A stretch of DNA of 64,000 nt from an uncultured Bacteroidales bacterium (GTDB taxonomy: Bacteria; Bacteroidota; Bacteroidia; Bacteroidales; Paludibacteraceae): NCBI GenBank assembly GCA_902771935.1, contig CACXYM010000006.1, positions 88,530 through 152,529 on the forward strand. Reading direction: 5' to 3'. A program made the translations under genes and the position numbers. Position 1 is the stretch's first letter. Every line of letters begins with the position of its first letter. Positions 1 through 64,000 of the stretch are shown piece by piece. The notes beneath the pieces are model-generated. The model was not told where the DNA came from. It did no database searches and saw only the letters and a list, made by a program, of their open reading frames with translations.

Positions 1-1
1 A

Positions 2-652
2 ACTGCTGAAAATACAAGTGGATGGCAGCATATTCTTGCTAACAATAATCCTTGTGATGGCAATTTAATGTCAGCAAGAAGTTACTCTGTTCCCCTCTAC
101 CTCTACCCCGAAGAAGGTTCTATAGATATGGAACGCCGTCCGAATTTGGATGAGAAGATTTGGGCGCAAATCAATACGACCATCGGCAAAGAAGCTGCGC
201 CGGAGGATATCTTCGACTATATATACGGCGTACTACACTCGCCTGCGTATCGCGCGAAATATAAGGAGTTCCTAAAGGTCGATTTCCCTCGTATTCCGTA
301 TCCGAAAGACCAAACGGAGTTCGAACACTATAGAGACTGCGGTCATCAGCTCCGCGAGCTGCACCTGATGCACAATGTGCCGGAGAGCGCGGTCACTTTT
401 ACACAGGAAGGTTCGATGGTAGTGGAACAAATACGTAGAGACGGCGACCGCGTTTATATCAACGATACACAGTATTTTGATAACGTGCCACAAACAGCGT
501 GGGATTTATATATCGGCGGTTATCAGCCCGCACAAAAATGGCTCAAAGACCGCAAAGGACGTGCACTATCGTACGATGACAAAGACCACTATCGGCAGAT
601 CATCTCCGTGCTTCTTGAGACGAAGCGCATAATGGATTCGATAGACAATTAA
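2..652 (+). CDS. C-terminal part of a type ISP/IIG-like restriction-modification enzyme (5' end outside window)
   Basis: The frame is open to the window edge, so this is the 3' end of a longer gene. The visible part reads through NLMSARSYSVPLYLYPEEG, a conserved block of large single-chain restriction-methyltransferase proteins. It continues with DFPRIPYPKD, LRELHLM, a DTQYFDNVPQTAWDLYIGGY stretch and a WLKDRKGR...Y...I..L..T..IM..ID ending. From family knowledge, this arrangement is the target-recognition and C-terminal region of type ISP enzymes and related Eco57I-like methyltransferases, which methylate adenine and cleave unmodified DNA. The helicase and methyltransferase motifs would lie upstream, so whether the enzyme is intact cannot be judged. 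It neighbours small orphan genes, a typical accessory context. Confidence 0.75.
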   Translation, partial: TAENTSGWQHILANNNPCDGNLMSARSYSVPLYLYPEEGSIDMERRPNLDEKIWAQINTTIGKEAAPEDIFDYIYGVLHSPAYRAKYKEFLKVDFPRIPYPKDQTEFEHYRDCGHQLRELHLMHNVPESAVTFTQEGSMVVEQIRRDGDRVYINDTQYFDNVPQTAWDLYIGGYQPAQKWLKDRKGRALSYDDKDHYRQIISVLLETKRIMDSIDN

Positions 653-722
653 CTATCTTCCCATTTATGACGTTCGAAAATTGAGTAAAAATAATGAAAA
701 AATTATTTTTTTTACCAAAAAA

Positions 723-754
723 TTTGTATAATTCAAAAAATAGCATTATCTTTG
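723..754 (+). promoter_or_regulatory. Bacteroidetes-type promoter
   Basis: TTTG at 723-726 and TATCTTTG at 747-754 are separated by 20 bases, matching the primary sigma factor consensus of Bacteroidetes (TTTG / TAnnTTTG). It points at the coiled-coil gene starting at 900 and would leave a leader of roughly 140 bases. Confidence 0.75.
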
Positions 755-899
755 CAGCGAGTTTTTAAAGACTCTCACACATCAACTGTAATTAACCTAA
801 TAAACTCAGAAGAATCACTTATTTTACTATGGCATTAAGGCTACAAATGCCCATATTGACTAATCGTATAATTAACCTATTGGTAGGTATTGTACATAT

Positions 900-1475
900 A
901 TGCAGACAGATTCTGTTGACATATTATTGCGACAGGCTGAGACTCAAAACGAGGGTCTCTATGCCGTTATGTCTATGTGCGATACCATCTCAAAGTCACA
1001 AAAACAATACATTGAAACTATAAAACTTTTGCGTCAAGCTTGTGATGATAAAGATAAGCGCATTCGCGAGCTTGAATTAAAACTATCTCAACTCTCTAAT
1101 TCTCCCACTACAATCCCTATTCCTATCGACAATCAATCGGACAAACGATTGTTCAATGCACTCGTTAAAATTAAAGCTTACGTCCGCAACTTTTCCGATT
1201 GGTATTTTATTGAACGAATTTGTTACGAAAAACGACTTATCAACTTCGCGCGAATAAATGACCATATAGCCTTCGTTAATAAACTGAACGAATGGGGAAT
1301 AAATGTTCATAATTCAAAACACGCTCTCAACGCCAACCATATCAGTAAAGGTGCTAAGATAGATGACTCATCGCTATATCCAAACTGGAAACTAAAAGAC
1401 GGGACTGCTTGTCCGGACAATAAGTTATCACTCGTTCGCCGATTCCTGTCATTCTTCCCTGACGAAAAGGAATAA
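900..1475 (+). CDS. coiled-coil protein of unknown function
   Basis: A 191-residue protein I do not recognise. Residues about 35-66 are rich in Lys, Arg, Glu and Leu with heptad-like spacing (CDDKDKRIRELELKLSQL), so a coiled coil is likely. A short Pro/Thr linker follows, then a globular C-terminal half with many aromatic residues (NFSDWYFIERICYEKRLINF, LNEWGINVHNSKHALNANH). There is no signal peptide or membrane segment, so it is probably cytoplasmic. The start is the first ATG of the frame; a promoter lies about 150 bases upstream and a hairpin terminator directly follows. The overlapping ATG at 829 in another frame has no support. Position between a restriction enzyme and orphan small genes suggests an accessory gene. 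Confidence 0.6.
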   Translation: MQTDSVDILLRQAETQNEGLYAVMSMCDTISKSQKQYIETIKLLRQACDDKDKRIRELELKLSQLSNSPTTIPIPIDNQSDKRLFNALVKIKAYVRNFSDWYFIERICYEKRLINFARINDHIAFVNKLNEWGINVHNSKHALNANHISKGAKIDDSSLYPNWKLKDGTACPDNKLSLVRRFLSFFPDEKE

Positions 1476-1477
1476 TC

Positions 1478-1517
1478 TGCCACTGTCATGACAATCTGAC
1501 ATAGTGGCATTATTTTT
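1478..1517 (+). terminator. hairpin terminator after the coiled-coil gene
   Basis: TGCCACT at 1478-1484 pairs with AGTGGCA at 1503-1509, with further GTCA/TGAC pairing inside, and the 3' arm runs into TTATTTTTC. It follows the stop codon by a few bases. Confidence 0.6.
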
Positions 1518-1563
1518 CATTCTTTTTTCCTCGATTGACAACATCTTCCTTTGTTTTTCCTTT

Positions 1564-1612
1564 GGCATGCTTTTGCATGCCTTTTGTTCATTATGTAGTG
1601 TATTGCAATACA
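1564..1612. promoter_or_regulatory. two palindromes upstream of the small-protein genes
   Basis: GGCATGC-TTTT-GCATGCC at 1564-1581 is a perfect 7-bp inverted repeat, and TGTATTGCAATACA at 1599-1612 is a perfect 14-base palindrome. Both lie 65-115 bases before the ATG at 1678. They could be operators; the first could also be a weak terminator, since TTTTG follows. No clear consensus promoter is visible here (TAATATTG at 1623-1630 is only a weak -7 match). Confidence 0.4.
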
Positions 1613-1677
1613 AAAAAAATAATAATATTGTTTCACTTAACCCTTCCCGGCTGGATATACACAACCGGTTTACTACA

Positions 1678-2010
1678 ATGGCTAAACTAGAGCCATTTAC
1701 CCACTTGGAAAACTTCCGAGGAAAGTACTCCAAAACCGACAAAGTGTACGCTAAAGTACGCACAGTCGATGACCAAATGATCGGTGTTCGTGTCAAACAC
1801 CCGGTAACTAACGAGCCGCCTTCCGCTGCGCAACAAACGGTAATGAACAAATTCAAAACTGTTCAGGCGCAGGTCAGCACAATCCTTGCTGATGCGGAAC
1901 AAAGAGCTGAAAAACTGGCTAAGTTCAAAAAACAGCGCAAATACAAAACTCTCCGTGGTTATGTTTTCCATGAGTTGTATAACGCTGAGCAGGAAGGAGG
2001 TCAACCATGA
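1678..2010 (+). CDS. small protein of an unrecognised paralogous family (left copy 1)
   Basis: A 110-residue, basic, soluble protein. I chose the ATG at 1678 because the frame upstream is low-complexity and because homologous starts in this window read M-[AS]-[KR]-[VL]. Its N-terminus (MAKLEPFTHLENFRGKYSK) and C-terminal block (KYKTLRGYVFHELYN) align with the same regions of the small proteins at 2007-2339 and on the minus strand at 62249-63099. The middle is variable and helical (LADAEQRAEKLAKFKKQ). No known domain is recognised. Its stop overlaps the next start (ATGA), so the two are translationally coupled. Confidence 0.6.
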   Translation: MAKLEPFTHLENFRGKYSKTDKVYAKVRTVDDQMIGVRVKHPVTNEPPSAAQQTVMNKFKTVQAQVSTILADAEQRAEKLAKFKKQRKYKTLRGYVFHELYNAEQEGGQP

Positions 2011-2339
2011 GCCGCGTTCACTTCTTAGACCCGATCGATTACATATCGGGCAAGATAGCCAGAAAGACGAGAGTCACGTACTGCTACCGCGATGCCTCAC
2101 TAAGCGAAAGCGGTGAAGACCGTCGCTTCACACAGGTACGCGGCAAACGCAAAACTCCGTACACCGCTGCTGAGTTGGCACGCTTCGACAAGTTCGCAGC
2201 TGTCGCACGCTCTACCGCTGCTGTGATGAAGAACCCCGCAAGCCTTGCAACGGCTCAGACTGAGTTCAATGCTCAGACGACCTACAAGAAACTGCGCAAC
2301 TACGTTTGGCACCGTGAGTGGGAAAATTACCAGGGATAA
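2007..2339 (+). CDS. small protein of an unrecognised paralogous family (left copy 2)
   Basis: A 110-residue soluble protein starting at an ATG that overlaps the previous stop by 4 bases. The N-terminal signature is MSRVHFLDPIDYISGKIARK; the C-terminal part contains TPYTAAELARFDKF, NPASLATAQTEF and TYKKLRNYVWHREWEN. A second copy lies in inverted orientation at 62249-62553. By hand alignment the last 201 bases of the two copies differ at about 16 positions, while the first ~87 bases are only about 65% identical, so the pair is mosaic. The reading frame is intact here, unlike the right-hand copy. No function is assigned. Confidence 0.65.
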   Translation: MSRVHFLDPIDYISGKIARKTRVTYCYRDASLSESGEDRRFTQVRGKRKTPYTAAELARFDKFAAVARSTAAVMKNPASLATAQTEFNAQTTYKKLRNYVWHREWENYQG

Positions 2340-2350
2340 TCCCCATTTAG

Positions 2351-2384
2351 AAAAGTGCAGGCTCATCAGGCCTGCGCTTTTTTT
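2351..2384 (+). terminator. rho-independent terminator
   Basis: AGTGCAGGC / GCCTGCGCT stem with a short TCATCAG-type loop followed by a run of seven T. It ends the two-gene small-protein transcript. Confidence 0.8.
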
Positions 2385-2399
2385 ATATATAACCGAAAA

Positions 2400-2770
2400 C
2401 ATCGGCAGCACGGTTGTTCCAACCTGTACTTATGCCTCCAAGTCTTTGCTTGTGAGCAAGCTCCCAGACAAATCCTTGTATGCCTAACTACCGTCCGGCA
2501 TGGTTACGCCGTACTGCTGCCTTACTAGAAAACGAGCTAACGCTCCTACGAAAACGATTTTCCGCGAACTTCGCTAACCCGCGAGTTCTTGCTGCGGAAA
2601 AATGTGTGCGGTGTGTGGGGTAATAATTGAGAGGTTCTCGGGGCTGAAGCTTCGCGCATAAAAAGTAAACGGGTTAGTTTACTTACGGGAAGCCCTGTTT
2701 TCTTCAACGGAGTGTAACGACGTGTTTTCTAAAGAGGCGATGATTCGGTACGTAAGTACAGAAAAGGAGG
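2400..2770. other. non-coding stretch with several hairpins; possible structured RNA
   Basis: About 370 bases without a credible gene. Visible pairings: GCTTG/CAAGC near 2448-2461; GAGC/GCTC near 2534-2545; TTTTCCGC (2558-2565) with GCGGAAAA (2594-2601), enclosing GAACT/AGTTC; and GGGCT (2641-2645) with AGCCC (2691-2695), enclosing a perfect AAGTAAAC-GGGTTA-GTTTACTT hairpin at 2663-2684. The density of helices suggests a structured transcript or a decayed mobile element. It does not match the tmRNA, RNase P or SRP RNA cores I know. Strand is unknown. Confidence 0.35.
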
Positions 2771-2844
2771 TTATGGGCTGAGTGGATATGGAAGCTTGTT
2801 TCTAATAACACTCAGTTTTCGATTAAATATTACACTTTTTTTTT

Positions 2845-2874
2845 GCTTTCGACTTTCCGCTTTCGACTTTCGAC
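2845..2874. repeat. GTCGAAAG-type short tandem repeat (intergenic copy)
   Basis: Read on the minus strand this is a run of GTCGAAAG units with one GCGGAAAG variant. The same arrangement, including the variant unit, is found inside dapB (16694-16729), and a shorter copy is inside ilvE (19703-19718). Confidence 0.75.
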
Positions 2875-2875
2875 T

Positions 2876-2912
2876 AAAAAAGTGCAGGTTTTTTACGAAA
2901 TCTGCACTTTTT
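2876..2912 (+). terminator. GTGCAG hairpin upstream of the lipoprotein promoter
   Basis: A-rich arm ending in AGTGCAG (2881-2887) pairs perfectly with CTGCACTTTTT (2902-2912), giving a bidirectional A/T-flanked terminator. It ends two bases before the -33 box at 2914. A very similar hairpin precedes the dapB promoter at 16321-16355. Confidence 0.65.
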
Positions 2913-2913
2913 A

Positions 2914-2945
2914 TTTGCATATATGCAAAAAAAGCAGTAATTTTG
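2914..2945 (+). promoter_or_regulatory. promoter with palindromic -33 region
   Basis: TTTG at 2914-2917 and TAATTTTG at 2938-2945 are 20 bases apart. The -33 box is the start of the perfect 16-base palindrome TTTGCATATATGCAAA (2914-2929), which recurs at the dapB promoter (16375-16390). It drives the lipoprotein-esterase-AraC group. Confidence 0.75.
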
Positions 2946-3015
2946 CGGCGCAAAATTGTGTGTGACCCTCTATGCCCGGGTGCTATAGTTAATAACCCAG
3001 ATAAATAATACAACT

Positions 3016-3522
3016 ATGACGAAACAGTTTTTAGCAATCGCAGCCTGCGCGCTGATGCTGATAGTATCAGGATGCAAAAGTGATCCTCAAAAGGATCCTA
3101 CTAATCCTGTTACTCCGGACACTCCGGTTGATCCGGTAACACCGACCGAAACGCTTAAAGGCAACATCGCTCGCCCTACGTGGATGGCACCGTCCGATTA
3201 TGACTACACCTCGTCCATGACGGCTGTGGTAAAAACGGACTTACTCGCTGCTTATCCTGAGTTAGCAAAAGACTTTGTCCTGCAGGATAAGGATCTCTTA
3301 GCTGCTTTCATTGGCGATAAGTGTCTTGGCGTCGCCTCACCAACCGATGAATTATTCTATATGTATATCGTTGGTTCAGAAGGCGCCGTTACGCTTCAGT
3401 ATTGGTCTGCATACTACACCAATACTTTTGTCGCAAAGAATGTCTTTGAGTTTGCAAACGACGCGCATCTCGGTACCGTCGCCCAACCGCTGAACCCCGC
3501 TTTTGTAGTGGCAGGAAAATAA
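3016..3522 (+). CDS. small surface lipoprotein of unknown function
   Basis: 168 residues with a lipoprotein signal peptide: a hydrophobic stretch (FLAIAACALMLIVSGC) puts the lipidated Cys at residue 20. A low-complexity Pro/Thr/Asp/Val linker follows (about residues 26-44, DPTNPVTPDTPVDPVTPTE). The globular part (residues ~48-168) contains DLLAAFIGDKCLGVASP and an aromatic YWSAYYTNTF segment. I do not recognise the domain. The stop codon overlaps the next start by one base (TAATG), so it is coupled to the esterase gene. Confidence 0.7.
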   Translation: MTKQFLAIAACALMLIVSGCKSDPQKDPTNPVTPDTPVDPVTPTETLKGNIARPTWMAPSDYDYTSSMTAVVKTDLLAAYPELAKDFVLQDKDLLAAFIGDKCLGVASPTDELFYMYIVGSEGAVTLQYWSAYYTNTFVAKNVFEFANDAHLGTVAQPLNPAFVVAGK

Positions 3523-4472
3523 TGCATAATAATATGAGACAGGTATCATTATTGATTCTTCTTCTGTTCGTGTCTGTTCAACTCAGCGCGGTGGAGACTT
3601 ATGCCTATGCGCAGAAAGATACAAGTACGCTTTATCTGGATATCCATCGTCCCACAGCAGGGGCTGAGACCGCTTTGAACGGCGTGCAGAAACCAACCAT
3701 ACTGTATTTATTCGGTGGCGGTTTTAAATCAGGCAGCCGCAATCAGCCCTACTTACTGCCTTGGTACCAACGACTGAACGACAACGGCTATACCGTGGTA
3801 GCTATCGATTACCGCTTGGGTATGAAGGACTATAAGATGGGTAAAGGCTTTGTGGGCATTGCTAAGTCGGTCGGGCGATTCTGTGAGTCGCAGCAGATGG
3901 GTGTGGAAGATGTGTTCTCTGCCATCAGTTATTTGACGGATCATGCTGAGCTGGGAGTGGATGTGCATAATTTGGTGCTGTCCGGCAGTTCCGCCGGGGC
4001 TATCATCAGCCTGGCGACTGCGCATGCGCTATCCACCGGTGCTGCGGTAGGACTGCCTGAGGGTTTTGCGCTGCGCGGGGTGATGAGTTTTTCGGGAGCA
4101 ATCATCAGTGAGCATGGTGCACCTAAGTTCAAAACAACCCCCTGTCCGATACTCTTCTTTCACGGCTTGAACGACAATGCAGTCGCGTATAAGCACTACG
4201 GCGCTTTTGGAAAAGGTATGTGGGGCAGCAGTTACTATGCGGCTCAGTTGGCGAAGAAAGGTGGCAATTATTGCATCTACCGCTTTAAGAACCGTGCACA
4301 CGATGTGGCGGCTTATATCAACCTCTTGTGGCAGGAAGAGCAAGCCTTCCTCGAGAAGAACGTAATGCAAGGCGACTGCCGCATTGTGGACGCTTTAATA
4401 GATGACCCGGCACTACCGGTTTCGAAAGAGTGGGGTAAGATGACCCCTCAAGATATGTACAACGGAAAATAG
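3522..4472 (+). CDS. secreted alpha/beta-hydrolase (carboxylesterase-like)
   Basis: 316 residues with an N-terminal signal peptide (LLILLLFVSVQLSA), so it is exported. The fold is that of the esterase/lipase alpha/beta-hydrolases. An oxyanion-hole motif LFGGGFKSG is at about 66-74. The nucleophile elbow G-S-S-A-G places the catalytic Ser at about 157. Asp in HGLNDN is at ~218 and His in NRAHD at ~260, completing a triad in the expected order. Such enzymes deacylate acetylated or feruloylated glycans or other esters; the substrate cannot be read here. The first ATG overlaps the previous stop; a second ATG at 3534 would give a more usual signal peptide start. Confidence 0.8.
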   Translation: MHNNMRQVSLLILLLFVSVQLSAVETYAYAQKDTSTLYLDIHRPTAGAETALNGVQKPTILYLFGGGFKSGSRNQPYLLPWYQRLNDNGYTVVAIDYRLGMKDYKMGKGFVGIAKSVGRFCESQQMGVEDVFSAISYLTDHAELGVDVHNLVLSGSSAGAIISLATAHALSTGAAVGLPEGFALRGVMSFSGAIISEHGAPKFKTTPCPILFFHGLNDNAVAYKHYGAFGKGMWGSSYYAAQLAKKGGNYCIYRFKNRAHDVAAYINLLWQEEQAFLEKNVMQGDCRIVDALIDDPALPVSKEWGKMTPQDMYNGK

Positions 4473-4493
4473 GTTTTTTACTACAATTATATC

Positions 4494-5666
4494 ATGGCAC
4501 AAACAAACGACCTGATCTCCTTTCGGGAGCTTTGGAAACTGTACAAAAAAGAAGCATTTTTTCTTATTATTTTATCAGCAGTAGTAGTATTGGGACATTG
4601 GTTGTCTCGGTTTATACCTCTTGCGTTGTTGTTTGATATAATTTTACCTATTCAGCACAGCGGTATTATCTCTATCTGTGCGTTGGGAGCATTTTTATTG
4701 TTTACGCACTCGGATGGGGTGCGCGCACGCAAAGCCAGCGCTTGGGCACTCCTGGTTTGGGGAGTGGCAGATAGTTCCATATTAGTGCAAGACTATTTGA
4801 TGCAATTCCCGATTCTGCGTATCGGCTCGGATGCAATGGATGCTTATGTAATGCTCATAGGCAATTTTTTGGCATGGGTATTATTGATTTATCCGACCGA
4901 GACACTTCGTCCCGGTTGGTTGAATTGGAAACGAGGAATACTCCAATTACTGCCGATGGTGCTGCTGGTGACGTTAGATTATGTAGTGCCGTTTGATTTG
5001 CGGTGGTTAGTAATGCTGTATCCGTTGGCGCTGGTTATTATGGTCGTGGTCCATATACGCAAATATAGAAAGTGGTGTGAGGAGAACTATAGTTCGATGG
5101 ACCATATCGATGCGCAGTGGTTAGTGAGGTATTTGTCTATGGTACTGATTATGGGTGGTTCGTATTTGTATATCTGCTTCTCCGATAATCCAGGTCGTGT
5201 AGTAACACAGAATGCCTTTCTGTTTTTCCTGTTCTGTTATAGTATTGAGCAGATTCTTTTCCGTGAAGACCCGTGGCAGAATATGCAGAGTAATGAGGAG
5301 CAAATTGATAAGGACTCTTTACCCGACGCGGCAGCTCGGCTTACGGAATGGATGGTTCAATCCAAGCCTTATCTGAATCCTGATCTTCGATTGATGGACT
5401 TGCGCGAGGTGTTGCCTATGAATCGTACCTATCTGTCACAGTTCATACACGATGAGTTTGATTGCTCCTTCTTCCAGTTTGTCAACCGATATCGTATTGA
5501 AGAGGCAAAACGTCTCTTGCGTGAAGAACCCTCGTTGACTATAGAGCAAGTGGCCCTCCGTTCGGGCTTTTCGTCGCGTGTATCGTTCACTCGTGTTTTC
5601 ACCAATGAAACGGGTCTAAGTCCTCGCGAATGGAGCGCGCAATGTAACATTTCGTCAAATTCTTAG
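4494..5666 (+). CDS. membrane-anchored AraC-family regulator
   Basis: 390 residues. The N-terminal ~240 residues contain about seven hydrophobic segments (for example FFLIILSAVVVLGHWL, LLPMVLLVTLDYVV, LVIMVVVHI), so this part sits in the inner membrane. A C-terminal AraC/XylS double helix-turn-helix follows at about 300-385: LSQFIHDEFDCSFFQFVNRYRIEEAKRLL, then TIEQVALRSGFSSRVSFTRVF and GLSPREW. This architecture is common in Bacteroidetes, where the membrane part senses an unknown signal. It lies 21 bases after the esterase gene and 105 before the giant surface protein gene, so it may control either. The ligand is unknown. Confidence 0.85.
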   Translation: MAQTNDLISFRELWKLYKKEAFFLIILSAVVVLGHWLSRFIPLALLFDIILPIQHSGIISICALGAFLLFTHSDGVRARKASAWALLVWGVADSSILVQDYLMQFPILRIGSDAMDAYVMLIGNFLAWVLLIYPTETLRPGWLNWKRGILQLLPMVLLVTLDYVVPFDLRWLVMLYPLALVIMVVVHIRKYRKWCEENYSSMDHIDAQWLVRYLSMVLIMGGSYLYICFSDNPGRVVTQNAFLFFLFCYSIEQILFREDPWQNMQSNEEQIDKDSLPDAAARLTEWMVQSKPYLNPDLRLMDLREVLPMNRTYLSQFIHDEFDCSFFQFVNRYRIEEAKRLLREEPSLTIEQVALRSGFSSRVSFTRVFTNETGLSPREWSAQCNISSNS

Positions 5667-5693
5667 ATAATTTCGTAACATTGCATCAATTTG

Positions 5694-5736
5694 TGCGCAT
5701 ACGTATTGTACGTGTGCGTATAATTATGTACCTTTG
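5694..5736 (+). promoter_or_regulatory. promoter of the giant protein gene with an overlapping inverted repeat
   Basis: TACCTTTG at 5729-5736 is a good -7 box, with ATTG 20 bases upstream (5705-5708) as a weak -33 box. An imperfect inverted repeat, TGCGCATACGTA-TTG-TACGTGTGCGTA (5694-5720, 10 of 12 positions symmetric), covers the -33 box. It looks like a site for a dimeric regulator, possibly the AraC protein encoded just upstream. Confidence 0.6.
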
Positions 5737-5771
5737 CACGCTTTTTTTGAGAACATTATAGATAAAAAGTT

Positions 5772-8700
5772 ATGAGTATAGTATGTTTTAAAGAGTTTAA
5801 GGTACGAATTCTGTTGCTGATTTCAGTAGTGTTGTGCTCTGTTGGAGTGTGGGGGGTAGCCACGACTGATTTTGAACCGACCGCCGGTGGTCTGGTGGTA
5901 AATCTAAAACCGGGTGACCAGATTTTGCTATCCACCATGGTGAATGGCGAGGAATATTTCGTGTGCCATTACCCGGGTTATACGGGTGGCTATTTCGGTT
6001 ATACGAACTGGGATAGTGATAAAGGTAACTTCCTTAAGTTGATTCCGCAAGCCGCAAATGCTACAGAGCCGGCGTCTACTTCCATATGGAGTATTAGCGA
6101 CCCTGTAACGTTTAAGTTTGGTGGTAAAGAATATCCAGTAGATGGTATCGCCTATACGATGTGGAGTTCCAATCCAGGAGGCGATCCCTATACCTTGCTC
6201 GCAGGTTCCGGCACTTCGTACAAGTACTTAGGCGATTTGACCAGAGAAACAGACAATAATAACATCTTTAACGCGGTTTTTGTTGCGCCGACGAACCGCT
6301 CGTCCGTTATCTCGTTTGACCCGAATAGAACGTTAACAGCCAAAGAGGGAAGAACGGATCAAGATTCCGAAGGTCGTTTCAATGGCGAGAAAGGCTACGG
6401 TTTCTTGGGCTTACCTTATCGTGAAGTGTATTGGCTAGATATACCTCGAGGTAATGCTCCCGTATCTTACGTCAATGCTTCGGTGATCGGTTTCAACAAA
6501 ACGTTGAATACAATAAAATATAGTAGCAATGAGTCAGAGGCTAAACCGGGTCAGGCACTGTATGCTTTTGGTAATAAACCGAAACACCAACCTACCCCGC
6601 GTACGGTTTTCCGTTTGTATGTGCTGAATGATCCGTTGACTTCTACTTGCGCAGATTCCTATTATTTTGCCTACGACGAGCAGGATTATAAGCAATACAA
6701 TAAAGACTTTTCCAAAACGCCCGCTACGTACACCACTAAGAGGAAGACCTATACCATTGACCGCCTCGTCTGCATGGATAGTCTTCCGGGTACCAAGTAC
6801 TATGTAAGCGATTATATGAATGTGCCGGAGTCCGATAGTTCCTATTACTATGTGGGATATAAGAACAAGTATTGCCACAAGAGGGATGGTGATGCATTTG
6901 ACTCGCAGTTCAAGCAAATAGATAATTTGAAGATTCACTATCTGGGCCTCCCTGCACCACGAGGAGCGTACGGTCAGATGATGGTGGATACGACTAATAC
7001 CGACGAACAGAACCTCGGCGTGGAGTTCCAACCGGGCGGCTATTTCTTACGCACCAGCACCGGTCGTAACATCCAGTTGCGTCCGAGTGATGACTACAAG
7101 ACCTGGACGTGCGAGGAGATGTGGCATATCACGGCAGAGTGGGCTGCTCTGAGTATCAAAGCCACGATGTTCACCGGCTCCGAATACAGCGCCGAAGACC
7201 CGGGTGCGGATATTCCGGGCTGGAGTGTGATGGTACGTGGAACGGAAGTGCCGGTAGTTGGAGAACGTCCGATTGTTGATTGCGACGGTTGGGCACGTAT
7301 CCACATAGATGATGCCAGCCCGAACGGTGCTATCGAGTTCGTGCCTGCGAATCCGGATAGACATATTCATTACAGCAACAACGGCTGCGAAGGCGACACC
7401 ATCGCGGATCAGTACCCTATGTACGGCGAGACTTCCGTTACCGTCCGCGAGCCGCGTCTTGTCAAGGGATTTACGTTCCAAGGCTGGACAACGAATGCAG
7501 ATGGTACGGGTACCTTGTATAGTCCGGGTCAAGTGGTTGATTTGCCGACAGGTACGACCACGCTCTATGCGAAAGCTATTTATAACGGTACTATCCACGT
7601 AGCGCTCTCGTTTAAGAAAGCCGACGGGAAGCGTTACTTCCTGACCCACCCGGGTACAGCCTCACCGCGTTTCTCCCGTGCTCGTTATATAAAAGACTGG
7701 ACAAACGCATGGCAGGGTATGGCGAATGCTGAAAACGTGGATGAGAATTATATCAATACCTTTAAGGTGCTTACCCATCCGGATCCTTGTATGGAGTGTG
7801 CGACTAATGAAGTAGTGCTCGACCCACGACGCGAGATGCGTTATGGTGCCGTGGACTCTCTCCTCTTCTATGAGAACTTTGCTCCAACAGATGAAGAGTA
7901 CCTTGGTTTGTATTATGAAACTCCGAATACCATCTTAGCGAATAACTCATGGGCAGGTCTGTTCAAGTCGTCGGCAACGGGCGGACGAAACGGATGGCCG
8001 GACTATACCGTAGCGGATGTCAAAAATGCCAAAATATCCTCTACCCACTATTTGCATCGTGTGGGGGGCGTTATTACTCGCGATCCGCGCTCCAACAGCG
8101 ATGCACCGTGGGTTACCTACAACGCCGCTAACAACCAATTCGATGGTTCTGCTTCGGAAATTGACGCAACCGTTTTCCAGATTTCCCGTGTACGTGTTGC
8201 GGATGAGCATTATGTCGTTATCCCCGATACCACTACGGAGTGGACCGACGAGATAGTCTTTGGTATCCACGAAGACGAAAATATAGAGCAACCGGTGTGG
8301 TCCAAACTAATTGGTAAACAACTTATGGCTGTGACGAAGGTGGACGACGACACCGTTTATTTCCACCCGAACCCCAGCGAGAAAAAGATAATTACCGACT
8401 ATATGACGATGAGGCTCAATCCTAACTATCGTTTGGAGGAGACATTTGAATATATAAGGGATGCGCGCGTTGAGTCATTGGGAGAAGAGGTGCAGGATGT
8501 GGATAAACCCCACATGAACGACCGCTTGGAGAAAAACTACTTCGGTCGTCTTATTACCAGTGGTAAAAATACTCCGGTCGATGTGATTTATGAGGGTAAT
8601 TATATCGATATAGTGGATACCTTGCGTATCACTCTCCGTACCTTAGGTCCGGTGAAGATCAAAGAGTACTACGGTCGCTGGAAAAAAGGTGCTCCCGGTC

Positions 8701-11700
8701 TGCATTTTAATGCCGACGGATCACGCTATCGCGACATCATCGTGCGTACCAAGACGGTACACCATGGCGACATTGAGGTTAAGTTGAAACTTACGCCGGA
8801 GTATCCAACCTATAACTTCAGCCCGTTGGCTGACGCAAGTAAGCAACTGAACTTTACCCTCGCGAAAGTGAGATCACGCAAACTGCTTGATACCGATGGT
8901 AATGTGCTTGGTGAGGAAATCTTAGACTCTGAGGATGTTACTTCTGCCTTGCGATTAGGCCCGGGTTCTTGCTCTTTCACAAGCGGAAGACCTTCGGCAT
9001 ATTTCAATGTTGATAGCGTGCAAACCGTCCAAGCCCATGCGGTTCTCATCACCAAAGCGGATAACTCCTCCGGTGCGCGATATGATACACTGGTCATCAA
9101 TTCGACAGCAACAGTGGGTGGAATTGGATATCAGGTTACAGGTCGTGTACCGCTGATGCAAGCCGCATTAGCAACCAATGAACTGATTTGGTCTGCTGTA
9201 GCAAACGGACAACGTTATTTCATAATGGCAGGTTCCGGCGGACTCATCTTCCGTCAGTACCAAACCAAAGGTGGTGTGCTCTATAAGTATGAGGATGGTA
9301 AAACCCAACTGGTTAAAGGTGCTGCCAATGCTGCGAATAGTGATACCAAGTACATCACACCGTGGCTGTATGAGTATGTCGATCAAGCGCAGCAGCAGCT
9401 CACATTGAAAACGGATGCTCCTGTTAATTTGTATTTCGTTATCAACGGTTCGTCGCTTCCTGATGTGGGAAGTACCGGTGCGGCTACCCTCACCTACGAA
9501 TACGTGAATACATATATCAACGACAATGCCAACTTTGAGGAACAGGTGAAATTGAAGTATGGTACTGAAGATTGGCTGAAATTACAAGTTGTATCATCAA
9601 CTCCATCCCTGACTTTGACCAAAAACGAGTCAGAGGCCACTACTTTCTCTTGGACCTATCTGCAGCAGGAGTATAATCTTCTCAATAACGGAACCTATCC
9701 GAGTAAAGACCAATTAGAGTTCGGTTATAATAGCCTCTCCCCTCTCGATGTTCAGACGCGATATAAGGCTTACCGCATCTACTCGATGCTGCTCGATAAT
9801 TCGCTAACCTATTGCGGACAAGAGAATGAGGCCGACATTGCAGACTTGATTTCATCAGGAGGCGACTGGAAAACCAACTATGCCATCAACCTCGTTTCCG
9901 ATAGCCGCTTTAGTGCGGGTGCCAGTGGATTGAGTACGTCAACAAAAGAAAGTGAACTCAAAACGACCGTCACGCCTTCCGGCACCAGCCCAATCAACGT
10001 GCAGTACGGAGGCAAATATGTCAATATCGTGGATACACTCGATGTGCAGATTTCCTTGCAGTCGGGTGCACCTACATACCGCTTCAAAGACAAATGGAGC
10101 AGCTTTACCTCCGTGGATGATGCGCATCTTAAAATTCCGCTCATCCGTCGTACTTATCATACGGCACCATATGATTCGCTTGTATGTTATCCCGAGAGCG
10201 ATGAGTATTACTTCGTCTTCCCGCCTGAGGTGGAAGGCGAAACAGCATACCATACTTTCACCTTGCATACCGACCACCGAACAGGTACCAATACGTTGGA
10301 TGTGGATGGTAAGGTCGTCTCCTATGCCGGTGAGAGCCATGACCATACCGACCATATGCATCTCGATAATCCTTCTTACGCCGAGGTCCGTCTGATGGAT
10401 GCGAAAGGAAATACACCGGACTGGTGCGAGATTAGCGAATTGGGTGACAATACCATTAAAGTGCATTGTTTAGGCAATGGTATCCGTGCACCGCGTTCCG
10501 CAGACCTCTTCTTGGCTTATACCATGAATGTGGGTGGCAAGTGGCGCTATATCAACTTCCGCCTGCAGGTGATGCAATCCAGCCGATTCCAATACGGTAA
10601 TCAGAACCTTGTGCACTCCAAAGGTGCGTCGGGCGACGACCTGAAAGATGGCGTACAGCAGGTACACGAGAATAAGAATGTTCTCTACTACTACAATCCT
10701 TCGAATGCCGCGCAATCTACCGACCAACGTGTCGAGCTGCCTATCCGTGAGCGTAACTTCTATGGATGGTGGCGTTGGTATTCACTCCAGCCTGGCGAAG
10801 AAGATACCGATATCCCTGCCGAGAGATGGCAGACTGAACCATCCAATACGGGTAAATGGAACTTCCCGTTCCGTGTCATCGGTGACTCGGTGCCTGTAGA
10901 TCCGGAGGATCCTTCCAGCGGAAAGAAATTAGTGACCCAGGGACGCTATACGGTATTCCACGTGCCTTCGCAGGACTATAACGCTCGTAAAGACCCTCCG
11001 TCCAAGGCGCCGATGCTCTATCCGCCACGAGACAAAGCGGTTGAGACCTATGCGGTGGACCTCAGTGTCTATTACGACAACCTGCCGTTGTCCATGAAGG
11101 ATGTCAATCAAGTGGATACAGCTGTATTGGATACGATGACCAATATCATCGAGCCAACCCTCTCACTACGTGAGATATACGAACTCCACCCATGGACGGA
11201 GATGGCTGAAATCATGGAAGGATACAAGGATACTATTGCCTCCAGTTATCGGAATCAGAAGTATATGGAGGACCACGTCGTTCGCGCACCTCTGAATAAC
11301 CGTTTGCTCCTTACTACCGAGCAACGCTATAACTACGATAATGTCAAGAAAGGCCAACACTCAGAGTCCCTGCTCGGTTACTATATGCGTGACGATAACT
11401 GGGCGACATGGGCAGGAAATCCGATGCGCCAAGATACGATGATTTGGTGCGGCGGATGGGATGTTACCTGCGCATGGTACACCTATAATCCTAAAACGCA
11501 GACCTATGATACGTGTACCCATACTATTTGGGAGAGTAATGACTTCCTGAATGTGCCTAAGAAAACCTCTATAACCACCGGTAAGGAAAATGATACTATT
11601 ATATATTGTTTACGTGCGCGTAGCGTAAAATCTACCAATGTAGGTACACCTTCCGAGGTTAACGATCATGAGGGCGATTATTGGTTTAATATCTGTCGTT

Positions 11701-14700
11701 ATACGATTATCTACCACAGAACGGATAAATTTGGTCCGAAGTTGGAAAATGAGAAAGGTGTATCAATCATTACCAATGACGATATTGAACAGAACTTTGA
11801 GGTGTTGGAGCGTTTGAACTTCGACTATAATAAACCCGGAACGGACTATACCGTTTATCCGCACCCGCTACCGTGGGCGGATGCTTCCTACGGATTCGCC
11901 TATCCGAGAACAGCATCTCTGCCGGATAACCGTCCGCACAACGGTAAGCTCAACGAACCGGGTCTCAAGAACCTCGCGAATATGGGTGAGTATAACCTCA
12001 TCAACCGCATCCCATCCTTTGGTCAGTATTGGCATAAGATGGAGCAACATGGTGGTGCTGCCAACGGTTATATGATCTTCTGCGACGGTATGTCATCTGC
12101 CGGTCAGGTAGCTGCTTTGTCCCTCGAGTCCCACTTGTGCGAAGGACAGAAAATGTACTTCTCCGGATATGTGGCAAACCCAATGAACGAAAACGGAAAA
12201 ACATGTCCGAACTTCCTCTTCGCTGTACAAGGCTCAATGGATGGCCACAATTGGGAAGATATTACTTCTTACATAACGGGTGACCTCGCTCCATCCAATA
12301 AGTGGTACCAAATCTACTTCCCGATAGAGCAGAATAAGGAATACAATCACTTCCGCGTGCGCGTATTTAATATGGGTGCGGATGATAATGGTAACGACTT
12401 CCTCATTGACGATATGTGTATCTTCGCTACCAAACCGCCGTTGATGGTTTACCAAGCGAACACCACCTGTAAGAATGAGAACGAAAGCGACTCCCTTACC
12501 CACATCGTGCTCCGCGTCGACTATCAAGGATTTACAGAGGAAATATACAGCGAGTTAGACGAGGAATACTATACCGTTGTGGAAATGACGAAAGATAGTA
12601 TCTTTAGCTTCCTGGAATTAGAGGACGGATATTATAATCCGGGTATCAAACCGGCTGTAGCTCCCGATACGAAGGATACCATCTATGGTAAAATTAACCT
12701 GCCGAAACGTACTTATCATCCGGATGCTGCTGACTCCATCTTCCCGAACCTGCAAGAACTGATTCTTAAGTTTGAGCAGACTCTGGAGGAACACGAAAAG
12801 ACCCCATCTGTAAAAGTCTTCCGTAAAGGTTATGTCTATGAACACCTCGATGACTCTATTCGTCCTGTTCTCTACGTCGTCCATTCGGCTAAGATGTCTG
12901 CCAACAATTTGTACACCGTACACATGGCGGGTGCGTACGACCAATTATTGAGCAGTAAATGTGCTTTGACCCGTTCGCTCAAAGTACGAAATCGAATGAT
13001 TCTCACGCTTAACGGAGAGGAACAACCCGATAAGGAGGTCGGTGGCATGTGCGCCAATACAACCTACGATTTGTCACTCCACGTTAAAGGTACCCTGCTA
13101 CTCGATAGCGTAGCGCCGATTGAGGTTACCGGAACGTGTCACAACGATTGGCTGCTCTACGGCGATACGGCTGCCGCTTCCAGTAAAACGCGGTATGGTT
13201 ATTACTATAACGATATTGTGGCGGTCATTAAGGATATCCTTCGTGCCGATCCGTCGGCGGGTACCGCTATTTATGATAATCCGAACCATTTGGCACATTC
13301 CCTCGCTGAGGTGGATAAGGTTGTTATGAAGCGTGTGCAGGATGAGAATCACGTGGAACTCTCCGAAGATGTGCATCCGTACGATATTCTTGCCCATTTG
13401 GTAAATGGCGGATTCCTCACGCTCTATCAGTCCAACCTAACTGTTATCACTCCGGTCAAAGACTCGATACAATATACCATCTTCCCGATTCCGGGCTCCG
13501 GATCAGAAGTAATGCAAGACCTCAATATTGATGTCTGCCCGACACCGGTTCATATTAAACTGAAATCGAGCTCGGAACAAGGCATACCGTTGGTTATCGG
13601 TGGCTTAAATAGATCCGCAGAGGAGGCGCAACTCCCAATTACCGTCTTGGTTGATGCGCAGCACGCCAATTCGCAAATCGCTATACCTATCGACTCGTTG
13701 ATGATGTTCCCCGGAACGGACGGACCTAAGGTGGCGATAAAGCAAGTAAACTTCTTATCCACTAATGACCCCGATTATCGTGAGGGCGTCCATACGATTA
13801 CACTTGAGCCGGATAAAGCGTGGAATACAGGTGGTGAAAATACGGGCTATTACCAGAACGGAAACGATACGATCCTTCTTGTAGCGTCTTCCTCGAACAC
13901 CTACCTCATGCGCGAGGGATACAACTACACCTTCGGTATCGAGATGATGACGAATTTAGGTACATCCGATTGGGGTGGATCAGAGGACTGCCCGGTCGGT
14001 ACGATACCGTTTATTGTGAGCGTAGTACCGGATCACTTACGTTGGGCTCCGCAGAGTACCGAAAACAATAAGTGGAACGATGCCGATAACTGGATTGGTA
14101 TTAACCAACACAACGAAATCATCCATTCCGATGCTCGTTTCGTACCGCTGGCTTCTACTAAGGTCGTTATTCCTAAGATGGAGAATGGTCTGCCTTATCC
14201 GGAACTGCCGAACCTGGGTACCCTTACTCCGGCAGACTCTGTACAGAAGACAGGCTTCCAGTACAACCAGTGTAGCGATATTCGCTTCTTGCCGGGTGCT
14301 GCTATCGGACAACAGCAACGTCTCCAATACGAGAACGCGGTTGTCGATATGAGTATGCCGAACCAGAAGTGGGCACTCCGTGGTGCACCGGTAACCGGTT
14401 TGCTCAGTGGTGACTTGTTTATGGCGAACAGTGATCTTGAAGGTGCTACGCCGATGTGGGAAGTAGGTGAGTTCGACGCTAACGGACGTAGTTATAAAAC
14501 CGGTAACGCTTCCTTCTGGCTCTCTCTCTATGACCGCGAAGTTAAGCAAACGGGTAATAAGGATAATGTCAAAGACACTACCTATACCGCAAATGCAGAG
14601 TGGTCGAAAGTGACGAACGGAATGGACTATTCATTACCTCCTGCTCAAGGTTGGGCAGTTTATTCCCGCACACATACTGGCCACGCTGCAGATGTCAGAC

Positions 14701-15797
14701 TGCCTAAGAATGATGATATTTACTATTTCTACTATGCGAGTGGCGATAAGGCATTAGACTCGTACGTACCGGATCTGCGAGCTAAACGTAAAGATGAGGC
14801 TGGCGGTAAGGCAGGTGCCTTGGCATTCTATCCGGGTACTTCCGCTACCTTCCAAAAATACACGCTGACCAATGAGAAGCCTTCTGATGCGTTTGTATTT
14901 GCTAACCCGTCGATGGGATATATTGATATATGGGGATTCATCGCAGACAATGAGCTGGAACCAAAATTCGATTATATTGATGCAGATGGTAACTATACGC
15001 CGATAGTTAAGAAAACAGCGGAAGAAACAACGAACGTCATTACGCAACTGGAGCGCTATCTTCCGCCAATGCACGCTATAGTCGTATATGTTTCTCCTGC
15101 AGCAACCGAGAAAGAGGTGACATTGAATACCAGCCGTATTGTGACCTCGCCAACCCCAGTAGTTAGCCCCGCTCCGATGTACCGTACTGCGACGCCGCTG
15201 CGTAAAGGTCTGATGACCGTTACTGCCGTTAACCCCGTTTCGTCGCGTTGCAAATCACGACTCATACTCGGACAAGGCTATAACGCAGAGATAATCCCAG
15301 GTGAGGATGCTATGCTCACAACAGTCAATATCAGTAACTATACCAACAACTCCATGCCGGCTACGCCGTTCAATATCTACGCAGTGGAAGGCAATGAAGG
15401 TCTCAGTATTGACTTGCGTGACGAAATAGAGAATATTCCGATATCCTTCTGCATGAGCGACCTACCTTATGATGACGAAACGCAACTCTGGTTTACCGGT
15501 GTTAATAATATCAGCGGCTCATTGGTTCTGTTCGATTCGCTCACGATGACGGAACGACCGATTATGGACGGTATCTGCCTCAAGATTGAAACGCCTGTAA
15601 CGAGCCACGAGAAGCGGTATTATATCCGTCGTCATGGTGATTTGCCGGTTGAGCCTGTTGACCCGCCTATCGCAACTGATTATCAGACATATGGCATAGA
15701 CGAAATACTGCCTGTTTATAAGTTTATTAAAGACGGACATGTTTATATTTTGCGCGACGGACATGTCTATACGATATTTGGACAAAAGATTAGATGA
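5772..15797 (+). CDS. giant secreted surface protein (3341 residues)
   Basis: A signal peptide (RILLLISVVLCSVGVWG) is followed by a very long, Asp/Thr/Tyr-rich extracellular protein. Repeated features can be seen. A module opening G-x-x-Y-F (EYFVCHYPG ~58, RYFLTHPG ~618, RYFIMAGSGG ~1145) occurs three times. A module with Y-x-G-x-Y-[IV]-[DN]-I-V-D-T-L occurs at ~935 and ~1410. An InlB-type B repeat (FTFQGWTTNADGTGTLYSPG) lies at ~565-610. A W-N-D-A-D-N-W segment is near 2770. The last ~30 residues (DGHVYILRDGHVYTIFGQ) carry the C-terminal motif shared with five other secreted proteins here. Length and modules suggest an adhesin or cell-surface filament. The stop overlaps the next start, so it is translated together with a small membrane-anchored partner. 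Function is inferred only. Confidence 0.75.
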   Translation: MSIVCFKEFKVRILLLISVVLCSVGVWGVATTDFEPTAGGLVVNLKPGDQILLSTMVNGEEYFVCHYPGYTGGYFGYTNWDSDKGNFLKLIPQAANATEPASTSIWSISDPVTFKFGGKEYPVDGIAYTMWSSNPGGDPYTLLAGSGTSYKYLGDLTRETDNNNIFNAVFVAPTNRSSVISFDPNRTLTAKEGRTDQDSEGRFNGEKGYGFLGLPYREVYWLDIPRGNAPVSYVNASVIGFNKTLNTIKYSSNESEAKPGQALYAFGNKPKHQPTPRTVFRLYVLNDPLTSTCADSYYFAYDEQDYKQYNKDFSKTPATYTTKRKTYTIDRLVCMDSLPGTKYYVSDYMNVPESDSSYYYVGYKNKYCHKRDGDAFDSQFKQIDNLKIHYLGLPAPRGAYGQMMVDTTNTDEQNLGVEFQPGGYFLRTSTGRNIQLRPSDDYKTWTCEEMWHITAEWAALSIKATMFTGSEYSAEDPGADIPGWSVMVRGTEVPVVGERPIVDCDGWARIHIDDASPNGAIEFVPANPDRHIHYSNNGCEGDTIADQYPMYGETSVTVREPRLVKGFTFQGWTTNADGTGTLYSPGQVVDLPTGTTTLYAKAIYNGTIHVALSFKKADGKRYFLTHPGTASPRFSRARYIKDWTNAWQGMANAENVDENYINTFKVLTHPDPCMECATNEVVLDPRREMRYGAVDSLLFYENFAPTDEEYLGLYYETPNTILANNSWAGLFKSSATGGRNGWPDYTVADVKNAKISSTHYLHRVGGVITRDPRSNSDAPWVTYNAANNQFDGSASEIDATVFQISRVRVADEHYVVIPDTTTEWTDEIVFGIHEDENIEQPVWSKLIGKQLMAVTKVDDDTVYFHPNPSEKKIITDYMTMRLNPNYRLEETFEYIRDARVESLGEEVQDVDKPHMNDRLEKNYFGRLITSGKNTPVDVIYEGNYIDIVDTLRITLRTLGPVKIKEYYGRWKKGAPGLHFNADGSRYRDIIVRTKTVHHGDIEVKLKLTPEYPTYNFSPLADASKQLNFTLAKVRSRKLLDTDGNVLGEEILDSEDVTSALRLGPGSCSFTSGRPSAYFNVDSVQTVQAHAVLITKADNSSGARYDTLVINSTATVGGIGYQVTGRVPLMQAALATNELIWSAVANGQRYFIMAGSGGLIFRQYQTKGGVLYKYEDGKTQLVKGAANAANSDTKYITPWLYEYVDQAQQQLTLKTDAPVNLYFVINGSSLPDVGSTGAATLTYEYVNTYINDNANFEEQVKLKYGTEDWLKLQVVSSTPSLTLTKNESEATTFSWTYLQQEYNLLNNGTYPSKDQLEFGYNSLSPLDVQTRYKAYRIYSMLLDNSLTYCGQENEADIADLISSGGDWKTNYAINLVSDSRFSAGASGLSTSTKESELKTTVTPSGTSPINVQYGGKYVNIVDTLDVQISLQSGAPTYRFKDKWSSFTSVDDAHLKIPLIRRTYHTAPYDSLVCYPESDEYYFVFPPEVEGETAYHTFTLHTDHRTGTNTLDVDGKVVSYAGESHDHTDHMHLDNPSYAEVRLMDAKGNTPDWCEISELGDNTIKVHCLGNGIRAPRSADLFLAYTMNVGGKWRYINFRLQVMQSSRFQYGNQNLVHSKGASGDDLKDGVQQVHENKNVLYYYNPSNAAQSTDQRVELPIRERNFYGWWRWYSLQPGEEDTDIPAERWQTEPSNTGKWNFPFRVIGDSVPVDPEDPSSGKKLVTQGRYTVFHVPSQDYNARKDPPSKAPMLYPPRDKAVETYAVDLSVYYDNLPLSMKDVNQVDTAVLDTMTNIIEPTLSLREIYELHPWTEMAEIMEGYKDTIASSYRNQKYMEDHVVRAPLNNRLLLTTEQRYNYDNVKKGQHSESLLGYYMRDDNWATWAGNPMRQDTMIWCGGWDVTCAWYTYNPKTQTYDTCTHTIWESNDFLNVPKKTSITTGKENDTIIYCLRARSVKSTNVGTPSEVNDHEGDYWFNICRYTIIYHRTDKFGPKLENEKGVSIITNDDIEQNFEVLERLNFDYNKPGTDYTVYPHPLPWADASYGFAYPRTASLPDNRPHNGKLNEPGLKNLANMGEYNLINRIPSFGQYWHKMEQHGGAANGYMIFCDGMSSAGQVAALSLESHLCEGQKMYFSGYVANPMNENGKTCPNFLFAVQGSMDGHNWEDITSYITGDLAPSNKWYQIYFPIEQNKEYNHFRVRVFNMGADDNGNDFLIDDMCIFATKPPLMVYQANTTCKNENESDSLTHIVLRVDYQGFTEEIYSELDEEYYTVVEMTKDSIFSFLELEDGYYNPGIKPAVAPDTKDTIYGKINLPKRTYHPDAADSIFPNLQELILKFEQTLEEHEKTPSVKVFRKGYVYEHLDDSIRPVLYVVHSAKMSANNLYTVHMAGAYDQLLSSKCALTRSLKVRNRMILTLNGEEQPDKEVGGMCANTTYDLSLHVKGTLLLDSVAPIEVTGTCHNDWLLYGDTAAASSKTRYGYYYNDIVAVIKDILRADPSAGTAIYDNPNHLAHSLAEVDKVVMKRVQDENHVELSEDVHPYDILAHLVNGGFLTLYQSNLTVITPVKDSIQYTIFPIPGSGSEVMQDLNIDVCPTPVHIKLKSSSEQGIPLVIGGLNRSAEEAQLPITVLVDAQHANSQIAIPIDSLMMFPGTDGPKVAIKQVNFLSTNDPDYREGVHTITLEPDKAWNTGGENTGYYQNGNDTILLVASSSNTYLMREGYNYTFGIEMMTNLGTSDWGGSEDCPVGTIPFIVSVVPDHLRWAPQSTENNKWNDADNWIGINQHNEIIHSDARFVPLASTKVVIPKMENGLPYPELPNLGTLTPADSVQKTGFQYNQCSDIRFLPGAAIGQQQRLQYENAVVDMSMPNQKWALRGAPVTGLLSGDLFMANSDLEGATPMWEVGEFDANGRSYKTGNASFWLSLYDREVKQTGNKDNVKDTTYTANAEWSKVTNGMDYSLPPAQGWAVYSRTHTGHAADVRLPKNDDIYYFYYASGDKALDSYVPDLRAKRKDEAGGKAGALAFYPGTSATFQKYTLTNEKPSDAFVFANPSMGYIDIWGFIADNELEPKFDYIDADGNYTPIVKKTAEETTNVITQLERYLPPMHAIVVYVSPAATEKEVTLNTSRIVTSPTPVVSPAPMYRTATPLRKGLMTVTAVNPVSSRCKSRLILGQGYNAEIIPGEDAMLTTVNISNYTNNSMPATPFNIYAVEGNEGLSIDLRDEIENIPISFCMSDLPYDDETQLWFTGVNNISGSLVLFDSLTMTERPIMDGICLKIETPVTSHEKRYYIRRHGDLPVEPVDPPIATDYQTYGIDEILPVYKFIKDGHVYILRDGHVYTIFGQKIR

Positions 15798-16213
15798 TGA
15801 AACAGCAGATAGAAAACATATTATATAAATGGCTAATGGTATTGCTCATGCTGTGGGGTTTCTCCACAGCTGATGCAACGCCGTATTGCTCGTCGTATGC
15901 ACCGAAGTCTGCATACCAATCGTCCTATACACAGGCGACGATTAATAACACGTGTCCTACCTATACGTTCCACACAACGTCTGTCTATACCTCGGTAGTG
16001 GAGGATCCTAACTTCTCACCTGTTGCCGAAGATCCGTATAGCAACAATTCGCCTCGAGGGCATATCCGTAAAGGAGGTTGGGGCGATCCGGACGATAATG
16101 AGATCGGCGTAATAGCTGATCCGGCACCTGTCGGCAGTCCGTTTGTACTGTTGATAATGGCACTTCTCTATATTTGTGGTAGAGTAGTGTACAAACGCTA
16201 TAGAAAGGCTTGA
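15794..16213 (+). CDS. small exported protein with C-terminal membrane anchor, partner of the giant protein
   Basis: 139 residues starting at an ATG that overlaps the giant gene's stop (ATGATGA). The N-terminus is a signal peptide (WLMVLLMLWGFSTADA). The middle is rich in Tyr, Ser, Thr and Pro. The C-terminus has PAPVGSPFVLLIMALLYICG followed by Arg/Lys residues: a Pro-x-Val-Gly turn, one membrane helix and a positive tail. I have the impression, not checked, that similar P-[ILV]-G plus helix plus basic tails end many Bacteroidales proteins encoded beside very large secreted proteins. A role as membrane tether or assembly partner is inference. Confidence 0.7.
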   Translation: MMKQQIENILYKWLMVLLMLWGFSTADATPYCSSYAPKSAYQSSYTQATINNTCPTYTFHTTSVYTSVVEDPNFSPVAEDPYSNNSPRGHIRKGGWGDPDDNEIGVIADPAPVGSPFVLLIMALLYICGRVVYKRYRKA

Positions 16214-16320
16214 AAAGTAGTTGAATTGGGGTTGTCTCGGGACATGGTCCCGTGATGCTCTCGTCGGAAGCGGCTTGCCTATAAGATTTATTACATTTTG
16301 CGGGGACCCCAAGAAAAAGA

Positions 16321-16355
16321 AAAGTGCAGAAATCTCGTGTTTCTGCACTTTTTTT
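16321..16355 (+). terminator. terminator between the giant-protein operon and dapB
   Basis: AAAGTGCAGAAA (16321-16332) pairs with TTTCTGCACTTT starting at 16340, followed by seven T. It shares the GTGCAG/CTGCAC core with the hairpin at 2876-2912. A shorter CGGGAC-ATG-GTCCCG hairpin lies upstream near 16238-16252. Confidence 0.8.
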
Positions 16356-16374
16356 ATGCAATTTTGGGAGAATA

Positions 16375-16406
16375 TTTGCATATATGCAAACTTTGTAGTA
16401 TCTTTG
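16375..16406 (+). promoter_or_regulatory. dapB promoter with palindromic -33 region
   Basis: TTTG at 16375-16378 and TATCTTTG at 16399-16406 are 20 bases apart. The -33 box begins the perfect palindrome TTTGCATATATGCAAA (16375-16390), identical to that at 2914-2929. It drives the dapB-lepB-wbqC-ilvE group. Confidence 0.8.
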
Positions 16407-16438
16407 CGCGCCAATTGTGTGGTTATTATTTAAGCAGT

Positions 16439-17116
16439 ATGAAGATTGCATTAATCGGATACGGAAAGATGGGGCACATGATCGAACAGGTGGCGCTGCT
16501 GCGCGGGCATGAGATTGTGTGCACTATTGATATCGGTGACGAGGAGAAGTTCGAGAGCGCTACGTTCCGCTCCGCGGATGTAGCGATAGAGTTTACGACC
16601 CCACAAACCGCAGAAACGAACGTGCGCCGCGCTTGGGAACAAGGTGTGCCTGTCGTGTGCGGTACCACCGGGTGGGATGCGCAAGCGTTAATAGTCGAAA
16701 GTCGAAAGTCGAAAGTCGAAAGCGGAAAGGAGATGCTCATTTGGAGCAGTAACTTCTCCGTCGGAGTCAATATATTCTTTGAACTCAATAAATGGCTCGC
16801 AGAAGTGATTCGAAACTATCCCCAGTATCAGCCGCATATCTACGAGGAACACCATATCCACAAACTCGATAAACCTTCCGGTACGGCTAAGACGTTGCGG
16901 AATGATATATTGAGCGTGGCTGCGCCACTCAATGGTGACGCTTCGCTTAATGATGTACCAATCGAGTCGGTTCGCGAAGGAGAGATACCGGGTAACCACT
17001 CCGTCATTTGGGATAGCCCCGAAGATACAATTGTTATTTCCCATATGGCGAAAGGACGCGAGGGCTTCGCTTTAGGCGCTGTCCTTGCCGCCGAATCCCT
17101 AAACGCTAAACCCTAA
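16439..17116 (+). CDS. dapB: 4-hydroxy-tetrahydrodipicolinate reductase
   Basis: Catalyses NAD(P)H-dependent reduction in the lysine/diaminopimelate pathway (cytoplasm). 225 residues from the ATG at 16439; upstream codons in the frame belong to the leader. Motifs: GYGKMG (nucleotide binding, 8-13), CGTTGW (~76-81) and EEHHIHKLDKPSGTAK, holding the catalytic His and Lys. Two oddities come from short tandem repeats. GTCGAAAG units at 16694-16729 encode a basic loop (VESRKSKVESGK) where the family usually has a shorter segment. The gene also ends inside a CTAAACG repeat (17098-17127), giving ...AAESLNAKP and lacking the last ~15 residues normal for Bacteroidetes DapB. Whether the enzyme is fully active is open, though all core motifs are present. 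Confidence 0.93.
   Translation: MKIALIGYGKMGHMIEQVALLRGHEIVCTIDIGDEEKFESATFRSADVAIEFTTPQTAETNVRRAWEQGVPVVCGTTGWDAQALIVESRKSKVESGKEMLIWSSNFSVGVNIFFELNKWLAEVIRNYPQYQPHIYEEHHIHKLDKPSGTAKTLRNDILSVAAPLNGDASLNDVPIESVREGEIPGNHSVIWDSPEDTIVISHMAKGREGFALGAVLAAESLNAKP
16694..16729 (+). repeat. GTCGAAAG tandem repeat inside dapB
   Basis: Four GTCGAAAG-type units then GCGGAAAG, in frame within dapB, encoding alternating Glu/Ser/Arg/Lys residues. It shares at least 20 consecutive bases, including the variant unit, with the intergenic copy at 2845-2874 read on the other strand. Confidence 0.85.
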
Positions 17117-17127
17117 ACGCTAAACGA
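17098..17127 (+). repeat. CTAAACG-type tandem repeat at the dapB 3' end
   Basis: Units CTAAACG-CTAAACC-CTAAACG-CTAAACG run from the last codons of dapB through its stop codon to five bases before the lepB start. The repeat supplies the stop codon (TAA) of dapB. Confidence 0.8.
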
Positions 17128-17131
17128 ACAA

Positions 17132-18511
17132 ATGACTATTAGAGAACGATTACAGAAAGTAACCACCAAAGGGTGGATAGCAGCAGGGTGCTGGAGTGCA
17201 CTCTATATCGCGTTTATTATCTGGCTCGCATGGGACGACCCGAAGTCGCTCTGGTGGCTCTTGCTCCTGCCGGTGATAGCAGATATGTTTACTACCAAGT
17301 TCATCAACTGGAGTTGGTGGAAGAGGTATAAACCGGCTGGTAAAGATGAACCGGCTAACCCGCAAGCTAAACCGGTACTTTATACCATTTGCTCCTGGAT
17401 AGATGCTATCGTCTTCGCTCTCGTGGCGGTGTATTTCATTAACCTCTATATGTTCCAGAACTACCAGATTCCGTCTTCATCCTTGGAGAAGAGTCTGCGT
17501 GTAGGTGACTTCTTGTTCGTGAGCAAGATGAGTTACGGCGCTCGTGTGCCGAATACGCCATTGTCCATGCCTTTGATGCAACATAGTTGGCCTGCAGCGT
17601 TTGGCGGTGGAAAAAGTTATTGGGACAAACCGCATTGGGACTACAAACGTCTGCGCGGTTGGGATACACCGAAGAAAGGCGATATAGTCGTCTTTAATTT
17701 CCCTACGGGTGATACCGTGTGCCTGAAGATGCAGAACCCCGACTACTATACGCTATGCCACTATTATGGTAAGCAAGCCGTAGAATCGCGTAAGGATGTG
17801 TTTGGTGATATCGTAGTACGTCCGGTTGACAGACGTGAGAACTATGTCAAACGCTGTGTGGGAGAACCGGGAGACAGCCTGCGTGTAATCGATAATGTCG
17901 TTTACACGAAGTCGAAAGCGGAGTGGATAGAGGAACCCAATAGAGAGGGCGTTCAGCTGAACTATATTGTTCGTACGGACGGTCACTTACTCACACGCAC
18001 CTACTTGGATAAGTTAGGCGTGAGCCATGAAGACCAGCGCGTGTTGGAGCCGGGTATATATCATTTCCCGATGACGCAGGCAATGCGTGAGAGCTTGGCT
18101 AAGAATCCGCACGTGCTGTCGATTGAAGTCGAACCCGAAGTGGCAGGAGGTGACGTCTATCCGTTAGGCGCAACTACTTGGACACGCGATAACTATGGAC
18201 CGATTTATATTCCGCGCAAGGGCGACAAGATACTAATCACCGAGGATAATTATCCCATCTATCGCCGCATCGCACAAGCCTACGAGTTCAAGCCGATGAC
18301 GATTGGCGAAGAGTACGAGTTCGGTATGGACTATTATTGGATGCAAGGCGATAATCGACACAATAGTGCCGACAGCCGCTACTGGGGATTCGTGCCCGAA
18401 GATCATATCGTAGGACGACCTGTCTTTATCTGGCTCAGCATCGAGAAAGATAAACCTTGGTTCAAAGGACATATACGTTGGAACCGACTGGGAAAGAGTG
18501 CTTGGCGATGA
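17132..18511 (+). CDS. lepB: signal peptidase I (long Bacteroidetes form)
   Basis: Cleaves signal peptides of exported proteins at the inner membrane. 459 residues with N-terminal membrane segments (about 15-35, 40-60 and 85-108). The S26 motifs are: box B IPSSSLEKSL with the catalytic Ser at ~117; GDIVVFNFP; NYVKRCVGEPGD with the catalytic Lys at ~240; and the C-terminal GDNRHNSADSRYWGFVPED box. The distance between Ser and Lys is longer than in E. coli, as expected for Bacteroidetes. It starts 15 bases after dapB and its stop overlaps the wbqC-like start (ATGA). The dapB-lepB-wbqC order matches what is usual in Bacteroidales. Confidence 0.93.
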   Translation: MTIRERLQKVTTKGWIAAGCWSALYIAFIIWLAWDDPKSLWWLLLLPVIADMFTTKFINWSWWKRYKPAGKDEPANPQAKPVLYTICSWIDAIVFALVAVYFINLYMFQNYQIPSSSLEKSLRVGDFLFVSKMSYGARVPNTPLSMPLMQHSWPAAFGGGKSYWDKPHWDYKRLRGWDTPKKGDIVVFNFPTGDTVCLKMQNPDYYTLCHYYGKQAVESRKDVFGDIVVRPVDRRENYVKRCVGEPGDSLRVIDNVVYTKSKAEWIEEPNREGVQLNYIVRTDGHLLTRTYLDKLGVSHEDQRVLEPGIYHFPMTQAMRESLAKNPHVLSIEVEPEVAGGDVYPLGATTWTRDNYGPIYIPRKGDKILITEDNYPIYRRIAQAYEFKPMTIGEEYEFGMDYYWMQGDNRHNSADSRYWGFVPEDHIVGRPVFIWLSIEKDKPWFKGHIRWNRLGKSAWR

Positions 18512-19017
18512 TACTTCCAACGGCATACTTACCGCCTTTGTCGTATATGCAAGCATATATGAGCGAGCCGGCAACAATCGAACAGATGGAGACGTTCGAG
18601 AAGCAAACCTTCCGCAACCGCTGCCTGATTCGCGACCCCAAAGAAGCAGAAATACGGCTGACCGTGCCGGTGGGCAAAGTGGAACATAAGCAGTTGACAC
18701 GCGATATAGAAATCAGTTATCAGAGCCGGTGGCAACACCAACATTGGATCGCTATTGAGAGTGCCTATCGCCATAAACCTTATTTTGTATATTTCGCGGA
18801 CTACTTGAAGCCGTTCTACGAAAAAGAATATAAATGGCTTTTAGACCTCAACGACGGACTGACTGAAACGATACTTTCGCTGCTCCGCAGAGAGCGCCCG
18901 CGTCTCGGCAACGTCTCGCAAGCCGCTCGCACTAATGACTGGAGCGGTGAGACTTGGACAGACCGTCATCCCTGGCAAAAAGAATTAAGTGTGCTCGACA
19001 CACTATTTGATAGTTGA
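18508..19017 (+). CDS. WbqC-like family protein
   Basis: 169 residues from the ATG at 18508 (overlapping the lepB stop). Family hallmarks: N-terminal LPTAYLPPLSYMQAYM, NRCLIRDPKEAEIRLTVPV, the central RWQHQHWIAIESAYRHKPYFVYFADYLKPFYEK block, and a short hydrophilic end. WbqC-like proteins were first seen in O-antigen clusters. Their reaction is not established, and in Bacteroidetes they commonly sit next to lepB. It is cytoplasmic by sequence. Confidence 0.85.
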   Translation: MILPTAYLPPLSYMQAYMSEPATIEQMETFEKQTFRNRCLIRDPKEAEIRLTVPVGKVEHKQLTRDIEISYQSRWQHQHWIAIESAYRHKPYFVYFADYLKPFYEKEYKWLLDLNDGLTETILSLLRRERPRLGNVSQAARTNDWSGETWTDRHPWQKELSVLDTLFDS

Positions 19018-19019
19018 AC

Positions 19020-20081
19020 ATGAATATAAACTGGAGTGCATTAGGATTTCATTACACAGAGCCGGACTATATTGTTCGGGCAGCTTGTCATGACGGTGTA
19101 TGGGAACAACCCTATGCCACTAAGGACAAGTATCTGCATTTACACGTTAGCGCGACGTGCATCCAATACGGCCAAGAGGCTTTTGAAGGCTTGAAAGCCT
19201 TCCGTGGAGTAGATGGTAAGATTCGTATCTTCCGTTGGCAGGAGAATGCCAAACGCCTGCAACGCAGTGCCGAGGCGTTATACATGGCGCCACCACCTAC
19301 AGACTTATTTGGCGATGCCATTCGATTGGCTTTAAGCAAGAACCTGCGGTTTGTGCCACCGTACGAGACGGGAGCAACGCTTTATTTCCGTCCGCTACTG
19401 ATTGGTACAACGCCGCGATTAGGCGTCGGACCGGGTAGGGATTTTGAACTCATCATCATCCCGTCACCTATCGGTCCGTACTATCCCGGTAAGTTCCACT
19501 GCACGTCATTTATCGTCAATCGGCATGTGGACCGCGCGGCTCCTCAAGGAACAGGACAATACAAAGTGGGCGGTAACTACGCCGCATCTTTCCGTGGCAC
19601 CGAAACGGCGCACGCGCAAGGATACGACTGCTTATTCACCGATGCCAAGACGCATAAGTATATTGACGAATGCAGCGCCGCGAACTTTATAGGGATAAGG
19701 GAGTCGAAAGTCGAAAGCAAAATTGAGTACCTGACGCCGAGAAGCAGTGCTATTCTGCCGTCTATCACCAACGACAGCCTGATGAAGTTAGCCCGTAAGA
19801 TGGGAATGAAGGTGATACGCAGACATATTCCTGTAGAGGAGTTGGCAACATTCAGCGAGGCTGCGGCTTGTGGCACAGCCTGCGTGCTTTCACCTATAGA
19901 TAAGGTGGTGGACCCCGATAAGAATGTCATATACCATATCAGCGACGAACCCGGACCGATTATCACCAAGTTATACCACGCGCTGCAAGATATCCAATAC
20001 GGCCGCGTGAGAGATACATACCACTGGTGCGAGGTGTTTGAAACTACAAACCACAAACTGCAGACTACAAACCACAAATAA
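19020..20081 (+). CDS. ilvE: branched-chain amino acid aminotransferase
   Basis: PLP-dependent class IV aminotransferase that makes Leu, Ile and Val from their keto acids. ATG at 19020 (MNINWSALGF) is preferred over an in-frame TTG at 19014; 353 residues. Motifs: YGQEAFEGLKAFR, TLYFRPLLIGT, QYKVGGNYA with the PLP-binding Lys at ~182, and ECSAANFIGI. Two parts look derived from short tandem repeats. GTCGAAAG units (19703-19718) encode RESKVESKIEYLTP, about five residues longer than the GI-K/R-D-x-x-Y-x-TP usual in this family. The C-terminus [13 protein letters not shown] is translated from an ACTACAAACCACAA repeat and is not a conserved family ending. Confidence 0.92.
   Translation: MNINWSALGFHYTEPDYIVRAACHDGVWEQPYATKDKYLHLHVSATCIQYGQEAFEGLKAFRGVDGKIRIFRWQENAKRLQRSAEALYMAPPPTDLFGDAIRLALSKNLRFVPPYETGATLYFRPLLIGTTPRLGVGPGRDFELIIIPSPIGPYYPGKFHCTSFIVNRHVDRAAPQGTGQYKVGGNYAASFRGTETAHAQGYDCLFTDAKTHKYIDECSAANFIGIRESKVESKIEYLTPRSSAILPSITNDSLMKLARKMGMKVIRRHIPVEELATFSEAAACGTACVLSPIDKVVDPDKNVIYHISDEPGPIITKLYHALQDIQYGRVRDTYHWCEVFETTNHKLQTTNHK
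19703..19718 (+). repeat. GTCGAAAG repeat inside ilvE
   Basis: Two GTCGAAAG units in frame, encoding ESKVES, in the surface loop after the SAANFIGI motif. Same unit as in dapB and at 2845-2874. Confidence 0.75.
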
Positions 20082-20085
20082 TACA
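20041..20085 (+). repeat. ACTACAAACCACAA repeat at the ilvE 3' end
   Basis: Three imperfect copies of ACTACAAACCACAA encode the [12 protein letters not shown] tail of ilvE and run into the spacer before the transporter start. A related repeat fills 25004-25052. Confidence 0.8.
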
Positions 20086-20089
20086 ATTT

Positions 20090-21664
20090 ATGTTTAAGAA
20101 CCATCCAAAAGGATTAATTCCCGCAGCCCTGGCGAATATGGGTGAACGTTTCGGCTACTACATTATGAATGCCGTATTGCTGTTGTTCTTAGTGTCTAAG
20201 TTCGGATTGGACGACGGAACAGCAGGTGTTATTTATGCCGTCTTCTACTTCGGTATCTATGTGCTCAGTCTCGTAGGTGGTATCATCGCCGATAAGACGC
20301 AGAACTACAACAAAACCATTCAGTGGGGTTTGATTATCATGTCACTGGGTTATGTAGGCTTGGCTTTACCGGTGTTCTCGCCGGATTTGAATGGCGGCAA
20401 AGAGTGGTGGAGCATTCTCATTTTCACTTGCTTGGCCCTGCTGATGATTGCCTTTGGTAACGGTCTGTTCAAAGGTAACCTGCAAGCTATCGTAGGTAAG
20501 ATGTACGACGAGTTTGAAGCCGAGGCAGCAAAACAGGGTCCTGAAGCATTGAAGATGGCGCAAGACAAGCGTGACTCGGGCTTCCAGATATTTTATGTGT
20601 TTATCAACATCGGCGGTCTGGCAGCTCCGTTTGTAGCACCTTTGCTGCGTCAGTGGTGGCTGAATAAGCATCATTTTGTATATAACTCGGATATGGCTTC
20701 TTTGGCGCACCAACATCTGGCAGATGGCGTTTTGTCGCAGAAGTTCCAAGAGACACTGGATGCCTCCATTCAGGCAAGTTATAACTTTGTGGACCACATT
20801 ACGTTCTGCCAAGATTATATCACGGTCTTCAACCAAGGAATACACTACTCCTTCTTTGCGTCCGTAGCGGCGATGTTGATTTCGCTCATCATCTTCTTGG
20901 CTACGAAACGCATCTTCCCGCAACCGGCCAAGAAAGAGACAAAAGCAGTGGTTGAGTACACGAAAGAAGAGCGCGAAGCTATGGCCACTGAGATTAAGCA
21001 ACGTATGGCAGCTTTATTTGCTGTATTGGGTATCGCTATCTTCTTCTGGCTGTCCTTCCACCAGAACGGTCAATCACTGTCCGTCTTCGCGCGTGACTTT
21101 ATCCGCACGGATAGTATCGCTCCAGAGATATGGCAAGCCTTGAACCCGTTCTTTGTCATTGTGCTTACACCTATCGTAATGTGGATATTTGGCGCTTTGG
21201 CTCGCAGAGGCAAGGCTATTTCTACGCCGCGAAAGATTGCTATCGGTATGGCTATCGCCGGCTGCGCATACCTCTTTTTGATGGTAGTGTCGATGTTTAA
21301 TAACTATCCTTCCGGCGAAATGTTCCGCGCTATGAATGCGGAGGAGTTGTCTGCCGCAGGTCTGGCGAAAGAAGGTCCTTGGGTATTGCTCGTGACGTAT
21401 TTCTTCCTGACTGTAGCAGAGTTGTTCATTTCTCCGCTGGGTCTTTCCTTTGTCAGCAAAGTTGCCCCGCGTCATATGGTAGGTCTGTGCCAGGGCTTGT
21501 GGCTTGGCGCAACTGCTATCGGTAACTTGTTTATCTGGGTTGGTCCCGTGATGTATAACGCTTGGCCGATCCAATATTGCTGGGCTGTATTCTTCGGCAT
21601 CTGTCTCGTTTCGATGACGGTGATGTTGGGTATGGTTAAATGGTTAGAAAAAGTGGCATGCTAA
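20090..21664 (+). CDS. proton-dependent oligopeptide transporter (POT/PTR family)
   Basis: 524 residues, about 12-14 membrane segments. It imports di- and tripeptides with protons across the inner membrane. Family features: the N-terminal NMGERFGYYIM (a variant of the ExxERFxYY motif, with Asn in place of the first Glu), the GGIIADKTQNYNKTI loop and FQIFYVFINIGGLAAPFVAPLL. A hydrophilic insertion lies at about 195-260, as in other Bacteroidetes members, and the end has SPLGLSFVSKVAPRHMVGLCQGLW. It follows ilvE by 8 bases. The Asn replacing the first motif Glu may alter proton coupling. Confidence 0.9.
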   Translation: MFKNHPKGLIPAALANMGERFGYYIMNAVLLLFLVSKFGLDDGTAGVIYAVFYFGIYVLSLVGGIIADKTQNYNKTIQWGLIIMSLGYVGLALPVFSPDLNGGKEWWSILIFTCLALLMIAFGNGLFKGNLQAIVGKMYDEFEAEAAKQGPEALKMAQDKRDSGFQIFYVFINIGGLAAPFVAPLLRQWWLNKHHFVYNSDMASLAHQHLADGVLSQKFQETLDASIQASYNFVDHITFCQDYITVFNQGIHYSFFASVAAMLISLIIFLATKRIFPQPAKKETKAVVEYTKEEREAMATEIKQRMAALFAVLGIAIFFWLSFHQNGQSLSVFARDFIRTDSIAPEIWQALNPFFVIVLTPIVMWIFGALARRGKAISTPRKIAIGMAIAGCAYLFLMVVSMFNNYPSGEMFRAMNAEELSAAGLAKEGPWVLLVTYFFLTVAELFISPLGLSFVSKVAPRHMVGLCQGLWLGATAIGNLFIWVGPVMYNAWPIQYCWAVFFGICLVSMTVMLGMVKWLEKVAC

Positions 21665-21675
21665 ATAGATAAGAT

Positions 21676-22287
21676 ATGAAAAACGAACTGATTCAATTAG
21701 CCGAATATCTCGAGGCGCTTGAAGCACGTATTGCTGATTTGGAGCAGCGCTATGACATCTTGATGCAACGTAGCGCCGAAGCTGAGGAAAATAAAGCGCA
21801 AGCTCAGTTACTGAGCACCCTTCAAGATCAAGTGGCGCAGAATACCACCAAACTCAATGTGTTAGGCGCTGCTTTGGCGGAAGTGAACGCACGCTTGGAC
21901 GACGAGCTGGAGTTGGAGGACGAAGAAATGGTTAATCCAGTCGTGGAGGAGAAACAGCAAGTCTTTGTTGCTCCCGAACCCGAACCGGAACCGGAACCAG
22001 CGCCTACGCCTGCACCAAAACCCGAACCCAAACCGGCTCCCGCTAAACCCGTGGGCAAACGGATTGAAGACCTCAAACAAGGTATATCCTTGGGTGACCG
22101 GTTCTTGTTCCAGCGCGAACTCTTTGGCCAGAACGGCGAACTGATGCAAAAGACCTTGGAAGAGCTCAATAAGCAAGCGGACTTCGATGCTGCAGTCAAT
22201 TATCTGGATCGCAAGTTCCCTGCTTGGGACAAAGAGAGTCCTACGTACGAGTTGTTTATTAACGTCTTACACCGCCGCTTCGGATAA
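21676..22287 (+). CDS. coiled-coil protein with Pro/Glu linker, conserved in Bacteroidales
   Basis: 203 residues. An N-terminal coiled coil (about 1-80, LEALEARIADLEQRY) is followed by an acidic stretch, a Glu-Pro/Ala-Pro/Lys-Pro linker (about 98-126), and a folded C-terminal domain with SLGDRFLFQRELFGQNGELM and WDKESPTYELFINVLHRRFG. The last domain is the conserved part. Its function is unknown to me. No signal peptide, so cytoplasmic. Lies between the transporter and rsmI, with the stop codon inside an ATAACCC repeat. Confidence 0.75.
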   Translation: MKNELIQLAEYLEALEARIADLEQRYDILMQRSAEAEENKAQAQLLSTLQDQVAQNTTKLNVLGAALAEVNARLDDELELEDEEMVNPVVEEKQQVFVAPEPEPEPEPAPTPAPKPEPKPAPAKPVGKRIEDLKQGISLGDRFLFQRELFGQNGELMQKTLEELNKQADFDAAVNYLDRKFPAWDKESPTYELFINVLHRRFG

Positions 22288-22318
22288 CCCATAACCCGTA
22301 CCCCATAACCCATAACCT
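22284..22318 (+). repeat. ATAACCC tandem repeat before rsmI
   Basis: Imperfect units ATAACCC-ATAACCC-GTACCCC-ATAACCC-ATAACCT fill the whole spacer from the previous stop codon to the rsmI ATG. The reverse complement (GGGTTATGG/GGGTTACGG) resembles a stretch inside truA at 28503-28533. Confidence 0.85.
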
Positions 22319-22987
22319 ATGCTTTACGTCGTCCCTACACCGGTTGGTAATCTCGAAGATATCACACTTCGTGCTTTACGTGTACTCAAAGAGGTGGACT
22401 TGATCTTGGCGGAGGACACGCGCACATCGTCCGTGCTGCTCAAGCACTATGATATCCATACCCCGCTCAAGTCGCATCATAAGTTCAACGAGCACGAGAC
22501 CAGCGACCAAATGGCAGAGCGTATCGTAGCGGGACTCAACGTGGCGCTAATCTCCGACGCGGGCACTCCGGGAATAAGTGACCCCGGATTTATGCTTGTC
22601 AGAGCGTGTGTTGAGCGTGGTGTGGAAGTGCAGTGCTTACCCGGAGCGACAGCTTTTGTGCCGGCGCTCGTGGACAGCGGACTGCCGTGTGACCGATTTT
22701 ACTTCGAGGGCTTCCTGCCGCAAAAGAAAGGGCGTCAAACACGCTTGCAACATTTAGCTCAGCAAGAGCATACGATGATTATCTATGAGTCTCCGTTCCG
22801 CCTGCAAAAGACCTTGGAGCAACTCGCTGAGTACCTCGGACAGGAAAGACTCGCCTCTGTCAGTCGCGAGATATCTAAGAAGTTCGAAGATACCCAACGC
22901 GGAACAATTGCTGAACTGATAGCTCATTATAAAGAACACCCTGCAAAGGGAGAAATAGTTATTATTGTCGATGGCAAACACGAGTAA
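22319..22987 (+). CDS. rsmI: 16S rRNA (cytidine 1402-2'-O)-methyltransferase
   Basis: Methylates the ribose of C1402 in the decoding centre using S-adenosylmethionine. 222 residues. Tetrapyrrole methylase fold motifs: LYVVPTPVGNLEDITLRAL at the start, LAEDTRTSSVLLKHY, LISDAGTPGISDPG and CLPGATAFVPALVDSGLP, then YFEGFLP, YESPFRL and SREISKKFED. It lacks the short extra C-terminal domain of the E. coli protein. One base separates its stop from the flippase start. Confidence 0.95.
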   Translation: MLYVVPTPVGNLEDITLRALRVLKEVDLILAEDTRTSSVLLKHYDIHTPLKSHHKFNEHETSDQMAERIVAGLNVALISDAGTPGISDPGFMLVRACVERGVEVQCLPGATAFVPALVDSGLPCDRFYFEGFLPQKKGRQTRLQHLAQQEHTMIIYESPFRLQKTLEQLAEYLGQERLASVSREISKKFEDTQRGTIAELIAHYKEHPAKGEIVIIVDGKHE

Positions 22988-22988
22988 T

Positions 22989-24425
22989 ATGAAAATTTTG
23001 GCGAAGGAGACCGCTATCTACGGCCTTTCGTCTATTATCGGCAAGTTCCTCAACTACTTGCTCGTACCGCTTTATACGTACGCCTTGGCGCGAACGGCGG
23101 ACTATGGTATAGTGACCAATCTGTACGCTTGGACCGCGTTGTTACTCGTTATATTGACTTATGGCATGGAGACCGGCTTCTTCCGCTTTGCTAACCGCGA
23201 AGATTATGACCCGAAGCAAGTCTATCGCACAGCGTTTGTTTCCTTACTCACGACGAGCACGCTATTTGCTGCGCTATGCCTTATCTTCCGCCAACCGATA
23301 GCTAACTTCCTTGGCTACTCCAATCACGCCGAGTTCATCGCTATGATGGCGGTTACGGTGGCGATGGATGCGTTTGCGTGCATCCCGTTTGCTTACTTGC
23401 GCTATCAGAAACGACCCATTCTTTTTGCGGCACTCAAGCTGCTGTTTGTGGTGCTTAATATCGCCTTTAACCTGCTCTTCCTAGTTGTGTTGAAGAAAAC
23501 GGATGTAGTCTATGTCTTTATCAGCAACATCCTTGCTACTACTATTCAGACCCTGTGTCTGTTGCCGTTCACCTTACCTCGAGGCGCACGATTCTCTTGG
23601 CCTGTGCTGCAGCAGATGCTGCACTATTCGTTGCCCTTACTCATTCTCGGCGTGGCAGGAATAATGAACCAGACCCTTGACCGAATACTGTTCCCCTATC
23701 TCTATCCTTATGACGATGCGGAGGCGCAGTTGGGTATCTATGGTGCCTGCTTCAAGGTGGCGATGGTGATGATGATGTTTACCCAAGCCTTCCGTTATGC
23801 CTACGAACCCTTTGTTTTTGCTAAGCACAAGGACCGCAACTCTGTCGAGGCTTATGCCGATGCGATGAAGTACTACGTCATTTTCTCCTTCCTCATCATG
23901 CTCATGGTCATCTTCTACCTCGATATCTTCCGCTATATCATTGCGCCGTCGTATTGGGAGGGACTGAAGATTGTGCCGGTGGTACTGTGGACCTATATTT
24001 TCCAAGGTGTTTACTTCAATCTCTCGTTCTGGTACAAACTCACCGACGAGACGCGTTGGGGAGCATGGTTCTCGTTGATAGGCTTAGTGATTACCTTTGT
24101 GCTGCAAGTGATTTTTGTGCCACAAATAGGTTACTGGGCATCGTGCGGCAGTTCACTCGTTTGCTACTTCACGATTATGCTGCTCTCCTACTTCATCGGG
24201 CAGAAGAAAGCACCAATCCCATACGACCTAAAGCGGATTGGAGCTTATGCGCTGCTGGCAGTGGTATGCTTAGCAATCTATTATGTTATAAGACTGAATT
24301 ATATCAGTAACATGTGGATACTGATGGCTATCGGCACCGTGTTACTGCTTATCTATTGTGCAATATTAGTTAAATTTGACTTCAATGTTTTCAGGAATCG
24401 TAGAGGCGTTAACGCCAATAGTTAA
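22989..24425 (+). CDS. polysaccharide/lipid flippase (Wzx-like, MOP superfamily)
   Basis: 478 residues from the ATG one base after rsmI; an upstream TTG/ATG would overlap rsmI. About 14 hydrophobic segments. The N-terminus (AIYGLSSIIGKFLNYLLVPLYTYAL) is typical of oligosaccharide flippases that move undecaprenyl-linked sugars or other lipid-linked precursors across the inner membrane. LMQ-type loops and a PLLILGVAGIMNQTLDRILFPYL segment support this. There are no glycosyltransferases nearby, so it may act with a distant cluster. A second flippase of the same superfamily is encoded at 26834. Confidence 0.85.
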   Translation: MKILAKETAIYGLSSIIGKFLNYLLVPLYTYALARTADYGIVTNLYAWTALLLVILTYGMETGFFRFANREDYDPKQVYRTAFVSLLTTSTLFAALCLIFRQPIANFLGYSNHAEFIAMMAVTVAMDAFACIPFAYLRYQKRPILFAALKLLFVVLNIAFNLLFLVVLKKTDVVYVFISNILATTIQTLCLLPFTLPRGARFSWPVLQQMLHYSLPLLILGVAGIMNQTLDRILFPYLYPYDDAEAQLGIYGACFKVAMVMMMFTQAFRYAYEPFVFAKHKDRNSVEAYADAMKYYVIFSFLIMLMVIFYLDIFRYIIAPSYWEGLKIVPVVLWTYIFQGVYFNLSFWYKLTDETRWGAWFSLIGLVITFVLQVIFVPQIGYWASCGSSLVCYFTIMLLSYFIGQKKAPIPYDLKRIGAYALLAVVCLAIYYVIRLNYISNMWILMAIGTVLLLIYCAILVKFDFNVFRNRRGVNANS

Positions 24426-25005
24426 AATAGAAACCGAGCAGGGAAATAAACATTTCACTCTGCGTAATCCGTTCAAAGAGGGTACAACTATTGACCAGAG
24501 CATTGCGCATAACGGTGTGTGTCTGACAGTAGTACGGCACGAAGGCGATTTATACACCGTTACGGCGATGCAGGAAACGCTTAATCGTACGAACTTAGGC
24601 GTACTTAAGGAGGGTGACTATGTCAATCTCGAACGTGCAATGCAGATGGGTGACCGCTTGGATGGACATATCGTTCAAGGTCACGTGGACCAAACGGCTG
24701 TGTGCACCGAGGTGAAAGAAACCGAGGGCAGCTGGTACTTCCGCTTTGAGTACGAGACAACGCAGGACATGATTAAGCGCGGATACTTCTGCGTCGATAA
24801 AGGATCTGTTACTATCAACGGCGTCAGCCTTACCGTCTGCGATCCGGACATACAAGGTAATAAAGGCTATGTCTCTGTTTGTATCATTCCTTACACCTAC
24901 GAAAATACCAACTTTAAGTTTATACAGCCCGGCACGATAGTCAACCTCGAGTTTGACATTATCGGCAAATACCTCGCGCGGTATAATGCGTTGCTGAGCC
25001 ATTAA
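24385..25005 (+). CDS. ribE: riboflavin synthase, alpha chain
   Basis: Condenses two 6,7-dimethyl-8-ribityllumazine molecules to riboflavin. 206 residues from the ATG at 24385 (MFSGIVEA, the conserved start). The preceding in-frame TTG is ignored. The protein is a tandem duplication of a barrel: the first half has HNGVCLTVV and the second [13 protein letters not shown], both ligand-binding motifs. The gene overlaps the end of the flippase gene by 41 bases, which is long for unrelated genes. Confidence 0.94.
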
Positions 25006-25052
25006 AAACCACAAACTACAAACTACAAACCAAAAACTACAAATTACAAATA
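25004..25052 (+). repeat. ACTACAAACCACAA-type repeat before the FKBP gene
   Basis: AAACTACAAACTACAAACCAAAA-like units fill the spacer between ribE and the FKBP gene, starting within the ribE stop codon. The unit is the same as at the 3' end of ilvE. Confidence 0.8.
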
Positions 25053-25057
25053 AATAT

Positions 25058-25573
25058 ATGAACAACTCACTATCATTCCAATTAGGAACGTCCGTGGCAC
25101 AGTATTTGATGCAGTACGGGCAGAAAGAACTCAACTACGAGGAGTTCAAACAAGGTATCGACTTCGTGATGAAGGCATCCGCTAAGGCAAAAGAGGAAGG
25201 TGAAAAATTCCTTGCTGAGAATGCCAAACGTCCGGATGTGAAAACAACCGCTTCCGGTCTGCAGTACGAAGTGATTGAAGCCACTTTGGGACAAAAGCCG
25301 AGTGCAACCGACAAAGTGCGTGTGCATTACGAAGGTACACTCATTGACGGCACAGTCTTTGACTCCAGTTACAAACGCGGCGAATCCATCTCTTTCCCGC
25401 TTAATGGTGTTATCAAAGGTTGGACCGAAGGCTTGCAGCTCATGTCGGTGGGCAGTAAGTACAAACTCTATATCCCATACGACTTGGCTTATGGAGCACA
25501 AGGTGCGGGTGGCTCTATTCCGCCTTATGCAGCGCTGATATTTACGGTAGAACTATTAGGTATCGAAAAATAA
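25058..25573 (+). CDS. FKBP-type peptidyl-prolyl cis-trans isomerase
   Basis: 171 residues. A short helical N-terminal part (about 1-55, resembling a shortened FKBP-N dimerisation domain) is followed by one FKBP domain (about 65-171). Conserved elements: [65 protein letters not shown]. These residues line the proline-binding pocket. There is no signal peptide, so it likely acts in the cytoplasm, in contrast to its lipoprotein paralogue directly downstream (10 bases). Confidence 0.92.
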
Positions 25574-25583
25574 ATTTTTAATT

Positions 25584-26834
25584 ATGAAGAAAATGGCTAT
25601 TTTAGCAGTTTTAGCAACTGCACTTATTTCTTGCGGTAATACCTATACCGCTAAAACAATTGAGTTAACAAACATGAATGACTCCATGAACTATGCTATC
25701 GGTTTGGTTAATGGAGCCAATGTGAAGATGTCCCAACTTCGTAACGATAGTTCGGACCAAGCTGTTGCTGAGTTTATCGATGCAATGCAACGTGGTTATG
25801 AAGGCAAGGTCGAAGAACTCTCCGATGTAGCATCTATCGCACAAAATGTGGGTATGGCTACTAAGTCTTGCGAAACCAAGGGCTTGGCTGAGAATCCGGC
25901 TTGGACAATTAACGAGAAAATCTTCTTCCAAGGTTTGGTTAACGGTATCTATGGTGATCAATCGGTTATGCAGGTTGATGATGCTAAACAGTATTTCCAA
26001 GCTGCTTATATGGCATCTCGTACCGAGAATATGAAAGCCGGTAAGGCGGTGAAGGCATCTTGCCCGAAATCAACCAAGACCATTAAGCTCGTGAGCAAAA
26101 TGGACTCTATCAACTACGCTTTCGGTTTGCTCAATGGTAGCGAAGTAAAATCTTACGTTTTGGCCAATGACTCTACTGGCGAAATGGCTAAAGAGTTCAT
26201 TGCTAACGTAAATGCCGGAATGAAGAAAGGTTATGCTAATCCGCAAGTGGTACAAATGGCAGAGCAAATCGGTAAGACCATTAAGGAGCAAGAATCTGTC
26301 GGTCTCATTGGCGAACCAAGTCTTGTTACCGACTTCGAGTTGATTAAACAAGGTTTCATCAACGGTTTGTATGAGTATAACGAGATGTGGGAGCCGATGG
26401 CAGCTGGAATGTATGTTCAAAATACGCTTGGAAACATCCAGTATGGTGATAATAAGGCAAAAGGTGAGCAGTTCCTCGCAGAGAATGCACTCAAACAAGG
26501 CGTGAAAGTAACTGAATCCGGTCTGCAATACGAAGTCATTAAGATGGGTAAAGGTCCGAAACCGACTGCAACAAGCACAGTCAAAGTGGACTATGAAGGC
26601 AAACTCATTGATGGTACTATTTTCGACAGCTCTATCCAACGTGGTGAGCCGATTGAGTTCCCTCTGAATGGTGTTATTAAAGGTTGGACAGAAGGTCTGC
26701 AACTCATGCCGGTAGGTTCTAAGTTCCGTTTCTATATTCCGCAAGAGTTGGGTTATGGCGGACAAGCGGCTGGTTCTATTCCTCCGTATTCAACACTGAT
26801 CTTCGAGGTTGAGTTATACGAGATTAAGAAGTAA
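25584..26834 (+). CDS. lipoprotein FKBP isomerase with duplicated N-terminal domain
   Basis: 416 residues. Lipoprotein signal ([11 protein letters not shown], Cys 17), so it is a membrane-attached periplasmic or outer-membrane folding factor. Two FKBP-N-like helical modules lie in tandem: about 25-145 ([19 protein letters not shown]) and about 155-290 ([18 protein letters not shown]). Both contain an INxxxFxQGxxNGxY-like segment. The C-terminal FKBP domain (~305-416) has [16 protein letters not shown] and [20 protein letters not shown]. The usual family has one N-terminal module, so this is an internal duplication. The FKBP domain is very similar to that of the neighbouring gene, suggesting a tandem gene duplication. 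The stop overlaps the next start (TAATG). Confidence 0.92.
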
Positions 26835-28321
26835 TGGGTCAGATAGCGAAACAATCGTTGCGAGGTACTATCGTCACTTATTTAGGAGTGGCGGTAGGCT
26901 TCGTGACGACGTTTTTCGTTATCACACGCTTCCTCACGGCTGAAGAAATCGGTCTGGCGCGCGTACTGATTGATGCCGCTGTTCTCTTTGTAGGACTTGC
27001 GCAATTAGGTACAGGGTCAAGTATCATTCGTTTCTTCCCGTATTTTAAGGATGAGCACAAAAATCACGGATTCTTTTTCTGGACGATAGTTATTCCGTTT
27101 ATCGGTTTTGTTCTTTTTGCGCTCATCTACTGGGCATGCCGAGTACCTTTAGGGGCATGGTTCGGGGATAAGTCGCCATTGTTCGTGGACTATTACTATT
27201 TTGTTCTGCCGATGGCATTCTTCATGCTCTACCAAACTGTTTTTGAGACCAACTCCAATATCCTTATGCATATTGTCGTACCTCGTGCCGTGCGTGAGGT
27301 GTTTGTCCGAGTTGGATTACTGGTCTCCTATATATTATACGCGTGCGCGATACTATCGATGGACGGTTTTGTTATCGCGCTCTGTTCCACGTACGCCATT
27401 GCAGCACTCATCAACATCATCTATGTCTTTTCTCTCAAACGGATCAGTCTCAAACCGGATTTTTCGTTTCTTAGAGAGAATAAGCAACTTGCGCGTTCCT
27501 ATCTGTTATATACCGGCTTCTTGATTGTATCGGCGCTGACGTCTGTTTTAGCGCCAACGCTTTCCTCGTTCTTTATCACGGCGCAGATGGGCTTGCAATA
27601 TACCGGAATTTTTGCTATTGCAACCTATATCGCTGTTATGGTCTCTATTCCGTATCGGTCGTTGGTAGCAATTACGCAGCCGGAATTGGCGCAGACTATT
27701 AAGGATAAGGATACGGCCAATACGGCACGACTGATTGGCCAAGCGAGCACGAACCTGTTGCTGGTCGGTGGGTTTATTTTCCTCGCTATATGGATTAATA
27801 TTGATTTAATCTTCCATATCTTGCCGAATGGCGAAACGTATGCTTCTGCTAAGTATGCCGTATTGCTGTTGGGATTAGGGCAATTACTGATGGCCACATT
27901 CTCGGTATTCAATCCTGCCCTAAGTTATTCTAAATACTATGCATTCTCGCTGCTTAATTCGTTTATATTGACAGGTTCTGCCCTCCTGCTTAATAATGCG
28001 CTTATTCCGCGTTACGGCATGAATGGCGCAGCACTCGCGACCGCTTTGAGCGACATGATATATTTTGTACCGGTAGTCGCTATCACTTGTTGGGTGCTGA
28101 AGATACAGCCTTTTACACGCAGACATCTATGGGCTTTGCTCATTATTATTTGGCTCTTTGCCCTCAATCAATTGTGGCTGCGCTATATCCCGTCTCTCAA
28201 TATCTGGTTTGACAGTATTGCCCGCACACTTATTATTGGTGGAGTAGGTATATTCTCATCATACAAACTGCATTTATCTCCCGAATTGGAAACAATGGTT
28301 CGTCGTGCGCTACTTCGTTGA
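26834..28321 (+). CDS. second polysaccharide flippase (MOP superfamily)
   Basis: 495 residues, about 14 hydrophobic segments, beginning QSLRGTIVTYLGVAVGFVTT, a typical start of the oligosaccharide flippase family. TGSSIIRFFPYF and LSSFFITAQMGLQYTGIF are family-like loops. It would move lipid-linked saccharides across the inner membrane. It overlaps the FKBP stop by one base and truA by 17 bases. Together with the flippase at 22989 it brackets ribE and the FKBP genes. The reason for the grouping is not evident. Confidence 0.85.
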   Translation: MGQIAKQSLRGTIVTYLGVAVGFVTTFFVITRFLTAEEIGLARVLIDAAVLFVGLAQLGTGSSIIRFFPYFKDEHKNHGFFFWTIVIPFIGFVLFALIYWACRVPLGAWFGDKSPLFVDYYYFVLPMAFFMLYQTVFETNSNILMHIVVPRAVREVFVRVGLLVSYILYACAILSMDGFVIALCSTYAIAALINIIYVFSLKRISLKPDFSFLRENKQLARSYLLYTGFLIVSALTSVLAPTLSSFFITAQMGLQYTGIFAIATYIAVMVSIPYRSLVAITQPELAQTIKDKDTANTARLIGQASTNLLLVGGFIFLAIWINIDLIFHILPNGETYASAKYAVLLLGLGQLLMATFSVFNPALSYSKYYAFSLLNSFILTGSALLLNNALIPRYGMNGAALATALSDMIYFVPVVAITCWVLKIQPFTRRHLWALLIIIWLFALNQLWLRYIPSLNIWFDSIARTLIIGGVGIFSSYKLHLSPELETMVRRALLR

Positions 28322-29033
28322 TTTTGCATATAATGGTGCCGCTTATCACGGTTCTCAGAGACAGCCTAATGGCATAACCGTGCAGGAAGTGATGGAAGAA
28401 GCGTTTGCTACGATTCTTCGCCAGCCTGTTGCACTCACTTTTGCCGGCAGAACCGACGCCGGCGTCCACGCCGAACACATGTTCGCGCATTTCGATATAG
28501 AGGGGTTATCGGTTACGGATGATGGGTTACGGGAACGACTTAATTCGCTCTTGCCGGCAGCCATCGCAGTGTCGGCCGTCTTGCCCGTAGCGGATGAGCT
28601 GCACGCGCGTTTCTCTGCCCTCTCGCGAACCTACGAATATCGGATTACGACCGAGAAAGATCCTTTCCGGCAAGATTTAGTAACTCGTGTTGCGCCCGGA
28701 TTGGATTTTGACGCCATGAATCAGGCGGCGCAGTTGCTGCTCGGAACGCAGGATTTCGCATCGTTTTGCAAAGTGCATACGGACGTTAAAACCACCATCT
28801 GCACCGTCACGCAGGCGCAGTGGAGTAATAATGTCTTCACTATCACGGCCGACCGCTTCTTGCGAAATATGGTTAGAGCCGTCGTCGGCACACTCTTTGA
28901 GGTCGGACGCGGACGAATGACTATTGAAGACTTCCGCGACGTGATTGCTAACAAGAATCGCTGCTCTGCCGGGCAATCTGTCCCCGCCGCCGGATTATAT
29001 CTTACAAAGATAGAATATCCAGCTTTTGCATAA
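28305..29033 (+). CDS. truA: tRNA pseudouridine(38-40) synthase
   Basis: Isomerises uridines 38-40 in the anticodon arm. 242 residues with a GTG start at 28305 ([22 protein letters not shown]), overlapping the flippase gene; no in-frame ATG fits. Motifs: [19 protein letters not shown] with the catalytic Asp in [28 protein letters not shown], and the C-terminal [28 protein letters not shown] repeat (28503-28533) encodes GLSVTDDGL between the active-site block and the RLNSLLP motif. Confidence 0.95.
28503..28533 (+). repeat. GGTTACGG-type repeat inside truA
   Basis: Units GGTTATC-GGTTACGG-atgatg-GGTTACGGG in frame. The reverse complement resembles the ATAACCC/GTACCCC repeat before rsmI. Confidence 0.6.
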
Positions 29034-29058
29034 ATTTTTGCACTTTTTTGCTCAAAAA

Positions 29059-29090
29059 TTTGGTCAGGTAAAAAAAAAGCAGTACTTTTG
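29059..29090 (+). promoter_or_regulatory. promoter of the tRNA-Ser gene
   Basis: TTTG at 29059-29062 and TACTTTTG at 29083-29090 are separated by 20 bases, followed by GCAGCCGC. It lies just upstream of the tRNA. Confidence 0.85.
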
Positions 29091-29116
29091 CAGCCGCTTT
29101 TGAAAAATAAAGTATT

Positions 29117-29201
29117 GGAAAGATGGCGGAGTGGTCTAACGCGGCGGTCTTGAAAACCGTTGACCTGAGAGGGTCCGGGGGTTCGAATCCCTCTCTTTCC
29201 G
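29117..29201 (+). tRNA. tRNA-Ser (anticodon TGA)
   Basis: Acceptor arms GGAAAGA and TCTTTCC pair fully, with discriminator G at 29201. The anticodon stem GCGGT/ACCGT closes the loop CTTGAAA with TGA at 29151-29153, reading UCA codons. A long variable arm marks class II (Ser). The T arm has GGGGGTTCGAATCCCT. CCA is not encoded. Confidence 0.95.
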
Positions 29202-29209
29202 CAGAAAAT

Positions 29210-29254
29210 GAAAAGTGAAAATGTCCAAGCTTGTTTGAGCATTTTCACTTTTTG
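29210..29254 (+). terminator. terminator after tRNA-Ser
   Basis: AAAAGTGAAAATG pairs with CATTTTCACTTTTT around a 16-base loop; the stem is about 13 bp and ends in a T run. Confidence 0.85.
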
Positions 29255-29299
29255 TTTTATGCACAGGATGCCGTCGGAAGACTGTTGGGATTACGTAGA

Positions 29300-29316
29300 A
29301 ATCCCTCTCTTTCCGC
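29300..29316 (+). repeat. second copy of the tRNA-Ser 3' end
   Basis: AATCCCTCTCTTTCCGC is identical to 29186-29202 of the tRNA (17 of 17). It is preceded by GGGATT...AAATCCC, which can still fold as a T-arm-like hairpin. Duplicated tRNA 3' ends are typical attachment-site scars of integrative elements. No integrase gene is seen in the window. Confidence 0.7.
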
Positions 29317-29318
29317 TC

Positions 29319-30851
29319 TTATTTCCCTATCTGTTGCACTTGCAACTCAAACGTATCGCGGTCGCCAATGGCGCCGTTTTTCATTTTTACGCGGTAGTTA
29401 CTTATCGTGTTCGGACTGTAGCACAGTAGTTCAGCGATCTTCGCACTACTCGTAATGCCAAGCAATATCAGTGCAAAAATTCGCATCTCTACCGTCATCC
29501 GTTCGCCCGGCTTTGGCGTTAGACGCATCTCAGGCTTAAGCAGCGCATTGAAGTCTTGCACGAATGTGCCGTAAAGAGACAAGAACGTATCGTCGAAAGA
29601 GCGGTAGAAATTGTCCATCTCGCGGTCCATAAACGCCGCAGAGTCTTTCTCTCCTGCCTTGCGTGCCATGGTTGTCAGTCGCCGGATATAATCGCTATAC
29701 ACCTCCAGATAGCGGCATATATATTGCTCTTTGACCTTATCTGCTTCCTTGAGTTGGCGGTTCATGGCAGACAACTGCGAATTGACGGAGAACAATTGCT
29801 TGTTCAACGCATATAGTCGTTTGTTTTGGTGGAAACCGTAAATCATCGTTATAATCATCGCGATAAGCGCAACCACCAGCAGCACTATGAAGATCGTCAG
29901 CAGCACCGATGAGCGCCGTAACTCGTACTCATGCTGACTACCGATAAGGTGACCCGGAGTGAAGTTCTGTATATAGCGTGTCGGAGCATTGAAGAACGAC
30001 GCATTGCTGAAGGAATAATCGCTAAAGCGGTACGCCCGTTTCCGGTCGCCTGCATCGAAACAATCCTGCGCCACAAGCCAGGACGACCCGTTATCCGTGA
30101 TGCCGCATAGCACATCCGTGATGGCGGAACGCACTAACCATTCACGACGTTGAATACTGTCGCCTGCTTGTTCGTAGAGCATGGCGTGACCGTAGGCTAA
30201 GATCGCGTATTGATGTTCGTCCGGTGTGTATTGGGCCAATAACTGCTCACTGCATCGGATAGCCTCTTCCCAATCTCCTCGGTCTTGGGCGCGGTATAAC
30301 TGCAGCCACAGACTACTCTCGACAGACGTCGGAGCTTCGCGCTCCAGAGCCGACAGCATCGACTCATAGTACTTCTTCACTTTGCTCTGCACCTCTGTCT
30401 GTAATTCTGGAATCTGCGTGTTTGCTGCCAAGTCAGTGTATAATAACCACGCCATCTTATATCCCTCCGAACTGTGAAGAGTCGGTTCTCCTTTATGATT
30501 CAGCATCTCTAGCGCGTTGGCATAATGACCCGTAGAAGCCAACAGCGACACAAACCCTACATAAGCTTGCGTATAGATAGGATCCTGTGCATCCTGAAGT
30601 TTCAAATACCACACGCGAGACGAATCGCTCTGGAAGTGCTGATACTCTCTCGCAATGCGCAACTGCAGCTCTGGCGTCATCGGCTTACTCGCGCACAGCG
30701 CCTTGATAAAATCCTGATGCCGCTCTATGTAAACCGAAGATTGGGCCACTTCTTTTTCGAATACGTTCAACAGCGAATCAAGTGTTGATGCTGCCGAACA
30801 CGTCAACGTTACTGCCATCCAGCAGATGATAATTTGGATACGTTTATTCAT
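29319..30851 (-). CDS. membrane regulator with TPR-like sensor and C-terminal DNA-binding region (DUF6377 type)
   Basis: 510 residues from the ATG at 30851. A 17-residue upstream extension is possible, but it would begin upstream of the predicted transcription start. Signal/anchor segment IIICWMAVTLTCSAAST, then a periplasmic helical, TPR-like region (about 25-325). One membrane helix follows (LLTIFIVLLVVALIAMIITM), then a coiled coil (LNKQLFSVNSQLSAMNRQLKEADKVKEQY). The cytoplasmic domain ends in a LuxR-like helix-turn-helix (MRIFALILLGITSSAKIAELL, SPNTISNYRVKMKN). This order is that of DUF6377 proteins, single-chain transmembrane regulators of Bacteroidetes with SusR-like layout. It is divergent from the aldo/keto reductase operon and 8 kb upstream of the glucan locus; control of either is inference. 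Confidence 0.85.
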   Translation of the reverse strand: MNKRIQIIICWMAVTLTCSAASTLDSLLNVFEKEVAQSSVYIERHQDFIKALCASKPMTPELQLRIAREYQHFQSDSSRVWYLKLQDAQDPIYTQAYVGFVSLLASTGHYANALEMLNHKGEPTLHSSEGYKMAWLLYTDLAANTQIPELQTEVQSKVKKYYESMLSALEREAPTSVESSLWLQLYRAQDRGDWEEAIRCSEQLLAQYTPDEHQYAILAYGHAMLYEQAGDSIQRREWLVRSAITDVLCGITDNGSSWLVAQDCFDAGDRKRAYRFSDYSFSNASFFNAPTRYIQNFTPGHLIGSQHEYELRRSSVLLTIFIVLLVVALIAMIITMIYGFHQNKRLYALNKQLFSVNSQLSAMNRQLKEADKVKEQYICRYLEVYSDYIRRLTTMARKAGEKDSAAFMDREMDNFYRSFDDTFLSLYGTFVQDFNALLKPEMRLTPKPGERMTVEMRIFALILLGITSSAKIAELLCYSPNTISNYRVKMKNGAIGDRDTFELQVQQIGK

Positions 30852-30871
30852 AATACCTAAAATTGACGCTG

Positions 30872-30903
30872 CAAAGGTACAACTTATTTTTGAAACATGC
30901 AAT
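30872..30903 (-). promoter_or_regulatory. promoter of the DUF6377-type regulator gene
   Basis: On the minus strand TACCTTTG (plus 30872-30879) is preceded by 20 bases and ATTG (plus 30900-30903). The run TTACGTACTTTTTT at 30907-30920 follows on the upstream side and is similar to sequences before the glucan locus. Confidence 0.7.
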
Positions 30904-30995
30904 ATTTTACGTACTTTTTTTTACTTTTTTTATTATTTAACTGCTTTAATATCAGTAAAAAGACATGTACCATTACATACTTTTTTAGTATATTT

Positions 30996-31039
30996 GTGCG
31001 CTACGCACTTGCGTATGTAACAAAAAAGCAGTACCTTTG
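30996..31039 (+). promoter_or_regulatory. promoter of the aldo/keto reductase operon with inverted repeat
   Basis: CTTG at 31008-31011, 20 bases, TACCTTTG at 31032-31039. GTGCG-CTA-CGCAC (30996-31008) is a perfect inverted repeat touching the -33 box. The -33 context ACTTGCGTAT is identical to that of the glucan-locus promoter at 38673-38682, so one factor may read both. Confidence 0.75.
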
Positions 31040-31062
31040 CAGCGAAATTTGAATTTAATACC

Positions 31063-32004
31063 ATGTACAACGCTTCTCCAAATAGATATGCTTCAATGAC
31101 GATTTACAACCGTTGTGGTAACAGCGGTGTCCTTCTTCCGAAAGTCAGTCTTGGCTTTTGGCATAACTTCGGTGGCGATGCACCGTTCGAGCGGAGTAGG
31201 GCAATCACTCGTTTTGCCTTCGATAATGGTATTACCCATTTTGATTTCGCGAATAACTATGGTGTGCCGGCTGGCAGTGCCGAACAGACCATGGGCAGAC
31301 TCATGGACGAAGACTTCCGTCCGTATCGTGACGAACTGTTTATCTCGTCAAAGGCGGGTTACCTCATGTGGGACGGTCCTTATGGTGAATGGGGAAGCCG
31401 CAAGTACCTGATGTCGAGTCTCGACCAGTCCCTGCAGCGGATGCACCTCGATTATGTCGACCTGTTCTATTCCCACCGGTATGACCCGAATACGCCGATT
31501 GAGGAAACGCTTCAAGCCCTTGTGGATATCGTCCGTCAAGGCAAAGCGCTCTATGTCGGTATATCCAACTGGCCTTTAGAGCAGTTGCGTTTAGGTGCAA
31601 AATACTTGCGCGAGCACGATACACCGCTGCTTATCTACCAAGGTCGCCTCAATATGCTCAACCGCGAACCCATTGAGGAAGGTATTCTCGATTTTTGCCG
31701 CGAAGAGGGCATTGGCTTTATCGCCTATTCACCTCTGGCGCAAGGTCTGCTTACTGACCGCTATCTCAGCGGTATACCGGCAGACTCACGTATGGCGCAA
31801 GAGCATTTTCTTACTTCGGACAAACGCACACCCGAACTCTTAGCGTACCTGCATGAATTGGAGCAACGCGGACAAGCCAATGGCCGTACTATCGCCCAAG
31901 AGGCGCTTAATTGGGTGCTGGAGCAGAAGGGCGTGACTTCCGTCCTCGTTGGTGCAAGCAGTGTAGAACAATTAAAAAACAATATAAATACCATTTTATC
32001 ATGA
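31063..32004 (+). CDS. aldo/keto reductase (YghZ/Gpr-like)
   Basis: 313 residues, NADPH-dependent reductase fold, cytoplasmic. Opening PNRYASM...NRCGNSGVLLPKVSLGFWHNFG is characteristic of the YghZ group, which reduces L-glyceraldehyde 3-phosphate and other aldehydes. Catalytic residues: Asp in HFDFANNYG, Tyr in NNYG, Lys in SSKAGY, His in FYSHRYD. C-terminal cofactor segment: VLVGASSVEQLKNN. Its stop overlaps the next start (ATGA), an unexpected pairing of a cytoplasmic enzyme with a secreted protein. Confidence 0.92.
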   Translation: MYNASPNRYASMTIYNRCGNSGVLLPKVSLGFWHNFGGDAPFERSRAITRFAFDNGITHFDFANNYGVPAGSAEQTMGRLMDEDFRPYRDELFISSKAGYLMWDGPYGEWGSRKYLMSSLDQSLQRMHLDYVDLFYSHRYDPNTPIEETLQALVDIVRQGKALYVGISNWPLEQLRLGAKYLREHDTPLLIYQGRLNMLNREPIEEGILDFCREEGIGFIAYSPLAQGLLTDRYLSGIPADSRMAQEHFLTSDKRTPELLAYLHELEQRGQANGRTIAQEALNWVLEQKGVTSVLVGASSVEQLKNNINTILS

Positions 32005-33098
32005 AAAAAATTACTTTCCTTTTCGCGCTCCTCTGCGCAAGCATGATGAGCTTCGCAACGCAGTATTGCCACGAGGAACTTACCAACGGCGACAACAAGA
32101 TTTATCTAAGTTGCCAGAAATTGTCGGACAACAATTACCAAATCAAGATTGAGGCGGACGTGCAGATGAACGGTCTCGGCGGTTCGTTCTGCTATCAGAA
32201 TGGTGATGCCGGTTATGCGCTGAATGCAGCCGGCCATTTTGAGCTGTCAGCAGACGGCAAGACCATTACTTGTGATATTGAATCTACCTCGGCGCCAAAT
32301 CTCTATACCCCGTTGTATGTGATGATGCCGGGTGAGGTGGCCTTCGGCTGGCCGAATGATGTGGAGTGGGGACTTTGCAGCGGCACAGAGGTAAAGACCA
32401 ATTCGGAGTTGAGCCTTAATCAAACTGAAATCACGTTGGACGCTACCACTGCCGAGACTTTCCAGATCGTGCCGACCCGTAAAGGTGAGGGCGCTATCTC
32501 TTACGAGAACGCTAACGACGGTATAGCTACCGTTACCGATGCAGGCCTTGTGACGGCTGTCGGTCGCGGAAAAACCACTATTACGGTGCGCGTCGCGGAG
32601 ACAGAAACCTATGCTGCAGCAAGTAAGAAACTGACGGTCAATGTCAATGGCCCGATTAACTGGGATGCTATCGATTGGCTGCCGAACGGTTCTGGCAATG
32701 AGGCTTATACCAATAAGTTCAAAGTGTGTGCAGGTTCCACGGCTCCGAATGTTGATAATATCCAGCAGCCGGATTGGGCAGGTGTAACAGGTCCTGGTAT
32801 ATACGCAGCCTATCCGTCCGCTAATTTCACGACGCCTACAACGTTGAGCCATTTCCAGCAAGGAGCAGGCTTACTCTTCTATGTGACTAACTTCACCAAG
32901 AAATATACGGAAGTTGTGGTAGGAGTGGACAATACGGACTACTCGTTTACAGTATTTTATGTGAACGGTACAGAGGGTGGCAGCGGTTTAAATAACACAA
33001 CCCTCCAACCCCAACCGCAAAAAGTAATTGAGAATGGAATGTTGTACATCATCCGTGACGGTGTTAAATACAACGCCCTTGGCGCTATTATCCAATAG
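32001..33098 (+). CDS. secreted protein with YC module, BIG2-like domain and shared C-terminal motif
   Basis: 365 residues from the ATG overlapping the reductase stop; the frame upstream is the reductase gene. Signal peptide ITFLFALLCASMMSFA. Residues ~20-130 form a module that starts TQYCHEEL and ends WGLCS, with a NYQIKIEADVQM strand. The same module recurs several times in the next gene. A BIG2-like immunoglobulin domain (about 133-215, LNQTEITLDATTAE ... GLVTAVGRGKTTITV) follows, then an unknown domain (~217-335). The last ~25 residues (ENGMLYIIRDGVKYNALG) carry the motif shared with five other proteins here. Likely exported to the cell surface; no enzyme motif is seen. Confidence 0.75.
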   Translation: MKKITFLFALLCASMMSFATQYCHEELTNGDNKIYLSCQKLSDNNYQIKIEADVQMNGLGGSFCYQNGDAGYALNAAGHFELSADGKTITCDIESTSAPNLYTPLYVMMPGEVAFGWPNDVEWGLCSGTEVKTNSELSLNQTEITLDATTAETFQIVPTRKGEGAISYENANDGIATVTDAGLVTAVGRGKTTITVRVAETETYAAASKKLTVNVNGPINWDAIDWLPNGSGNEAYTNKFKVCAGSTAPNVDNIQQPDWAGVTGPGIYAAYPSANFTTPTTLSHFQQGAGLLFYVTNFTKKYTEVVVGVDNTDYSFTVFYVNGTEGGSGLNNTTLQPQPQKVIENGMLYIIRDGVKYNALGAIIQ

Positions 33099-33149
33099 AA
33101 CCTATATTACTTGAAGTAATCACAAACTAAATATTAAACATTAAATCTT

Positions 33150-35663
33150 ATGAAAAACAAACTTTATTTATTATTTACGCTATTATGCGTGAGTGTGATG
33201 GGGTGGGCGGCGACGCAGTATTGCGGCGAAACCTCACCTAATTCAAATTTTACCTTCACATTGAAGAATGTGAGTGGTAACACTTATCGAATCCAGTTTG
33301 ATGCAATTGGTGCGGATAAATTTGTTTCTGCTTATAACATCAATTGCGGTGTTAATCAATCTGCTGGAGCAGGAATCTTTTTCGGAGGTGATAATGCAAC
33401 CAATTGGGTATTCACAGATGATCAAGCTTACCTTGATTTTACTACAGCCTCTGCTGGTTCTGTTCCAACAGGTTTCTATGGCAATTACTTTTGCTTTAAT
33501 AAAAAGGGAGGCGGACTCATTGAAATCAGTAATTTTAATCCTGCTGATGTAGATTGGACGGCAGCTTGTAGCGCTGGCGATGCTACTCCTCCGACGATGA
33601 TTTCAGCAACGAAGGCTTCGCAGACGTACAACACAGTTGTGATTAATGTGGCTGCGGATGATAATGTAGGTGTTACCAAATATGTGATTAAAAACCATTC
33701 AGATGATTCTGAAGTAGGTGAATATACTCCTGCTGCCGGTCAAATCACAGTTGAGGGTTTGACACCCGAGACAGCCTATGATTGGGATGTTTACGCGAAA
33801 GATGCAGCAGGTAATGTATCTGTAGCAGGTATTAATGTGACTTTTACTACCGATGCAGCTCCAAGCAATATCTATTGTGTCTATGAAATCGGTCATGAGG
33901 GCAATCCAAGCGCAGATTTAAATTCATTTATCTTGCTTTCGGTTGGTTCTGATGGTAATGGACATACTATTGTTAATGTCAAGCAAGATGATGCGAAAAA
34001 TTCCGCCATGTTTGACTATATTAACATCGTTGGAAAGAAAGATATCGGTGCAGATGTCGCAACCGGTGGTTCTGATGAGATGGCGATAGTATTCCCTACT
34101 CCGACACCGGATGGTGATGGTAATATCGCGTTGGATATTCAATGGTCTACAATCAACTGGGGTGGTCGTTGGCAATGCCACGTAGAACTTCCTGCAGATG
34201 CTACATGTGCAACTGCAGATCCGTTCCCAGGGGACAATACTTACTGCAGTTATACCGACAATCAATTGCGTGCAAACAATGCGAATGTGGCATTGACGTG
34301 GGGCACTGACGGAAGTGGAAATGTGATTGTAGATATCTCCGATGGCGAGGGTGCAACGAATACTGCATTCCGTAATGGTGGTTTTGAGAACGAAGGCTCT
34401 TTTGCTGCAACATGGTTTGTATATAGCGGAACTAATCACACAACGTGTGAACCTGCAACTACGTATTTCAATAATGGAGGAACTCTTTCTAATGAGAATA
34501 AACGCTTTACACTTACCAAGAAGGCAAATCTTCCAGCAAATGCTGTGATTGCATTCTTTGGTCATGCATTCTCTTGGAGAACGGATCAAGCGACGGGCGC
34601 GTATACGCTCAATAAATATTTTGCTTACCAGTATGGTTATAACTGTCCGATGCTAACTGCTCCGACAAATGTCGCAGTAGATGGCTCAAAAGTTATTACG
34701 TTTGACGCAGTTGCTAACGCAGAAACTTATACGGCAAAAGTGTATCTGGATGGTATTCTCAAACACCAACAGGTGGTAGCCAGCGGAGATGTGCTTTCCT
34801 TCACTCCTTATACTACGGGCACGTATCAGGTACAAGTAGTGGCAGATGCAGCCGGCTATCCAACATCTGAACCGTCAACTGCATATGATTGGGCATTAAC
34901 CGCTCCGGCTATTGTAGTAGGAAATTCTGAGTATTGCGAGTATGCAATAGGTAGTGGGACTTCAGCAGCTGCATTGACTTGGGAGACTTCTGTAGATGGC
35001 TCTATCACTATTACCATTCAAGAGGTATTGGGTGGTGCTGCAGACGCTACGCACTTCCGTGGTACGGGTATGAATATCAGCAATTTCCAAGTCGGAGAAG
35101 CTAAAACAAGTGCCAGCGCATACTTTAACCATGCATGTGGCGGTTCTAACCAAGTTACTCTTACATTAAAAAATGCAAGTGTTAAACCGGGTCTTGGAGA
35201 AAAAATTTATTATACTGACAAGGTGGTTGAATGGGCTACTAGTGGTAATAACAATGCATACTCTAATCTTACTTTCGAGTATACTTATGGAACTGTTTGC
35301 TCCGGGCAGAAACACGTTACAGTTGCAGTTAATAACAACGAGTGGGGCTCTGCAACCGTTAACGGGGGAGCATCCGCAGATGTTGATGCAGGTACTACCG
35401 TTACATGTGTGGCTACACCGGCTACTGGCTATGAGTTCGTGAACTGGACAAAGGGCGGAGTTGAAGTGGCAACCACAGCAACGTACACGCCGACGATTGA
35501 TGCGGCAACAGATTTGGTAGCTAACTTTGATTATGCTCGTACGACTTATTGTCATCAAGCAGTTACTACCAATGGTGGCAAGAAATTATATCTAACTGTT
35601 GGTAAGGGAGCGACAGAAGGAACCTATCAAATTAAGATTTATTGTCCCTTTAACAATTGCTAA
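33150..35663 (+). CDS. large secreted multidomain protein, N-terminal part (frameshifted)
   Basis: 837 codons before a stop that appears to be caused by a frameshift at about 35630-35665. Signal peptide LYLLFTLLCVSVMGWA. YC modules begin at ~22 (TQYCGET), ~248 (IYCVYEIG), ~365 (TYCSYTDN), ~592 (EYCEYAIG) and ~795 (TTYCHQAV). A fibronectin type III-like domain lies at ~147-235 (NTVVINVAADDNVGVTKYVI). Another Ig-like linker is at ~505-585, and an InlB-like repeat at ~715-790 (GYEFVNWTKGGVE). The last YC module breaks off after TYQIKI and continues in the other frame at 35599-38298, so the two together form one protein of about 1710 residues. Probably a surface carbohydrate-binding or adhesive protein. 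Confidence 0.7.
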   Translation: MKNKLYLLFTLLCVSVMGWAATQYCGETSPNSNFTFTLKNVSGNTYRIQFDAIGADKFVSAYNINCGVNQSAGAGIFFGGDNATNWVFTDDQAYLDFTTASAGSVPTGFYGNYFCFNKKGGGLIEISNFNPADVDWTAACSAGDATPPTMISATKASQTYNTVVINVAADDNVGVTKYVIKNHSDDSEVGEYTPAAGQITVEGLTPETAYDWDVYAKDAAGNVSVAGINVTFTTDAAPSNIYCVYEIGHEGNPSADLNSFILLSVGSDGNGHTIVNVKQDDAKNSAMFDYINIVGKKDIGADVATGGSDEMAIVFPTPTPDGDGNIALDIQWSTINWGGRWQCHVELPADATCATADPFPGDNTYCSYTDNQLRANNANVALTWGTDGSGNVIVDISDGEGATNTAFRNGGFENEGSFAATWFVYSGTNHTTCEPATTYFNNGGTLSNENKRFTLTKKANLPANAVIAFFGHAFSWRTDQATGAYTLNKYFAYQYGYNCPMLTAPTNVAVDGSKVITFDAVANAETYTAKVYLDGILKHQQVVASGDVLSFTPYTTGTYQVQVVADAAGYPTSEPSTAYDWALTAPAIVVGNSEYCEYAIGSGTSAAALTWETSVDGSITITIQEVLGGAADATHFRGTGMNISNFQVGEAKTSASAYFNHACGGSNQVTLTLKNASVKPGLGEKIYYTDKVVEWATSGNNNAYSNLTFEYTYGTVCSGQKHVTVAVNNNEWGSATVNGGASADVDAGTTVTCVATPATGYEFVNWTKGGVEVATTATYTPTIDAATDLVANFDYARTTYCHQAVTTNGGKKLYLTVGKGATEGTYQIKIYCPFNNC

Positions 35664-38298
35664 TGGAGGGTGGTCATTTGAGGCAATAGGATATGGAGTT
35701 ATCTCAAGTGCAGAAATTCAGCCACAAACCAACCACACATGGCGAGATATATGGATGTGGCGTTCTGATTTGTATATCGGTACATCTGCAGGAGAGCAGA
35801 ATATTAATGCTGTCCTTAACCAACAAAATCACTTCAATTGGAATTCTACTTGCTCCGATGCGACAGCCCCGGTATTTGCTAAAGCAGAGGGCGCTGTATT
35901 AGATGCAACAAGTGTTCGTTTGACCATTCAGGCAACCGACAATTGGGAAGGCGTACTGACCTATACCATCGCACGTGCAGGCGCAGAACCTATTATATCT
36001 AACCACGCAAGCGGTGAGGAGTTCACGCAAGATGTAACCGGTCTAACCACTGGTACTGAGTATGATTTCACAGTAACGGTTAGTGATGGTGTGAATAATG
36101 CAAATACACACATCCTCGTTACTCCAGTAGGTGATGAGACTAAACCAGTAATGGGTACTGCTTCGTTAGAAAGCAAAACGTGGAACAGCGCTATCATCAA
36201 TGTTGCTGCTACGGATAACATCGGTGTCGCTTCGTTCTACATTGTTGAGTTGGATCAAGACTTTGTCGCGTCAGAAGGTAAAATTACCGTTACAGGTTTG
36301 ACGCAAGGCATAGCTTATAGCTTCACCATCAAGGCAAAAGACGGTGCAGGCAATCTGTCTGAGAATAGTGCTTCTGTTAACTTTACCACCGATGCACATT
36401 TAACCGCTCCTGCAACCGCTGCTCCTGTTCCGACTTGGCCTGCTGCACAAGTAAAGAGCCTCTATAGCGACTCCTATTCGTTAGCTCCTTCTGCTATTCC
36501 AAATTACAATGATTGCTGGTGGGATTGCCCGAATGCAAATGAAGGCGACGTGGAAGGTAATAACTATATGCTTTATGATCTTTATCGCAATGGTATGATA
36601 GGTGTCTCCTTTGCTAACATCTCTGTTGCTACAATGGAGAAGATCCACCTCGACATCTGGGCATCGGCAGCAGGTAGCGTAACGTTCCGTCCGATTACCG
36701 GAGGCTCTGAAATTCGACAGACATTGAATCTGGCTGCTCAACAATGGAACTCATTCGATTTGGATATGGCTGATTTCACCGGACAAGACTGGGCGAATTT
36801 GTATCAATACGCTATTGAGAACTATCAAGCCGGTGGTTTGGTTGGTGAGCATATTTGTGTTGATAACGTATTCTTCTATCGTGAAACAGCCCTTACCGAT
36901 GCTGAAGCACCAACAAACTTAAGTGTGGATGTAACTCAAGAGAATTTCAGCTCAGTAAAACTAACCGTGAGTGCAGAGGATAATAGCGGAGCAGTTAACT
37001 TCAGTATTAAGAATGGAGACACAGAAGTTGCTAGTGGTGCTGCAGCTGCAGGTGTGGCCACTATCATTAGCGTGAAGGACTTGACTCCTGGTACGAACTA
37101 TGTATTCAAGGTGATTGCTAAAGACGATGCCGACAATGCAATTGAACAGGATGGTGTTGCGGTTACAACGCTTGTATTACCAGGTGCGGCTACTTCTCCA
37201 ACTCAAAATTCAGCTCTAGTAAAATCTCTTTACTCAGATGCATATACACCGATAGTTAATGTCGAGAACTATTGTGAATGGTGGTGGCAATCTCCAACTG
37301 TACATCCTACTACTTTAAGTGCAAACGAGCATGTGTTATTCTATGATAATTTGAATAATGGTGCTTCGTTTGGTTGGTCTTGGAATGTAGGTAACAAGAT
37401 TGACTTCACTGGCTTCCAGAAATTACATCTGCATATCTATCCTTCTCAGTCTGGAACGATTGAAATCTATCCGGTTATTGCTCCGGAAGCCGAGTTCCAT
37501 AAAGTATCTCAAACGCTCACAGCAGGTCAATGGAATGATATCGTGTTGGACTACACGGATAAGACGTTTGCTCCACTGAACCAAATCGGTTTCGTGAATT
37601 TCTTCAACCTCGGCGAATTCTTTATCGACAACGTTTACTTCTATGCTGAAGTTCCGGCAAAGGATGTGGTTCGTGACGGATTGAACGCCGGTAAGTGGGG
37701 CACAATTTGTCCGAAACAAACGGTTGAGAATGTGGAGGGAGCAACGTTCTATCAAATTTCGTATCTTGAAGAGCAAAACGGCGTACCGTTCAATATGGTA
37801 TGGGATGAGATCGAAGGCACGACCCTGACAGCAGGCCAACCGTATTTCTTCATCGCGGATGGCACACAGATTCTCGGTAACAAGACTGGCGCAGAATTAA
37901 CTGTTGCAGGTGACGGAGTAAACGGCTTCTATGGATATATCAGCTCAACGGATGCTACGATGGAATTAACGAACTGGCATACTGACTACGATGCAAATGA
38001 AGAGTATAATACCTTTATTATTTACAATAATTCGGTATTCCGTATCAATCAAGGCGGCACAATGTTGAATAGTGAGCGTTGCTACATCAATATCAATAGT
38101 ACTGAGCCAAGCCGTGGCGTTGTGGCTCCTGCTCCAGGACTCAAACGTCTGAATATGAGTATTAGTGGCACAAACGAAACTACTGACATTGACGCACTGA
38201 AAGTCTCTGACAAGCCGGTTAAGATGATAATTGACGGCCAATTATACATTCTCCGTGGAGAGAAACTATATGACTCAACAGGTCGTATGGTGAAATAA
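35599..38298 (+). CDS. large secreted multidomain protein, C-terminal part (continues 33150-35663 in +1 frame)
   Basis: The first ATG of this frame is not a real start: there is no signal peptide, and from about residue 17 (LTIANGGWSFEAIGYG) the text completes the YC module begun in the other frame. Further on: FN3-like domains at ~90-265 and ~437-530. A module starting KSLYSDSYSLAP (~278-430) and its relative KSLYSDAYTPIV (~535-680) both end in a DNVYFY/DNVFFY strand and look like beta-sandwich carbohydrate-binding domains. A domain with GKWGTICPKQ and AGQPYFFIADG (~685-855) is followed by the shared C-terminal motif (DGQLYILRGEKLYDSTGR). The frameshift may be a real inactivation, a phase-variable state or a sequencing error. 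Confidence 0.7.
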   Translation: MVRERQKEPIKLRFIVPLTIANGGWSFEAIGYGVISSAEIQPQTNHTWRDIWMWRSDLYIGTSAGEQNINAVLNQQNHFNWNSTCSDATAPVFAKAEGAVLDATSVRLTIQATDNWEGVLTYTIARAGAEPIISNHASGEEFTQDVTGLTTGTEYDFTVTVSDGVNNANTHILVTPVGDETKPVMGTASLESKTWNSAIINVAATDNIGVASFYIVELDQDFVASEGKITVTGLTQGIAYSFTIKAKDGAGNLSENSASVNFTTDAHLTAPATAAPVPTWPAAQVKSLYSDSYSLAPSAIPNYNDCWWDCPNANEGDVEGNNYMLYDLYRNGMIGVSFANISVATMEKIHLDIWASAAGSVTFRPITGGSEIRQTLNLAAQQWNSFDLDMADFTGQDWANLYQYAIENYQAGGLVGEHICVDNVFFYRETALTDAEAPTNLSVDVTQENFSSVKLTVSAEDNSGAVNFSIKNGDTEVASGAAAAGVATIISVKDLTPGTNYVFKVIAKDDADNAIEQDGVAVTTLVLPGAATSPTQNSALVKSLYSDAYTPIVNVENYCEWWWQSPTVHPTTLSANEHVLFYDNLNNGASFGWSWNVGNKIDFTGFQKLHLHIYPSQSGTIEIYPVIAPEAEFHKVSQTLTAGQWNDIVLDYTDKTFAPLNQIGFVNFFNLGEFFIDNVYFYAEVPAKDVVRDGLNAGKWGTICPKQTVENVEGATFYQISYLEEQNGVPFNMVWDEIEGTTLTAGQPYFFIADGTQILGNKTGAELTVAGDGVNGFYGYISSTDATMELTNWHTDYDANEEYNTFIIYNNSVFRINQGGTMLNSERCYININSTEPSRGVVAPAPGLKRLNMSISGTNETTDIDALKVSDKPVKMIIDGQLYILRGEKLYDSTGRMVK

Positions 38299-38349
38299 CG
38301 AATAGAATAAATTAATAGAATAATTATTAACGAATTAATTTGTAAAGTT

Positions 38350-38481
38350 ATGAAAAAGAATGTATATAATAGACCAGTTATTGATGTGATCCAAGTTTCA
38401 TTATCACACTTCATCCTTGCTGGCAGCAGCGGTAATATTAACTTAGGTGGTGGTGGCGGTAGCGGCATCATACCTGATTAA
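38350..38481 (+). CDS. 43-residue Gly-rich peptide
   Basis: ATG at 38350, stop at 38479. The peptide starts MKKNVYNRPVIDVIQVSLSH and ends FILAGSSGNINLGGGGGSGI plus IPD. My impression, not checked, is that short peptides of the form MKK-x-Y-x-x-P-x-x-x-[VI] followed by a small-residue tail are frequent and unexplained in Bacteroidales. It lies 51 bases after the large secreted protein gene and is followed by a hairpin. Codon use is regular and the start is well placed, but there is no further proof of expression. The Ala-Gly/Ser-Gly boundary recalls precursor peptides; that is speculation. Confidence 0.55.
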   Translation: MKKNVYNRPVIDVIQVSLSHFILAGSSGNINLGGGGGSGIIPD

Positions 38482-38496
38482 TAAACTAATATAGAA

Positions 38497-38528
38497 CCAA
38501 AAGCTTTTCCTTAGGGAGGAGCTTTTGG
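38497..38528 (+). terminator. hairpin after the 43-residue peptide
   Basis: CCAAAAGCT...CC pairs with GG...AGCTTTTGG; the stem is about 11 bp with a mismatch. There is no T run, so termination is uncertain; it may protect the transcript end. Confidence 0.5.
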
Positions 38529-38559
38529 GCTATATGTGACCGAAATTGTCAAATACTAA

Positions 38560-38636
38560 TTACGTACTTTTTTTTACGTAATGATAAATGCTAAGTAGCT
38601 GATAATCATCAGGTAAACACGTACTTTTTTATGTAA
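38560..38636. repeat. repeated ACGTACTTTTTT motifs before the glucan locus
   Basis: TTACGTACTTTTTTTTACGTAA (given in parts: TTACGTA arms at 38560-38566 and 38575-38581) and ACACGTACTTTTTTATGTAAC at 38617-38636. Related stretches lie at 30907-30920 and 30973-30986 before the divergent regulator/reductase genes. A TACTTTTA at 38643-38650 is a further -7-like sequence. Confidence 0.5.
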
Positions 38637-38650
38637 CGCAGTACTTTTAT

Positions 38651-38705
38651 GTTGCACAACATATCCAAAAACTTGCGTATTTGCCAAAATAGCAGTACTT
38701 TTGCA
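38651..38705 (+). promoter_or_regulatory. promoter and operator-like site of the glucan utilisation locus
   Basis: CTTG at 38674-38677 and TACTTTTG at 38698-38705 are separated by 20 bases. ATGTTG-CA-CAACAT (38651-38664) is a perfect inverted repeat ending nine bases before the -33 box, in the place expected for an activator. The ATG of the first gene follows about 55 bases after the -7 box. All genes from 38762 to 62152 could be read from here. Confidence 0.75.
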
Positions 38706-38761
38706 GTCGAAATTAGTAAAACTAACAACTAACAATATCGTTTAACTAAAGATTTATTATC

Positions 38762-39784
38762 ATGAGAAAGTTTTTCTTCTTAGTCGCTTTCTTAAGCGCT
38801 AGTATCATGATTTGTGCTGAGGATGTCAACTTTGCGTTGGCTACTCAAGGATCAAGTGCTACGGCCTCGTCCGGAGATGCTGGATTGGCTATCGACGGCA
38901 ATCAAGGCACCCGTTGGGAGAGTGATAAGAACGATGAAGAGTGGTTCCTGCTTAACATGGGGCAGAGCCGCACGTTCAACTATTTCAAAATCAACTGGGA
39001 AGGTGCTTATGCACAACAGTACCAATTGTTGGCATCGACCGACGGCGTGAACTTCACCGCTATCTACACCGAGAACAATCTCGATCATGCCAACTGGCAG
39101 AAGATTTATTTAGAGACACCCGTAACGGCTCAGTACATCAAGTACCAGGGCATTAAGCGTGCTACCGTGTGGGGACAATCCTTCTGGGAGTTTGAGGTCT
39201 ATTACTTGAGCGAGCCTCCTAAGACTTACACTGAGATCACCGGTCTGACCATAGTTACTTCGTCTGGCGGCTATAATGATGTGAACCGCGTGTTGGACGG
39301 CAATGCCGGCACCGAATGGCAGGGCTCACCTACCAATGAAACCGACGAGGATGAACAATCGCGCACGTATGACGCTTGGTTCGTAGTGGATCTTGGCGGC
39401 CTATATAATGTAGATAAAGTAGATATTCAATTCGAGGGCGCATGCGCGCAAGATTACCATATTGATTTCTCAGAGGACAACACCGCTTGGAATTTGGGTT
39501 ACAATTTCGTAGGTAATCCTGGAATTTACGGTCGTACGGATGAGGTGACCGACTTAGCAAACAATGCCAAGGTTCGTTATGTCCGCTTCTGGAGTACGAA
39601 AGCAGCTACGAAATATGGTATGAAGATCTTTGAGTTCCGTGTCTATGGTGCTACTTGGGTACCGACATCAGTTGTGAATGTACAAGAGGATAAGGTACAA
39701 GTAACTAAGGTGATTGAGAACGGTCAGCTTTATATCCTGTACAATGGTACGAAATATAATGTACAAGGCGCACGTATACAATAA
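38762..39784 (+). CDS. secreted protein with two F5/8 type C (CBM32-like) domains
   Basis: 340 residues. Signal peptide FFFLVAFLSASIMICA. Discoidin-like domain 1 (about 22-150): NFALATQGSSATASS, AIDGNQGTRWES, WFLLNMGQSRTFNYFKINWE, YIKYQGIKRATVWGQSFWEFEVY. Domain 2 (~158-298): VLDGNAGTEWQGSP, WFVVDLGGLYNVDKVDIQFE, VRYVRFWSTKAATKYGMKIFEFRVYG. Such domains bind carbohydrates. The end carries the shared C-terminal motif (ENGQLYILYNGTKYNVQGAR). First gene of the glucan locus, ten bases before susC-like. Presumably a surface glucan-binding protein; no catalytic domain. Confidence 0.85.
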   Translation: MRKFFFLVAFLSASIMICAEDVNFALATQGSSATASSGDAGLAIDGNQGTRWESDKNDEEWFLLNMGQSRTFNYFKINWEGAYAQQYQLLASTDGVNFTAIYTENNLDHANWQKIYLETPVTAQYIKYQGIKRATVWGQSFWEFEVYYLSEPPKTYTEITGLTIVTSSGGYNDVNRVLDGNAGTEWQGSPTNETDEDEQSRTYDAWFVVDLGGLYNVDKVDIQFEGACAQDYHIDFSEDNTAWNLGYNFVGNPGIYGRTDEVTDLANNAKVRYVRFWSTKAATKYGMKIFEFRVYGATWVPTSVVNVQEDKVQVTKVIENGQLYILYNGTKYNVQGARIQ

Positions 39785-39794
39785 TAAATAAGAT

Positions 39795-42700
39795 ATGAAA
39801 AGAATCTTAACAATCTCCGCAATGGTTATGCTCTCGCTCGGAATCTGGGCGCAGAGCATGACGGTTACGGGCGTCGTGATGGCTCAGGACGAACCGGATC
39901 CTGTGATTGGCGCGAACGTAATGATTAAAGGCACTACGAACGGTACGATTACAGACTTTGATGGTAAGTTCTCTATCCAAGCCAAAGCCGGCGACGTGCT
40001 GCAAATATCCTTTATGGGATACAAAACGCAGGACGTGAAAGTATCCAATGCCGGCCCAATCAATATCACGTTAGTCTCTGACAACGTGCAGTTACAAGAA
40101 GTCGTAGCCGTTGGTTACGGTACAATGAAAAAATCTGACCTTACCGGTGCTGTTACTTCAGTTAGTGCAGACCAATTGTTAAAAGCTCCTGTGGCTGGTA
40201 TTGACCAAGCCTTACAAGGACGGGCTGCTGGCGTAACAGTTACTACCGGATCCGGTCAACCCGGTGAAGCGGCTACAATCCGTATCCGTGGTATCGGTTC
40301 AGCAATCGGAGGAAACGACCCGTTGTACGTAGTAGATGGCGTAATCACTGGCGATATCAAGTGGCTTTCTCCAAGCGATATCCAGTCGATGGAGATCTTG
40401 AAAGACGCATCAGCAACGGCTATTTATGGTAGCCGTGGTGCCAATGGCGTAATCCTAATCACCACCAAATCCGGAGGCGAAGGGAAAATCAATATCACTT
40501 TTGATGCGTACTGGGGCTTCCAGAACCGTTGGAAGAAGATGAACGTGCTCGGCAGTAAAGACTTTGCAGAGACAGAATTGCGTATTCAGGCAATGCGTAA
40601 CGGCGCAGAGGAGATTGCATACTATCAGCAGAAAGGCTTTACGCCGTGGCTGAATATGTACAAACTCGGTAACGCCGATATAATGAAGATTAGCGAGTAT
40701 TATCCGATTAACTTCAATTACGCAGATCAGGAGACTGATTGGCAGGATGAGGTGTTTGTCAAGAATGCGTTCATGCATAACTACCACCTCTCTTTCGACG
40801 GTGGTAACGACAAAGGCCATTATGCGCTCTCCGCTTCGTATTTCGGTCAGAATGGTACGATCATTGGTAGCAACTACAGACGCTTCACGCTCCGACTGAA
40901 TACCGATTATAAGGTACGTGATTGGTTAAAGATTGGTGAGCACTTCTCACTGGTAACCAGCAGTGGCCGCAATGCCATGAATAATAGTTCTTCTGCCGGT
41001 GCTTCGATCATCTCTGGTGCCTTGGCGATGGCTCCGTGGGATCCTGTATATTATCCCGAAGGATCGGTGAATAAGAACGGCAAGAATATCAGCGGATACT
41101 ACTCTGCAGGCTCGAACTTCAAGAACGTGACTAACCCTTATCAGATGGCTTATAACTATGAGCCGAACAATAAGCACGAGCGTTTCATCGGAGATGTCTT
41201 CTTCGAGATTACGCCGATCAAGGGTTTGACGATCCGTCCGTCTATCTCGGCGGACTATGGATTGGAGCGTAACCGTAACTTTGGTTATCCGAATATTTAT
41301 ACCAGCTACAATGCTTCGAATCTGAACTCTATCAGTTCGAACATGAGCCGCAGTCTGACACTCTTGGAGGAGGCGACAATCACTTATGCCCGCGAGATCG
41401 GCAAGCATAATTTTTCCGTGATGGCAGGTCAAACATGGTCAGAGTATAACTACTATTCCATGGGCGGATCAGGTGCAGCTATCCTCAATCCGATTGAGAG
41501 CAACTGGTATTTGAGCCGTGCTACGGAGAAACAGACAATCTCGTCGGATGGCGTAGCGCGTACGCGTCGTCTATCATTCTTAGGTCGTGTCTTCTATAGC
41601 TACGACAGCCGCTATATGATTACTGCGAACTTCCGTGCCGATGCTTCCTCTAAGTTCACCAAGAACCCTTGGGGCTTCTTCCCCTCGGTAGCATTGGCTT
41701 GGCGCTTGAGCGAGGAGCCTTTCATCCGTGACAAAGAGGTTGATTGGTTGGATAATATCAAGATTCGTGCCGGCTTCGGTCAGGTAGGTAACGACGGTAT
41801 CAACTCGTCAGCTTTCCAATACACGATGTTCTCCACTCAGGACGTGTTTGTCAGCTATCCTTTCGGTCCGAACCAGAATGCCAATCCGGCGCTCTCAACT
41901 GCCGGTGCTACGGTGCTCACCTTGGTGGATGAGAATGGTAAATGGGAGACGAACCAACAATGGGATGCCGGTATCGACTTCAGTTTCTGGAACGGCATGT
42001 TAGCCGGTACGATTGATTATTTCCGCCGTGACACAAAGGACGCGTTGCTGTATGTGAACGCTCCGGCGCACGTAGGAAACCGCGGTGCTTTGGTTAGGAA
42101 CGTAGGAAACATACGTAACGAAGGTGTGGAAATCACTTTAAGCCATGATAATAAGGTAGGCAAAGTACACTATAACATCGCTGCAAACGTATCATATCTG
42201 CATAACGAACTGACGAAAGTGAACGGTGGCTCTCCGCTGTGGGGCGACCGCACCAAGACCTATGAGGGACTGGCGCTGAACTCCTTCTGGGGATACCAGT
42301 ACGAGGGTATCTATCAGAGCGATGAAGAGGCTGCAAAGCAATTATACTCCTATACCAAGGAAGAGTTAGGCGTACACGCGGGTGACGCACGTTATAAGGA
42401 TGTGAATGGTGATGGTAAACTGAATGAGGATGACAAGATGGTCATCGGTAATCCGTTCCCGAAAGTAAGCTTCGGTCTGACTCTCGGCGCCGATTTCTAC
42501 GGTGTAGATATCCAACTCTTCTTCCAAGGCGTAGCGGGCAACTCTATTTACAATGCTCAACGCCAGATGTTAGAAGGCGATGGTAGCGGTTATGCCTTAG
42601 CGGATTACATGAAAGAAAAAGTATGGGTAGGTTACACATCGGCGGTACAGAACGCAATGATCAATGCCGGAGTCAATCCGTATGAGTTGGAGAACCGCAA

Positions 42701-42989
42701 TGGTACGATACCTAATCCTCTAGGCTCACCGACCAATACCGAGAACTCCACGCGTTTCATCGAGGACGGCTCTTATCTCCGTCTCAAGAACCTGCAAATC
42801 GGTTATACTTTCCCGCTGAAGTGGACACAAAAGTTCCACTGCTCGCGTCTGCGTCTCTACGCAACGGCAAGCAACCTCTTCACTATCACCGGCTATAAGG
42901 GTTATGACCCGGAAGTGGGCAGTGGTGTGGATTATGGTAACTACCCGCAGAGCAGAACATTCACATTCGGCTTGAACGCAACATTCTAA
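39795..42989 (+). CDS. SusC/RagA-type TonB-dependent outer membrane transporter
   Basis: 1064 residues. Signal peptide to ~19 (LSLGIWA), then the carboxypeptidase-D-regulatory-like domain (~23-105: VTGVVMAQDEPDPVIGANVMIKGTTNGTITDFDGKFS in parts), and the linker LQEVVAVGYGTMKKSDLTGAV that holds the TonB box. The plug follows (LQGRAAGVTVTTGSGQPGEAATIRIRG, YVVDGVI, DASATAIYGSRGANGVILITTK), then a long beta-barrel ending in RTFTFGLNATF. It imports oligosaccharides across the outer membrane using the proton-motive force, with the SusD-like lid encoded next. In this locus the cargo is probably beta-1,3-gluco-oligosaccharide. Confidence 0.96.
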   Translation: MKRILTISAMVMLSLGIWAQSMTVTGVVMAQDEPDPVIGANVMIKGTTNGTITDFDGKFSIQAKAGDVLQISFMGYKTQDVKVSNAGPINITLVSDNVQLQEVVAVGYGTMKKSDLTGAVTSVSADQLLKAPVAGIDQALQGRAAGVTVTTGSGQPGEAATIRIRGIGSAIGGNDPLYVVDGVITGDIKWLSPSDIQSMEILKDASATAIYGSRGANGVILITTKSGGEGKINITFDAYWGFQNRWKKMNVLGSKDFAETELRIQAMRNGAEEIAYYQQKGFTPWLNMYKLGNADIMKISEYYPINFNYADQETDWQDEVFVKNAFMHNYHLSFDGGNDKGHYALSASYFGQNGTIIGSNYRRFTLRLNTDYKVRDWLKIGEHFSLVTSSGRNAMNNSSSAGASIISGALAMAPWDPVYYPEGSVNKNGKNISGYYSAGSNFKNVTNPYQMAYNYEPNNKHERFIGDVFFEITPIKGLTIRPSISADYGLERNRNFGYPNIYTSYNASNLNSISSNMSRSLTLLEEATITYAREIGKHNFSVMAGQTWSEYNYYSMGGSGAAILNPIESNWYLSRATEKQTISSDGVARTRRLSFLGRVFYSYDSRYMITANFRADASSKFTKNPWGFFPSVALAWRLSEEPFIRDKEVDWLDNIKIRAGFGQVGNDGINSSAFQYTMFSTQDVFVSYPFGPNQNANPALSTAGATVLTLVDENGKWETNQQWDAGIDFSFWNGMLAGTIDYFRRDTKDALLYVNAPAHVGNRGALVRNVGNIRNEGVEITLSHDNKVGKVHYNIAANVSYLHNELTKVNGGSPLWGDRTKTYEGLALNSFWGYQYEGIYQSDEEAAKQLYSYTKEELGVHAGDARYKDVNGDGKLNEDDKMVIGNPFPKVSFGLTLGADFYGVDIQLFFQGVAGNSIYNAQRQMLEGDGSGYALADYMKEKVWVGYTSAVQNAMINAGVNPYELENRNGTIPNPLGSPTNTENSTRFIEDGSYLRLKNLQIGYTFPLKWTQKFHCSRLRLYATASNLFTITGYKGYDPEVGSGVDYGNYPQSRTFTFGLNATF

Positions 42990-43007
42990 ATGAAAGGAGA
43001 GAGAGTT

Positions 43008-44666
43008 ATGAAAAAGAATATGATAAATAAGCTTTTATCTTTGAGCTTTAGCGGTCTTTTGTCTTTGAGCGTAGCGGTCTGTTTCACAGGGTGTAAGGAC
43101 TACCTGACGGAGATTGAGCCGGGAACGACCTTGCTGGAGGATTTCTATACCTCTACACCGGCTATGGTGCAGAATGTGACGGCTTGTTATACGCCACTGT
43201 TGTGGGAGTATAACAGAACGTATTGCCCGGAGTGGTTCATCGGCGATGTAGCCAGTGATGATGCTTTGAAAGGTGGTGGTTCAACGAACGATATGGCGGA
43301 TGCTTACGATATTGAAAACTGGCGTACAACGGATCAAAACACCCTTTTGCTGGATTTCTATCGCGGAAATTTCATGGGAGTAGCACGTTGTAATCTGGCA
43401 ATCGAGTATATAGAAAAGACCCAATTGGAGATTGACTCTGCTTTTACCCAACGGATGAAAGATCGTCTCTTGGGCGAAGCACATTTCCTGCGTGCCTACT
43501 ATTACTTCCGTCTGGTGCGCGTCTTTGCCGGTGTGCCGATGCCGTTAAAGGTAGTGAAATCCTCTGACGAGTGGGGCATCCCACGTTCGTCGGTAGATGT
43601 GGTGTTCAATCAGATTCTCGCTGACCTCGCCATCGCCCAGAAATCCCTGTGGCTCAAAAGTAAGTATGAGGCGGACGATATGGGCCGCGCGACCAAAGGT
43701 GCTGCAGAGGCGATGCTGATGAAGGTGAACCTCTATATGGCTTCTCCGTTCTGGCAAGAAAAAGGAGTGAAGAAATCTCCCGCAGATTGCTATAAGGATG
43801 CGAAAGCATGGGGTGACTCCATCATCACTTCAGGTGAGTACAGTCTATGTCCTAATTACGAAGATAACTTCACTATGGCAGGCGAGAATGGCCAGGAGTC
43901 CGTATTCGAAGTGCAGTATGCCGAAGTGCCATGGGGCGACTACGGCGATGGCAATGATCCTACAAAGTTTGGCTATACAGCAGGTAGTTTCACCCAGATT
44001 CTGGTTCGCAGCCGTAACTCGGAGATAGGTGGCGGATGGGGCTTCAATCACCCGACGCAGAGTCTCTTTAACGAGTTTGAAGCAGGCGACCCGCGTCGTG
44101 ACGTAGCAATCCTTGTGCCGAGTACCAGCATCGTTCCTTCGTATCAAGAGCAAACCGATGAGAAATATCTCGGTAACAACATGGTCAATAATAAATACGG
44201 TATGTACCGTGATCCATCGGCAATAGGCGGTGGTTATGGCAAATGGAGCTTGCACGCTTCCCGTGGTCCACTCAATAACAAGCAGATTCGTTATGCGGAT
44301 GTGCTGCTGATGTATGCAGAGGCTTGCCTCGGTGCAGGTGATCCCGGTACGGCTAAGACCTATATTGACCAAGTTCGTGACCGCGTAGGCTTGGCTCCAT
44401 GTGCTGTGGCAGATGATGCGACTCTTCGTCATGAACGCCGTTGCGAGTTGGCGATGGAAGGTCATCGTTGGTTCGACCTTGTGCGTTGGAAAGGTGTGGC
44501 AGGAACGGGTCTAAAAGCACATATGGATGCATATAAAGCTTCTGAAAGCGAGGAAGTGCAACATCATATCCAAGAGTTCGTGGCAGGTAAGCATGAGTTG
44601 TTCCCGATTCCGCAAGAAGAGAGACAACTGAATCCAACTGACATGGAGCAAAATCCAGGATATTAA
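43008..44666 (+). CDS. SusD/RagB-type glycan-binding lipoprotein
   Basis: 552 residues. I chose ATG 43008 over 42990 because an AAGGAGAG Shine-Dalgarno-like sequence sits at the right distance, unusual in this window, and the signal peptide then starts MKKNMINKLL. Lipoprotein Cys in SVAVCFTGC. The family pattern is visible: YLTEIEPGTT at the mature start, EAHFLRAYYYFRLVRVFAGVPMPL, RATKGAAEAMLMKVNLYMA, IRYADVLLMYAEAC, RHERRCELAMEGHRWFDLVRW and LFPIPQEERQLNP at the end. It forms the lid of the SusC transporter. Confidence 0.95.
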   Translation: MKKNMINKLLSLSFSGLLSLSVAVCFTGCKDYLTEIEPGTTLLEDFYTSTPAMVQNVTACYTPLLWEYNRTYCPEWFIGDVASDDALKGGGSTNDMADAYDIENWRTTDQNTLLLDFYRGNFMGVARCNLAIEYIEKTQLEIDSAFTQRMKDRLLGEAHFLRAYYYFRLVRVFAGVPMPLKVVKSSDEWGIPRSSVDVVFNQILADLAIAQKSLWLKSKYEADDMGRATKGAAEAMLMKVNLYMASPFWQEKGVKKSPADCYKDAKAWGDSIITSGEYSLCPNYEDNFTMAGENGQESVFEVQYAEVPWGDYGDGNDPTKFGYTAGSFTQILVRSRNSEIGGGWGFNHPTQSLFNEFEAGDPRRDVAILVPSTSIVPSYQEQTDEKYLGNNMVNNKYGMYRDPSAIGGGYGKWSLHASRGPLNNKQIRYADVLLMYAEACLGAGDPGTAKTYIDQVRDRVGLAPCAVADDATLRHERRCELAMEGHRWFDLVRWKGVAGTGLKAHMDAYKASESEEVQHHIQEFVAGKHELFPIPQEERQLNPTDMEQNPGY

Positions 44667-44700
44667 CCTTTTTAATTAACCTTTTAAAAACAAAACAATT

Positions 44701-45681
44701 ATGAAAGCAAACAAATTTTTTGCTATTGCGTTAGCAGCGCTGACAATGGTTAGCCTTAACGCATGTAAAGACAAAAATGGTGGTAGTGGGGACGAACCAT
44801 CTAATCCGGATCAGGAAGCTGATTTGGCATTGGACAAGACTTCTCTCAGCCTTGAGGTTGGTGAAGAAAGTACCATTACTGCTACCATTACAGTAGCATT
44901 TGAGACTTCTGCCCCTGCAGTAGCTTCCGTTACCCCGGCTAACGATGGTAAGAGTGTCAAAGTTAAAGCATTGGCAGAGGGTAGCGCTGTCATTACCGCT
45001 AAATCGAAAGGCGGTCAAGTGAAGACTTGCGTTGTAGCTGTTAAAGCTAAAGGTGGCGGCGGTGGCGGCGAAGGTAAATCCATCGAAGCTAAACGTATTT
45101 GGCCGATTGTTCTGGATGGCGTAACTGCTGAAGCTAATGCTAGTCTGATTGCTGCAGATTTCCGCCCGAATGATAATGAAAAGAATCTCTGGGTATGGGA
45201 TAAAAGCTTCACAGGTGGACAATCTACTGGTGTTAATTTTTATGGAAACACAGAGGGTTATCTGTCATTAGTAACTGCTACTCCTAACTATGGAGGTGCT
45301 GGCTTCAACCTTGCTGACGGATCAGAATTTTTATCGGCGGCTACTGCTTTGCGCAAAGAGATAGTTGCAAATCCTGACAAATTTGCATTGCACTTGGCTA
45401 TCAAATCAACGGATAATCAGAACGTGTCGTACTATATCCTTGGTTGCACAGGAACATACTTCACTATTGGAAGTGCTGCAACGGAGTGGTCATCTAACGT
45501 TATTGGAAATTATCAACGTGATGGCAAATGGTATGAATTTAACATTGAGTTGTCCGCTTACGCAACTGCTCTTGCAGAGGTTGTAGATGGAAAAGAAGGC
45601 AATGTCTTCTGTATGCTTGCAGGCGGACCGCAAGGTTCCGTATTGAATCTTGATGCTGTTTATATCTACGAGAAGAAATAA
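44701..45681 (+). CDS. surface glycan-binding lipoprotein (SusE/SGBP position)
   Basis: 326 residues. Lipoprotein signal LTMVSLNAC (Cys 22). A BIG2-like domain (about 40-115: ALDKTSLSLEVGEESTITAT, VKVKALAEGSAVITAKSKGG) and a poly-Gly hinge (~117-123) lead to a C-terminal beta-sandwich-like domain (~125-326, AKRIWPIVLDGVTAEA ... NLDAVYIYEKK). Position directly after SusD and the Ig-spacer-plus-binding-domain design match surface glycan-binding proteins that capture polysaccharide for SusCD. The binding domain itself is not one I can name. Confidence 0.8.
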   Translation: MKANKFFAIALAALTMVSLNACKDKNGGSGDEPSNPDQEADLALDKTSLSLEVGEESTITATITVAFETSAPAVASVTPANDGKSVKVKALAEGSAVITAKSKGGQVKTCVVAVKAKGGGGGGEGKSIEAKRIWPIVLDGVTAEANASLIAADFRPNDNEKNLWVWDKSFTGGQSTGVNFYGNTEGYLSLVTATPNYGGAGFNLADGSEFLSAATALRKEIVANPDKFALHLAIKSTDNQNVSYYILGCTGTYFTIGSAATEWSSNVIGNYQRDGKWYEFNIELSAYATALAEVVDGKEGNVFCMLAGGPQGSVLNLDAVYIYEKK

Positions 45682-45752
45682 TACAAACATCATTGCTTTG
45701 GGGGAATTGGTTTTCCCCCATTGCCCTATTAGTAAAAGAAAAAGTTCAACAA

Positions 45753-47033
45753 ATGAAAATAAGAAATTATCTATTATTGTTTGCCGTTGTATGTATGACG
45801 GCATGTGGACAAAAGCAAAACGAACCCTCCAACGTGACATTGGATCTCAACCCTGTGACTTTGGAATTGATAGTGGGAGACATAGCGACCATTGATACCA
45901 AGGGCACGGCAACGAATATCGAGTGGAAGAGTTCGAATGAAGATGTGGCAACCGTCTATTTCGGAGTGGTAACCGCCAAAGCAATTGGTAAAGCGGAGAT
46001 CACGGCTACTTCGGGTGATGTATCGGCTACAGCGAATGTGTTCGTCACCGGTACCGATGGAGCGTCTCTGCGTATCAATCCTCCCTTGGTATCGCTTCGC
46101 CCAGGAGATACCTATGATTTTAAGTACGGAAATACGTATGATCTGGATCTGACATGGAGCAGTTCGGATACCAAAGTTGCAAGCATTGATCAAAATGGTC
46201 ATTTGACTGCTGTCGGGGCGGGAAATGCTATTATAACGCTGGCAACCAATATAGAGAGCGTTACTGCGCGAGTAGCTGTTGCTCATAGTTGGGGAGAGTA
46301 CAAGTTGGTATGGTCTGATGAATTTGACGGCACTGCTTTGGATGAGAACACATGGAGCTACAATATCGGCGGTAACGGATGGGGTAATAACGAGAAACAG
46401 TATTACACCTCTCGTCCGGAGAATATCCGTGTGCAAAACGGATGTCTGGAGATCGAAGCGCGCAAGGAACAATATGAGAATAACAACTATACCTCTGCCC
46501 GTATCATGAGTAAGAACAAGAAAACCTTTACATACGGCAAGATGGTTGCGCGTATCAAGTTCCCCGGAGGCAAGGGTACGTGGCCTGCGTTCTGGATGAT
46601 GGGAAACAGCGGAGGATGGCCTAACTGCGGTGAGATAGATATCATCGAGCATATTGGGTCACAAGATACACGCGCTTCGTTTGCACTCCATACCGTTATG
46701 AGGAATGGTACAAGAGGCAATAACTGGGCGAAAACGCATTTCTTCGATTATCCTCTATCCGCGGACTTCCATACCTATAGTATTGAGTGGGCACAGGAGG
46801 AGGAAGACGGTAGGGATGTGATTCGGTTCTATGTGGACGATGTACAATATGCCGAGGTATGGGAAGAGCAGATTGATAATAACGACTACTGGCCGTTTAA
46901 CAAGCCCTTCTTCTTAATCTTCAACCTTGCTATCGGAGGAAACATGGGTGGCCAAGTAGATGACTCTATTTTTGAACAAAAACGTATCATGTACGTAGAT
47001 TGGGTACGCGTATGGCAACGGCAAGAACAATAA
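45753..47033 (+). CDS. GH16 endo-beta-1,3-glucanase lipoprotein with two BIG2-like domains
   Basis: 426 residues from the ATG at 45753; the preceding 20 in-frame codons lack a signal peptide. Lipoprotein Cys in VVCMTAC. BIG2-like repeats at about 30-105 and 110-185 act as spacers (VTLELIVGDIATIDTKG, WSSSDTKVASIDQNGHLTAVG). GH16 domain ~187-425: KLVWSDEFDGTALDENTWSY, GNNEKQYYTSRPENI, WPAFWMMG and the catalytic GEIDIIEH with Glu 294 (nucleophile), Asp 296 and Glu 299 (acid/base). This is the laminarinase-type active site. Probably on the cell surface, cutting glucan before SusCD import. Confidence 0.92.
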   Translation: MKIRNYLLLFAVVCMTACGQKQNEPSNVTLDLNPVTLELIVGDIATIDTKGTATNIEWKSSNEDVATVYFGVVTAKAIGKAEITATSGDVSATANVFVTGTDGASLRINPPLVSLRPGDTYDFKYGNTYDLDLTWSSSDTKVASIDQNGHLTAVGAGNAIITLATNIESVTARVAVAHSWGEYKLVWSDEFDGTALDENTWSYNIGGNGWGNNEKQYYTSRPENIRVQNGCLEIEARKEQYENNNYTSARIMSKNKKTFTYGKMVARIKFPGGKGTWPAFWMMGNSGGWPNCGEIDIIEHIGSQDTRASFALHTVMRNGTRGNNWAKTHFFDYPLSADFHTYSIEWAQEEEDGRDVIRFYVDDVQYAEVWEEQIDNNDYWPFNKPFFLIFNLAIGGNMGGQVDDSIFEQKRIMYVDWVRVWQRQEQ

Positions 47034-48325
47034 TCTTCGCGGGCTTAACACTGCTCTTTGTGGCTTGTAAGCCCCAAGAGACTCCTACTCCTGTGCCCGT
47101 GGATGAAACAAATGTCGTGGATGTAATGCCCAAATCCGCCAGGCGCGGTGTGGCTTTCTCGTTCACACAGTTTACCGACCTGCCATTGCTTTCCCCCTAT
47201 ACCAGTTGGGATTATAATTGGGGCAATACCCCTTTGGAAGAAGTAGCGATGTGGTTTGATGCCAACGAGATGGATTTCTGCCCGATGTGCTGGAACGGTA
47301 ATTATAATGCCGACCAGATTCGGGCTTTCGTTGCGGCACATCCCAAGACGCAATATCTCTTAGGCTTTAACGAGCCGAACCTAACCGATCAAGCTCGTAT
47401 GACGCCCGCAGAAGCAGCAGCTATATGGCCTCCGGTGGTGGCGTTGGCCAAAGAACTAAACCTCAAACTGGTCTCTCCGGCGATGAATTACGGTACGCTG
47501 CCCGGTTATAGCGACCCGATCAAATGGCTCGATGAGTTCTTTGCGCAACCGAATGTGTCGATAGACGATATCGATGCTATTGCTGTACACTGTTATATGA
47601 CTTCGCCTTCGGCTGTGAAGGGTTTTATAGAGCGATTTGAGAAATACAACAAACCTATCTGGATGACGGAATTCTGCGCATGGGATCCGGCGCCAAGCGG
47701 TTATCCTATGCAGATGGATTATATGTGTGCCGTGCTCAATTATATGGAGAGCAGCTCTTCTATCCAGCGCTACGCATGGTTCATGCCACGCATGAGCGGC
47801 AAAGTAGAGTCGGTACCCTATAACCAACTGCTGACCCATGATTATCCGGCAGAGCTGACGGATTTAGGAAAGATGTATTGCTGCTTCTCGCCGATGGATA
47901 AGACAGTATGGCTGCGGGCTAATCGTTTGATATTGGCTTCGGAGTACATTGCTTTGGCGAATACGAACATGTCCCTTCGTCCCTCTACCGATGAGAAGGC
48001 GCTAAAGGCAGCAGGTCATCCGGGATTGATGATCACGAATTTTGCGGCTGGACAGGAGTTGACGTATCAAGTCTTCTGTCCGTCTGAGGAAGAGCAGAAA
48101 AACATCACTTTGCGGTATTGTGGGTATAGCAATTCGATTTGTGAAGTGCTGGTGGACGGCGAGTCGCAGAACTTTATCAATATGCCCAAAAATGGCAGCA
48201 GTACCGAATGGATAGAGGCTTCTATTGGCATTAAGATGCCGAAAGGTAAGCATACCCTGACGCTGAAACTGGTTTCTGGATCATGTTTATTCTCAGGCTT
48301 TACAATTAACGGAACAAGCAATTAA
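47012..48325 (+). CDS. GH128 beta-1,3-glucanase-like lipoprotein
   Basis: 437 residues from the ATG at 47012; an upstream TTG is less likely. It overlaps the GH16 gene by 22 bases. Lipoprotein Cys in TLLFVAC. The (beta/alpha)8 domain (about 45-300) begins ARRGVAFSFTQFTDLPLLS. It has YLLGFNEPNLTDQA with the presumed acid/base Glu 121 and IWMTEFCAWDP with the presumed nucleophile Glu 220, the pattern of GH128 (formerly Asl1-like glycosyl hydrolase catalytic core). A C-terminal beta-rich domain (~300-437, LTLKLVSGSCLFSGFTING) resembles a CBM. Family members cut beta-1,3-glucan. Confidence 0.88.
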   Translation: MATARTIIFAGLTLLFVACKPQETPTPVPVDETNVVDVMPKSARRGVAFSFTQFTDLPLLSPYTSWDYNWGNTPLEEVAMWFDANEMDFCPMCWNGNYNADQIRAFVAAHPKTQYLLGFNEPNLTDQARMTPAEAAAIWPPVVALAKELNLKLVSPAMNYGTLPGYSDPIKWLDEFFAQPNVSIDDIDAIAVHCYMTSPSAVKGFIERFEKYNKPIWMTEFCAWDPAPSGYPMQMDYMCAVLNYMESSSSIQRYAWFMPRMSGKVESVPYNQLLTHDYPAELTDLGKMYCCFSPMDKTVWLRANRLILASEYIALANTNMSLRPSTDEKALKAAGHPGLMITNFAAGQELTYQVFCPSEEEQKNITLRYCGYSNSICEVLVDGESQNFINMPKNGSSTEWIEASIGIKMPKGKHTLTLKLVSGSCLFSGFTINGTSN

Positions 48326-48330
48326 ACGAT

Positions 48331-49362
48331 ATGAAAAAACTACTCATCATACTTTGTGCGCTGTGTGCTACTGTGGTACAGGCGCAGGAATACAACCTCG
48401 TGTGGAATGAAGACTTTACGGACGGGACGCTGGATACTCAAGTGTGGAACATTGAGGTGAATGGCGATGGCGGTGGCAATAACGAATTGCAGTATTACTG
48501 TCAGAAAGGTGTATCCGTAGGTGCAGAACCGACGACGGGCAAGCAATGCCTCATCCTAACTGCCACCAAAGAGAGTTACAGTGGTAAGACGTGCACTTCT
48601 GGACGTGTGAACAGCCAAGGTAAAACCTATTATACTTACGGACGTATCGATGCACGAATCAAATTCCCCAATACGGCGAATGGTCTTTGGCCTGCTTTCT
48701 GGCAAATGGGAAATAACTATAAACAAGTAGGATGGCCTAAATGTGGCGAAACAGATATCATTGAGTTAGGAAACTCCAACGGCTTTGGTGGTGTCCAAGA
48801 CCGATATTTCAACGGAGCGATGCACGTCGGCTCCAAATGGGATGCGGTATGGAGCGATGCACATGCCGTTATATGGCCTTATTCGGTAGAAGACACCTTT
48901 CATATCGTCACTATGATTTGGACGCCGACATCCGTAGATATGTATATGGATAAGGATTCTCACCCTGAAAATAACGCCTATTTCCATGCTGATTTGGAAC
49001 CGAATACCAATCCCGACTATGACCGCAGTGTAGTATTCGGTAAACCTAATTTCATCATCGCCAACGTAGCTATCGGTGGTAACTTCCCGGGTATTTATGA
49101 TATTAATAAAATCACAGCGTTAGCCAACGGACCACGGTCTATGTATATTGATTGGATTCGTATCTATCAACGTGGCGATGCTGGACAGAGCTTCTTTTCC
49201 AATGCAGCATCTGATCCTATCGAACCCGAAGGACAAGGACCAATTCAGGCACTCGATGCACCAATTACCGAGATACACAGTATCAAGATCCTTCGCGATG
49301 GACAACTATACATCCAGCGAAATGGCAATATCTATGACCTGAATGGCCGTATAATCCGATAA
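48331..49362 (+). CDS. GH16 endo-beta-1,3-glucanase with shared C-terminal motif
   Basis: 343 residues. Cleavable signal peptide LLIILCALCATVVQA (no lipobox), so secreted. GH16 domain ~20-285: YNLVWNEDFTDGTLDTQVWN, GNNELQYYC, LWPAFWQMGNN, and catalytic GETDIIELG (Glu 140, Asp 142, Glu 145). The loop GVQDRYFNGAMHVGS is shared with the next enzyme. After a Pro/Glu linker, the last ~30 residues (RDGQLYIQRNGNIYDLNGR) carry the C-terminal motif shared by six proteins here, suggesting export to the surface by a dedicated route. Confidence 0.92.
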   Translation: MKKLLIILCALCATVVQAQEYNLVWNEDFTDGTLDTQVWNIEVNGDGGGNNELQYYCQKGVSVGAEPTTGKQCLILTATKESYSGKTCTSGRVNSQGKTYYTYGRIDARIKFPNTANGLWPAFWQMGNNYKQVGWPKCGETDIIELGNSNGFGGVQDRYFNGAMHVGSKWDAVWSDAHAVIWPYSVEDTFHIVTMIWTPTSVDMYMDKDSHPENNAYFHADLEPNTNPDYDRSVVFGKPNFIIANVAIGGNFPGIYDINKITALANGPRSMYIDWIRIYQRGDAGQSFFSNAASDPIEPEGQGPIQALDAPITEIHSIKILRDGQLYIQRNGNIYDLNGRIIR

Positions 49363-49371
49363 TCTCCGAAT

Positions 49372-50340
49372 ATGAAAAAACTGACTATCATCCTATGTGC
49401 GGCGTGCTTTGTACTCACTTCGTGCGCGAAGAGCGAATGGCAATTAGTCTGGTCTGATGAGTTTGACGAACCGACACTCAATACCGCCTATTGGAACACG
49501 GAGGATAACGCCCGTGGAGGTGGTAATGCCGAGTTGCAATATTACACGCCTAATAATATCTCTATTGAGCACCATCCTGTTACCAATGACCAATGTCTGG
49601 TCCTCAAAGCGCAGAGGGAGAACTATCGTAATCGTCCCTGCACCTCCGCGCGGCTGAATACCCAAAATAAAGTAACTGTTGAGTACGGTAAAGTGGAAGC
49701 ACGCATTGCGTTCCCCTATACAGCAAATGGTTTGTGGCCTGCTTTCTGGATGTTAGGTAATAATCTGGCTACCAATCTGGGTAACAATGATGATGTCGAT
49801 AAAAAGAAAGCAGAACTGGCAAAGCAAGGACGTGTCGTTTGGCCCAAGTGCGGCGAGATAGACATCTGCGAAATGGGACATCACTACGGCATTGAGCACG
49901 GTGTCCAAGACCGCTATTTCAATGGCGCGTGCCACTGGGGTGAATCATTTAATAACGGCGCATATCCCAACTTCGGCCAATTTACTACTGCCGAATATCC
50001 TGTCCAAGGGGATTTCCATCTTTTCACACTCATTTGGACAGAAGATTCTATCGCAATGTACCTCGACCAAGACATCTATCCCGATGTTCTTCCGTATTTT
50101 CAACTCTCTTTGCGAGACAAGGAAATCAATGCGCCTGGACACTATTTCAATCACCCCTTCTACATCGTACTCAATCTGTCAGTTGGAGGCTTTTTCCCCA
50201 ATATGCCGGCAGCTGAGAAATATCCGGAACTTATCACTTCCGACGACCCGTCCTTCCAGCGCGTGACAGCACTTCCCACAGACGGAACACCGGTCAAAAT
50301 GTACGTCGATTACATTCGCGTTTATAAGAAAAACAGATAA
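49372..50340 (+). CDS. GH16 beta-glucanase lipoprotein
   Basis: 322 residues. Lipoprotein Cys in CFVLTSC. GH16 core: WQLVWSDEFDEPTLNTAYWN, GNAELQYYTPNNI, LWPAFWMLGNN, catalytic GEIDICEMG (Glu 162, Asp 164, Glu 167; the middle residue before the last Glu is Cys instead of the common Ile/Val). An insertion of about 25 residues with many Lys/Asp lies just before the active site (DDVDKKKAELAKQGR). Ends with MYVDYIRVYKK. Paralogue of the enzyme encoded directly upstream. A short AACTGAT repeat fills the spacer to the next gene. Confidence 0.92.
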   Translation: MKKLTIILCAACFVLTSCAKSEWQLVWSDEFDEPTLNTAYWNTEDNARGGGNAELQYYTPNNISIEHHPVTNDQCLVLKAQRENYRNRPCTSARLNTQNKVTVEYGKVEARIAFPYTANGLWPAFWMLGNNLATNLGNNDDVDKKKAELAKQGRVVWPKCGEIDICEMGHHYGIEHGVQDRYFNGACHWGESFNNGAYPNFGQFTTAEYPVQGDFHLFTLIWTEDSIAMYLDQDIYPDVLPYFQLSLRDKEINAPGHYFNHPFYIVLNLSVGGFFPNMPAAEKYPELITSDDPSFQRVTALPTDGTPVKMYVDYIRVYKKNR

Positions 50341-50365
50341 CTGATAACTGAACACTGATTACTCT

Positions 50366-51718
50366 ATGAAACTCTCGATTAAAGAAAAACTTGGTTACAG
50401 CCTTGGTGATACCGCGTCCCATTTCGTCTGGGACCTCGTTGGCTTCTGGTTACTCATTTTCTACACCGATATCTACGGCTTATCTCCTGCATTAGCAGGT
50501 GTCATCATGTTTGTCGGCTCTATTTGGGACGCCCTTATGGACCCGATTGTAGGTATCATCTCTGACCGTACCAATTCGCGGTGGGGAAAATTCCGCCCTT
50601 ATCTCTTATTCGGTTCTGTCCCATATGCTATCTTAGCAGTTATGGCGTTCACTACTCCGGAGTTCGGACTCAATGGTAAATTTGCCTATGCACTTATCAC
50701 CTGTCTCTTACTGCGTACTGCTTATGCGTTTGTTAACTTACCCTATAGTTCTCTTTCTGCTGTCATGACCGACGATAGTAACGAGCGTGCAGGACTGAAT
50801 ACTTACCGCTTTATCGCCGCCTATATTGGACAATTTATAGTAACCGGCGCAGCCCTCTATCTGGTCAAATGGCTCGGTGCAATAGGTAATGACGGCGTAG
50901 TCAACCAAGCGCAAGGGTATCAATTCACCGTTGGTCTGTTCGGTATCCTCAGTATAGTATTCTTCCTCATTGCCTTTGGTACGACCAAGGAGCGTGTTCC
51001 GCAACCGGAGAAACAGGATAATAATGTCCTCAAAGACTTCAAATACCTCTTCATGAATAAGGCGTGGTTAGTACTCACTGCGGTCGGTATTGTGTCGTTC
51101 ATCATGTTCGCTATGCAGAATGCTGCAATCGCATACTATTTCAAGTATTATATCCACAATGCAGAAAATGTCCAACTCTTCAACGTGCTCGGTACAGTAG
51201 CGCTGATAGTTGCATTGCCCGCTTCCAAACCGTTGGCAAAACGATTTGGCAATAAGATGGTATATATCATGTCCTCTGTGGTATCCGGCATTTTCTTTGC
51301 TCTTATCTTTGTGGCAGGAGATAACTTGCCGCTCGTTTATACCTTCAATATCCTTGCTAAAATGGCTTATGCGCCCGCTGTGCCTTTGCTTTGGACAATG
51401 TTAGCGGACGTGGCTGACTTCGGCGAGTGGAAATTTAACCGCCGTACTACAGGGCTATGCTTCTCGGCTTCTGTCCTGGCGCAGAAACTCGGTTGGGCTA
51501 TCGGAGCTGCTGCGGCTGGATGGATCCTAAGCGTTACACACTTCATCGCAAACGCTGACGTACAATCGGATACAGCCATGCTGGGAATACGCTTGCTCGT
51601 AAGTATTATCCCGGGAGCACTATATGCTTCCTGCGCACTGGTTATGATTTTCTATAACCTCGACTCCGCTACGATGGAGCAAATGAAAAACGAACTCGAC
51701 AAAAGACGTAATAAATGA
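50366..51718 (+). CDS. GPH-family sugar:cation symporter
   Basis: 450 residues, 12 membrane segments. The opening KEKLGYSLGDTASHFVWDLVGFWLLIFYTDIYGL and the loop DPIVGIISDRTNSRWGKFRPY are hallmarks of the glycoside-pentoside-hexuronide family (MelB/XynB type). A second repeat of the loop lies near SKPLAKRFGNK. It would import glucan oligosaccharides or laminaribiose from the periplasm into the cytoplasm. It is coupled to the phosphorylase gene by an ATGA overlap, which fits delivery of its cargo to that enzyme. Confidence 0.93.
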   Translation: MKLSIKEKLGYSLGDTASHFVWDLVGFWLLIFYTDIYGLSPALAGVIMFVGSIWDALMDPIVGIISDRTNSRWGKFRPYLLFGSVPYAILAVMAFTTPEFGLNGKFAYALITCLLLRTAYAFVNLPYSSLSAVMTDDSNERAGLNTYRFIAAYIGQFIVTGAALYLVKWLGAIGNDGVVNQAQGYQFTVGLFGILSIVFFLIAFGTTKERVPQPEKQDNNVLKDFKYLFMNKAWLVLTAVGIVSFIMFAMQNAAIAYYFKYYIHNAENVQLFNVLGTVALIVALPASKPLAKRFGNKMVYIMSSVVSGIFFALIFVAGDNLPLVYTFNILAKMAYAPAVPLLWTMLADVADFGEWKFNRRTTGLCFSASVLAQKLGWAIGAAAAGWILSVTHFIANADVQSDTAMLGIRLLVSIIPGALYASCALVMIFYNLDSATMEQMKNELDKRRNK

Positions 51719-54690
51719 AAAACGTACAAGGACAATTCATAACGATCGACGGAGAGCGGTTCTACGAAATCGCTAACTACGATGCGATGCAGCCGTTCTT
51801 CATCTCTTTAGCTTCCGATACCGACCTCTGGATGTATCTGGCCTCAACGGGTGGACTAACTGCCGGAAGACGCTCTCCGAATGAAGCGCTTTTCCCGTAC
51901 TATACTGACGATAAGATAACAGAGAACTACGAGACCACCGGACCACGAACCCAAATTAACGAGTGGAAACCGTTTAGCGAAAAACAACAACCGAAATATG
52001 ATATCACCCGTAAGATTGCTAAATCAACGGTAGGTAACACCATTGTTTTTTGCGAAGAGAATAACACCCTCAAGCTTAGATTTTCGTACCTCTGGACTCC
52101 GGCAGGCAAGCACGGCTGGGTAAGACGAGCTACCTTGGAGAACCTATCTGATGAAACTATCCATATTGATTTGAAAGATAGTCTGCTTAATGTCCTTCCC
52201 GCCGGCGTAGAGCGTAAGACGCAAAATGAGTTTTCAACCCTCGTAGATGGGTACAAGAAAACCGAACTCGTCGAAGGAACTTCTCTCGCACTCTTCCGAA
52301 TGGAAGCCATCCTCGTTGACCGCGCCGAACCATCCGAGTCCTTGACATGCAACACAGTCTATGCGCTCGGTTTGCCTGAAAATACGGACTACTCGCAAAC
52401 CAATTCGAAAGGTGTGCGTGGTGCTTTTATCGCTCATTCCACCTTCAACCTTCTACCTTCCGCATCTCAAACTTGGTACACTGTCCTCGACGTGAGTCAA
52501 GATGCCGTAGCGGTACATGAGTTGATGCGTTTTATCGCACAAAAAGATGCCATTCGGCAGATTGAGGAGGCAATGAAACAATCTACTGCTACACTCAAAC
52601 AGATTGTGGCTCAGAATGATGGTGTACAGCACACAGGAGACGAGGCGAACGATGCACGCCATTTTGCTAACGTGCTGTTCAATACAATGCGTGGCGGATA
52701 TTACCTAACATATCCTCCAAAATCACCCAATGAGGACCTGCCGCTTACATTTGGGCGTCGCCATGGTGACCCTTCGCGCCCATGGAACTTATTCTCTATC
52801 CGCGTGCAAGACGAGAACGGCAAACCCGTAGTGGCATATCAAGGTAACTGGCGCGATATCTTCCAGAACTGGGAAGCGCTCTCCTATTCGTATCCGTTGT
52901 TCATCAATCATATTATCGCTAAGTTCTTGAATGCAACCACTGCGGACGGTTATAACCCTTACCGCATCTCGAACGAAGGCATTGACTACGAAGTGATTGA
53001 ACCTGAGAACCCTTGGTCCAATATAGGCTATTGGGGAGATCATCAGATTATCTATCTGCTCAAACTTCTGGAACTCAGTTTTCAGCACGATCCGGATACC
53101 CTGCGCGGCTTGCTAAACGCGAGTCAGTATGCGTTCGCTAATGTCCCGTACCGACTTAAATCATACAAAGAGATAGTTGCTGACCCTAAAAATAGTATTT
53201 GGTTCGACAATGCGTTGCATCAACATATCATGGACCTTGTCCCGAAGATGGGACCCGATGCAAAGTTGGTGCTGGATGAGAACGGTAACGTTCGCCATAC
53301 AACGATGACGGATAAACTGCTCATCACGTTACTCACCAAACTATCGAACTTCATCCCTAATGCCGGCATCTGGATGAATACTTTGCGACCTGAGTGGAAC
53401 GATGCCAATAACGCCTTGGTCGGATACGGCACTTCGGTGGTCACGCTTTGTTATATGCGCCGGTACGTGGCTTTCTTGCAACAACTCATACAAACGGATA
53501 CCACTATCGCAGCGGAGACTCTGGAGTTCCTACGGGCTATCCATAAAACCCTAACTGCTAATCTCTCACCACGTCAATTCATTGACTCGGTCGGTACTGC
53601 GGGAGAATCCTATCGTACTAAAGTGTACGCGGGCTTGAGCGGCGAGACACAACTCCTGCAATTAACAGAGTTGCAAGACTTCTGTGCCGCTGCGCTGCGT
53701 AAGATAGACGAGTCTATCCGTGCCAACAAACGCGCCGATGGACTCTATGAGGCATATAACCTCATCAAATTTGAAATGACAAATGACCAATCGCAAATTA
53801 CAATTAGTCATCTCTATCAAATGCTGGAAGGTCAAGTGGCTGTTCTCTCGTCCGGTTTGCTGAGCTCAGAAGAAGCCGCTGACCTACTCGATGCTATGCG
53901 CAAGTCCGACATTTACCGACCGGACCAACGCTCTTACATGCTTTATCCCAATAGACCGCGTAAGACCTTCCTCGAACTCAATAACCTACCCGAAACGGCG
54001 AAGAACTTGCCCGTAGTGCAGAAATATTTAGGCACCATTCTCAAGCAAGATTGCGACGGAGGTATCCATTTCGATGCCAAGTACCGCAATGCCAATGACT
54101 TGCCTGCCGAACTCAAAGACCTCTATGAACAAGTCTTCAACCATCATGCCTTTACCGGACGTAGTGGTACCTTCTATAAATACGAAGGACTCGGATGTAT
54201 CTACTGGCACATGGTGTCCAAACTTCTCCTTGCCGTAGGTGAAACACTTCAACGAAGCATCGATGAACACAGCAATCCTTCCGTCATTGAGCGCCTGCGC
54301 GATCAATATAACGCCATACGCGAAGGTATCGGTTCTCATAAGTCGCCGGCGGAATATGGTGCTTTCCCCTTTGATCCGTATTCGCATACTCCCTCTATGG
54401 CAGGTGTACAGCAGCCCGGAATGACCGGACAGGTGAAAGAGGATATCATCTCGCGGTGGTTTGAATTAGGTGTTTCTGTCCATGACGGAAAGATCACCTT
54501 CGCTCCGTCAATGCTTACTGATAAGGACTTCACCAATGGTGAACTGCGATTCACCTACTGCGGAACCGAGATCATCTATAAACAATCACCAACCACCAAT
54601 CATCCATTACCAATCACTTTGTCAAAAGAACAAAGTGCCCACATCTTCGCACGAGATGGCATAATTAAACAACTAATAATTGAAATATGA
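51715..54690 (+). CDS. cytoplasmic beta-glucan oligosaccharide phosphorylase (GH94/GH161-like)
   Basis: 991 residues, no signal peptide, so cytoplasmic. N-terminal beta-sandwich part (about 1-290, DLWMYLASTGGLTAGRRSPNEALFPYYTDD in parts). The (alpha/alpha)6 part has TFGRRHGDPSRPWNLF, YQGNWRDIFQNWEALSYSYP, GYWGDHQIIYLLKLLELS and RPEWNDANNALVGYG; the Asp of the WNDANN block is in the place of the GH94 acid catalyst. TGRSGTFYKYEGLGCIYWHM would form the phosphate site. By length and by its beta-1,3-glucan neighbours I favour GH161/GH149-like activity: phosphorolysis of beta-1,3-gluco-oligosaccharides to glucose 1-phosphate. Two AATGACCAAT-type repeat stretches (53775-53810, 54582-54617) are in frame. 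Confidence 0.85.
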   Translation: MKNVQGQFITIDGERFYEIANYDAMQPFFISLASDTDLWMYLASTGGLTAGRRSPNEALFPYYTDDKITENYETTGPRTQINEWKPFSEKQQPKYDITRKIAKSTVGNTIVFCEENNTLKLRFSYLWTPAGKHGWVRRATLENLSDETIHIDLKDSLLNVLPAGVERKTQNEFSTLVDGYKKTELVEGTSLALFRMEAILVDRAEPSESLTCNTVYALGLPENTDYSQTNSKGVRGAFIAHSTFNLLPSASQTWYTVLDVSQDAVAVHELMRFIAQKDAIRQIEEAMKQSTATLKQIVAQNDGVQHTGDEANDARHFANVLFNTMRGGYYLTYPPKSPNEDLPLTFGRRHGDPSRPWNLFSIRVQDENGKPVVAYQGNWRDIFQNWEALSYSYPLFINHIIAKFLNATTADGYNPYRISNEGIDYEVIEPENPWSNIGYWGDHQIIYLLKLLELSFQHDPDTLRGLLNASQYAFANVPYRLKSYKEIVADPKNSIWFDNALHQHIMDLVPKMGPDAKLVLDENGNVRHTTMTDKLLITLLTKLSNFIPNAGIWMNTLRPEWNDANNALVGYGTSVVTLCYMRRYVAFLQQLIQTDTTIAAETLEFLRAIHKTLTANLSPRQFIDSVGTAGESYRTKVYAGLSGETQLLQLTELQDFCAAALRKIDESIRANKRADGLYEAYNLIKFEMTNDQSQITISHLYQMLEGQVAVLSSGLLSSEEAADLLDAMRKSDIYRPDQRSYMLYPNRPRKTFLELNNLPETAKNLPVVQKYLGTILKQDCDGGIHFDAKYRNANDLPAELKDLYEQVFNHHAFTGRSGTFYKYEGLGCIYWHMVSKLLLAVGETLQRSIDEHSNPSVIERLRDQYNAIREGIGSHKSPAEYGAFPFDPYSHTPSMAGVQQPGMTGQVKEDIISRWFELGVSVHDGKITFAPSMLTDKDFTNGELRFTYCGTEIIYKQSPTTNHPLPITLSKEQSAHIFARDGIIKQLIIEI

Positions 54691-56312
54691 GTAAATTATC
54701 ACTTTTCACTTTTTGCTTTCCAATGATGATTTTATTCGCGTCTTGTACGTCTAATGTAAAATCATCTCATGTCTGGTTGACCTCTGAGTCAGGAGACAAG
54801 TGCTCAGAAGTAAAACCGGTTGTCTTCCGACCTGGAACGGCGGACAATGCAATCGTAGTGGATGTGAACGACCGCCGACAGATTATCGATGGTTTTGGTG
54901 GATCGCTCACAGAGTCATCAGCTTTCGTATTGGCATGTCTTCCTAAAGACCAACGCCAGGCTATTCTGGAAGAGTTGTACGGTGAGAATGGTGCCAATTT
55001 CTCGGCTTCTCGTACGCAGATTGGTGCATCGGATTTCTCGGTGGAAGGTAAATACTCGCTCGCAGAGAAAGAGGACGATGTGGCTATGGAGTCTTTCTCT
55101 CTCGACCGTGATAAAGAAGGTTTTTCGAAAGCCAAATATCCGCAAGTCTTAGACGAAAACTATGACCTCTATCATCTTATGCTCGACGTGTGGAATATCA
55201 AGCAAGCACAGGAGGATAAGACCTATCGTATCATGGCGAATACGTGGACCGCGCCCGCGTGGATGAAAGAGAATAAGAAGTATTATGAGCGCGAGAATGG
55301 TTTCCACCGTGGTGGAGCACTCCTTCCGCAATACTACCAGGCTTATGCCGATTATTTGGCAAAGTACGTTGAAGCGTGGAAAGCCGAAGGCGTAAATATA
55401 TGGGCTGTAACACCGGTGAACGAACCAATGGGTAACGACGGCGGATGGGAGTCCATGGACTTCGCACCGGAAGTGGAAGCCGAGTTTATCGGCAAGTATC
55501 TCGGCCCAACATTTGAGAAACGCGGCTTGGGAGATGTGGCTATCTATGGTTTTGACCAAAATATTTTCGAGATGGAGCCCTATACACGAGCTATTTATGG
55601 TAGAGAGGATGCCAAGCGTTATACAACCGGTATGGCTGTTCACTGGTATGGCAGTACGCTGGATTGTTTCCCCGAAACCCTCGACCGTGTGCATGAAGCC
55701 AATCCCGACAAGACCATCTTCCACTCCGAAGGTTGTATCGATAATCTCGGTTGCGACCCGTGGGAAGGCGTCACGGAACCCATCGGATTCAAAGAGTCCG
55801 GTTGGTTCAATAACGATGCCTTCTGGTGGGATACGATTGCTACCGATTGGGCATATTCTACGCAGTGGGCTGGTGATACCCATCCTAAATATGTGGCGGT
55901 ACATCGTTATGCGCGCTATATTATCAATGGTCTGAACCATTGGTTAACCGGTTTTATCGACTGGAATATTGTGTTGGATTCAATTGGCGGACCGAACCAT
56001 GTCAATAACTTTGCTGCGGCGCCGGTGATGGTGGACTATGCGAACGATATCATCTATTTCACGCCCTATTACTACGTGCTCAAGCAGTTCAGCCGCTCGA
56101 TGCGTCCCGGAGACGTCGTCTTGGCTGTCAACAATCAACCGGCTATCAATAATCAGATTTATCTCTGCGCTGTGGAGAAACAAGATGGTTCATACGCTAT
56201 CAATATCCTCAATACCGGCAAGGAAGTTACTTTCCCGCTGCAGATTGGGGATTACGTAGCCCATATAAACGTACCGGCAAATGCCGTTGAAACAATCATT
56301 GTGAGATTATAG
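54687..56312 (+). CDS. GH30 beta-glucanase lipoprotein (probably beta-1,6)
   Basis: 541 residues starting at an ATG that overlaps the previous stop. Lipoprotein Cys in MILFASC. GH30 fold: QIIDGFGGSLTESSAFVLACLP, SRTQIGASDFSV, WTAPAWMKENKKY, acid/base Glu 246 in TPVNEPMG, nucleophile Glu 348 in FHSEGCIDN, INGLNHWLTGFIDWNIVLD, and a C-terminal beta-sandwich (about 440-541). Family members include glucosylceramidases and beta-1,6-glucanases; among beta-1,3-glucan enzymes a role in removing beta-1,6 branches is likely. Confidence 0.92.
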   Translation: MSKLSLFTFCFPMMILFASCTSNVKSSHVWLTSESGDKCSEVKPVVFRPGTADNAIVVDVNDRRQIIDGFGGSLTESSAFVLACLPKDQRQAILEELYGENGANFSASRTQIGASDFSVEGKYSLAEKEDDVAMESFSLDRDKEGFSKAKYPQVLDENYDLYHLMLDVWNIKQAQEDKTYRIMANTWTAPAWMKENKKYYERENGFHRGGALLPQYYQAYADYLAKYVEAWKAEGVNIWAVTPVNEPMGNDGGWESMDFAPEVEAEFIGKYLGPTFEKRGLGDVAIYGFDQNIFEMEPYTRAIYGREDAKRYTTGMAVHWYGSTLDCFPETLDRVHEANPDKTIFHSEGCIDNLGCDPWEGVTEPIGFKESGWFNNDAFWWDTIATDWAYSTQWAGDTHPKYVAVHRYARYIINGLNHWLTGFIDWNIVLDSIGGPNHVNNFAAAPVMVDYANDIIYFTPYYYVLKQFSRSMRPGDVVLAVNNQPAINNQIYLCAVEKQDGSYAINILNTGKEVTFPLQIGDYVAHINVPANAVETIIVRL

Positions 56313-56316
56313 CACT

Positions 56317-59300
56317 ATGCATTTTAAGTCTCTGTTTTGTACACTTTTGGCCTTAGCCATTTGTATTCTGTTAAGTGCTCAACGCGCTATACCCTTGGAT
56401 GGCGGTTCGTATGCCTCTTTTGCACCGTTTTCTGCCAGCCGAACATCCGAACATGGCGGAAGTCAGGCCTACCAGATGGAACATCGCCGCCTCTATCTGC
56501 CGGACTCCTTATTACTGCGCTTGGGTACACCCGACGGTTCGCAAAAAGGCACATTGGCTTTGCCTACCAACGATTGGTGGACCTATGCCTTGGTTAATAA
56601 GTGGACAGGCAAGATTTGGTGCTACCCGGGGTGGGTTGAGGCAAAGGACGGAGAACTGCAAATCGGATACCCAACCTATTGGGAACCTACCGGCTGCGAA
56701 ATGAAATGGGATACCCCTTTGTCCATAACTTTCACCAATACCACTACTGGCAAAAAAGCTGCTTTTACGGAAGCGTTAGTCGATGCGTGGTCGGACTTTA
56801 TGATGTCCTTTATCATGCAGGATGGCGACTCTTGGGTGCGCGTTACATGCATGCACGGCTCCCCGCTGGTGTGGCTCGAGGCGCAAGGCATCTCAATGCA
56901 AGTCAACAACCCCGATGACGCTAAATATGGGGTGTTCTCGCAAACCAACCAATTGACTGTAGCCTTGCTGACCGAAGGTTTGAATAAAGAGGCGGTTACT
57001 CCCTACGCTTTTCGTATTCCACGTAAAACGACGTTTTCCTATTCCTATGACGCAGCCACTTCTACACTCAACACCACCTTTAGTGTGGACCAACCCGTTC
57101 TCATGGGATTCTTGCCGCACCACTATTACAGCTCTGAATATTTAGGCGAACCCATGCTCCCCTTAACGCAGCCAACTTATATGACTCCGCGAGGACAGAT
57201 GCGTGTCTGGGAATGCAAGGATGTGACGTTTACATATCCCGTACATCCAATGCTACCGTTTTTCCCGGCGCCCATGGAGTGGAAAGCAGATTTCTCTCCA
57301 TCGCGCATGGCGGAACTGAATGCCGATTATGCCAAGCGCGGCTCGTTTGGCGAAGATACCTATTGGGGAGGTAAGGGACTGACGCAAATGGCGCATTATA
57401 TGACTTTTGCGCTCCAACTCGGTGATACGGCTACTTTCCGTATGGCTAAGCAGCGTCTGCGCGCGACCTTAGAGAATTGGTACACCTATACCCCTGGTGA
57501 GCAGCGGGTGTATTTCGCACGCTATCCACGATGGGGAGCATTGGTTGGCTTTGACCCCTCCTACGATTCGGATACGTTTAATGATCACCATTTTCACTAT
57601 GGCTATTTCGTCTATGCATCAGCTATTTTGTGCCTCTTAGATGATGACTTTCGTGCACAATACGGCGCAATCGCACGTGAAGTGGCGCGTGATTATGCCA
57701 ACTGGCAACGGTCTGCTGACGAACCGTGGTTCCGTACGCTGGACCCCTATTGCGGACATTCGTTCGCCGGAGGATTAGGTAATCAAGGAAACGGTAACGG
57801 ACAAGAGTCCACCTCGGAGGCTATGCAGGGTTGGGGTGGAGTATGGCTCTTAGGCGCTGCACTCCAAGACCAAGATATGCTCGAAGCCGGTATTATGGGT
57901 TATACCCTCGAATCACGGGCTACTGCAGAATATTGGTTTGACCGTAAGAGACGAAACATCGACTATACCAAATACAAACACCCCTATTGCTGCAATCTCA
58001 CAATGCAAGGTGTAGGATGGTGGACATGGTTCTCCGGTGACCCTGTCTGGATGCACTCTATCCAATGGCTACCTATCTCGCCCATTCTGACAAACTACCT
58101 CTCCGAAGACTTGGCGTTTGCAAGATGGGACTACGCGCAGATGTATGCGACGAAAGAGGTGAAAGACTACGAAGCGCCCCAAGGGGGATTGGGCGATGAG
58201 TCCGGACTGGGAAATGTCTGCTTGTCCTATCTCTCCCTCTTCGATGCCGACTCTGCTGCAAGGGTCTGGAACCGTATGGACAAGATGGGGAAAGCCTTAG
58301 CTAAGAACCCCGATACAGGTGGTATCACCTATTGGTTAACCCATTCCCATAAAGCACTCGGCGAGAAACGATTCGATATCTTTGCCAACCATCCTTTGGC
58401 TTGCGCTTATACGGATACAATAAGCTCCAAGACCATTTATGCGGTCTATAACGTCGGAGCATCTTCCTTGCCGGTTCATTTCTTCGGCGCGAAAGATACA
58501 ACAGTTTATGCGCCGCATGGCCTCACGCTTTTTGACGGTACAAAACAGCAAACCTTCACAACGATAGAAGACGACGAGGAAGAAACCCCGCAAGACCCCT
58601 TAGCTTGGGATTTGCCTTATCCGAACTTGGCGCTTCATAAACCCGTTACCGCTTCGTCCGAAGAGAACGCAGGCTGTCGGGCGATTAACCTTACCGATGG
58701 TGACCCGAAAACGCGTTGGGGCTCGGAGCATCACGATAATGAATACGTCATCGTCGATTTGCAGCAGAAGTGCTATATAGACTATATCGTTCTGCGCTGG
58801 GAAACGGCGTACGCATCGGAATACGAACTGTCCTTTAGCGACGACAATATCCTCTGGCAAGCAGCCACTTATTCCTCTTCCGGAGGCGTCGAGACAGTTA
58901 ATACCCGTACCCGTGCGCGCTATATTCGCTTAAAAGGTGTTCAGCGCGCTACATCATACGGCACATCTCTTTACGAACTCGAAGCGTATGGTAGACCGTT
59001 AACCGGCGACCCCGACAAAGTCTTTGTTATCGCCCTTTCTGCCTCCGATACGGTCATTTGTCAGGGACAGAGTACTACGCTCTATACAACCGCTTATAGT
59101 TATAGCGGAACCGTTCTCTCCACTACCTCCGAGCAACTCACTTATCCGAAGTACGGCCTCTTTACCGAGACCCGAACGCTCGAAGGACTCTCTGCTTCGC
59201 TCACGATTGTGGTGCTCGAAACAGAGCAACCTACCGCTGCCCAAGTAACGCCGAAAGAGGTCACACTTCCTCTGGGCGAAGAACAGACATTCGTAGTCTC

Positions 59301-59991
59301 TGTGCTCAATCAGTTTGGTGAACAACTGGACTTCTGCGAAACGACATACAGAGCAACACAAGTCGGAGATTTCGACTATCCGGTCGAGTGCGCTGACTTG
59401 TCAGACACAGCTATTATCCATGTGAAACCATTCTCAGATGTCAACCTCGCACTCAATAAACCCGCAACCGCTTCCGGTGCTGAGGGTGATGGAACAAAAG
59501 CACCCAAAGCCGTCGACGGAGATTTGGAGACCCGTTGGTCAAGTCGTTTCCAAGACGGCGAGTGGATCGCTGTGGACTTGGAGAAATGCTATAAACTCAC
59601 CAAAGTCAAATTATTCTGGGAGAATGCCTACGCCACCTCTTTCGATATCGAAATTAGTGACGATGGCGAGAACTATACCCCTGTTAAATCCGTTACCAAC
59701 GCCAAAGGCGGCGTGCAAGAATGGGATATCCGCGTGAACAATGAGGCGGTCAAAGCGCAGTTCGTTCGCATATCGTGTAAAACGCGTAATACCGGTTACG
59801 GCGTCTCGCTCTGGGAACTCGAAGTATATGGAGAAGGACTCTGCCAGGACATCGTAACCGACATAGAGCACAACGACGCGAGCCAATCTCTCAATCGTAA
59901 ATTTATCAAAGATGGACAATTATTCATTTCGCACAACGGTATGCTGTTTACTGTTAGTGGTTTTGTGTTCATGCGCCAAGAAGAGCGCTGA
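56317..59991 (+). CDS. GH81 endo-beta-1,3-glucanase with two F5/8C domains
   Basis: 1224 residues. Signal peptide FCTLLALAICILLSA. GH81 domain (~25-720): LALPTNDWWTYALVNKWTG, DHHFHYGYFVYASAILCLLD, DPYCGHSFAGGLGNQGNGNG, and QESTSEAMQGWGGVWLLG with the conserved Glu pair at ~497 and ~501. F5/8C (CBM32-like) domains at ~768-895 (NLALHKPVTASS) and ~1040-1180 (NLALNKPATASG), with an Ig-like linker between. The C-terminal motif (FIKDGQLFISHNGMLFTVSG) is degenerate in its last residues, and the final 80 bases also encode the signal peptide of the next protein in another frame. Confidence 0.92.
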   Translation: MHFKSLFCTLLALAICILLSAQRAIPLDGGSYASFAPFSASRTSEHGGSQAYQMEHRRLYLPDSLLLRLGTPDGSQKGTLALPTNDWWTYALVNKWTGKIWCYPGWVEAKDGELQIGYPTYWEPTGCEMKWDTPLSITFTNTTTGKKAAFTEALVDAWSDFMMSFIMQDGDSWVRVTCMHGSPLVWLEAQGISMQVNNPDDAKYGVFSQTNQLTVALLTEGLNKEAVTPYAFRIPRKTTFSYSYDAATSTLNTTFSVDQPVLMGFLPHHYYSSEYLGEPMLPLTQPTYMTPRGQMRVWECKDVTFTYPVHPMLPFFPAPMEWKADFSPSRMAELNADYAKRGSFGEDTYWGGKGLTQMAHYMTFALQLGDTATFRMAKQRLRATLENWYTYTPGEQRVYFARYPRWGALVGFDPSYDSDTFNDHHFHYGYFVYASAILCLLDDDFRAQYGAIAREVARDYANWQRSADEPWFRTLDPYCGHSFAGGLGNQGNGNGQESTSEAMQGWGGVWLLGAALQDQDMLEAGIMGYTLESRATAEYWFDRKRRNIDYTKYKHPYCCNLTMQGVGWWTWFSGDPVWMHSIQWLPISPILTNYLSEDLAFARWDYAQMYATKEVKDYEAPQGGLGDESGLGNVCLSYLSLFDADSAARVWNRMDKMGKALAKNPDTGGITYWLTHSHKALGEKRFDIFANHPLACAYTDTISSKTIYAVYNVGASSLPVHFFGAKDTTVYAPHGLTLFDGTKQQTFTTIEDDEEETPQDPLAWDLPYPNLALHKPVTASSEENAGCRAINLTDGDPKTRWGSEHHDNEYVIVDLQQKCYIDYIVLRWETAYASEYELSFSDDNILWQAATYSSSGGVETVNTRTRARYIRLKGVQRATSYGTSLYELEAYGRPLTGDPDKVFVIALSASDTVICQGQSTTLYTTAYSYSGTVLSTTSEQLTYPKYGLFTETRTLEGLSASLTIVVLETEQPTAAQVTPKEVTLPLGEEQTFVVSVLNQFGEQLDFCETTYRATQVGDFDYPVECADLSDTAIIHVKPFSDVNLALNKPATASGAEGDGTKAPKAVDGDLETRWSSRFQDGEWIAVDLEKCYKLTKVKLFWENAYATSFDIEISDDGENYTPVKSVTNAKGGVQEWDIRVNNEAVKAQFVRISCKTRNTGYGVSLWELEVYGEGLCQDIVTDIEHNDASQSLNRKFIKDGQLFISHNGMLFTVSGFVFMRQEER

Positions 59992-62152
59992 AGACCGATT
60001 CGTTGATAATCTTCTCGCTAAGATGACTTTAGAGGAGAAGATCGGACAAATGAATCAGCTTGACCCCTCCTGGGATGCCGAACCGAAAGAAGCGCTTATC
60101 CGCCAAGGAAAAGTCGGTTCTATCTTCAACGTTGTCGGTGTCAAGCAAATCAACCGACTACAACGAATGGCTGTCGAGGAAACGCGATTGGGCATTCCGC
60201 TCGTCGTCGCACGAGATGTGATTCATGGCTATCGCACCATCTATCCTATCCCGCTCGGTCAAGGTGCAACATGGAACCCCGAACTCGTTGAGCAAGCGGC
60301 TCAACTAACGGCTAAGGAAGCATTGTCCGATGGTATCCGATGGGCTTTTTCTCCAATGGTTGATGTCGCACATGATCCGCGATGGGGACGTGTGGCAGAA
60401 GGATATGGCGAAGAACCGATACTCACTTCTGCATTTGGTGCCGCTACCGTTAAAGGCTATCAATCGCAAGGCATGGCGGCATGTGTCAAACACTTCGCCG
60501 GCTATTCAGCATCCGAAGGAGGCAGAGACTATAACACCACTTGGATTCCCGAAACCCAGCTGCGCGATATCTATCTCCCACCATTTAAAGCCGCTGTTGA
60601 CGCGGGCGCGATGAGTGTTATGTGCTCGTTCAACGCACTCAACGGCTTACCCTCTTCTGCCAATCATCATCTCAATGTAGATATCCTACGCGACGAGTGG
60701 CACTCCGATGCCTTGCTCGTCAGCGATTGGGGAAGCGGTAGCGATTTGGTGCCGCATGGACTTTGTGCCGATAAGAAAGAGGCGGCAGAACGCTGTATCA
60801 ACGCCCGAATGGAAATGGACATGCAAGGTAATATCTACACCGATTATCTGGCTGAACTGATTGCCGAAGGCAAGGTCAAAGAGAGTCAGATTGACGACTG
60901 TGTGCGTTCTATCTTGCGACTCAAATATCGTTTAGGACTCTTCGATAACCCCTATGTAGACGAGGATAAAGTGATTGCCTATACGCCCGAAGCCTTGGAA
61001 CTTGCCACCCGCGTGGCGGAAGAATCTGCCATCCTGCTCAAAAATAATGGTGTCCTTCCTTTAAACGTTAAACATTCAACATTAAACGTTCTAATCACCG
61101 GTCCTCTCGCTCACCAGAAAAAAGAGCAACTCGGTACCTGGGTCTTCGATGCGCAGCCTGAGCATAGCGTAACACCACTGGAAGCCTTCCAATCGCTCAA
61201 CGCTCAACGCTCAACGCTAAACGTTATCTACGAGCCCGGATTAACATATAGCCGCGATAAGAATACCGACTTCTCCAAGGTCATCGCTAAAGCCAAACAA
61301 GCCGATGTCATTCTCTATTTCTGCGGCGAAGAGGCGATCCTAAGCGGTGAGGCACGCTGTAGAGCAGACCTCAATCTCCCTGGCGCACAGCGCGAATTGA
61401 TGAAAGCCCTTGCTGCTACAGGCAAACCCGTTGTTATGGTCGTTATGGCTGGCCGTCCGCTCACTATCGGAGCCGAAGTCGAACAAGCTGCGGCTGTGCT
61501 CTATGCTTTTCATGGTGGCACGATGGCAGGACCTGCATTATGCAACATCATCACAGGCAAAACCGTGCCTTCTGGCAAGACACCGATTACCTTCCCCAAG
61601 ATGGTCGGACAAGTGCCCCTCTACTATAATCGTCTCAATACAGGCCGTCCGTCCTACGATCCGCCGATGCTCATAGACAGTATCCCTATCGGCTGCCCGC
61701 AGTTCAGTATCGGACAATCATCCTATTGGCTCGAAACACCTACCGAACCTCTCTTCCCCTTTGGCTTTGGTTTGAGTTACACGACCTTTGAGTACGGACC
61801 AACAACGTACGAGAAACAGGCATCTGGCGCGTATGAGGTTACTTGTACAATTAAGAACACCGGTTCTTACGACGCCTACGAAACCGCGCAGCTCTATTCA
61901 CGCCAACAGAGCGGAAGCGTGGCAAGACCGATTTGCGAACTCAAAGGATTTAAGAAAGTCTTTATTCCCGCAGGAGACAGTTGCACCGTGACCTTTACTC
62001 TTACTCCCGAGCAGTTAGGCTACTGGCACGAAAGCTGGGAACCTGTGCGTGGTTCAGATATCAAAGCCCATCGCTATTACTTTGCCACCGACAATGTCCC
62101 CTTCACTTTCCGCATCGCTCCCCATTCCCTTCCCGCCGGCATAGGTTTCTGA
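59912..62152 (+). CDS. GH3 beta-glucosidase lipoprotein (BglX-like)
   Basis: 746 residues. The start overlaps the GH81 gene by 80 bases in the +1 frame. This is credible because the overlapped text is a lipoprotein signal (VCCLLLVVLCSC) followed by the standard mature start DRFVDNLLAKMTLEEKIGQM. GH3 domains: N-terminal barrel to ~330, with nucleophile Asp 272 in LLVSDWGSGSD and HDPRWGRVAEGYGE; alpha/beta sandwich ~355-560 with CGEEAILSGEARCR (acid/base loop); C-terminal FN3-like domain. It releases glucose from oligosaccharides in the periplasm. Two in-frame short repeats encode VKHSTLNVL (61061-61090) and AQRSTLNVI (61195-61224). Confidence 0.93.
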   Translation: MDNYSFRTTVCCLLLVVLCSCAKKSAEDRFVDNLLAKMTLEEKIGQMNQLDPSWDAEPKEALIRQGKVGSIFNVVGVKQINRLQRMAVEETRLGIPLVVARDVIHGYRTIYPIPLGQGATWNPELVEQAAQLTAKEALSDGIRWAFSPMVDVAHDPRWGRVAEGYGEEPILTSAFGAATVKGYQSQGMAACVKHFAGYSASEGGRDYNTTWIPETQLRDIYLPPFKAAVDAGAMSVMCSFNALNGLPSSANHHLNVDILRDEWHSDALLVSDWGSGSDLVPHGLCADKKEAAERCINARMEMDMQGNIYTDYLAELIAEGKVKESQIDDCVRSILRLKYRLGLFDNPYVDEDKVIAYTPEALELATRVAEESAILLKNNGVLPLNVKHSTLNVLITGPLAHQKKEQLGTWVFDAQPEHSVTPLEAFQSLNAQRSTLNVIYEPGLTYSRDKNTDFSKVIAKAKQADVILYFCGEEAILSGEARCRADLNLPGAQRELMKALAATGKPVVMVVMAGRPLTIGAEVEQAAAVLYAFHGGTMAGPALCNIITGKTVPSGKTPITFPKMVGQVPLYYNRLNTGRPSYDPPMLIDSIPIGCPQFSIGQSSYWLETPTEPLFPFGFGLSYTTFEYGPTTYEKQASGAYEVTCTIKNTGSYDAYETAQLYSRQQSGSVARPICELKGFKKVFIPAGDSCTVTFTLTPEQLGYWHESWEPVRGSDIKAHRYYFATDNVPFTFRIAPHSLPAGIGF
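61061..61090 (+). repeat. TTAAACGTTAAACATT-type repeat inside the GH3 gene
   Basis: Imperfect units TTAAACG-TTAAACA-TTCAACA-TTAAACG, in frame, encoding LNVKHSTLNV between LPLN and the TGPLA motif. Confidence 0.75.
61195..61224 (+). repeat. CTCAACG tandem repeat inside the GH3 gene
   Basis: CTCAACG-CTCAACG-CTCAACG-CTAAACG units, in frame, encoding LNAQRSTLNV. Related to the CTAAACG repeat at the 3' end of dapB. Confidence 0.75.
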
Positions 62153-62195
62153 TTCGCTTAAAAAATACATATTTTTTTCTTGCCCTATGCGCCAA

Positions 62196-62228
62196 AAAAA
62201 GAGCACCGCACATTAGCGATGCTCTTTT
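62196..62228. terminator. bidirectional terminator between convergent genes
   Basis: AAAAAGAGCA and TGCTCTTTT arms, with an internal CGC/GCG pair, around an ACATTA loop. A runs on one side and T runs on the other allow function for both the GH3 operon and the minus-strand small gene. Confidence 0.8.
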
Positions 62229-62248
62229 GGAAGAATGGACTACAGGTT

Positions 62249-62553
62249 TTAACCTTGGTAGTTCTCCCACTCGCGGTGCCAAACGTAGTTGCGCAGTTTC
62301 TTGTAGGTGTGCTGAGCGTTGAACTCAGTCTGAGCCGTTGCAAGGCTTGAGGGGTTCTTCATCACAGCAGCGGTAGAGCGTGCGACAGCAGCGAACTTGT
62401 CGAAGCGTGCCAACTCAGCAGCGGTGTACGGAGTAGAACGTTTGCCACGCCAGCTTCGTTCGAGTTAGCGCGGAAGCAGTACGTTACGCGGGATTTCTTG
62501 CTCAATTTACCACTTACGTGGTCAATCGGGTCTAAAAATACAACTTTACTCAT
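62249..62553 (-). pseudogene. small-protein family member, frameshifted (right copy, partner of 2007-2339)
   Basis: From the ATG at 62553 the protein reads MSKVVFLDPIDHVSGKLSKK through TYCFRANSNEA. The original frame then ends without the conserved C-terminus. One base shifted, the text reads WRGKRSTPYTAAELARFDKF onward to YVWHREWENYQG and a TAA at 62249, nearly identical to the protein encoded at 2007-2339. The break is near 62455-62466; compared with the intact copy, several residues (around RRFTQV) are also missing there, so a deletion of a non-multiple of three is the simplest explanation. It may also be an assembly error. Confidence 0.75.
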
Positions 62554-62572
62554 AGTTTAAAAGGTTTAAAGG

Positions 62573-62755
62573 TTAATAACTCAGTTTCTTGGAAGCGTCG
62601 TAGGATTCGACGGTTTTGGTGACGATGGTGCAGGTGGTGTCACCTTTGGTGAAGTACTCACTCTTGGTCTCCACGACTCGGGTGACGTTGCAGCTCGTCA
62701 ATGTAATGCAACATACGCTGAATAAGCACAGCGAGATAAAAAAAAACTTTCTCAT
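62573..62755 (-). CDS. small lipoprotein
   Basis: 60 residues: signal peptide FFISLCLFSVCCITLTSC with lipidated Cys 22, then a short hydrophilic mature part (NVTRVVETKSEYFTKGDTTC and TKTVESYDASKK). My impression, not checked, is that similar short lipoproteins with a TRVVxTKSEYFxxGDT core occur beside small orphan genes in other Bacteroidales. Function unknown. It lies between two members of the small-protein family on the same strand, probably one transcript. Confidence 0.7.
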   Translation of the reverse strand: MRKFFFISLCLFSVCCITLTSCNVTRVVETKSEYFTKGDTTCTIVTKTVESYDASKKLSY

Positions 62756-62781
62756 TCTTTCATTCGTTAAACGTTAATTCG

Positions 62782-63099
62782 TTAATCGAAACTCGGTGCC
62801 ACATACTTCTGCGCCACCGCATAAGCAAACAGCGACGTGTACTTACTCTGTGCTTTGAACCCAGCCTCGAGGCTCGCATGTTCCGTCGGGTCAGCGAGTG
62901 CGGTCTTGGCCGCTTGTGCCGCGGTCTTTAGCGCGTTCTGACACGCCACATTCTTCACATGATTGGCTTTGCTCGGATTCAGCAAATCCATAGCCATTTG
63001 CTCTTTACCGCAGGGGCAACCTTTGAGAACGAGCACCTCTGATTTGTTGAGCTTCCCGCGAAATCGCGCAAACGCTCCTGTTAATTGTACTTTACTCAT
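62782..63099 (-). CDS. small-protein family member (right copy 2)
   Basis: 105 residues, soluble. N-terminus MSKVQLTGAFARFRGKLNKS and C-terminal QSKYTSLFAYAVAQKYV align with the family signature; the middle is Ala-rich and helical (NALKTAAQAAKTALADP). CPCG near residue 28 is unusual for the family. Its start overlaps the end of the upstream gene (63092-63364) by 8 bases. A TTCGTTAAACGTTAATTCG repeat lies just downstream. Confidence 0.65.
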   Translation of the reverse strand: MSKVQLTGAFARFRGKLNKSEVLVLKGCPCGKEQMAMDLLNPSKANHVKNVACQNALKTAAQAAKTALADPTEHASLEAGFKAQSKYTSLFAYAVAQKYVAPSFD

Positions 63100-63364
63100 A
63101 ATCGTTAAAATTAATGGTTAATTGATTTTTGTAAATGCGCTCGATGTGAGCCAGATGTTTCTCGCGACCAAACAACTGCCCAAATCGTATTCGCGCTGCG
63201 AGTTCTTCCGGCGTTGGAGTATGTCCTGAGCGGTTGGGTCGGCTTTGCGCTATGTGCATCACCCCTCCGCCGCTCTTTGGATACCGTCGGAAATAATACG
63301 GATCACTCCCGACCAATATCCCGGTCAAACTCGCTATCGGATCTTCAAATTCTACTTTCGCCAT
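63092..63364 (-). CDS. small-protein family member (right copy 3)
   Basis: 90 residues from the ATG at 63364 (MAKVEFEDPIASLTGILVGS). The 38 codons upstream in the frame look like leader sequence, and the N-terminal signature M-[AS]-K-V-x-F-x-D-P-I marks this start. Central PYYFRRYPKSGGGVMHIAQS is followed by RSGHTPTPEELAARIRFGQL. The C-terminus (KNQLTINFNDYE) lacks the YxxLxxYV block of the others. Basic, soluble, function unknown. Confidence 0.65.
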   Translation of the reverse strand: MAKVEFEDPIASLTGILVGSDPYYFRRYPKSGGGVMHIAQSRPNRSGHTPTPEELAARIRFGQLFGREKHLAHIERIYKNQLTINFNDYE

Positions 63365-63455
63365 GGTCTCTTCGGTTATATATTCTTTCGGGGAACGCAA
63401 AAGCACAATATATACACCCCTCTCGAAATTGCAACAATTTGAAACACTACTCCGA

Positions 63456-63496
63456 TAAAAAAAAATCACGGCGCCCAAATTAGGTCGCCGTTTTTT
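63456..63496 (-). terminator. terminator of the 63510-63972 minus-strand gene pair
   Basis: ACGGCG/CGCCGT stem around 63468-63491, followed on the minus strand by GATTTTTTTTT. Confidence 0.75.
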
Positions 63497-63509
63497 CTCT
63501 GTTCAACAC

Positions 63510-63803
63510 CTACATCTCCGTGATGTCGATGCGGATCTCTTCACGCGAAACACTTATTCCGCGCAAGTAAGTCTCAACCTGTCGCCGTTGTTTGCGGTTA
63601 GGCCATAGCCAGTCGATCTTACGACCTTGTATCCATAAACCGGACTTATACACATCCAAACGGTAAATAAGGTTAAGCATATTTTCCTCTCGTGGTATAT
63701 ACACTTCCGACAGTTTCTTATCGCCGAATATGTGGTTCGTTTCTATTAGCACCGCGTGGATGCCATAACGCGTCTCCCGCGTCTTAATCAATGTCAATAA
63801 CAT
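63510..63803 (-). CDS. hypothetical small protein
   Basis: 97 residues, not recognised. Basic and mixed alpha/beta in appearance: TRYGIHAVLIETNHIFGDKK, EENMLNLIYRLDVYKSGLWI, DWLWPNRKQRRQVETYLRGI. No signal peptide or membrane helix. Its start overlaps the end of the helix-turn-helix gene by 20 bases, so the two form an operon ended by the hairpin at 63456-63496. Confidence 0.55.
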   Translation of the reverse strand: MLLTLIKTRETRYGIHAVLIETNHIFGDKKLSEVYIPREENMLNLIYRLDVYKSGLWIQGRKIDWLWPNRKQRRQVETYLRGISVSREEIRIDITEM

Positions 63804-63972
63804 AGTAATCGCAAATAATTTTTACTAATTTTCCAGGTAGTTTCTTTTGTTTGGGCGACCATTGGTATTTTGCCAATAGTTGACGCATAGAAGGCTCTTT
63901 CAGCCACCGCCATAATGTAACGCGACTCACTCCAGCCGCCCGCGCCAACTCCGCCTTACTCATCGCTCTCAT
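63784..63972 (-). CDS. small helix-turn-helix protein
   Basis: 62 residues; ATG at 63972 has an AAAGGAAG sequence upstream (an ATG three codons later is also possible). AELARAAGVSRVTLWRWLKE is a clear helix-turn-helix. A basic part (WSPKQKKLPGKLVKII) follows. Small single-HTH proteins of this kind (DUF4248-like) often accompany phage-derived or mobile small-gene clusters in Bacteroidales. It may regulate the minus-strand cluster. Confidence 0.7.
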   Translation of the reverse strand: MRAMSKAELARAAGVSRVTLWRWLKEPSMRQLLAKYQWSPKQKKLPGKLVKIICDYYVIDID

Positions 63973-64000
63973 ACTTTCTTCCTTTCATTTTCCGGCTGCC

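Follow-up and report, generated by a model that had tools for sequence, protein, structure and literature searches.

In the genome of an uncultured Bacteroidales bacterium of the family Paludibacteraceae, which belongs to a group of gut bacteria, dispersed seven-base tandem repeats have probably colonised sites that tolerate insertions, including variable turns of core enzymes. The window, the stretch of 64,000 nucleotides that was analysed, belongs to an assembly of 2,056,016 bases (G000), which is about 95% complete. The gene dapB (16439-17116, plus strand) encodes 4-hydroxy-tetrahydrodipicolinate reductase, as assigned by the Pfam domains DapB_N and DapB_C, and carries a perfect, in-frame array of 4.3 GTCGAAA units (16693-16722, plus strand), which reads VESRKSKVES. 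The variant unit CGGAAAG closes the array on the same strand (16723-16729), resulting in a repeat of 37 bp in total (16693-16729). The same 37-bp stretch, including the variant end, is found at G000:C6:55972-56008, where it runs antisense in an unrelated gene for a membrane protein. A further GTCGAAA array with the same variant unit lies on the minus strand (2845-2875), outside any recognised gene; the original prediction that it shares at least 20 bases with dapB was borne out, as the complement of 2853-2875 is identical to 16707-16729 over 23 bases, variant unit included. The array is missing from DapB of the sister species G166, relative to which the dapB insert adds 21 bp, in line with the claim that the protein is longer than its relatives. 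Two other features of this part of the window were recorded. A promoter-like element, TTTGCATATATGCAAA...GCAGTA.TTTTGCG, occurs at 2914-2950 and 16380-16415, and pieces of it rank among the commonest 16-mers of the G000 sample; we take it to be a likely Bacteroidales promoter. An unusually large open frame of 3341 amino acids spans positions 5772 to 15797.

The repeat unit has a length of 7 bp and reads GTCGAAA, or AGTCGAA and AAAGTCG in other phases. The 8-bp unit that had been claimed was wrong and was rejected, as tandem GTCGAAAG yielded no match in the window with up to two mismatches allowed. Periodicity was assessed in 462,530 bases, consisting of the window and 20 further stretches of G000 (398,530 bases), several of which were chosen on contigs with known matches, so that the density of arrays may be somewhat high. 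In this sample, 39 runs of at least nine matches were counted at lag 7, against 4.5 on average for two second-order Markov sequences, and 11, 7 and 6 runs at lags 8, 9 and 10; the multiples of seven, lags 14 and 21, gave 34 and 40 runs, and a second excess was seen at lags 11 and 22 with 40 and 27 runs. The sample contains 75 lag-7 arrays with 47 distinct units, among which AAAGTCG, equivalent to GTCGAAA, accounts for 16 arrays and the next best unit for four. In the whole of G000, the 14-mer GTCGAAAGTCGAAA has 45 overlapping matches, which group into 25 clusters, while the reversed control has none; the genome-wide search proposed earlier thus reveals a repeat that is dispersed over 25 sites. 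Isolated single copies of GTCGAAA are present at the level expected by chance (58 observed versus 59.3 expected over 444,000 bases), which means that only clustered copies are in excess, and the idea that single copies are mobile was rejected for this lack of enrichment. As a separate observation, lag 11 in general shows a strong excess, the 40 runs of this kind comparing with 2.5, and so do 11-bp tandem arrays of the GGTGATTAAAA type, which are present in the G000 stretches L095, L096, L098, L107, L110 and L112.

The second enzyme named in the original prediction, the branched-chain aminotransferase IlvE (ilvE, 19020-20081, plus strand; Pfam Aminotran_4), indeed contains a two-unit GTCGAAA array in frame (19702-19717, plus strand) and exceeds its relative in G166 in length, the insert adding 18 bp. 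The turn in question reads RESKVESKIE in the window's genome and RGNE in G166, whose IlvE is 84% identical and has the bare turn GIRGNEYL; the PDB homologues 4dqn and 3uyy also have a shorter turn. The dapB and ilvE inserts are both absent from G166, which dates them as recent. When two PDB homologues each were aligned with DapB and IlvE, gaps of 3-5 residues appeared at the repeat sites. The placement of the repeats in loops is based on these PDB sequence alignments and on what is known of the fold; a single-sequence AlphaFold model of IlvE reached a mean pLDDT of 33.4 and was not used. It is very improbable that the segments are ancestral protein sequence or the product of low-complexity drift in variable loops, with a merely coincidental likeness of the DNA. 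The variable length of the IlvE turn across the genus and of the DapB stretch among the loci compared would suit such an origin; however, non-homologous sites are identical at the DNA level, the empty sites in G166 contradict it, the aligned PDB homologues have gaps, and none of the sisters and PDB homologues compared carries the residues in question.

The IlvE turn was surveyed in 101 genomes drawn evenly from a larger genus, and an IlvE match is present in 92 of them. It could be read in 84 of 93 loci (those of the 92 matching genomes and of G087), with the lengths in G143 and G115 set by eye to 14 and 4 residues. The turn comprises four residues in 28 of the 84 genus members, 7-9 residues in 15 and 10-40 residues in 41. 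The nine unread loci consist of one contig end, one short turn and seven divergent aminotransferases, six of which are visible far enough to recognise short turns. Sorting by eye assigned GTCGAAA-type repeats to 11 of the 84 turns; further turns carry other heptamers or palindromic pieces (PTPTPSLKGRE, SADGQPCGE and TDRCADRVQ types), and long turns often show repeats of several kinds, though not in every case. In G157, G114 and G153 (L076-L078), the turns span 33-40 residues and contain repeats that have no relation to GTCGAAA, being palindromic or of the ACAGCGAAGCGATCT type. GTCGAAA tends to be more abundant genome-wide in species whose turns are of the GTCGAAA type, but this association is fragile. 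With kinship ignored throughout, the median number of genome-wide matches was 30 in the 11 species sorted by eye versus 1 in the other 81 (p=0.001), the comparison of 10 species whose turns contain exact GTCGAAAG with 82 others gave p=0.005, a one-mismatch flag that marks 15 turns gave p=0.04, and the same flag without the sisters G159 and G167 (13 turns) gave p=0.10. The sorting by eye had left out four flagged turns (G125, G135, G171 and G198) as other repeats. Two species are counter-examples: G194 has a GTCGAAA-type turn in a genome without any perfect pair, and G122, with 67 GTCGAAA matches, has a turn of another kind.

Ten of the 25 clusters of G000 lie in frame inside nine genes, and one more overlaps a gene end; the remaining clusters are located outside genes as judged by open frames, among them C32:15442, which was counted as outside because an open frame covers it only with an early start codon. 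Six hosts are named by Pfam, namely GltX (two sites), Dxs, an Asp/Glu racemase (MurI), an aromatic amino-acid lyase, DapB and IlvE, and the others, a putative TonB receptor, a lipoprotein and an MMPL-type membrane protein, were named by reading their sequences alone. The encoded peptide is VESRKSK in nine of the ten coding clusters and FRLSTFD in the remaining one, which lies in the membrane protein. The essentiality of the host genes is carried over from other bacteria. All insert lengths that were measured are multiples of three (18, 69, 54, 39, 39 and 21 bp), which agrees with the earlier expectation for positions inside genes, and the notion of a repeat that spreads into conserved genes without breaking them is upheld by its in-frame presence in nine genes together with the 37-bp stretch at unrelated sites. 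Comparison with relatives revealed different states of the same site. In MurI of G166, which is 97% identical, the site consists of one lone AGTCGAAAG; the window's genome is 54 bp longer at this point, and its insert again ends in GTCGAAAG. The first GltX site is filled in the window's genome, G167, G159 and G127 and empty in G175; the second is filled only in the window's genome among the five genomes compared.

A similar situation is found in the lepB-like signal peptidase gene (17132-18511, plus strand), the name of which derives from reading its sequence, and which is supported as a gene by an open reading frame and an alignment. In the window, lepB carries a single, uninterrupted AGTCGAAAG without extra length (17910-17918, plus strand). 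In G159, a 39-bp insert with a hairpin cassette follows directly 3' of this unit, in G167 a 39-bp insert of other heptamers is located directly 5' of it, and lepB of G166 lacks the GTCGAAA unit. Assessed at the level of sequence, these comparisons show the inserts in dapB, ilvE, gltX and murI of G000 and in lepB and dxs of the sisters to be recent and in frame. A lone pre-existing unit was seen at two of the six sites compared, lepB and murI, and at neither dapB and ilvE nor the two gltX sites; the proposal that every insertion is seeded by a pre-existing unit was rejected on these grounds. A MITE is marked by terminal inverted repeats and a target-site duplication. The inserts here abut direct GTCGAAA-like units, a casual inspection revealed no terminal inverted repeats, and a heptamer at the junction is indistinguishable from such a duplication.

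The core of the cassette, GGGCACTCCGATAAAT (16 bp), is present once in G000, seven times in G159, twice in G167 and once in G193, with no copy in the other 26 of the 30 genomes searched. The fuller cassette, GTGCCTACGGGCACTCCGATAAAT, has 24 bp, or 32 bp together with one unit, and its predicted structure is a 5-bp hairpin closed by a TACG loop. In-frame copies are found in IlvE of G167 and in Dxs and LepB of G159, each time between GTCGAAA-like units, and LepB of G159 reads the cassette in another reading frame. MurI of the window's genome contains only the 16-bp core, which is in frame, is separated from the preceding unit by nine other bases and ends at a GTCGAAA-like unit. Further copies are present in an open frame of G167 between GTCGAGA-type units, in an open frame of G193 with a unit on the left side only, and in apparently intergenic stretches of G159.

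REP and REPIN elements are short hairpin repeats with a RAYT (Y1) transposase, and a REP-associated Y1 enzyme or another transposase might move the cassette, with the heptamers as hitch-hikers or as the target site. This explanation is quite unlikely. The predicted 5-bp hairpin with its TACG loop fits it, and Y1_Tnp matches were obtained in 12 of 25 GTCGAAA-rich genomes versus 17 of 76 others (p=0.02, kinship ignored); yet G000 itself, about 95% complete, has no match at E<=0.001, no more than 24 of the 29 genomes with a match reach the family cut-off, and a Y1 transposase was rejected as the mover in view of the weak association within the genus and the zero matches in G000. The copies of the cassette also differ from the extragenic REP and REPIN elements in that they lie in frame beside heptamers. 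A reverse transcriptase was likewise rejected as the source: one match was found in G000, but the distribution over 5 of 25 and 19 of 76 genomes shows no association.

Heptamers other than GTCGAAA contribute to the turnover among the sister species. When G000, G166, G167 and G159 were compared over the 18.2-29.2 kb region of the window, 23 indel blocks emerged in which the lengths differ by 6 bp or more. Seven of these blocks are periodic at lag 7 (five of them also at lag 14) and one at lag 6, while none of the 23 is periodic at lags 4, 5 or 8-13; under random placement, 7% were periodic at lag 7. Seven further blocks were found among G000, G166 and G167 in the first 1.9 kb of the alignment, where the start of G159 is missing. 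Different heptamers often occupy the same site across the sisters, as seen at the gene ends of lepB and ilvE and in the 25.0-kb gap. An array of CTAAACG/CTAAACC heptamers extends over the dapB stop codon (17097-17126, plus strand) and is also present in G166; in G167 (L073), ATAGATG heptamers interspersed with the hairpins GTGCCTTCGGCA, GCGGTAAACCGC and GCGCTAAAGCGC occupy about 170 bp over the end of dapB and the following gap, and such composites of heptamers and hairpins may be a general pattern. CAAACTA/CAAACCA heptamers form the C-terminus of IlvE (20041-20078, plus strand), where G167 has TTTTAGA-type heptamers. Two arrays on the plus strand are intergenic: ATAACCC heptamers (22284-22317) constitute a 32-bp insert that is absent from G166, G167 and G159, and AAACTAC heptamers (25006-25050) are replaced by other heptamers in G167. 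The assumption that every heptamer disperses was rejected, as CAGCTGT, the heptamer of the IlvE turn of G163, occurs in 5 of 101 genomes with one match each.

These patterns could be explained by local replication slippage alone, in which the polymerase favours 7-bp slips, chance heptamers expand in place, selection retains those that fall in loops and no copying between sites takes place. Slippage of this kind was hypothesised by Mrazek et al. in 2007, as reported in the accessible part of PMC4679880. The favoured lag of 7, the 47 distinct units among the 75 arrays, the differing heptamers at orthologous sites of the sisters, the isolated units at chance level and the likewise occurring reversed-control heptamers of other genera are all consistent with it. 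Against it stand the dominance of one unit, with 16 arrays compared to four for the next, the identical 37-bp stretch with its variant end in two unrelated genes, and the non-periodic hairpin cassette common to unrelated genes, and we regard slippage alone as possible, though rather doubtful.

Two tandem GTCGAAA units are present in 60 of the 101 genomes of the genus, and the reversed control was matched in 7 of 101 with one or two matches each. At the family level, two units occur in 7 of 96 genomes versus 6 of 96 for the reversed control, and at the phylum level, three units occur in 8 of 394 versus 4 of 394. Outside the genus, GTCGAAA is therefore hardly above its reversed control, and the idea of a special word across phyla is unsupported, as the control is nearly equal there. 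A scan of public genomes, which covered GTCGAAA as the sole heptamer, found at least four units in at least 117 stretches, 80 of which are titled among the matches listed. The matches listed include Paludibacteraceae and other Bacteroidales, Flavobacterium, Saprospiraceae, a Hydrococcus cyanobacterium, Phycisphaerae, Planctomycetaceae, Patescibacteria and others. Among these listed matches, 54 of 124 arrays are situated well within open frames of 120 codons or more, and 40 of the 54 read VESRKSK and 14 FRLSTFD (p=0.0005, with the arrays treated as independent though a few loci look near-duplicate). A family scan of public hosts comprised 18 proteins from 16 loci; four of the proteins have no family at 1e-10. 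Among the hosts recognised are a class I tRNA synthetase (I/L/M/V group) from Patescibacteria, a synthetase that bears a leucyl editing domain, a 3-dehydroquinate synthase, an FBPase and a tRNA_Me_trans protein, presumably a tRNA thiolation enzyme of the MnmA type; in a public Dxs, the array is located at a site that seems to match the one in the window's genome. An artefact of assembling or binning metagenomes is extremely improbable as the origin of the arrays. Most titled records among the matches listed are metagenome-assembled genomes, and the public contigs L119 and L143 begin in a GTCGAAA array, which suggests that longer arrays break assemblies; however, the arrays are about 30 bp long, the frames remain open, the inserts recur in many separate genomes, and named strains, for example Flavobacterium hercynium DSM 18292, are also listed.

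On balance, the observations favour heptamer arrays that grow by slippage and are copied between sites, with selection keeping insertions that are in frame and hydrophilic; the process most likely combines slippage with heptamer-anchored copying. The cassette at unrelated sites and the 37-bp stretch with its variant end in two genes point to copying beyond local slippage, so that copying between sites appears well supported, and anchoring in heptamers is less so, its basis being two loci (lepB and murI) and the boundaries of the cassette. A heptamer would arise by chance or remain from earlier repeats and would then serve as a short homology or template-switch anchor, via which a longer array or a cassette could be copied in from elsewhere. 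Units would subsequently be gained, lost and exchanged through slippage, and selection would purge frameshifting inserts and those that interfere with the fold. Since 7 and 3 have no common factor, the three frames of a strand all translate a heptamer array without stops into the same cyclic peptide, here VESRKSK, and a GTCGAAA array therefore brings no stop codon whatever its phase. The hydrophilic strand, VESRKSK, is retained more frequently than FRLSTFD, both in G000 (9 of 10) and in the public genomes (40 of 54 among the matches listed). Several points speak against this combination of slippage and anchored copying: the lone units at lepB and murI could be excision scars, a pre-existing single unit was seen at just two of the six sites compared, and the cassette has a unit on one side only in G193 and nine other bases between unit and core in MurI of G000. 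The fragile association with the IlvE turn, the isolated GTCGAAA copies at chance level, the lack of dispersal of CAGCTGT and the near-control frequency of GTCGAAA outside the genus count against it as well. A more far-reaching proposal, which we hold to be unlikely, sees GTCGAAA as a docking word, where templated copying writes the heptamer, and in one clade the heptamer-bounded cassette, and recurs in several phyla; homology-seeded template switching or a telomerase-like synthesis on a short template might be responsible. Its chances are lowered by the reversed control, which is nearly as frequent outside the genus. If true, GTCGAAA would be a minimal mobile element of 7-32 bp, and its frame-indifferent coding would permit a life inside core genes.

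Several known repeats resemble the arrays described here. The heptamer repeats of Calothrix and Nostoc go by the name STRR, and cyanobacteria have small dispersed repeats that are very small, look mobile, bear hairpins and lie among heptamer repeats; the likeness to the latter is one of description, and the phylum differs. Heptanucleotide simple sequence repeats are described for Calothrix and Nostoc, for Xanthomonas (GGGAATC) and for Beggiatoaceae (TAACTGA) in the accessible parts of PMC4692102 and PMC4679880, according to which the total occurrences of TAACTGA and its repeats are uncorrelated. As far as these excerpts go, GTCGAAA shares with the known repeats the 7-bp unit, a tandem arrangement beyond chance, many sites per genome and a patchy scatter over unrelated taxa and phyla. 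The reports, in the parts seen, stress intergenic arrays, with G-rich heptamers under-represented in coding regions (PMC4692102); of the 25 GTCGAAA clusters, 10 lie in frame inside genes and one overlaps a gene end, the others being outside genes as judged by open frames, and a hairpin cassette is shared between arrays. Just over two tandem units of TAACTGA, in another phase, are also present in the window (50336-50351). Rickettsia palindromic elements are, in the excerpt of PMC2229807, dispersed elements of 105-146 bp that lie in frame in conserved enzymes and are tolerated by the protein. GTCGAAA repeats are likewise in frame inside conserved genes and differ from the elements as excerpted there in that they consist of 7-bp units in tandem, to which a 24-bp hairpin piece (32 bp with one unit) may be added, and have their junctions at heptamers. 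In the one open-access library searched, neither a heptamer invasion of core enzymes nor cassettes bounded by heptamers were found, and a search by the letters of the repeat returned a chance PCR primer and nothing else. Heptamer repeats and in-frame invasion by repeats are known separately, and their combination with a shared cassette appears to be new.

The empty, single-unit and filled alleles in sister species make insertion, copying and tolerance directly testable. They also indicate a route along which repeats can turn into stretches of peptide within core enzymes, as in DapB, IlvE, GltX, MurI and Dxs, and the same route is visible in other records in the class I tRNA synthetase of the I/L/M/V group, the putative tRNA thiolation enzyme and the 3-dehydroquinate synthase.
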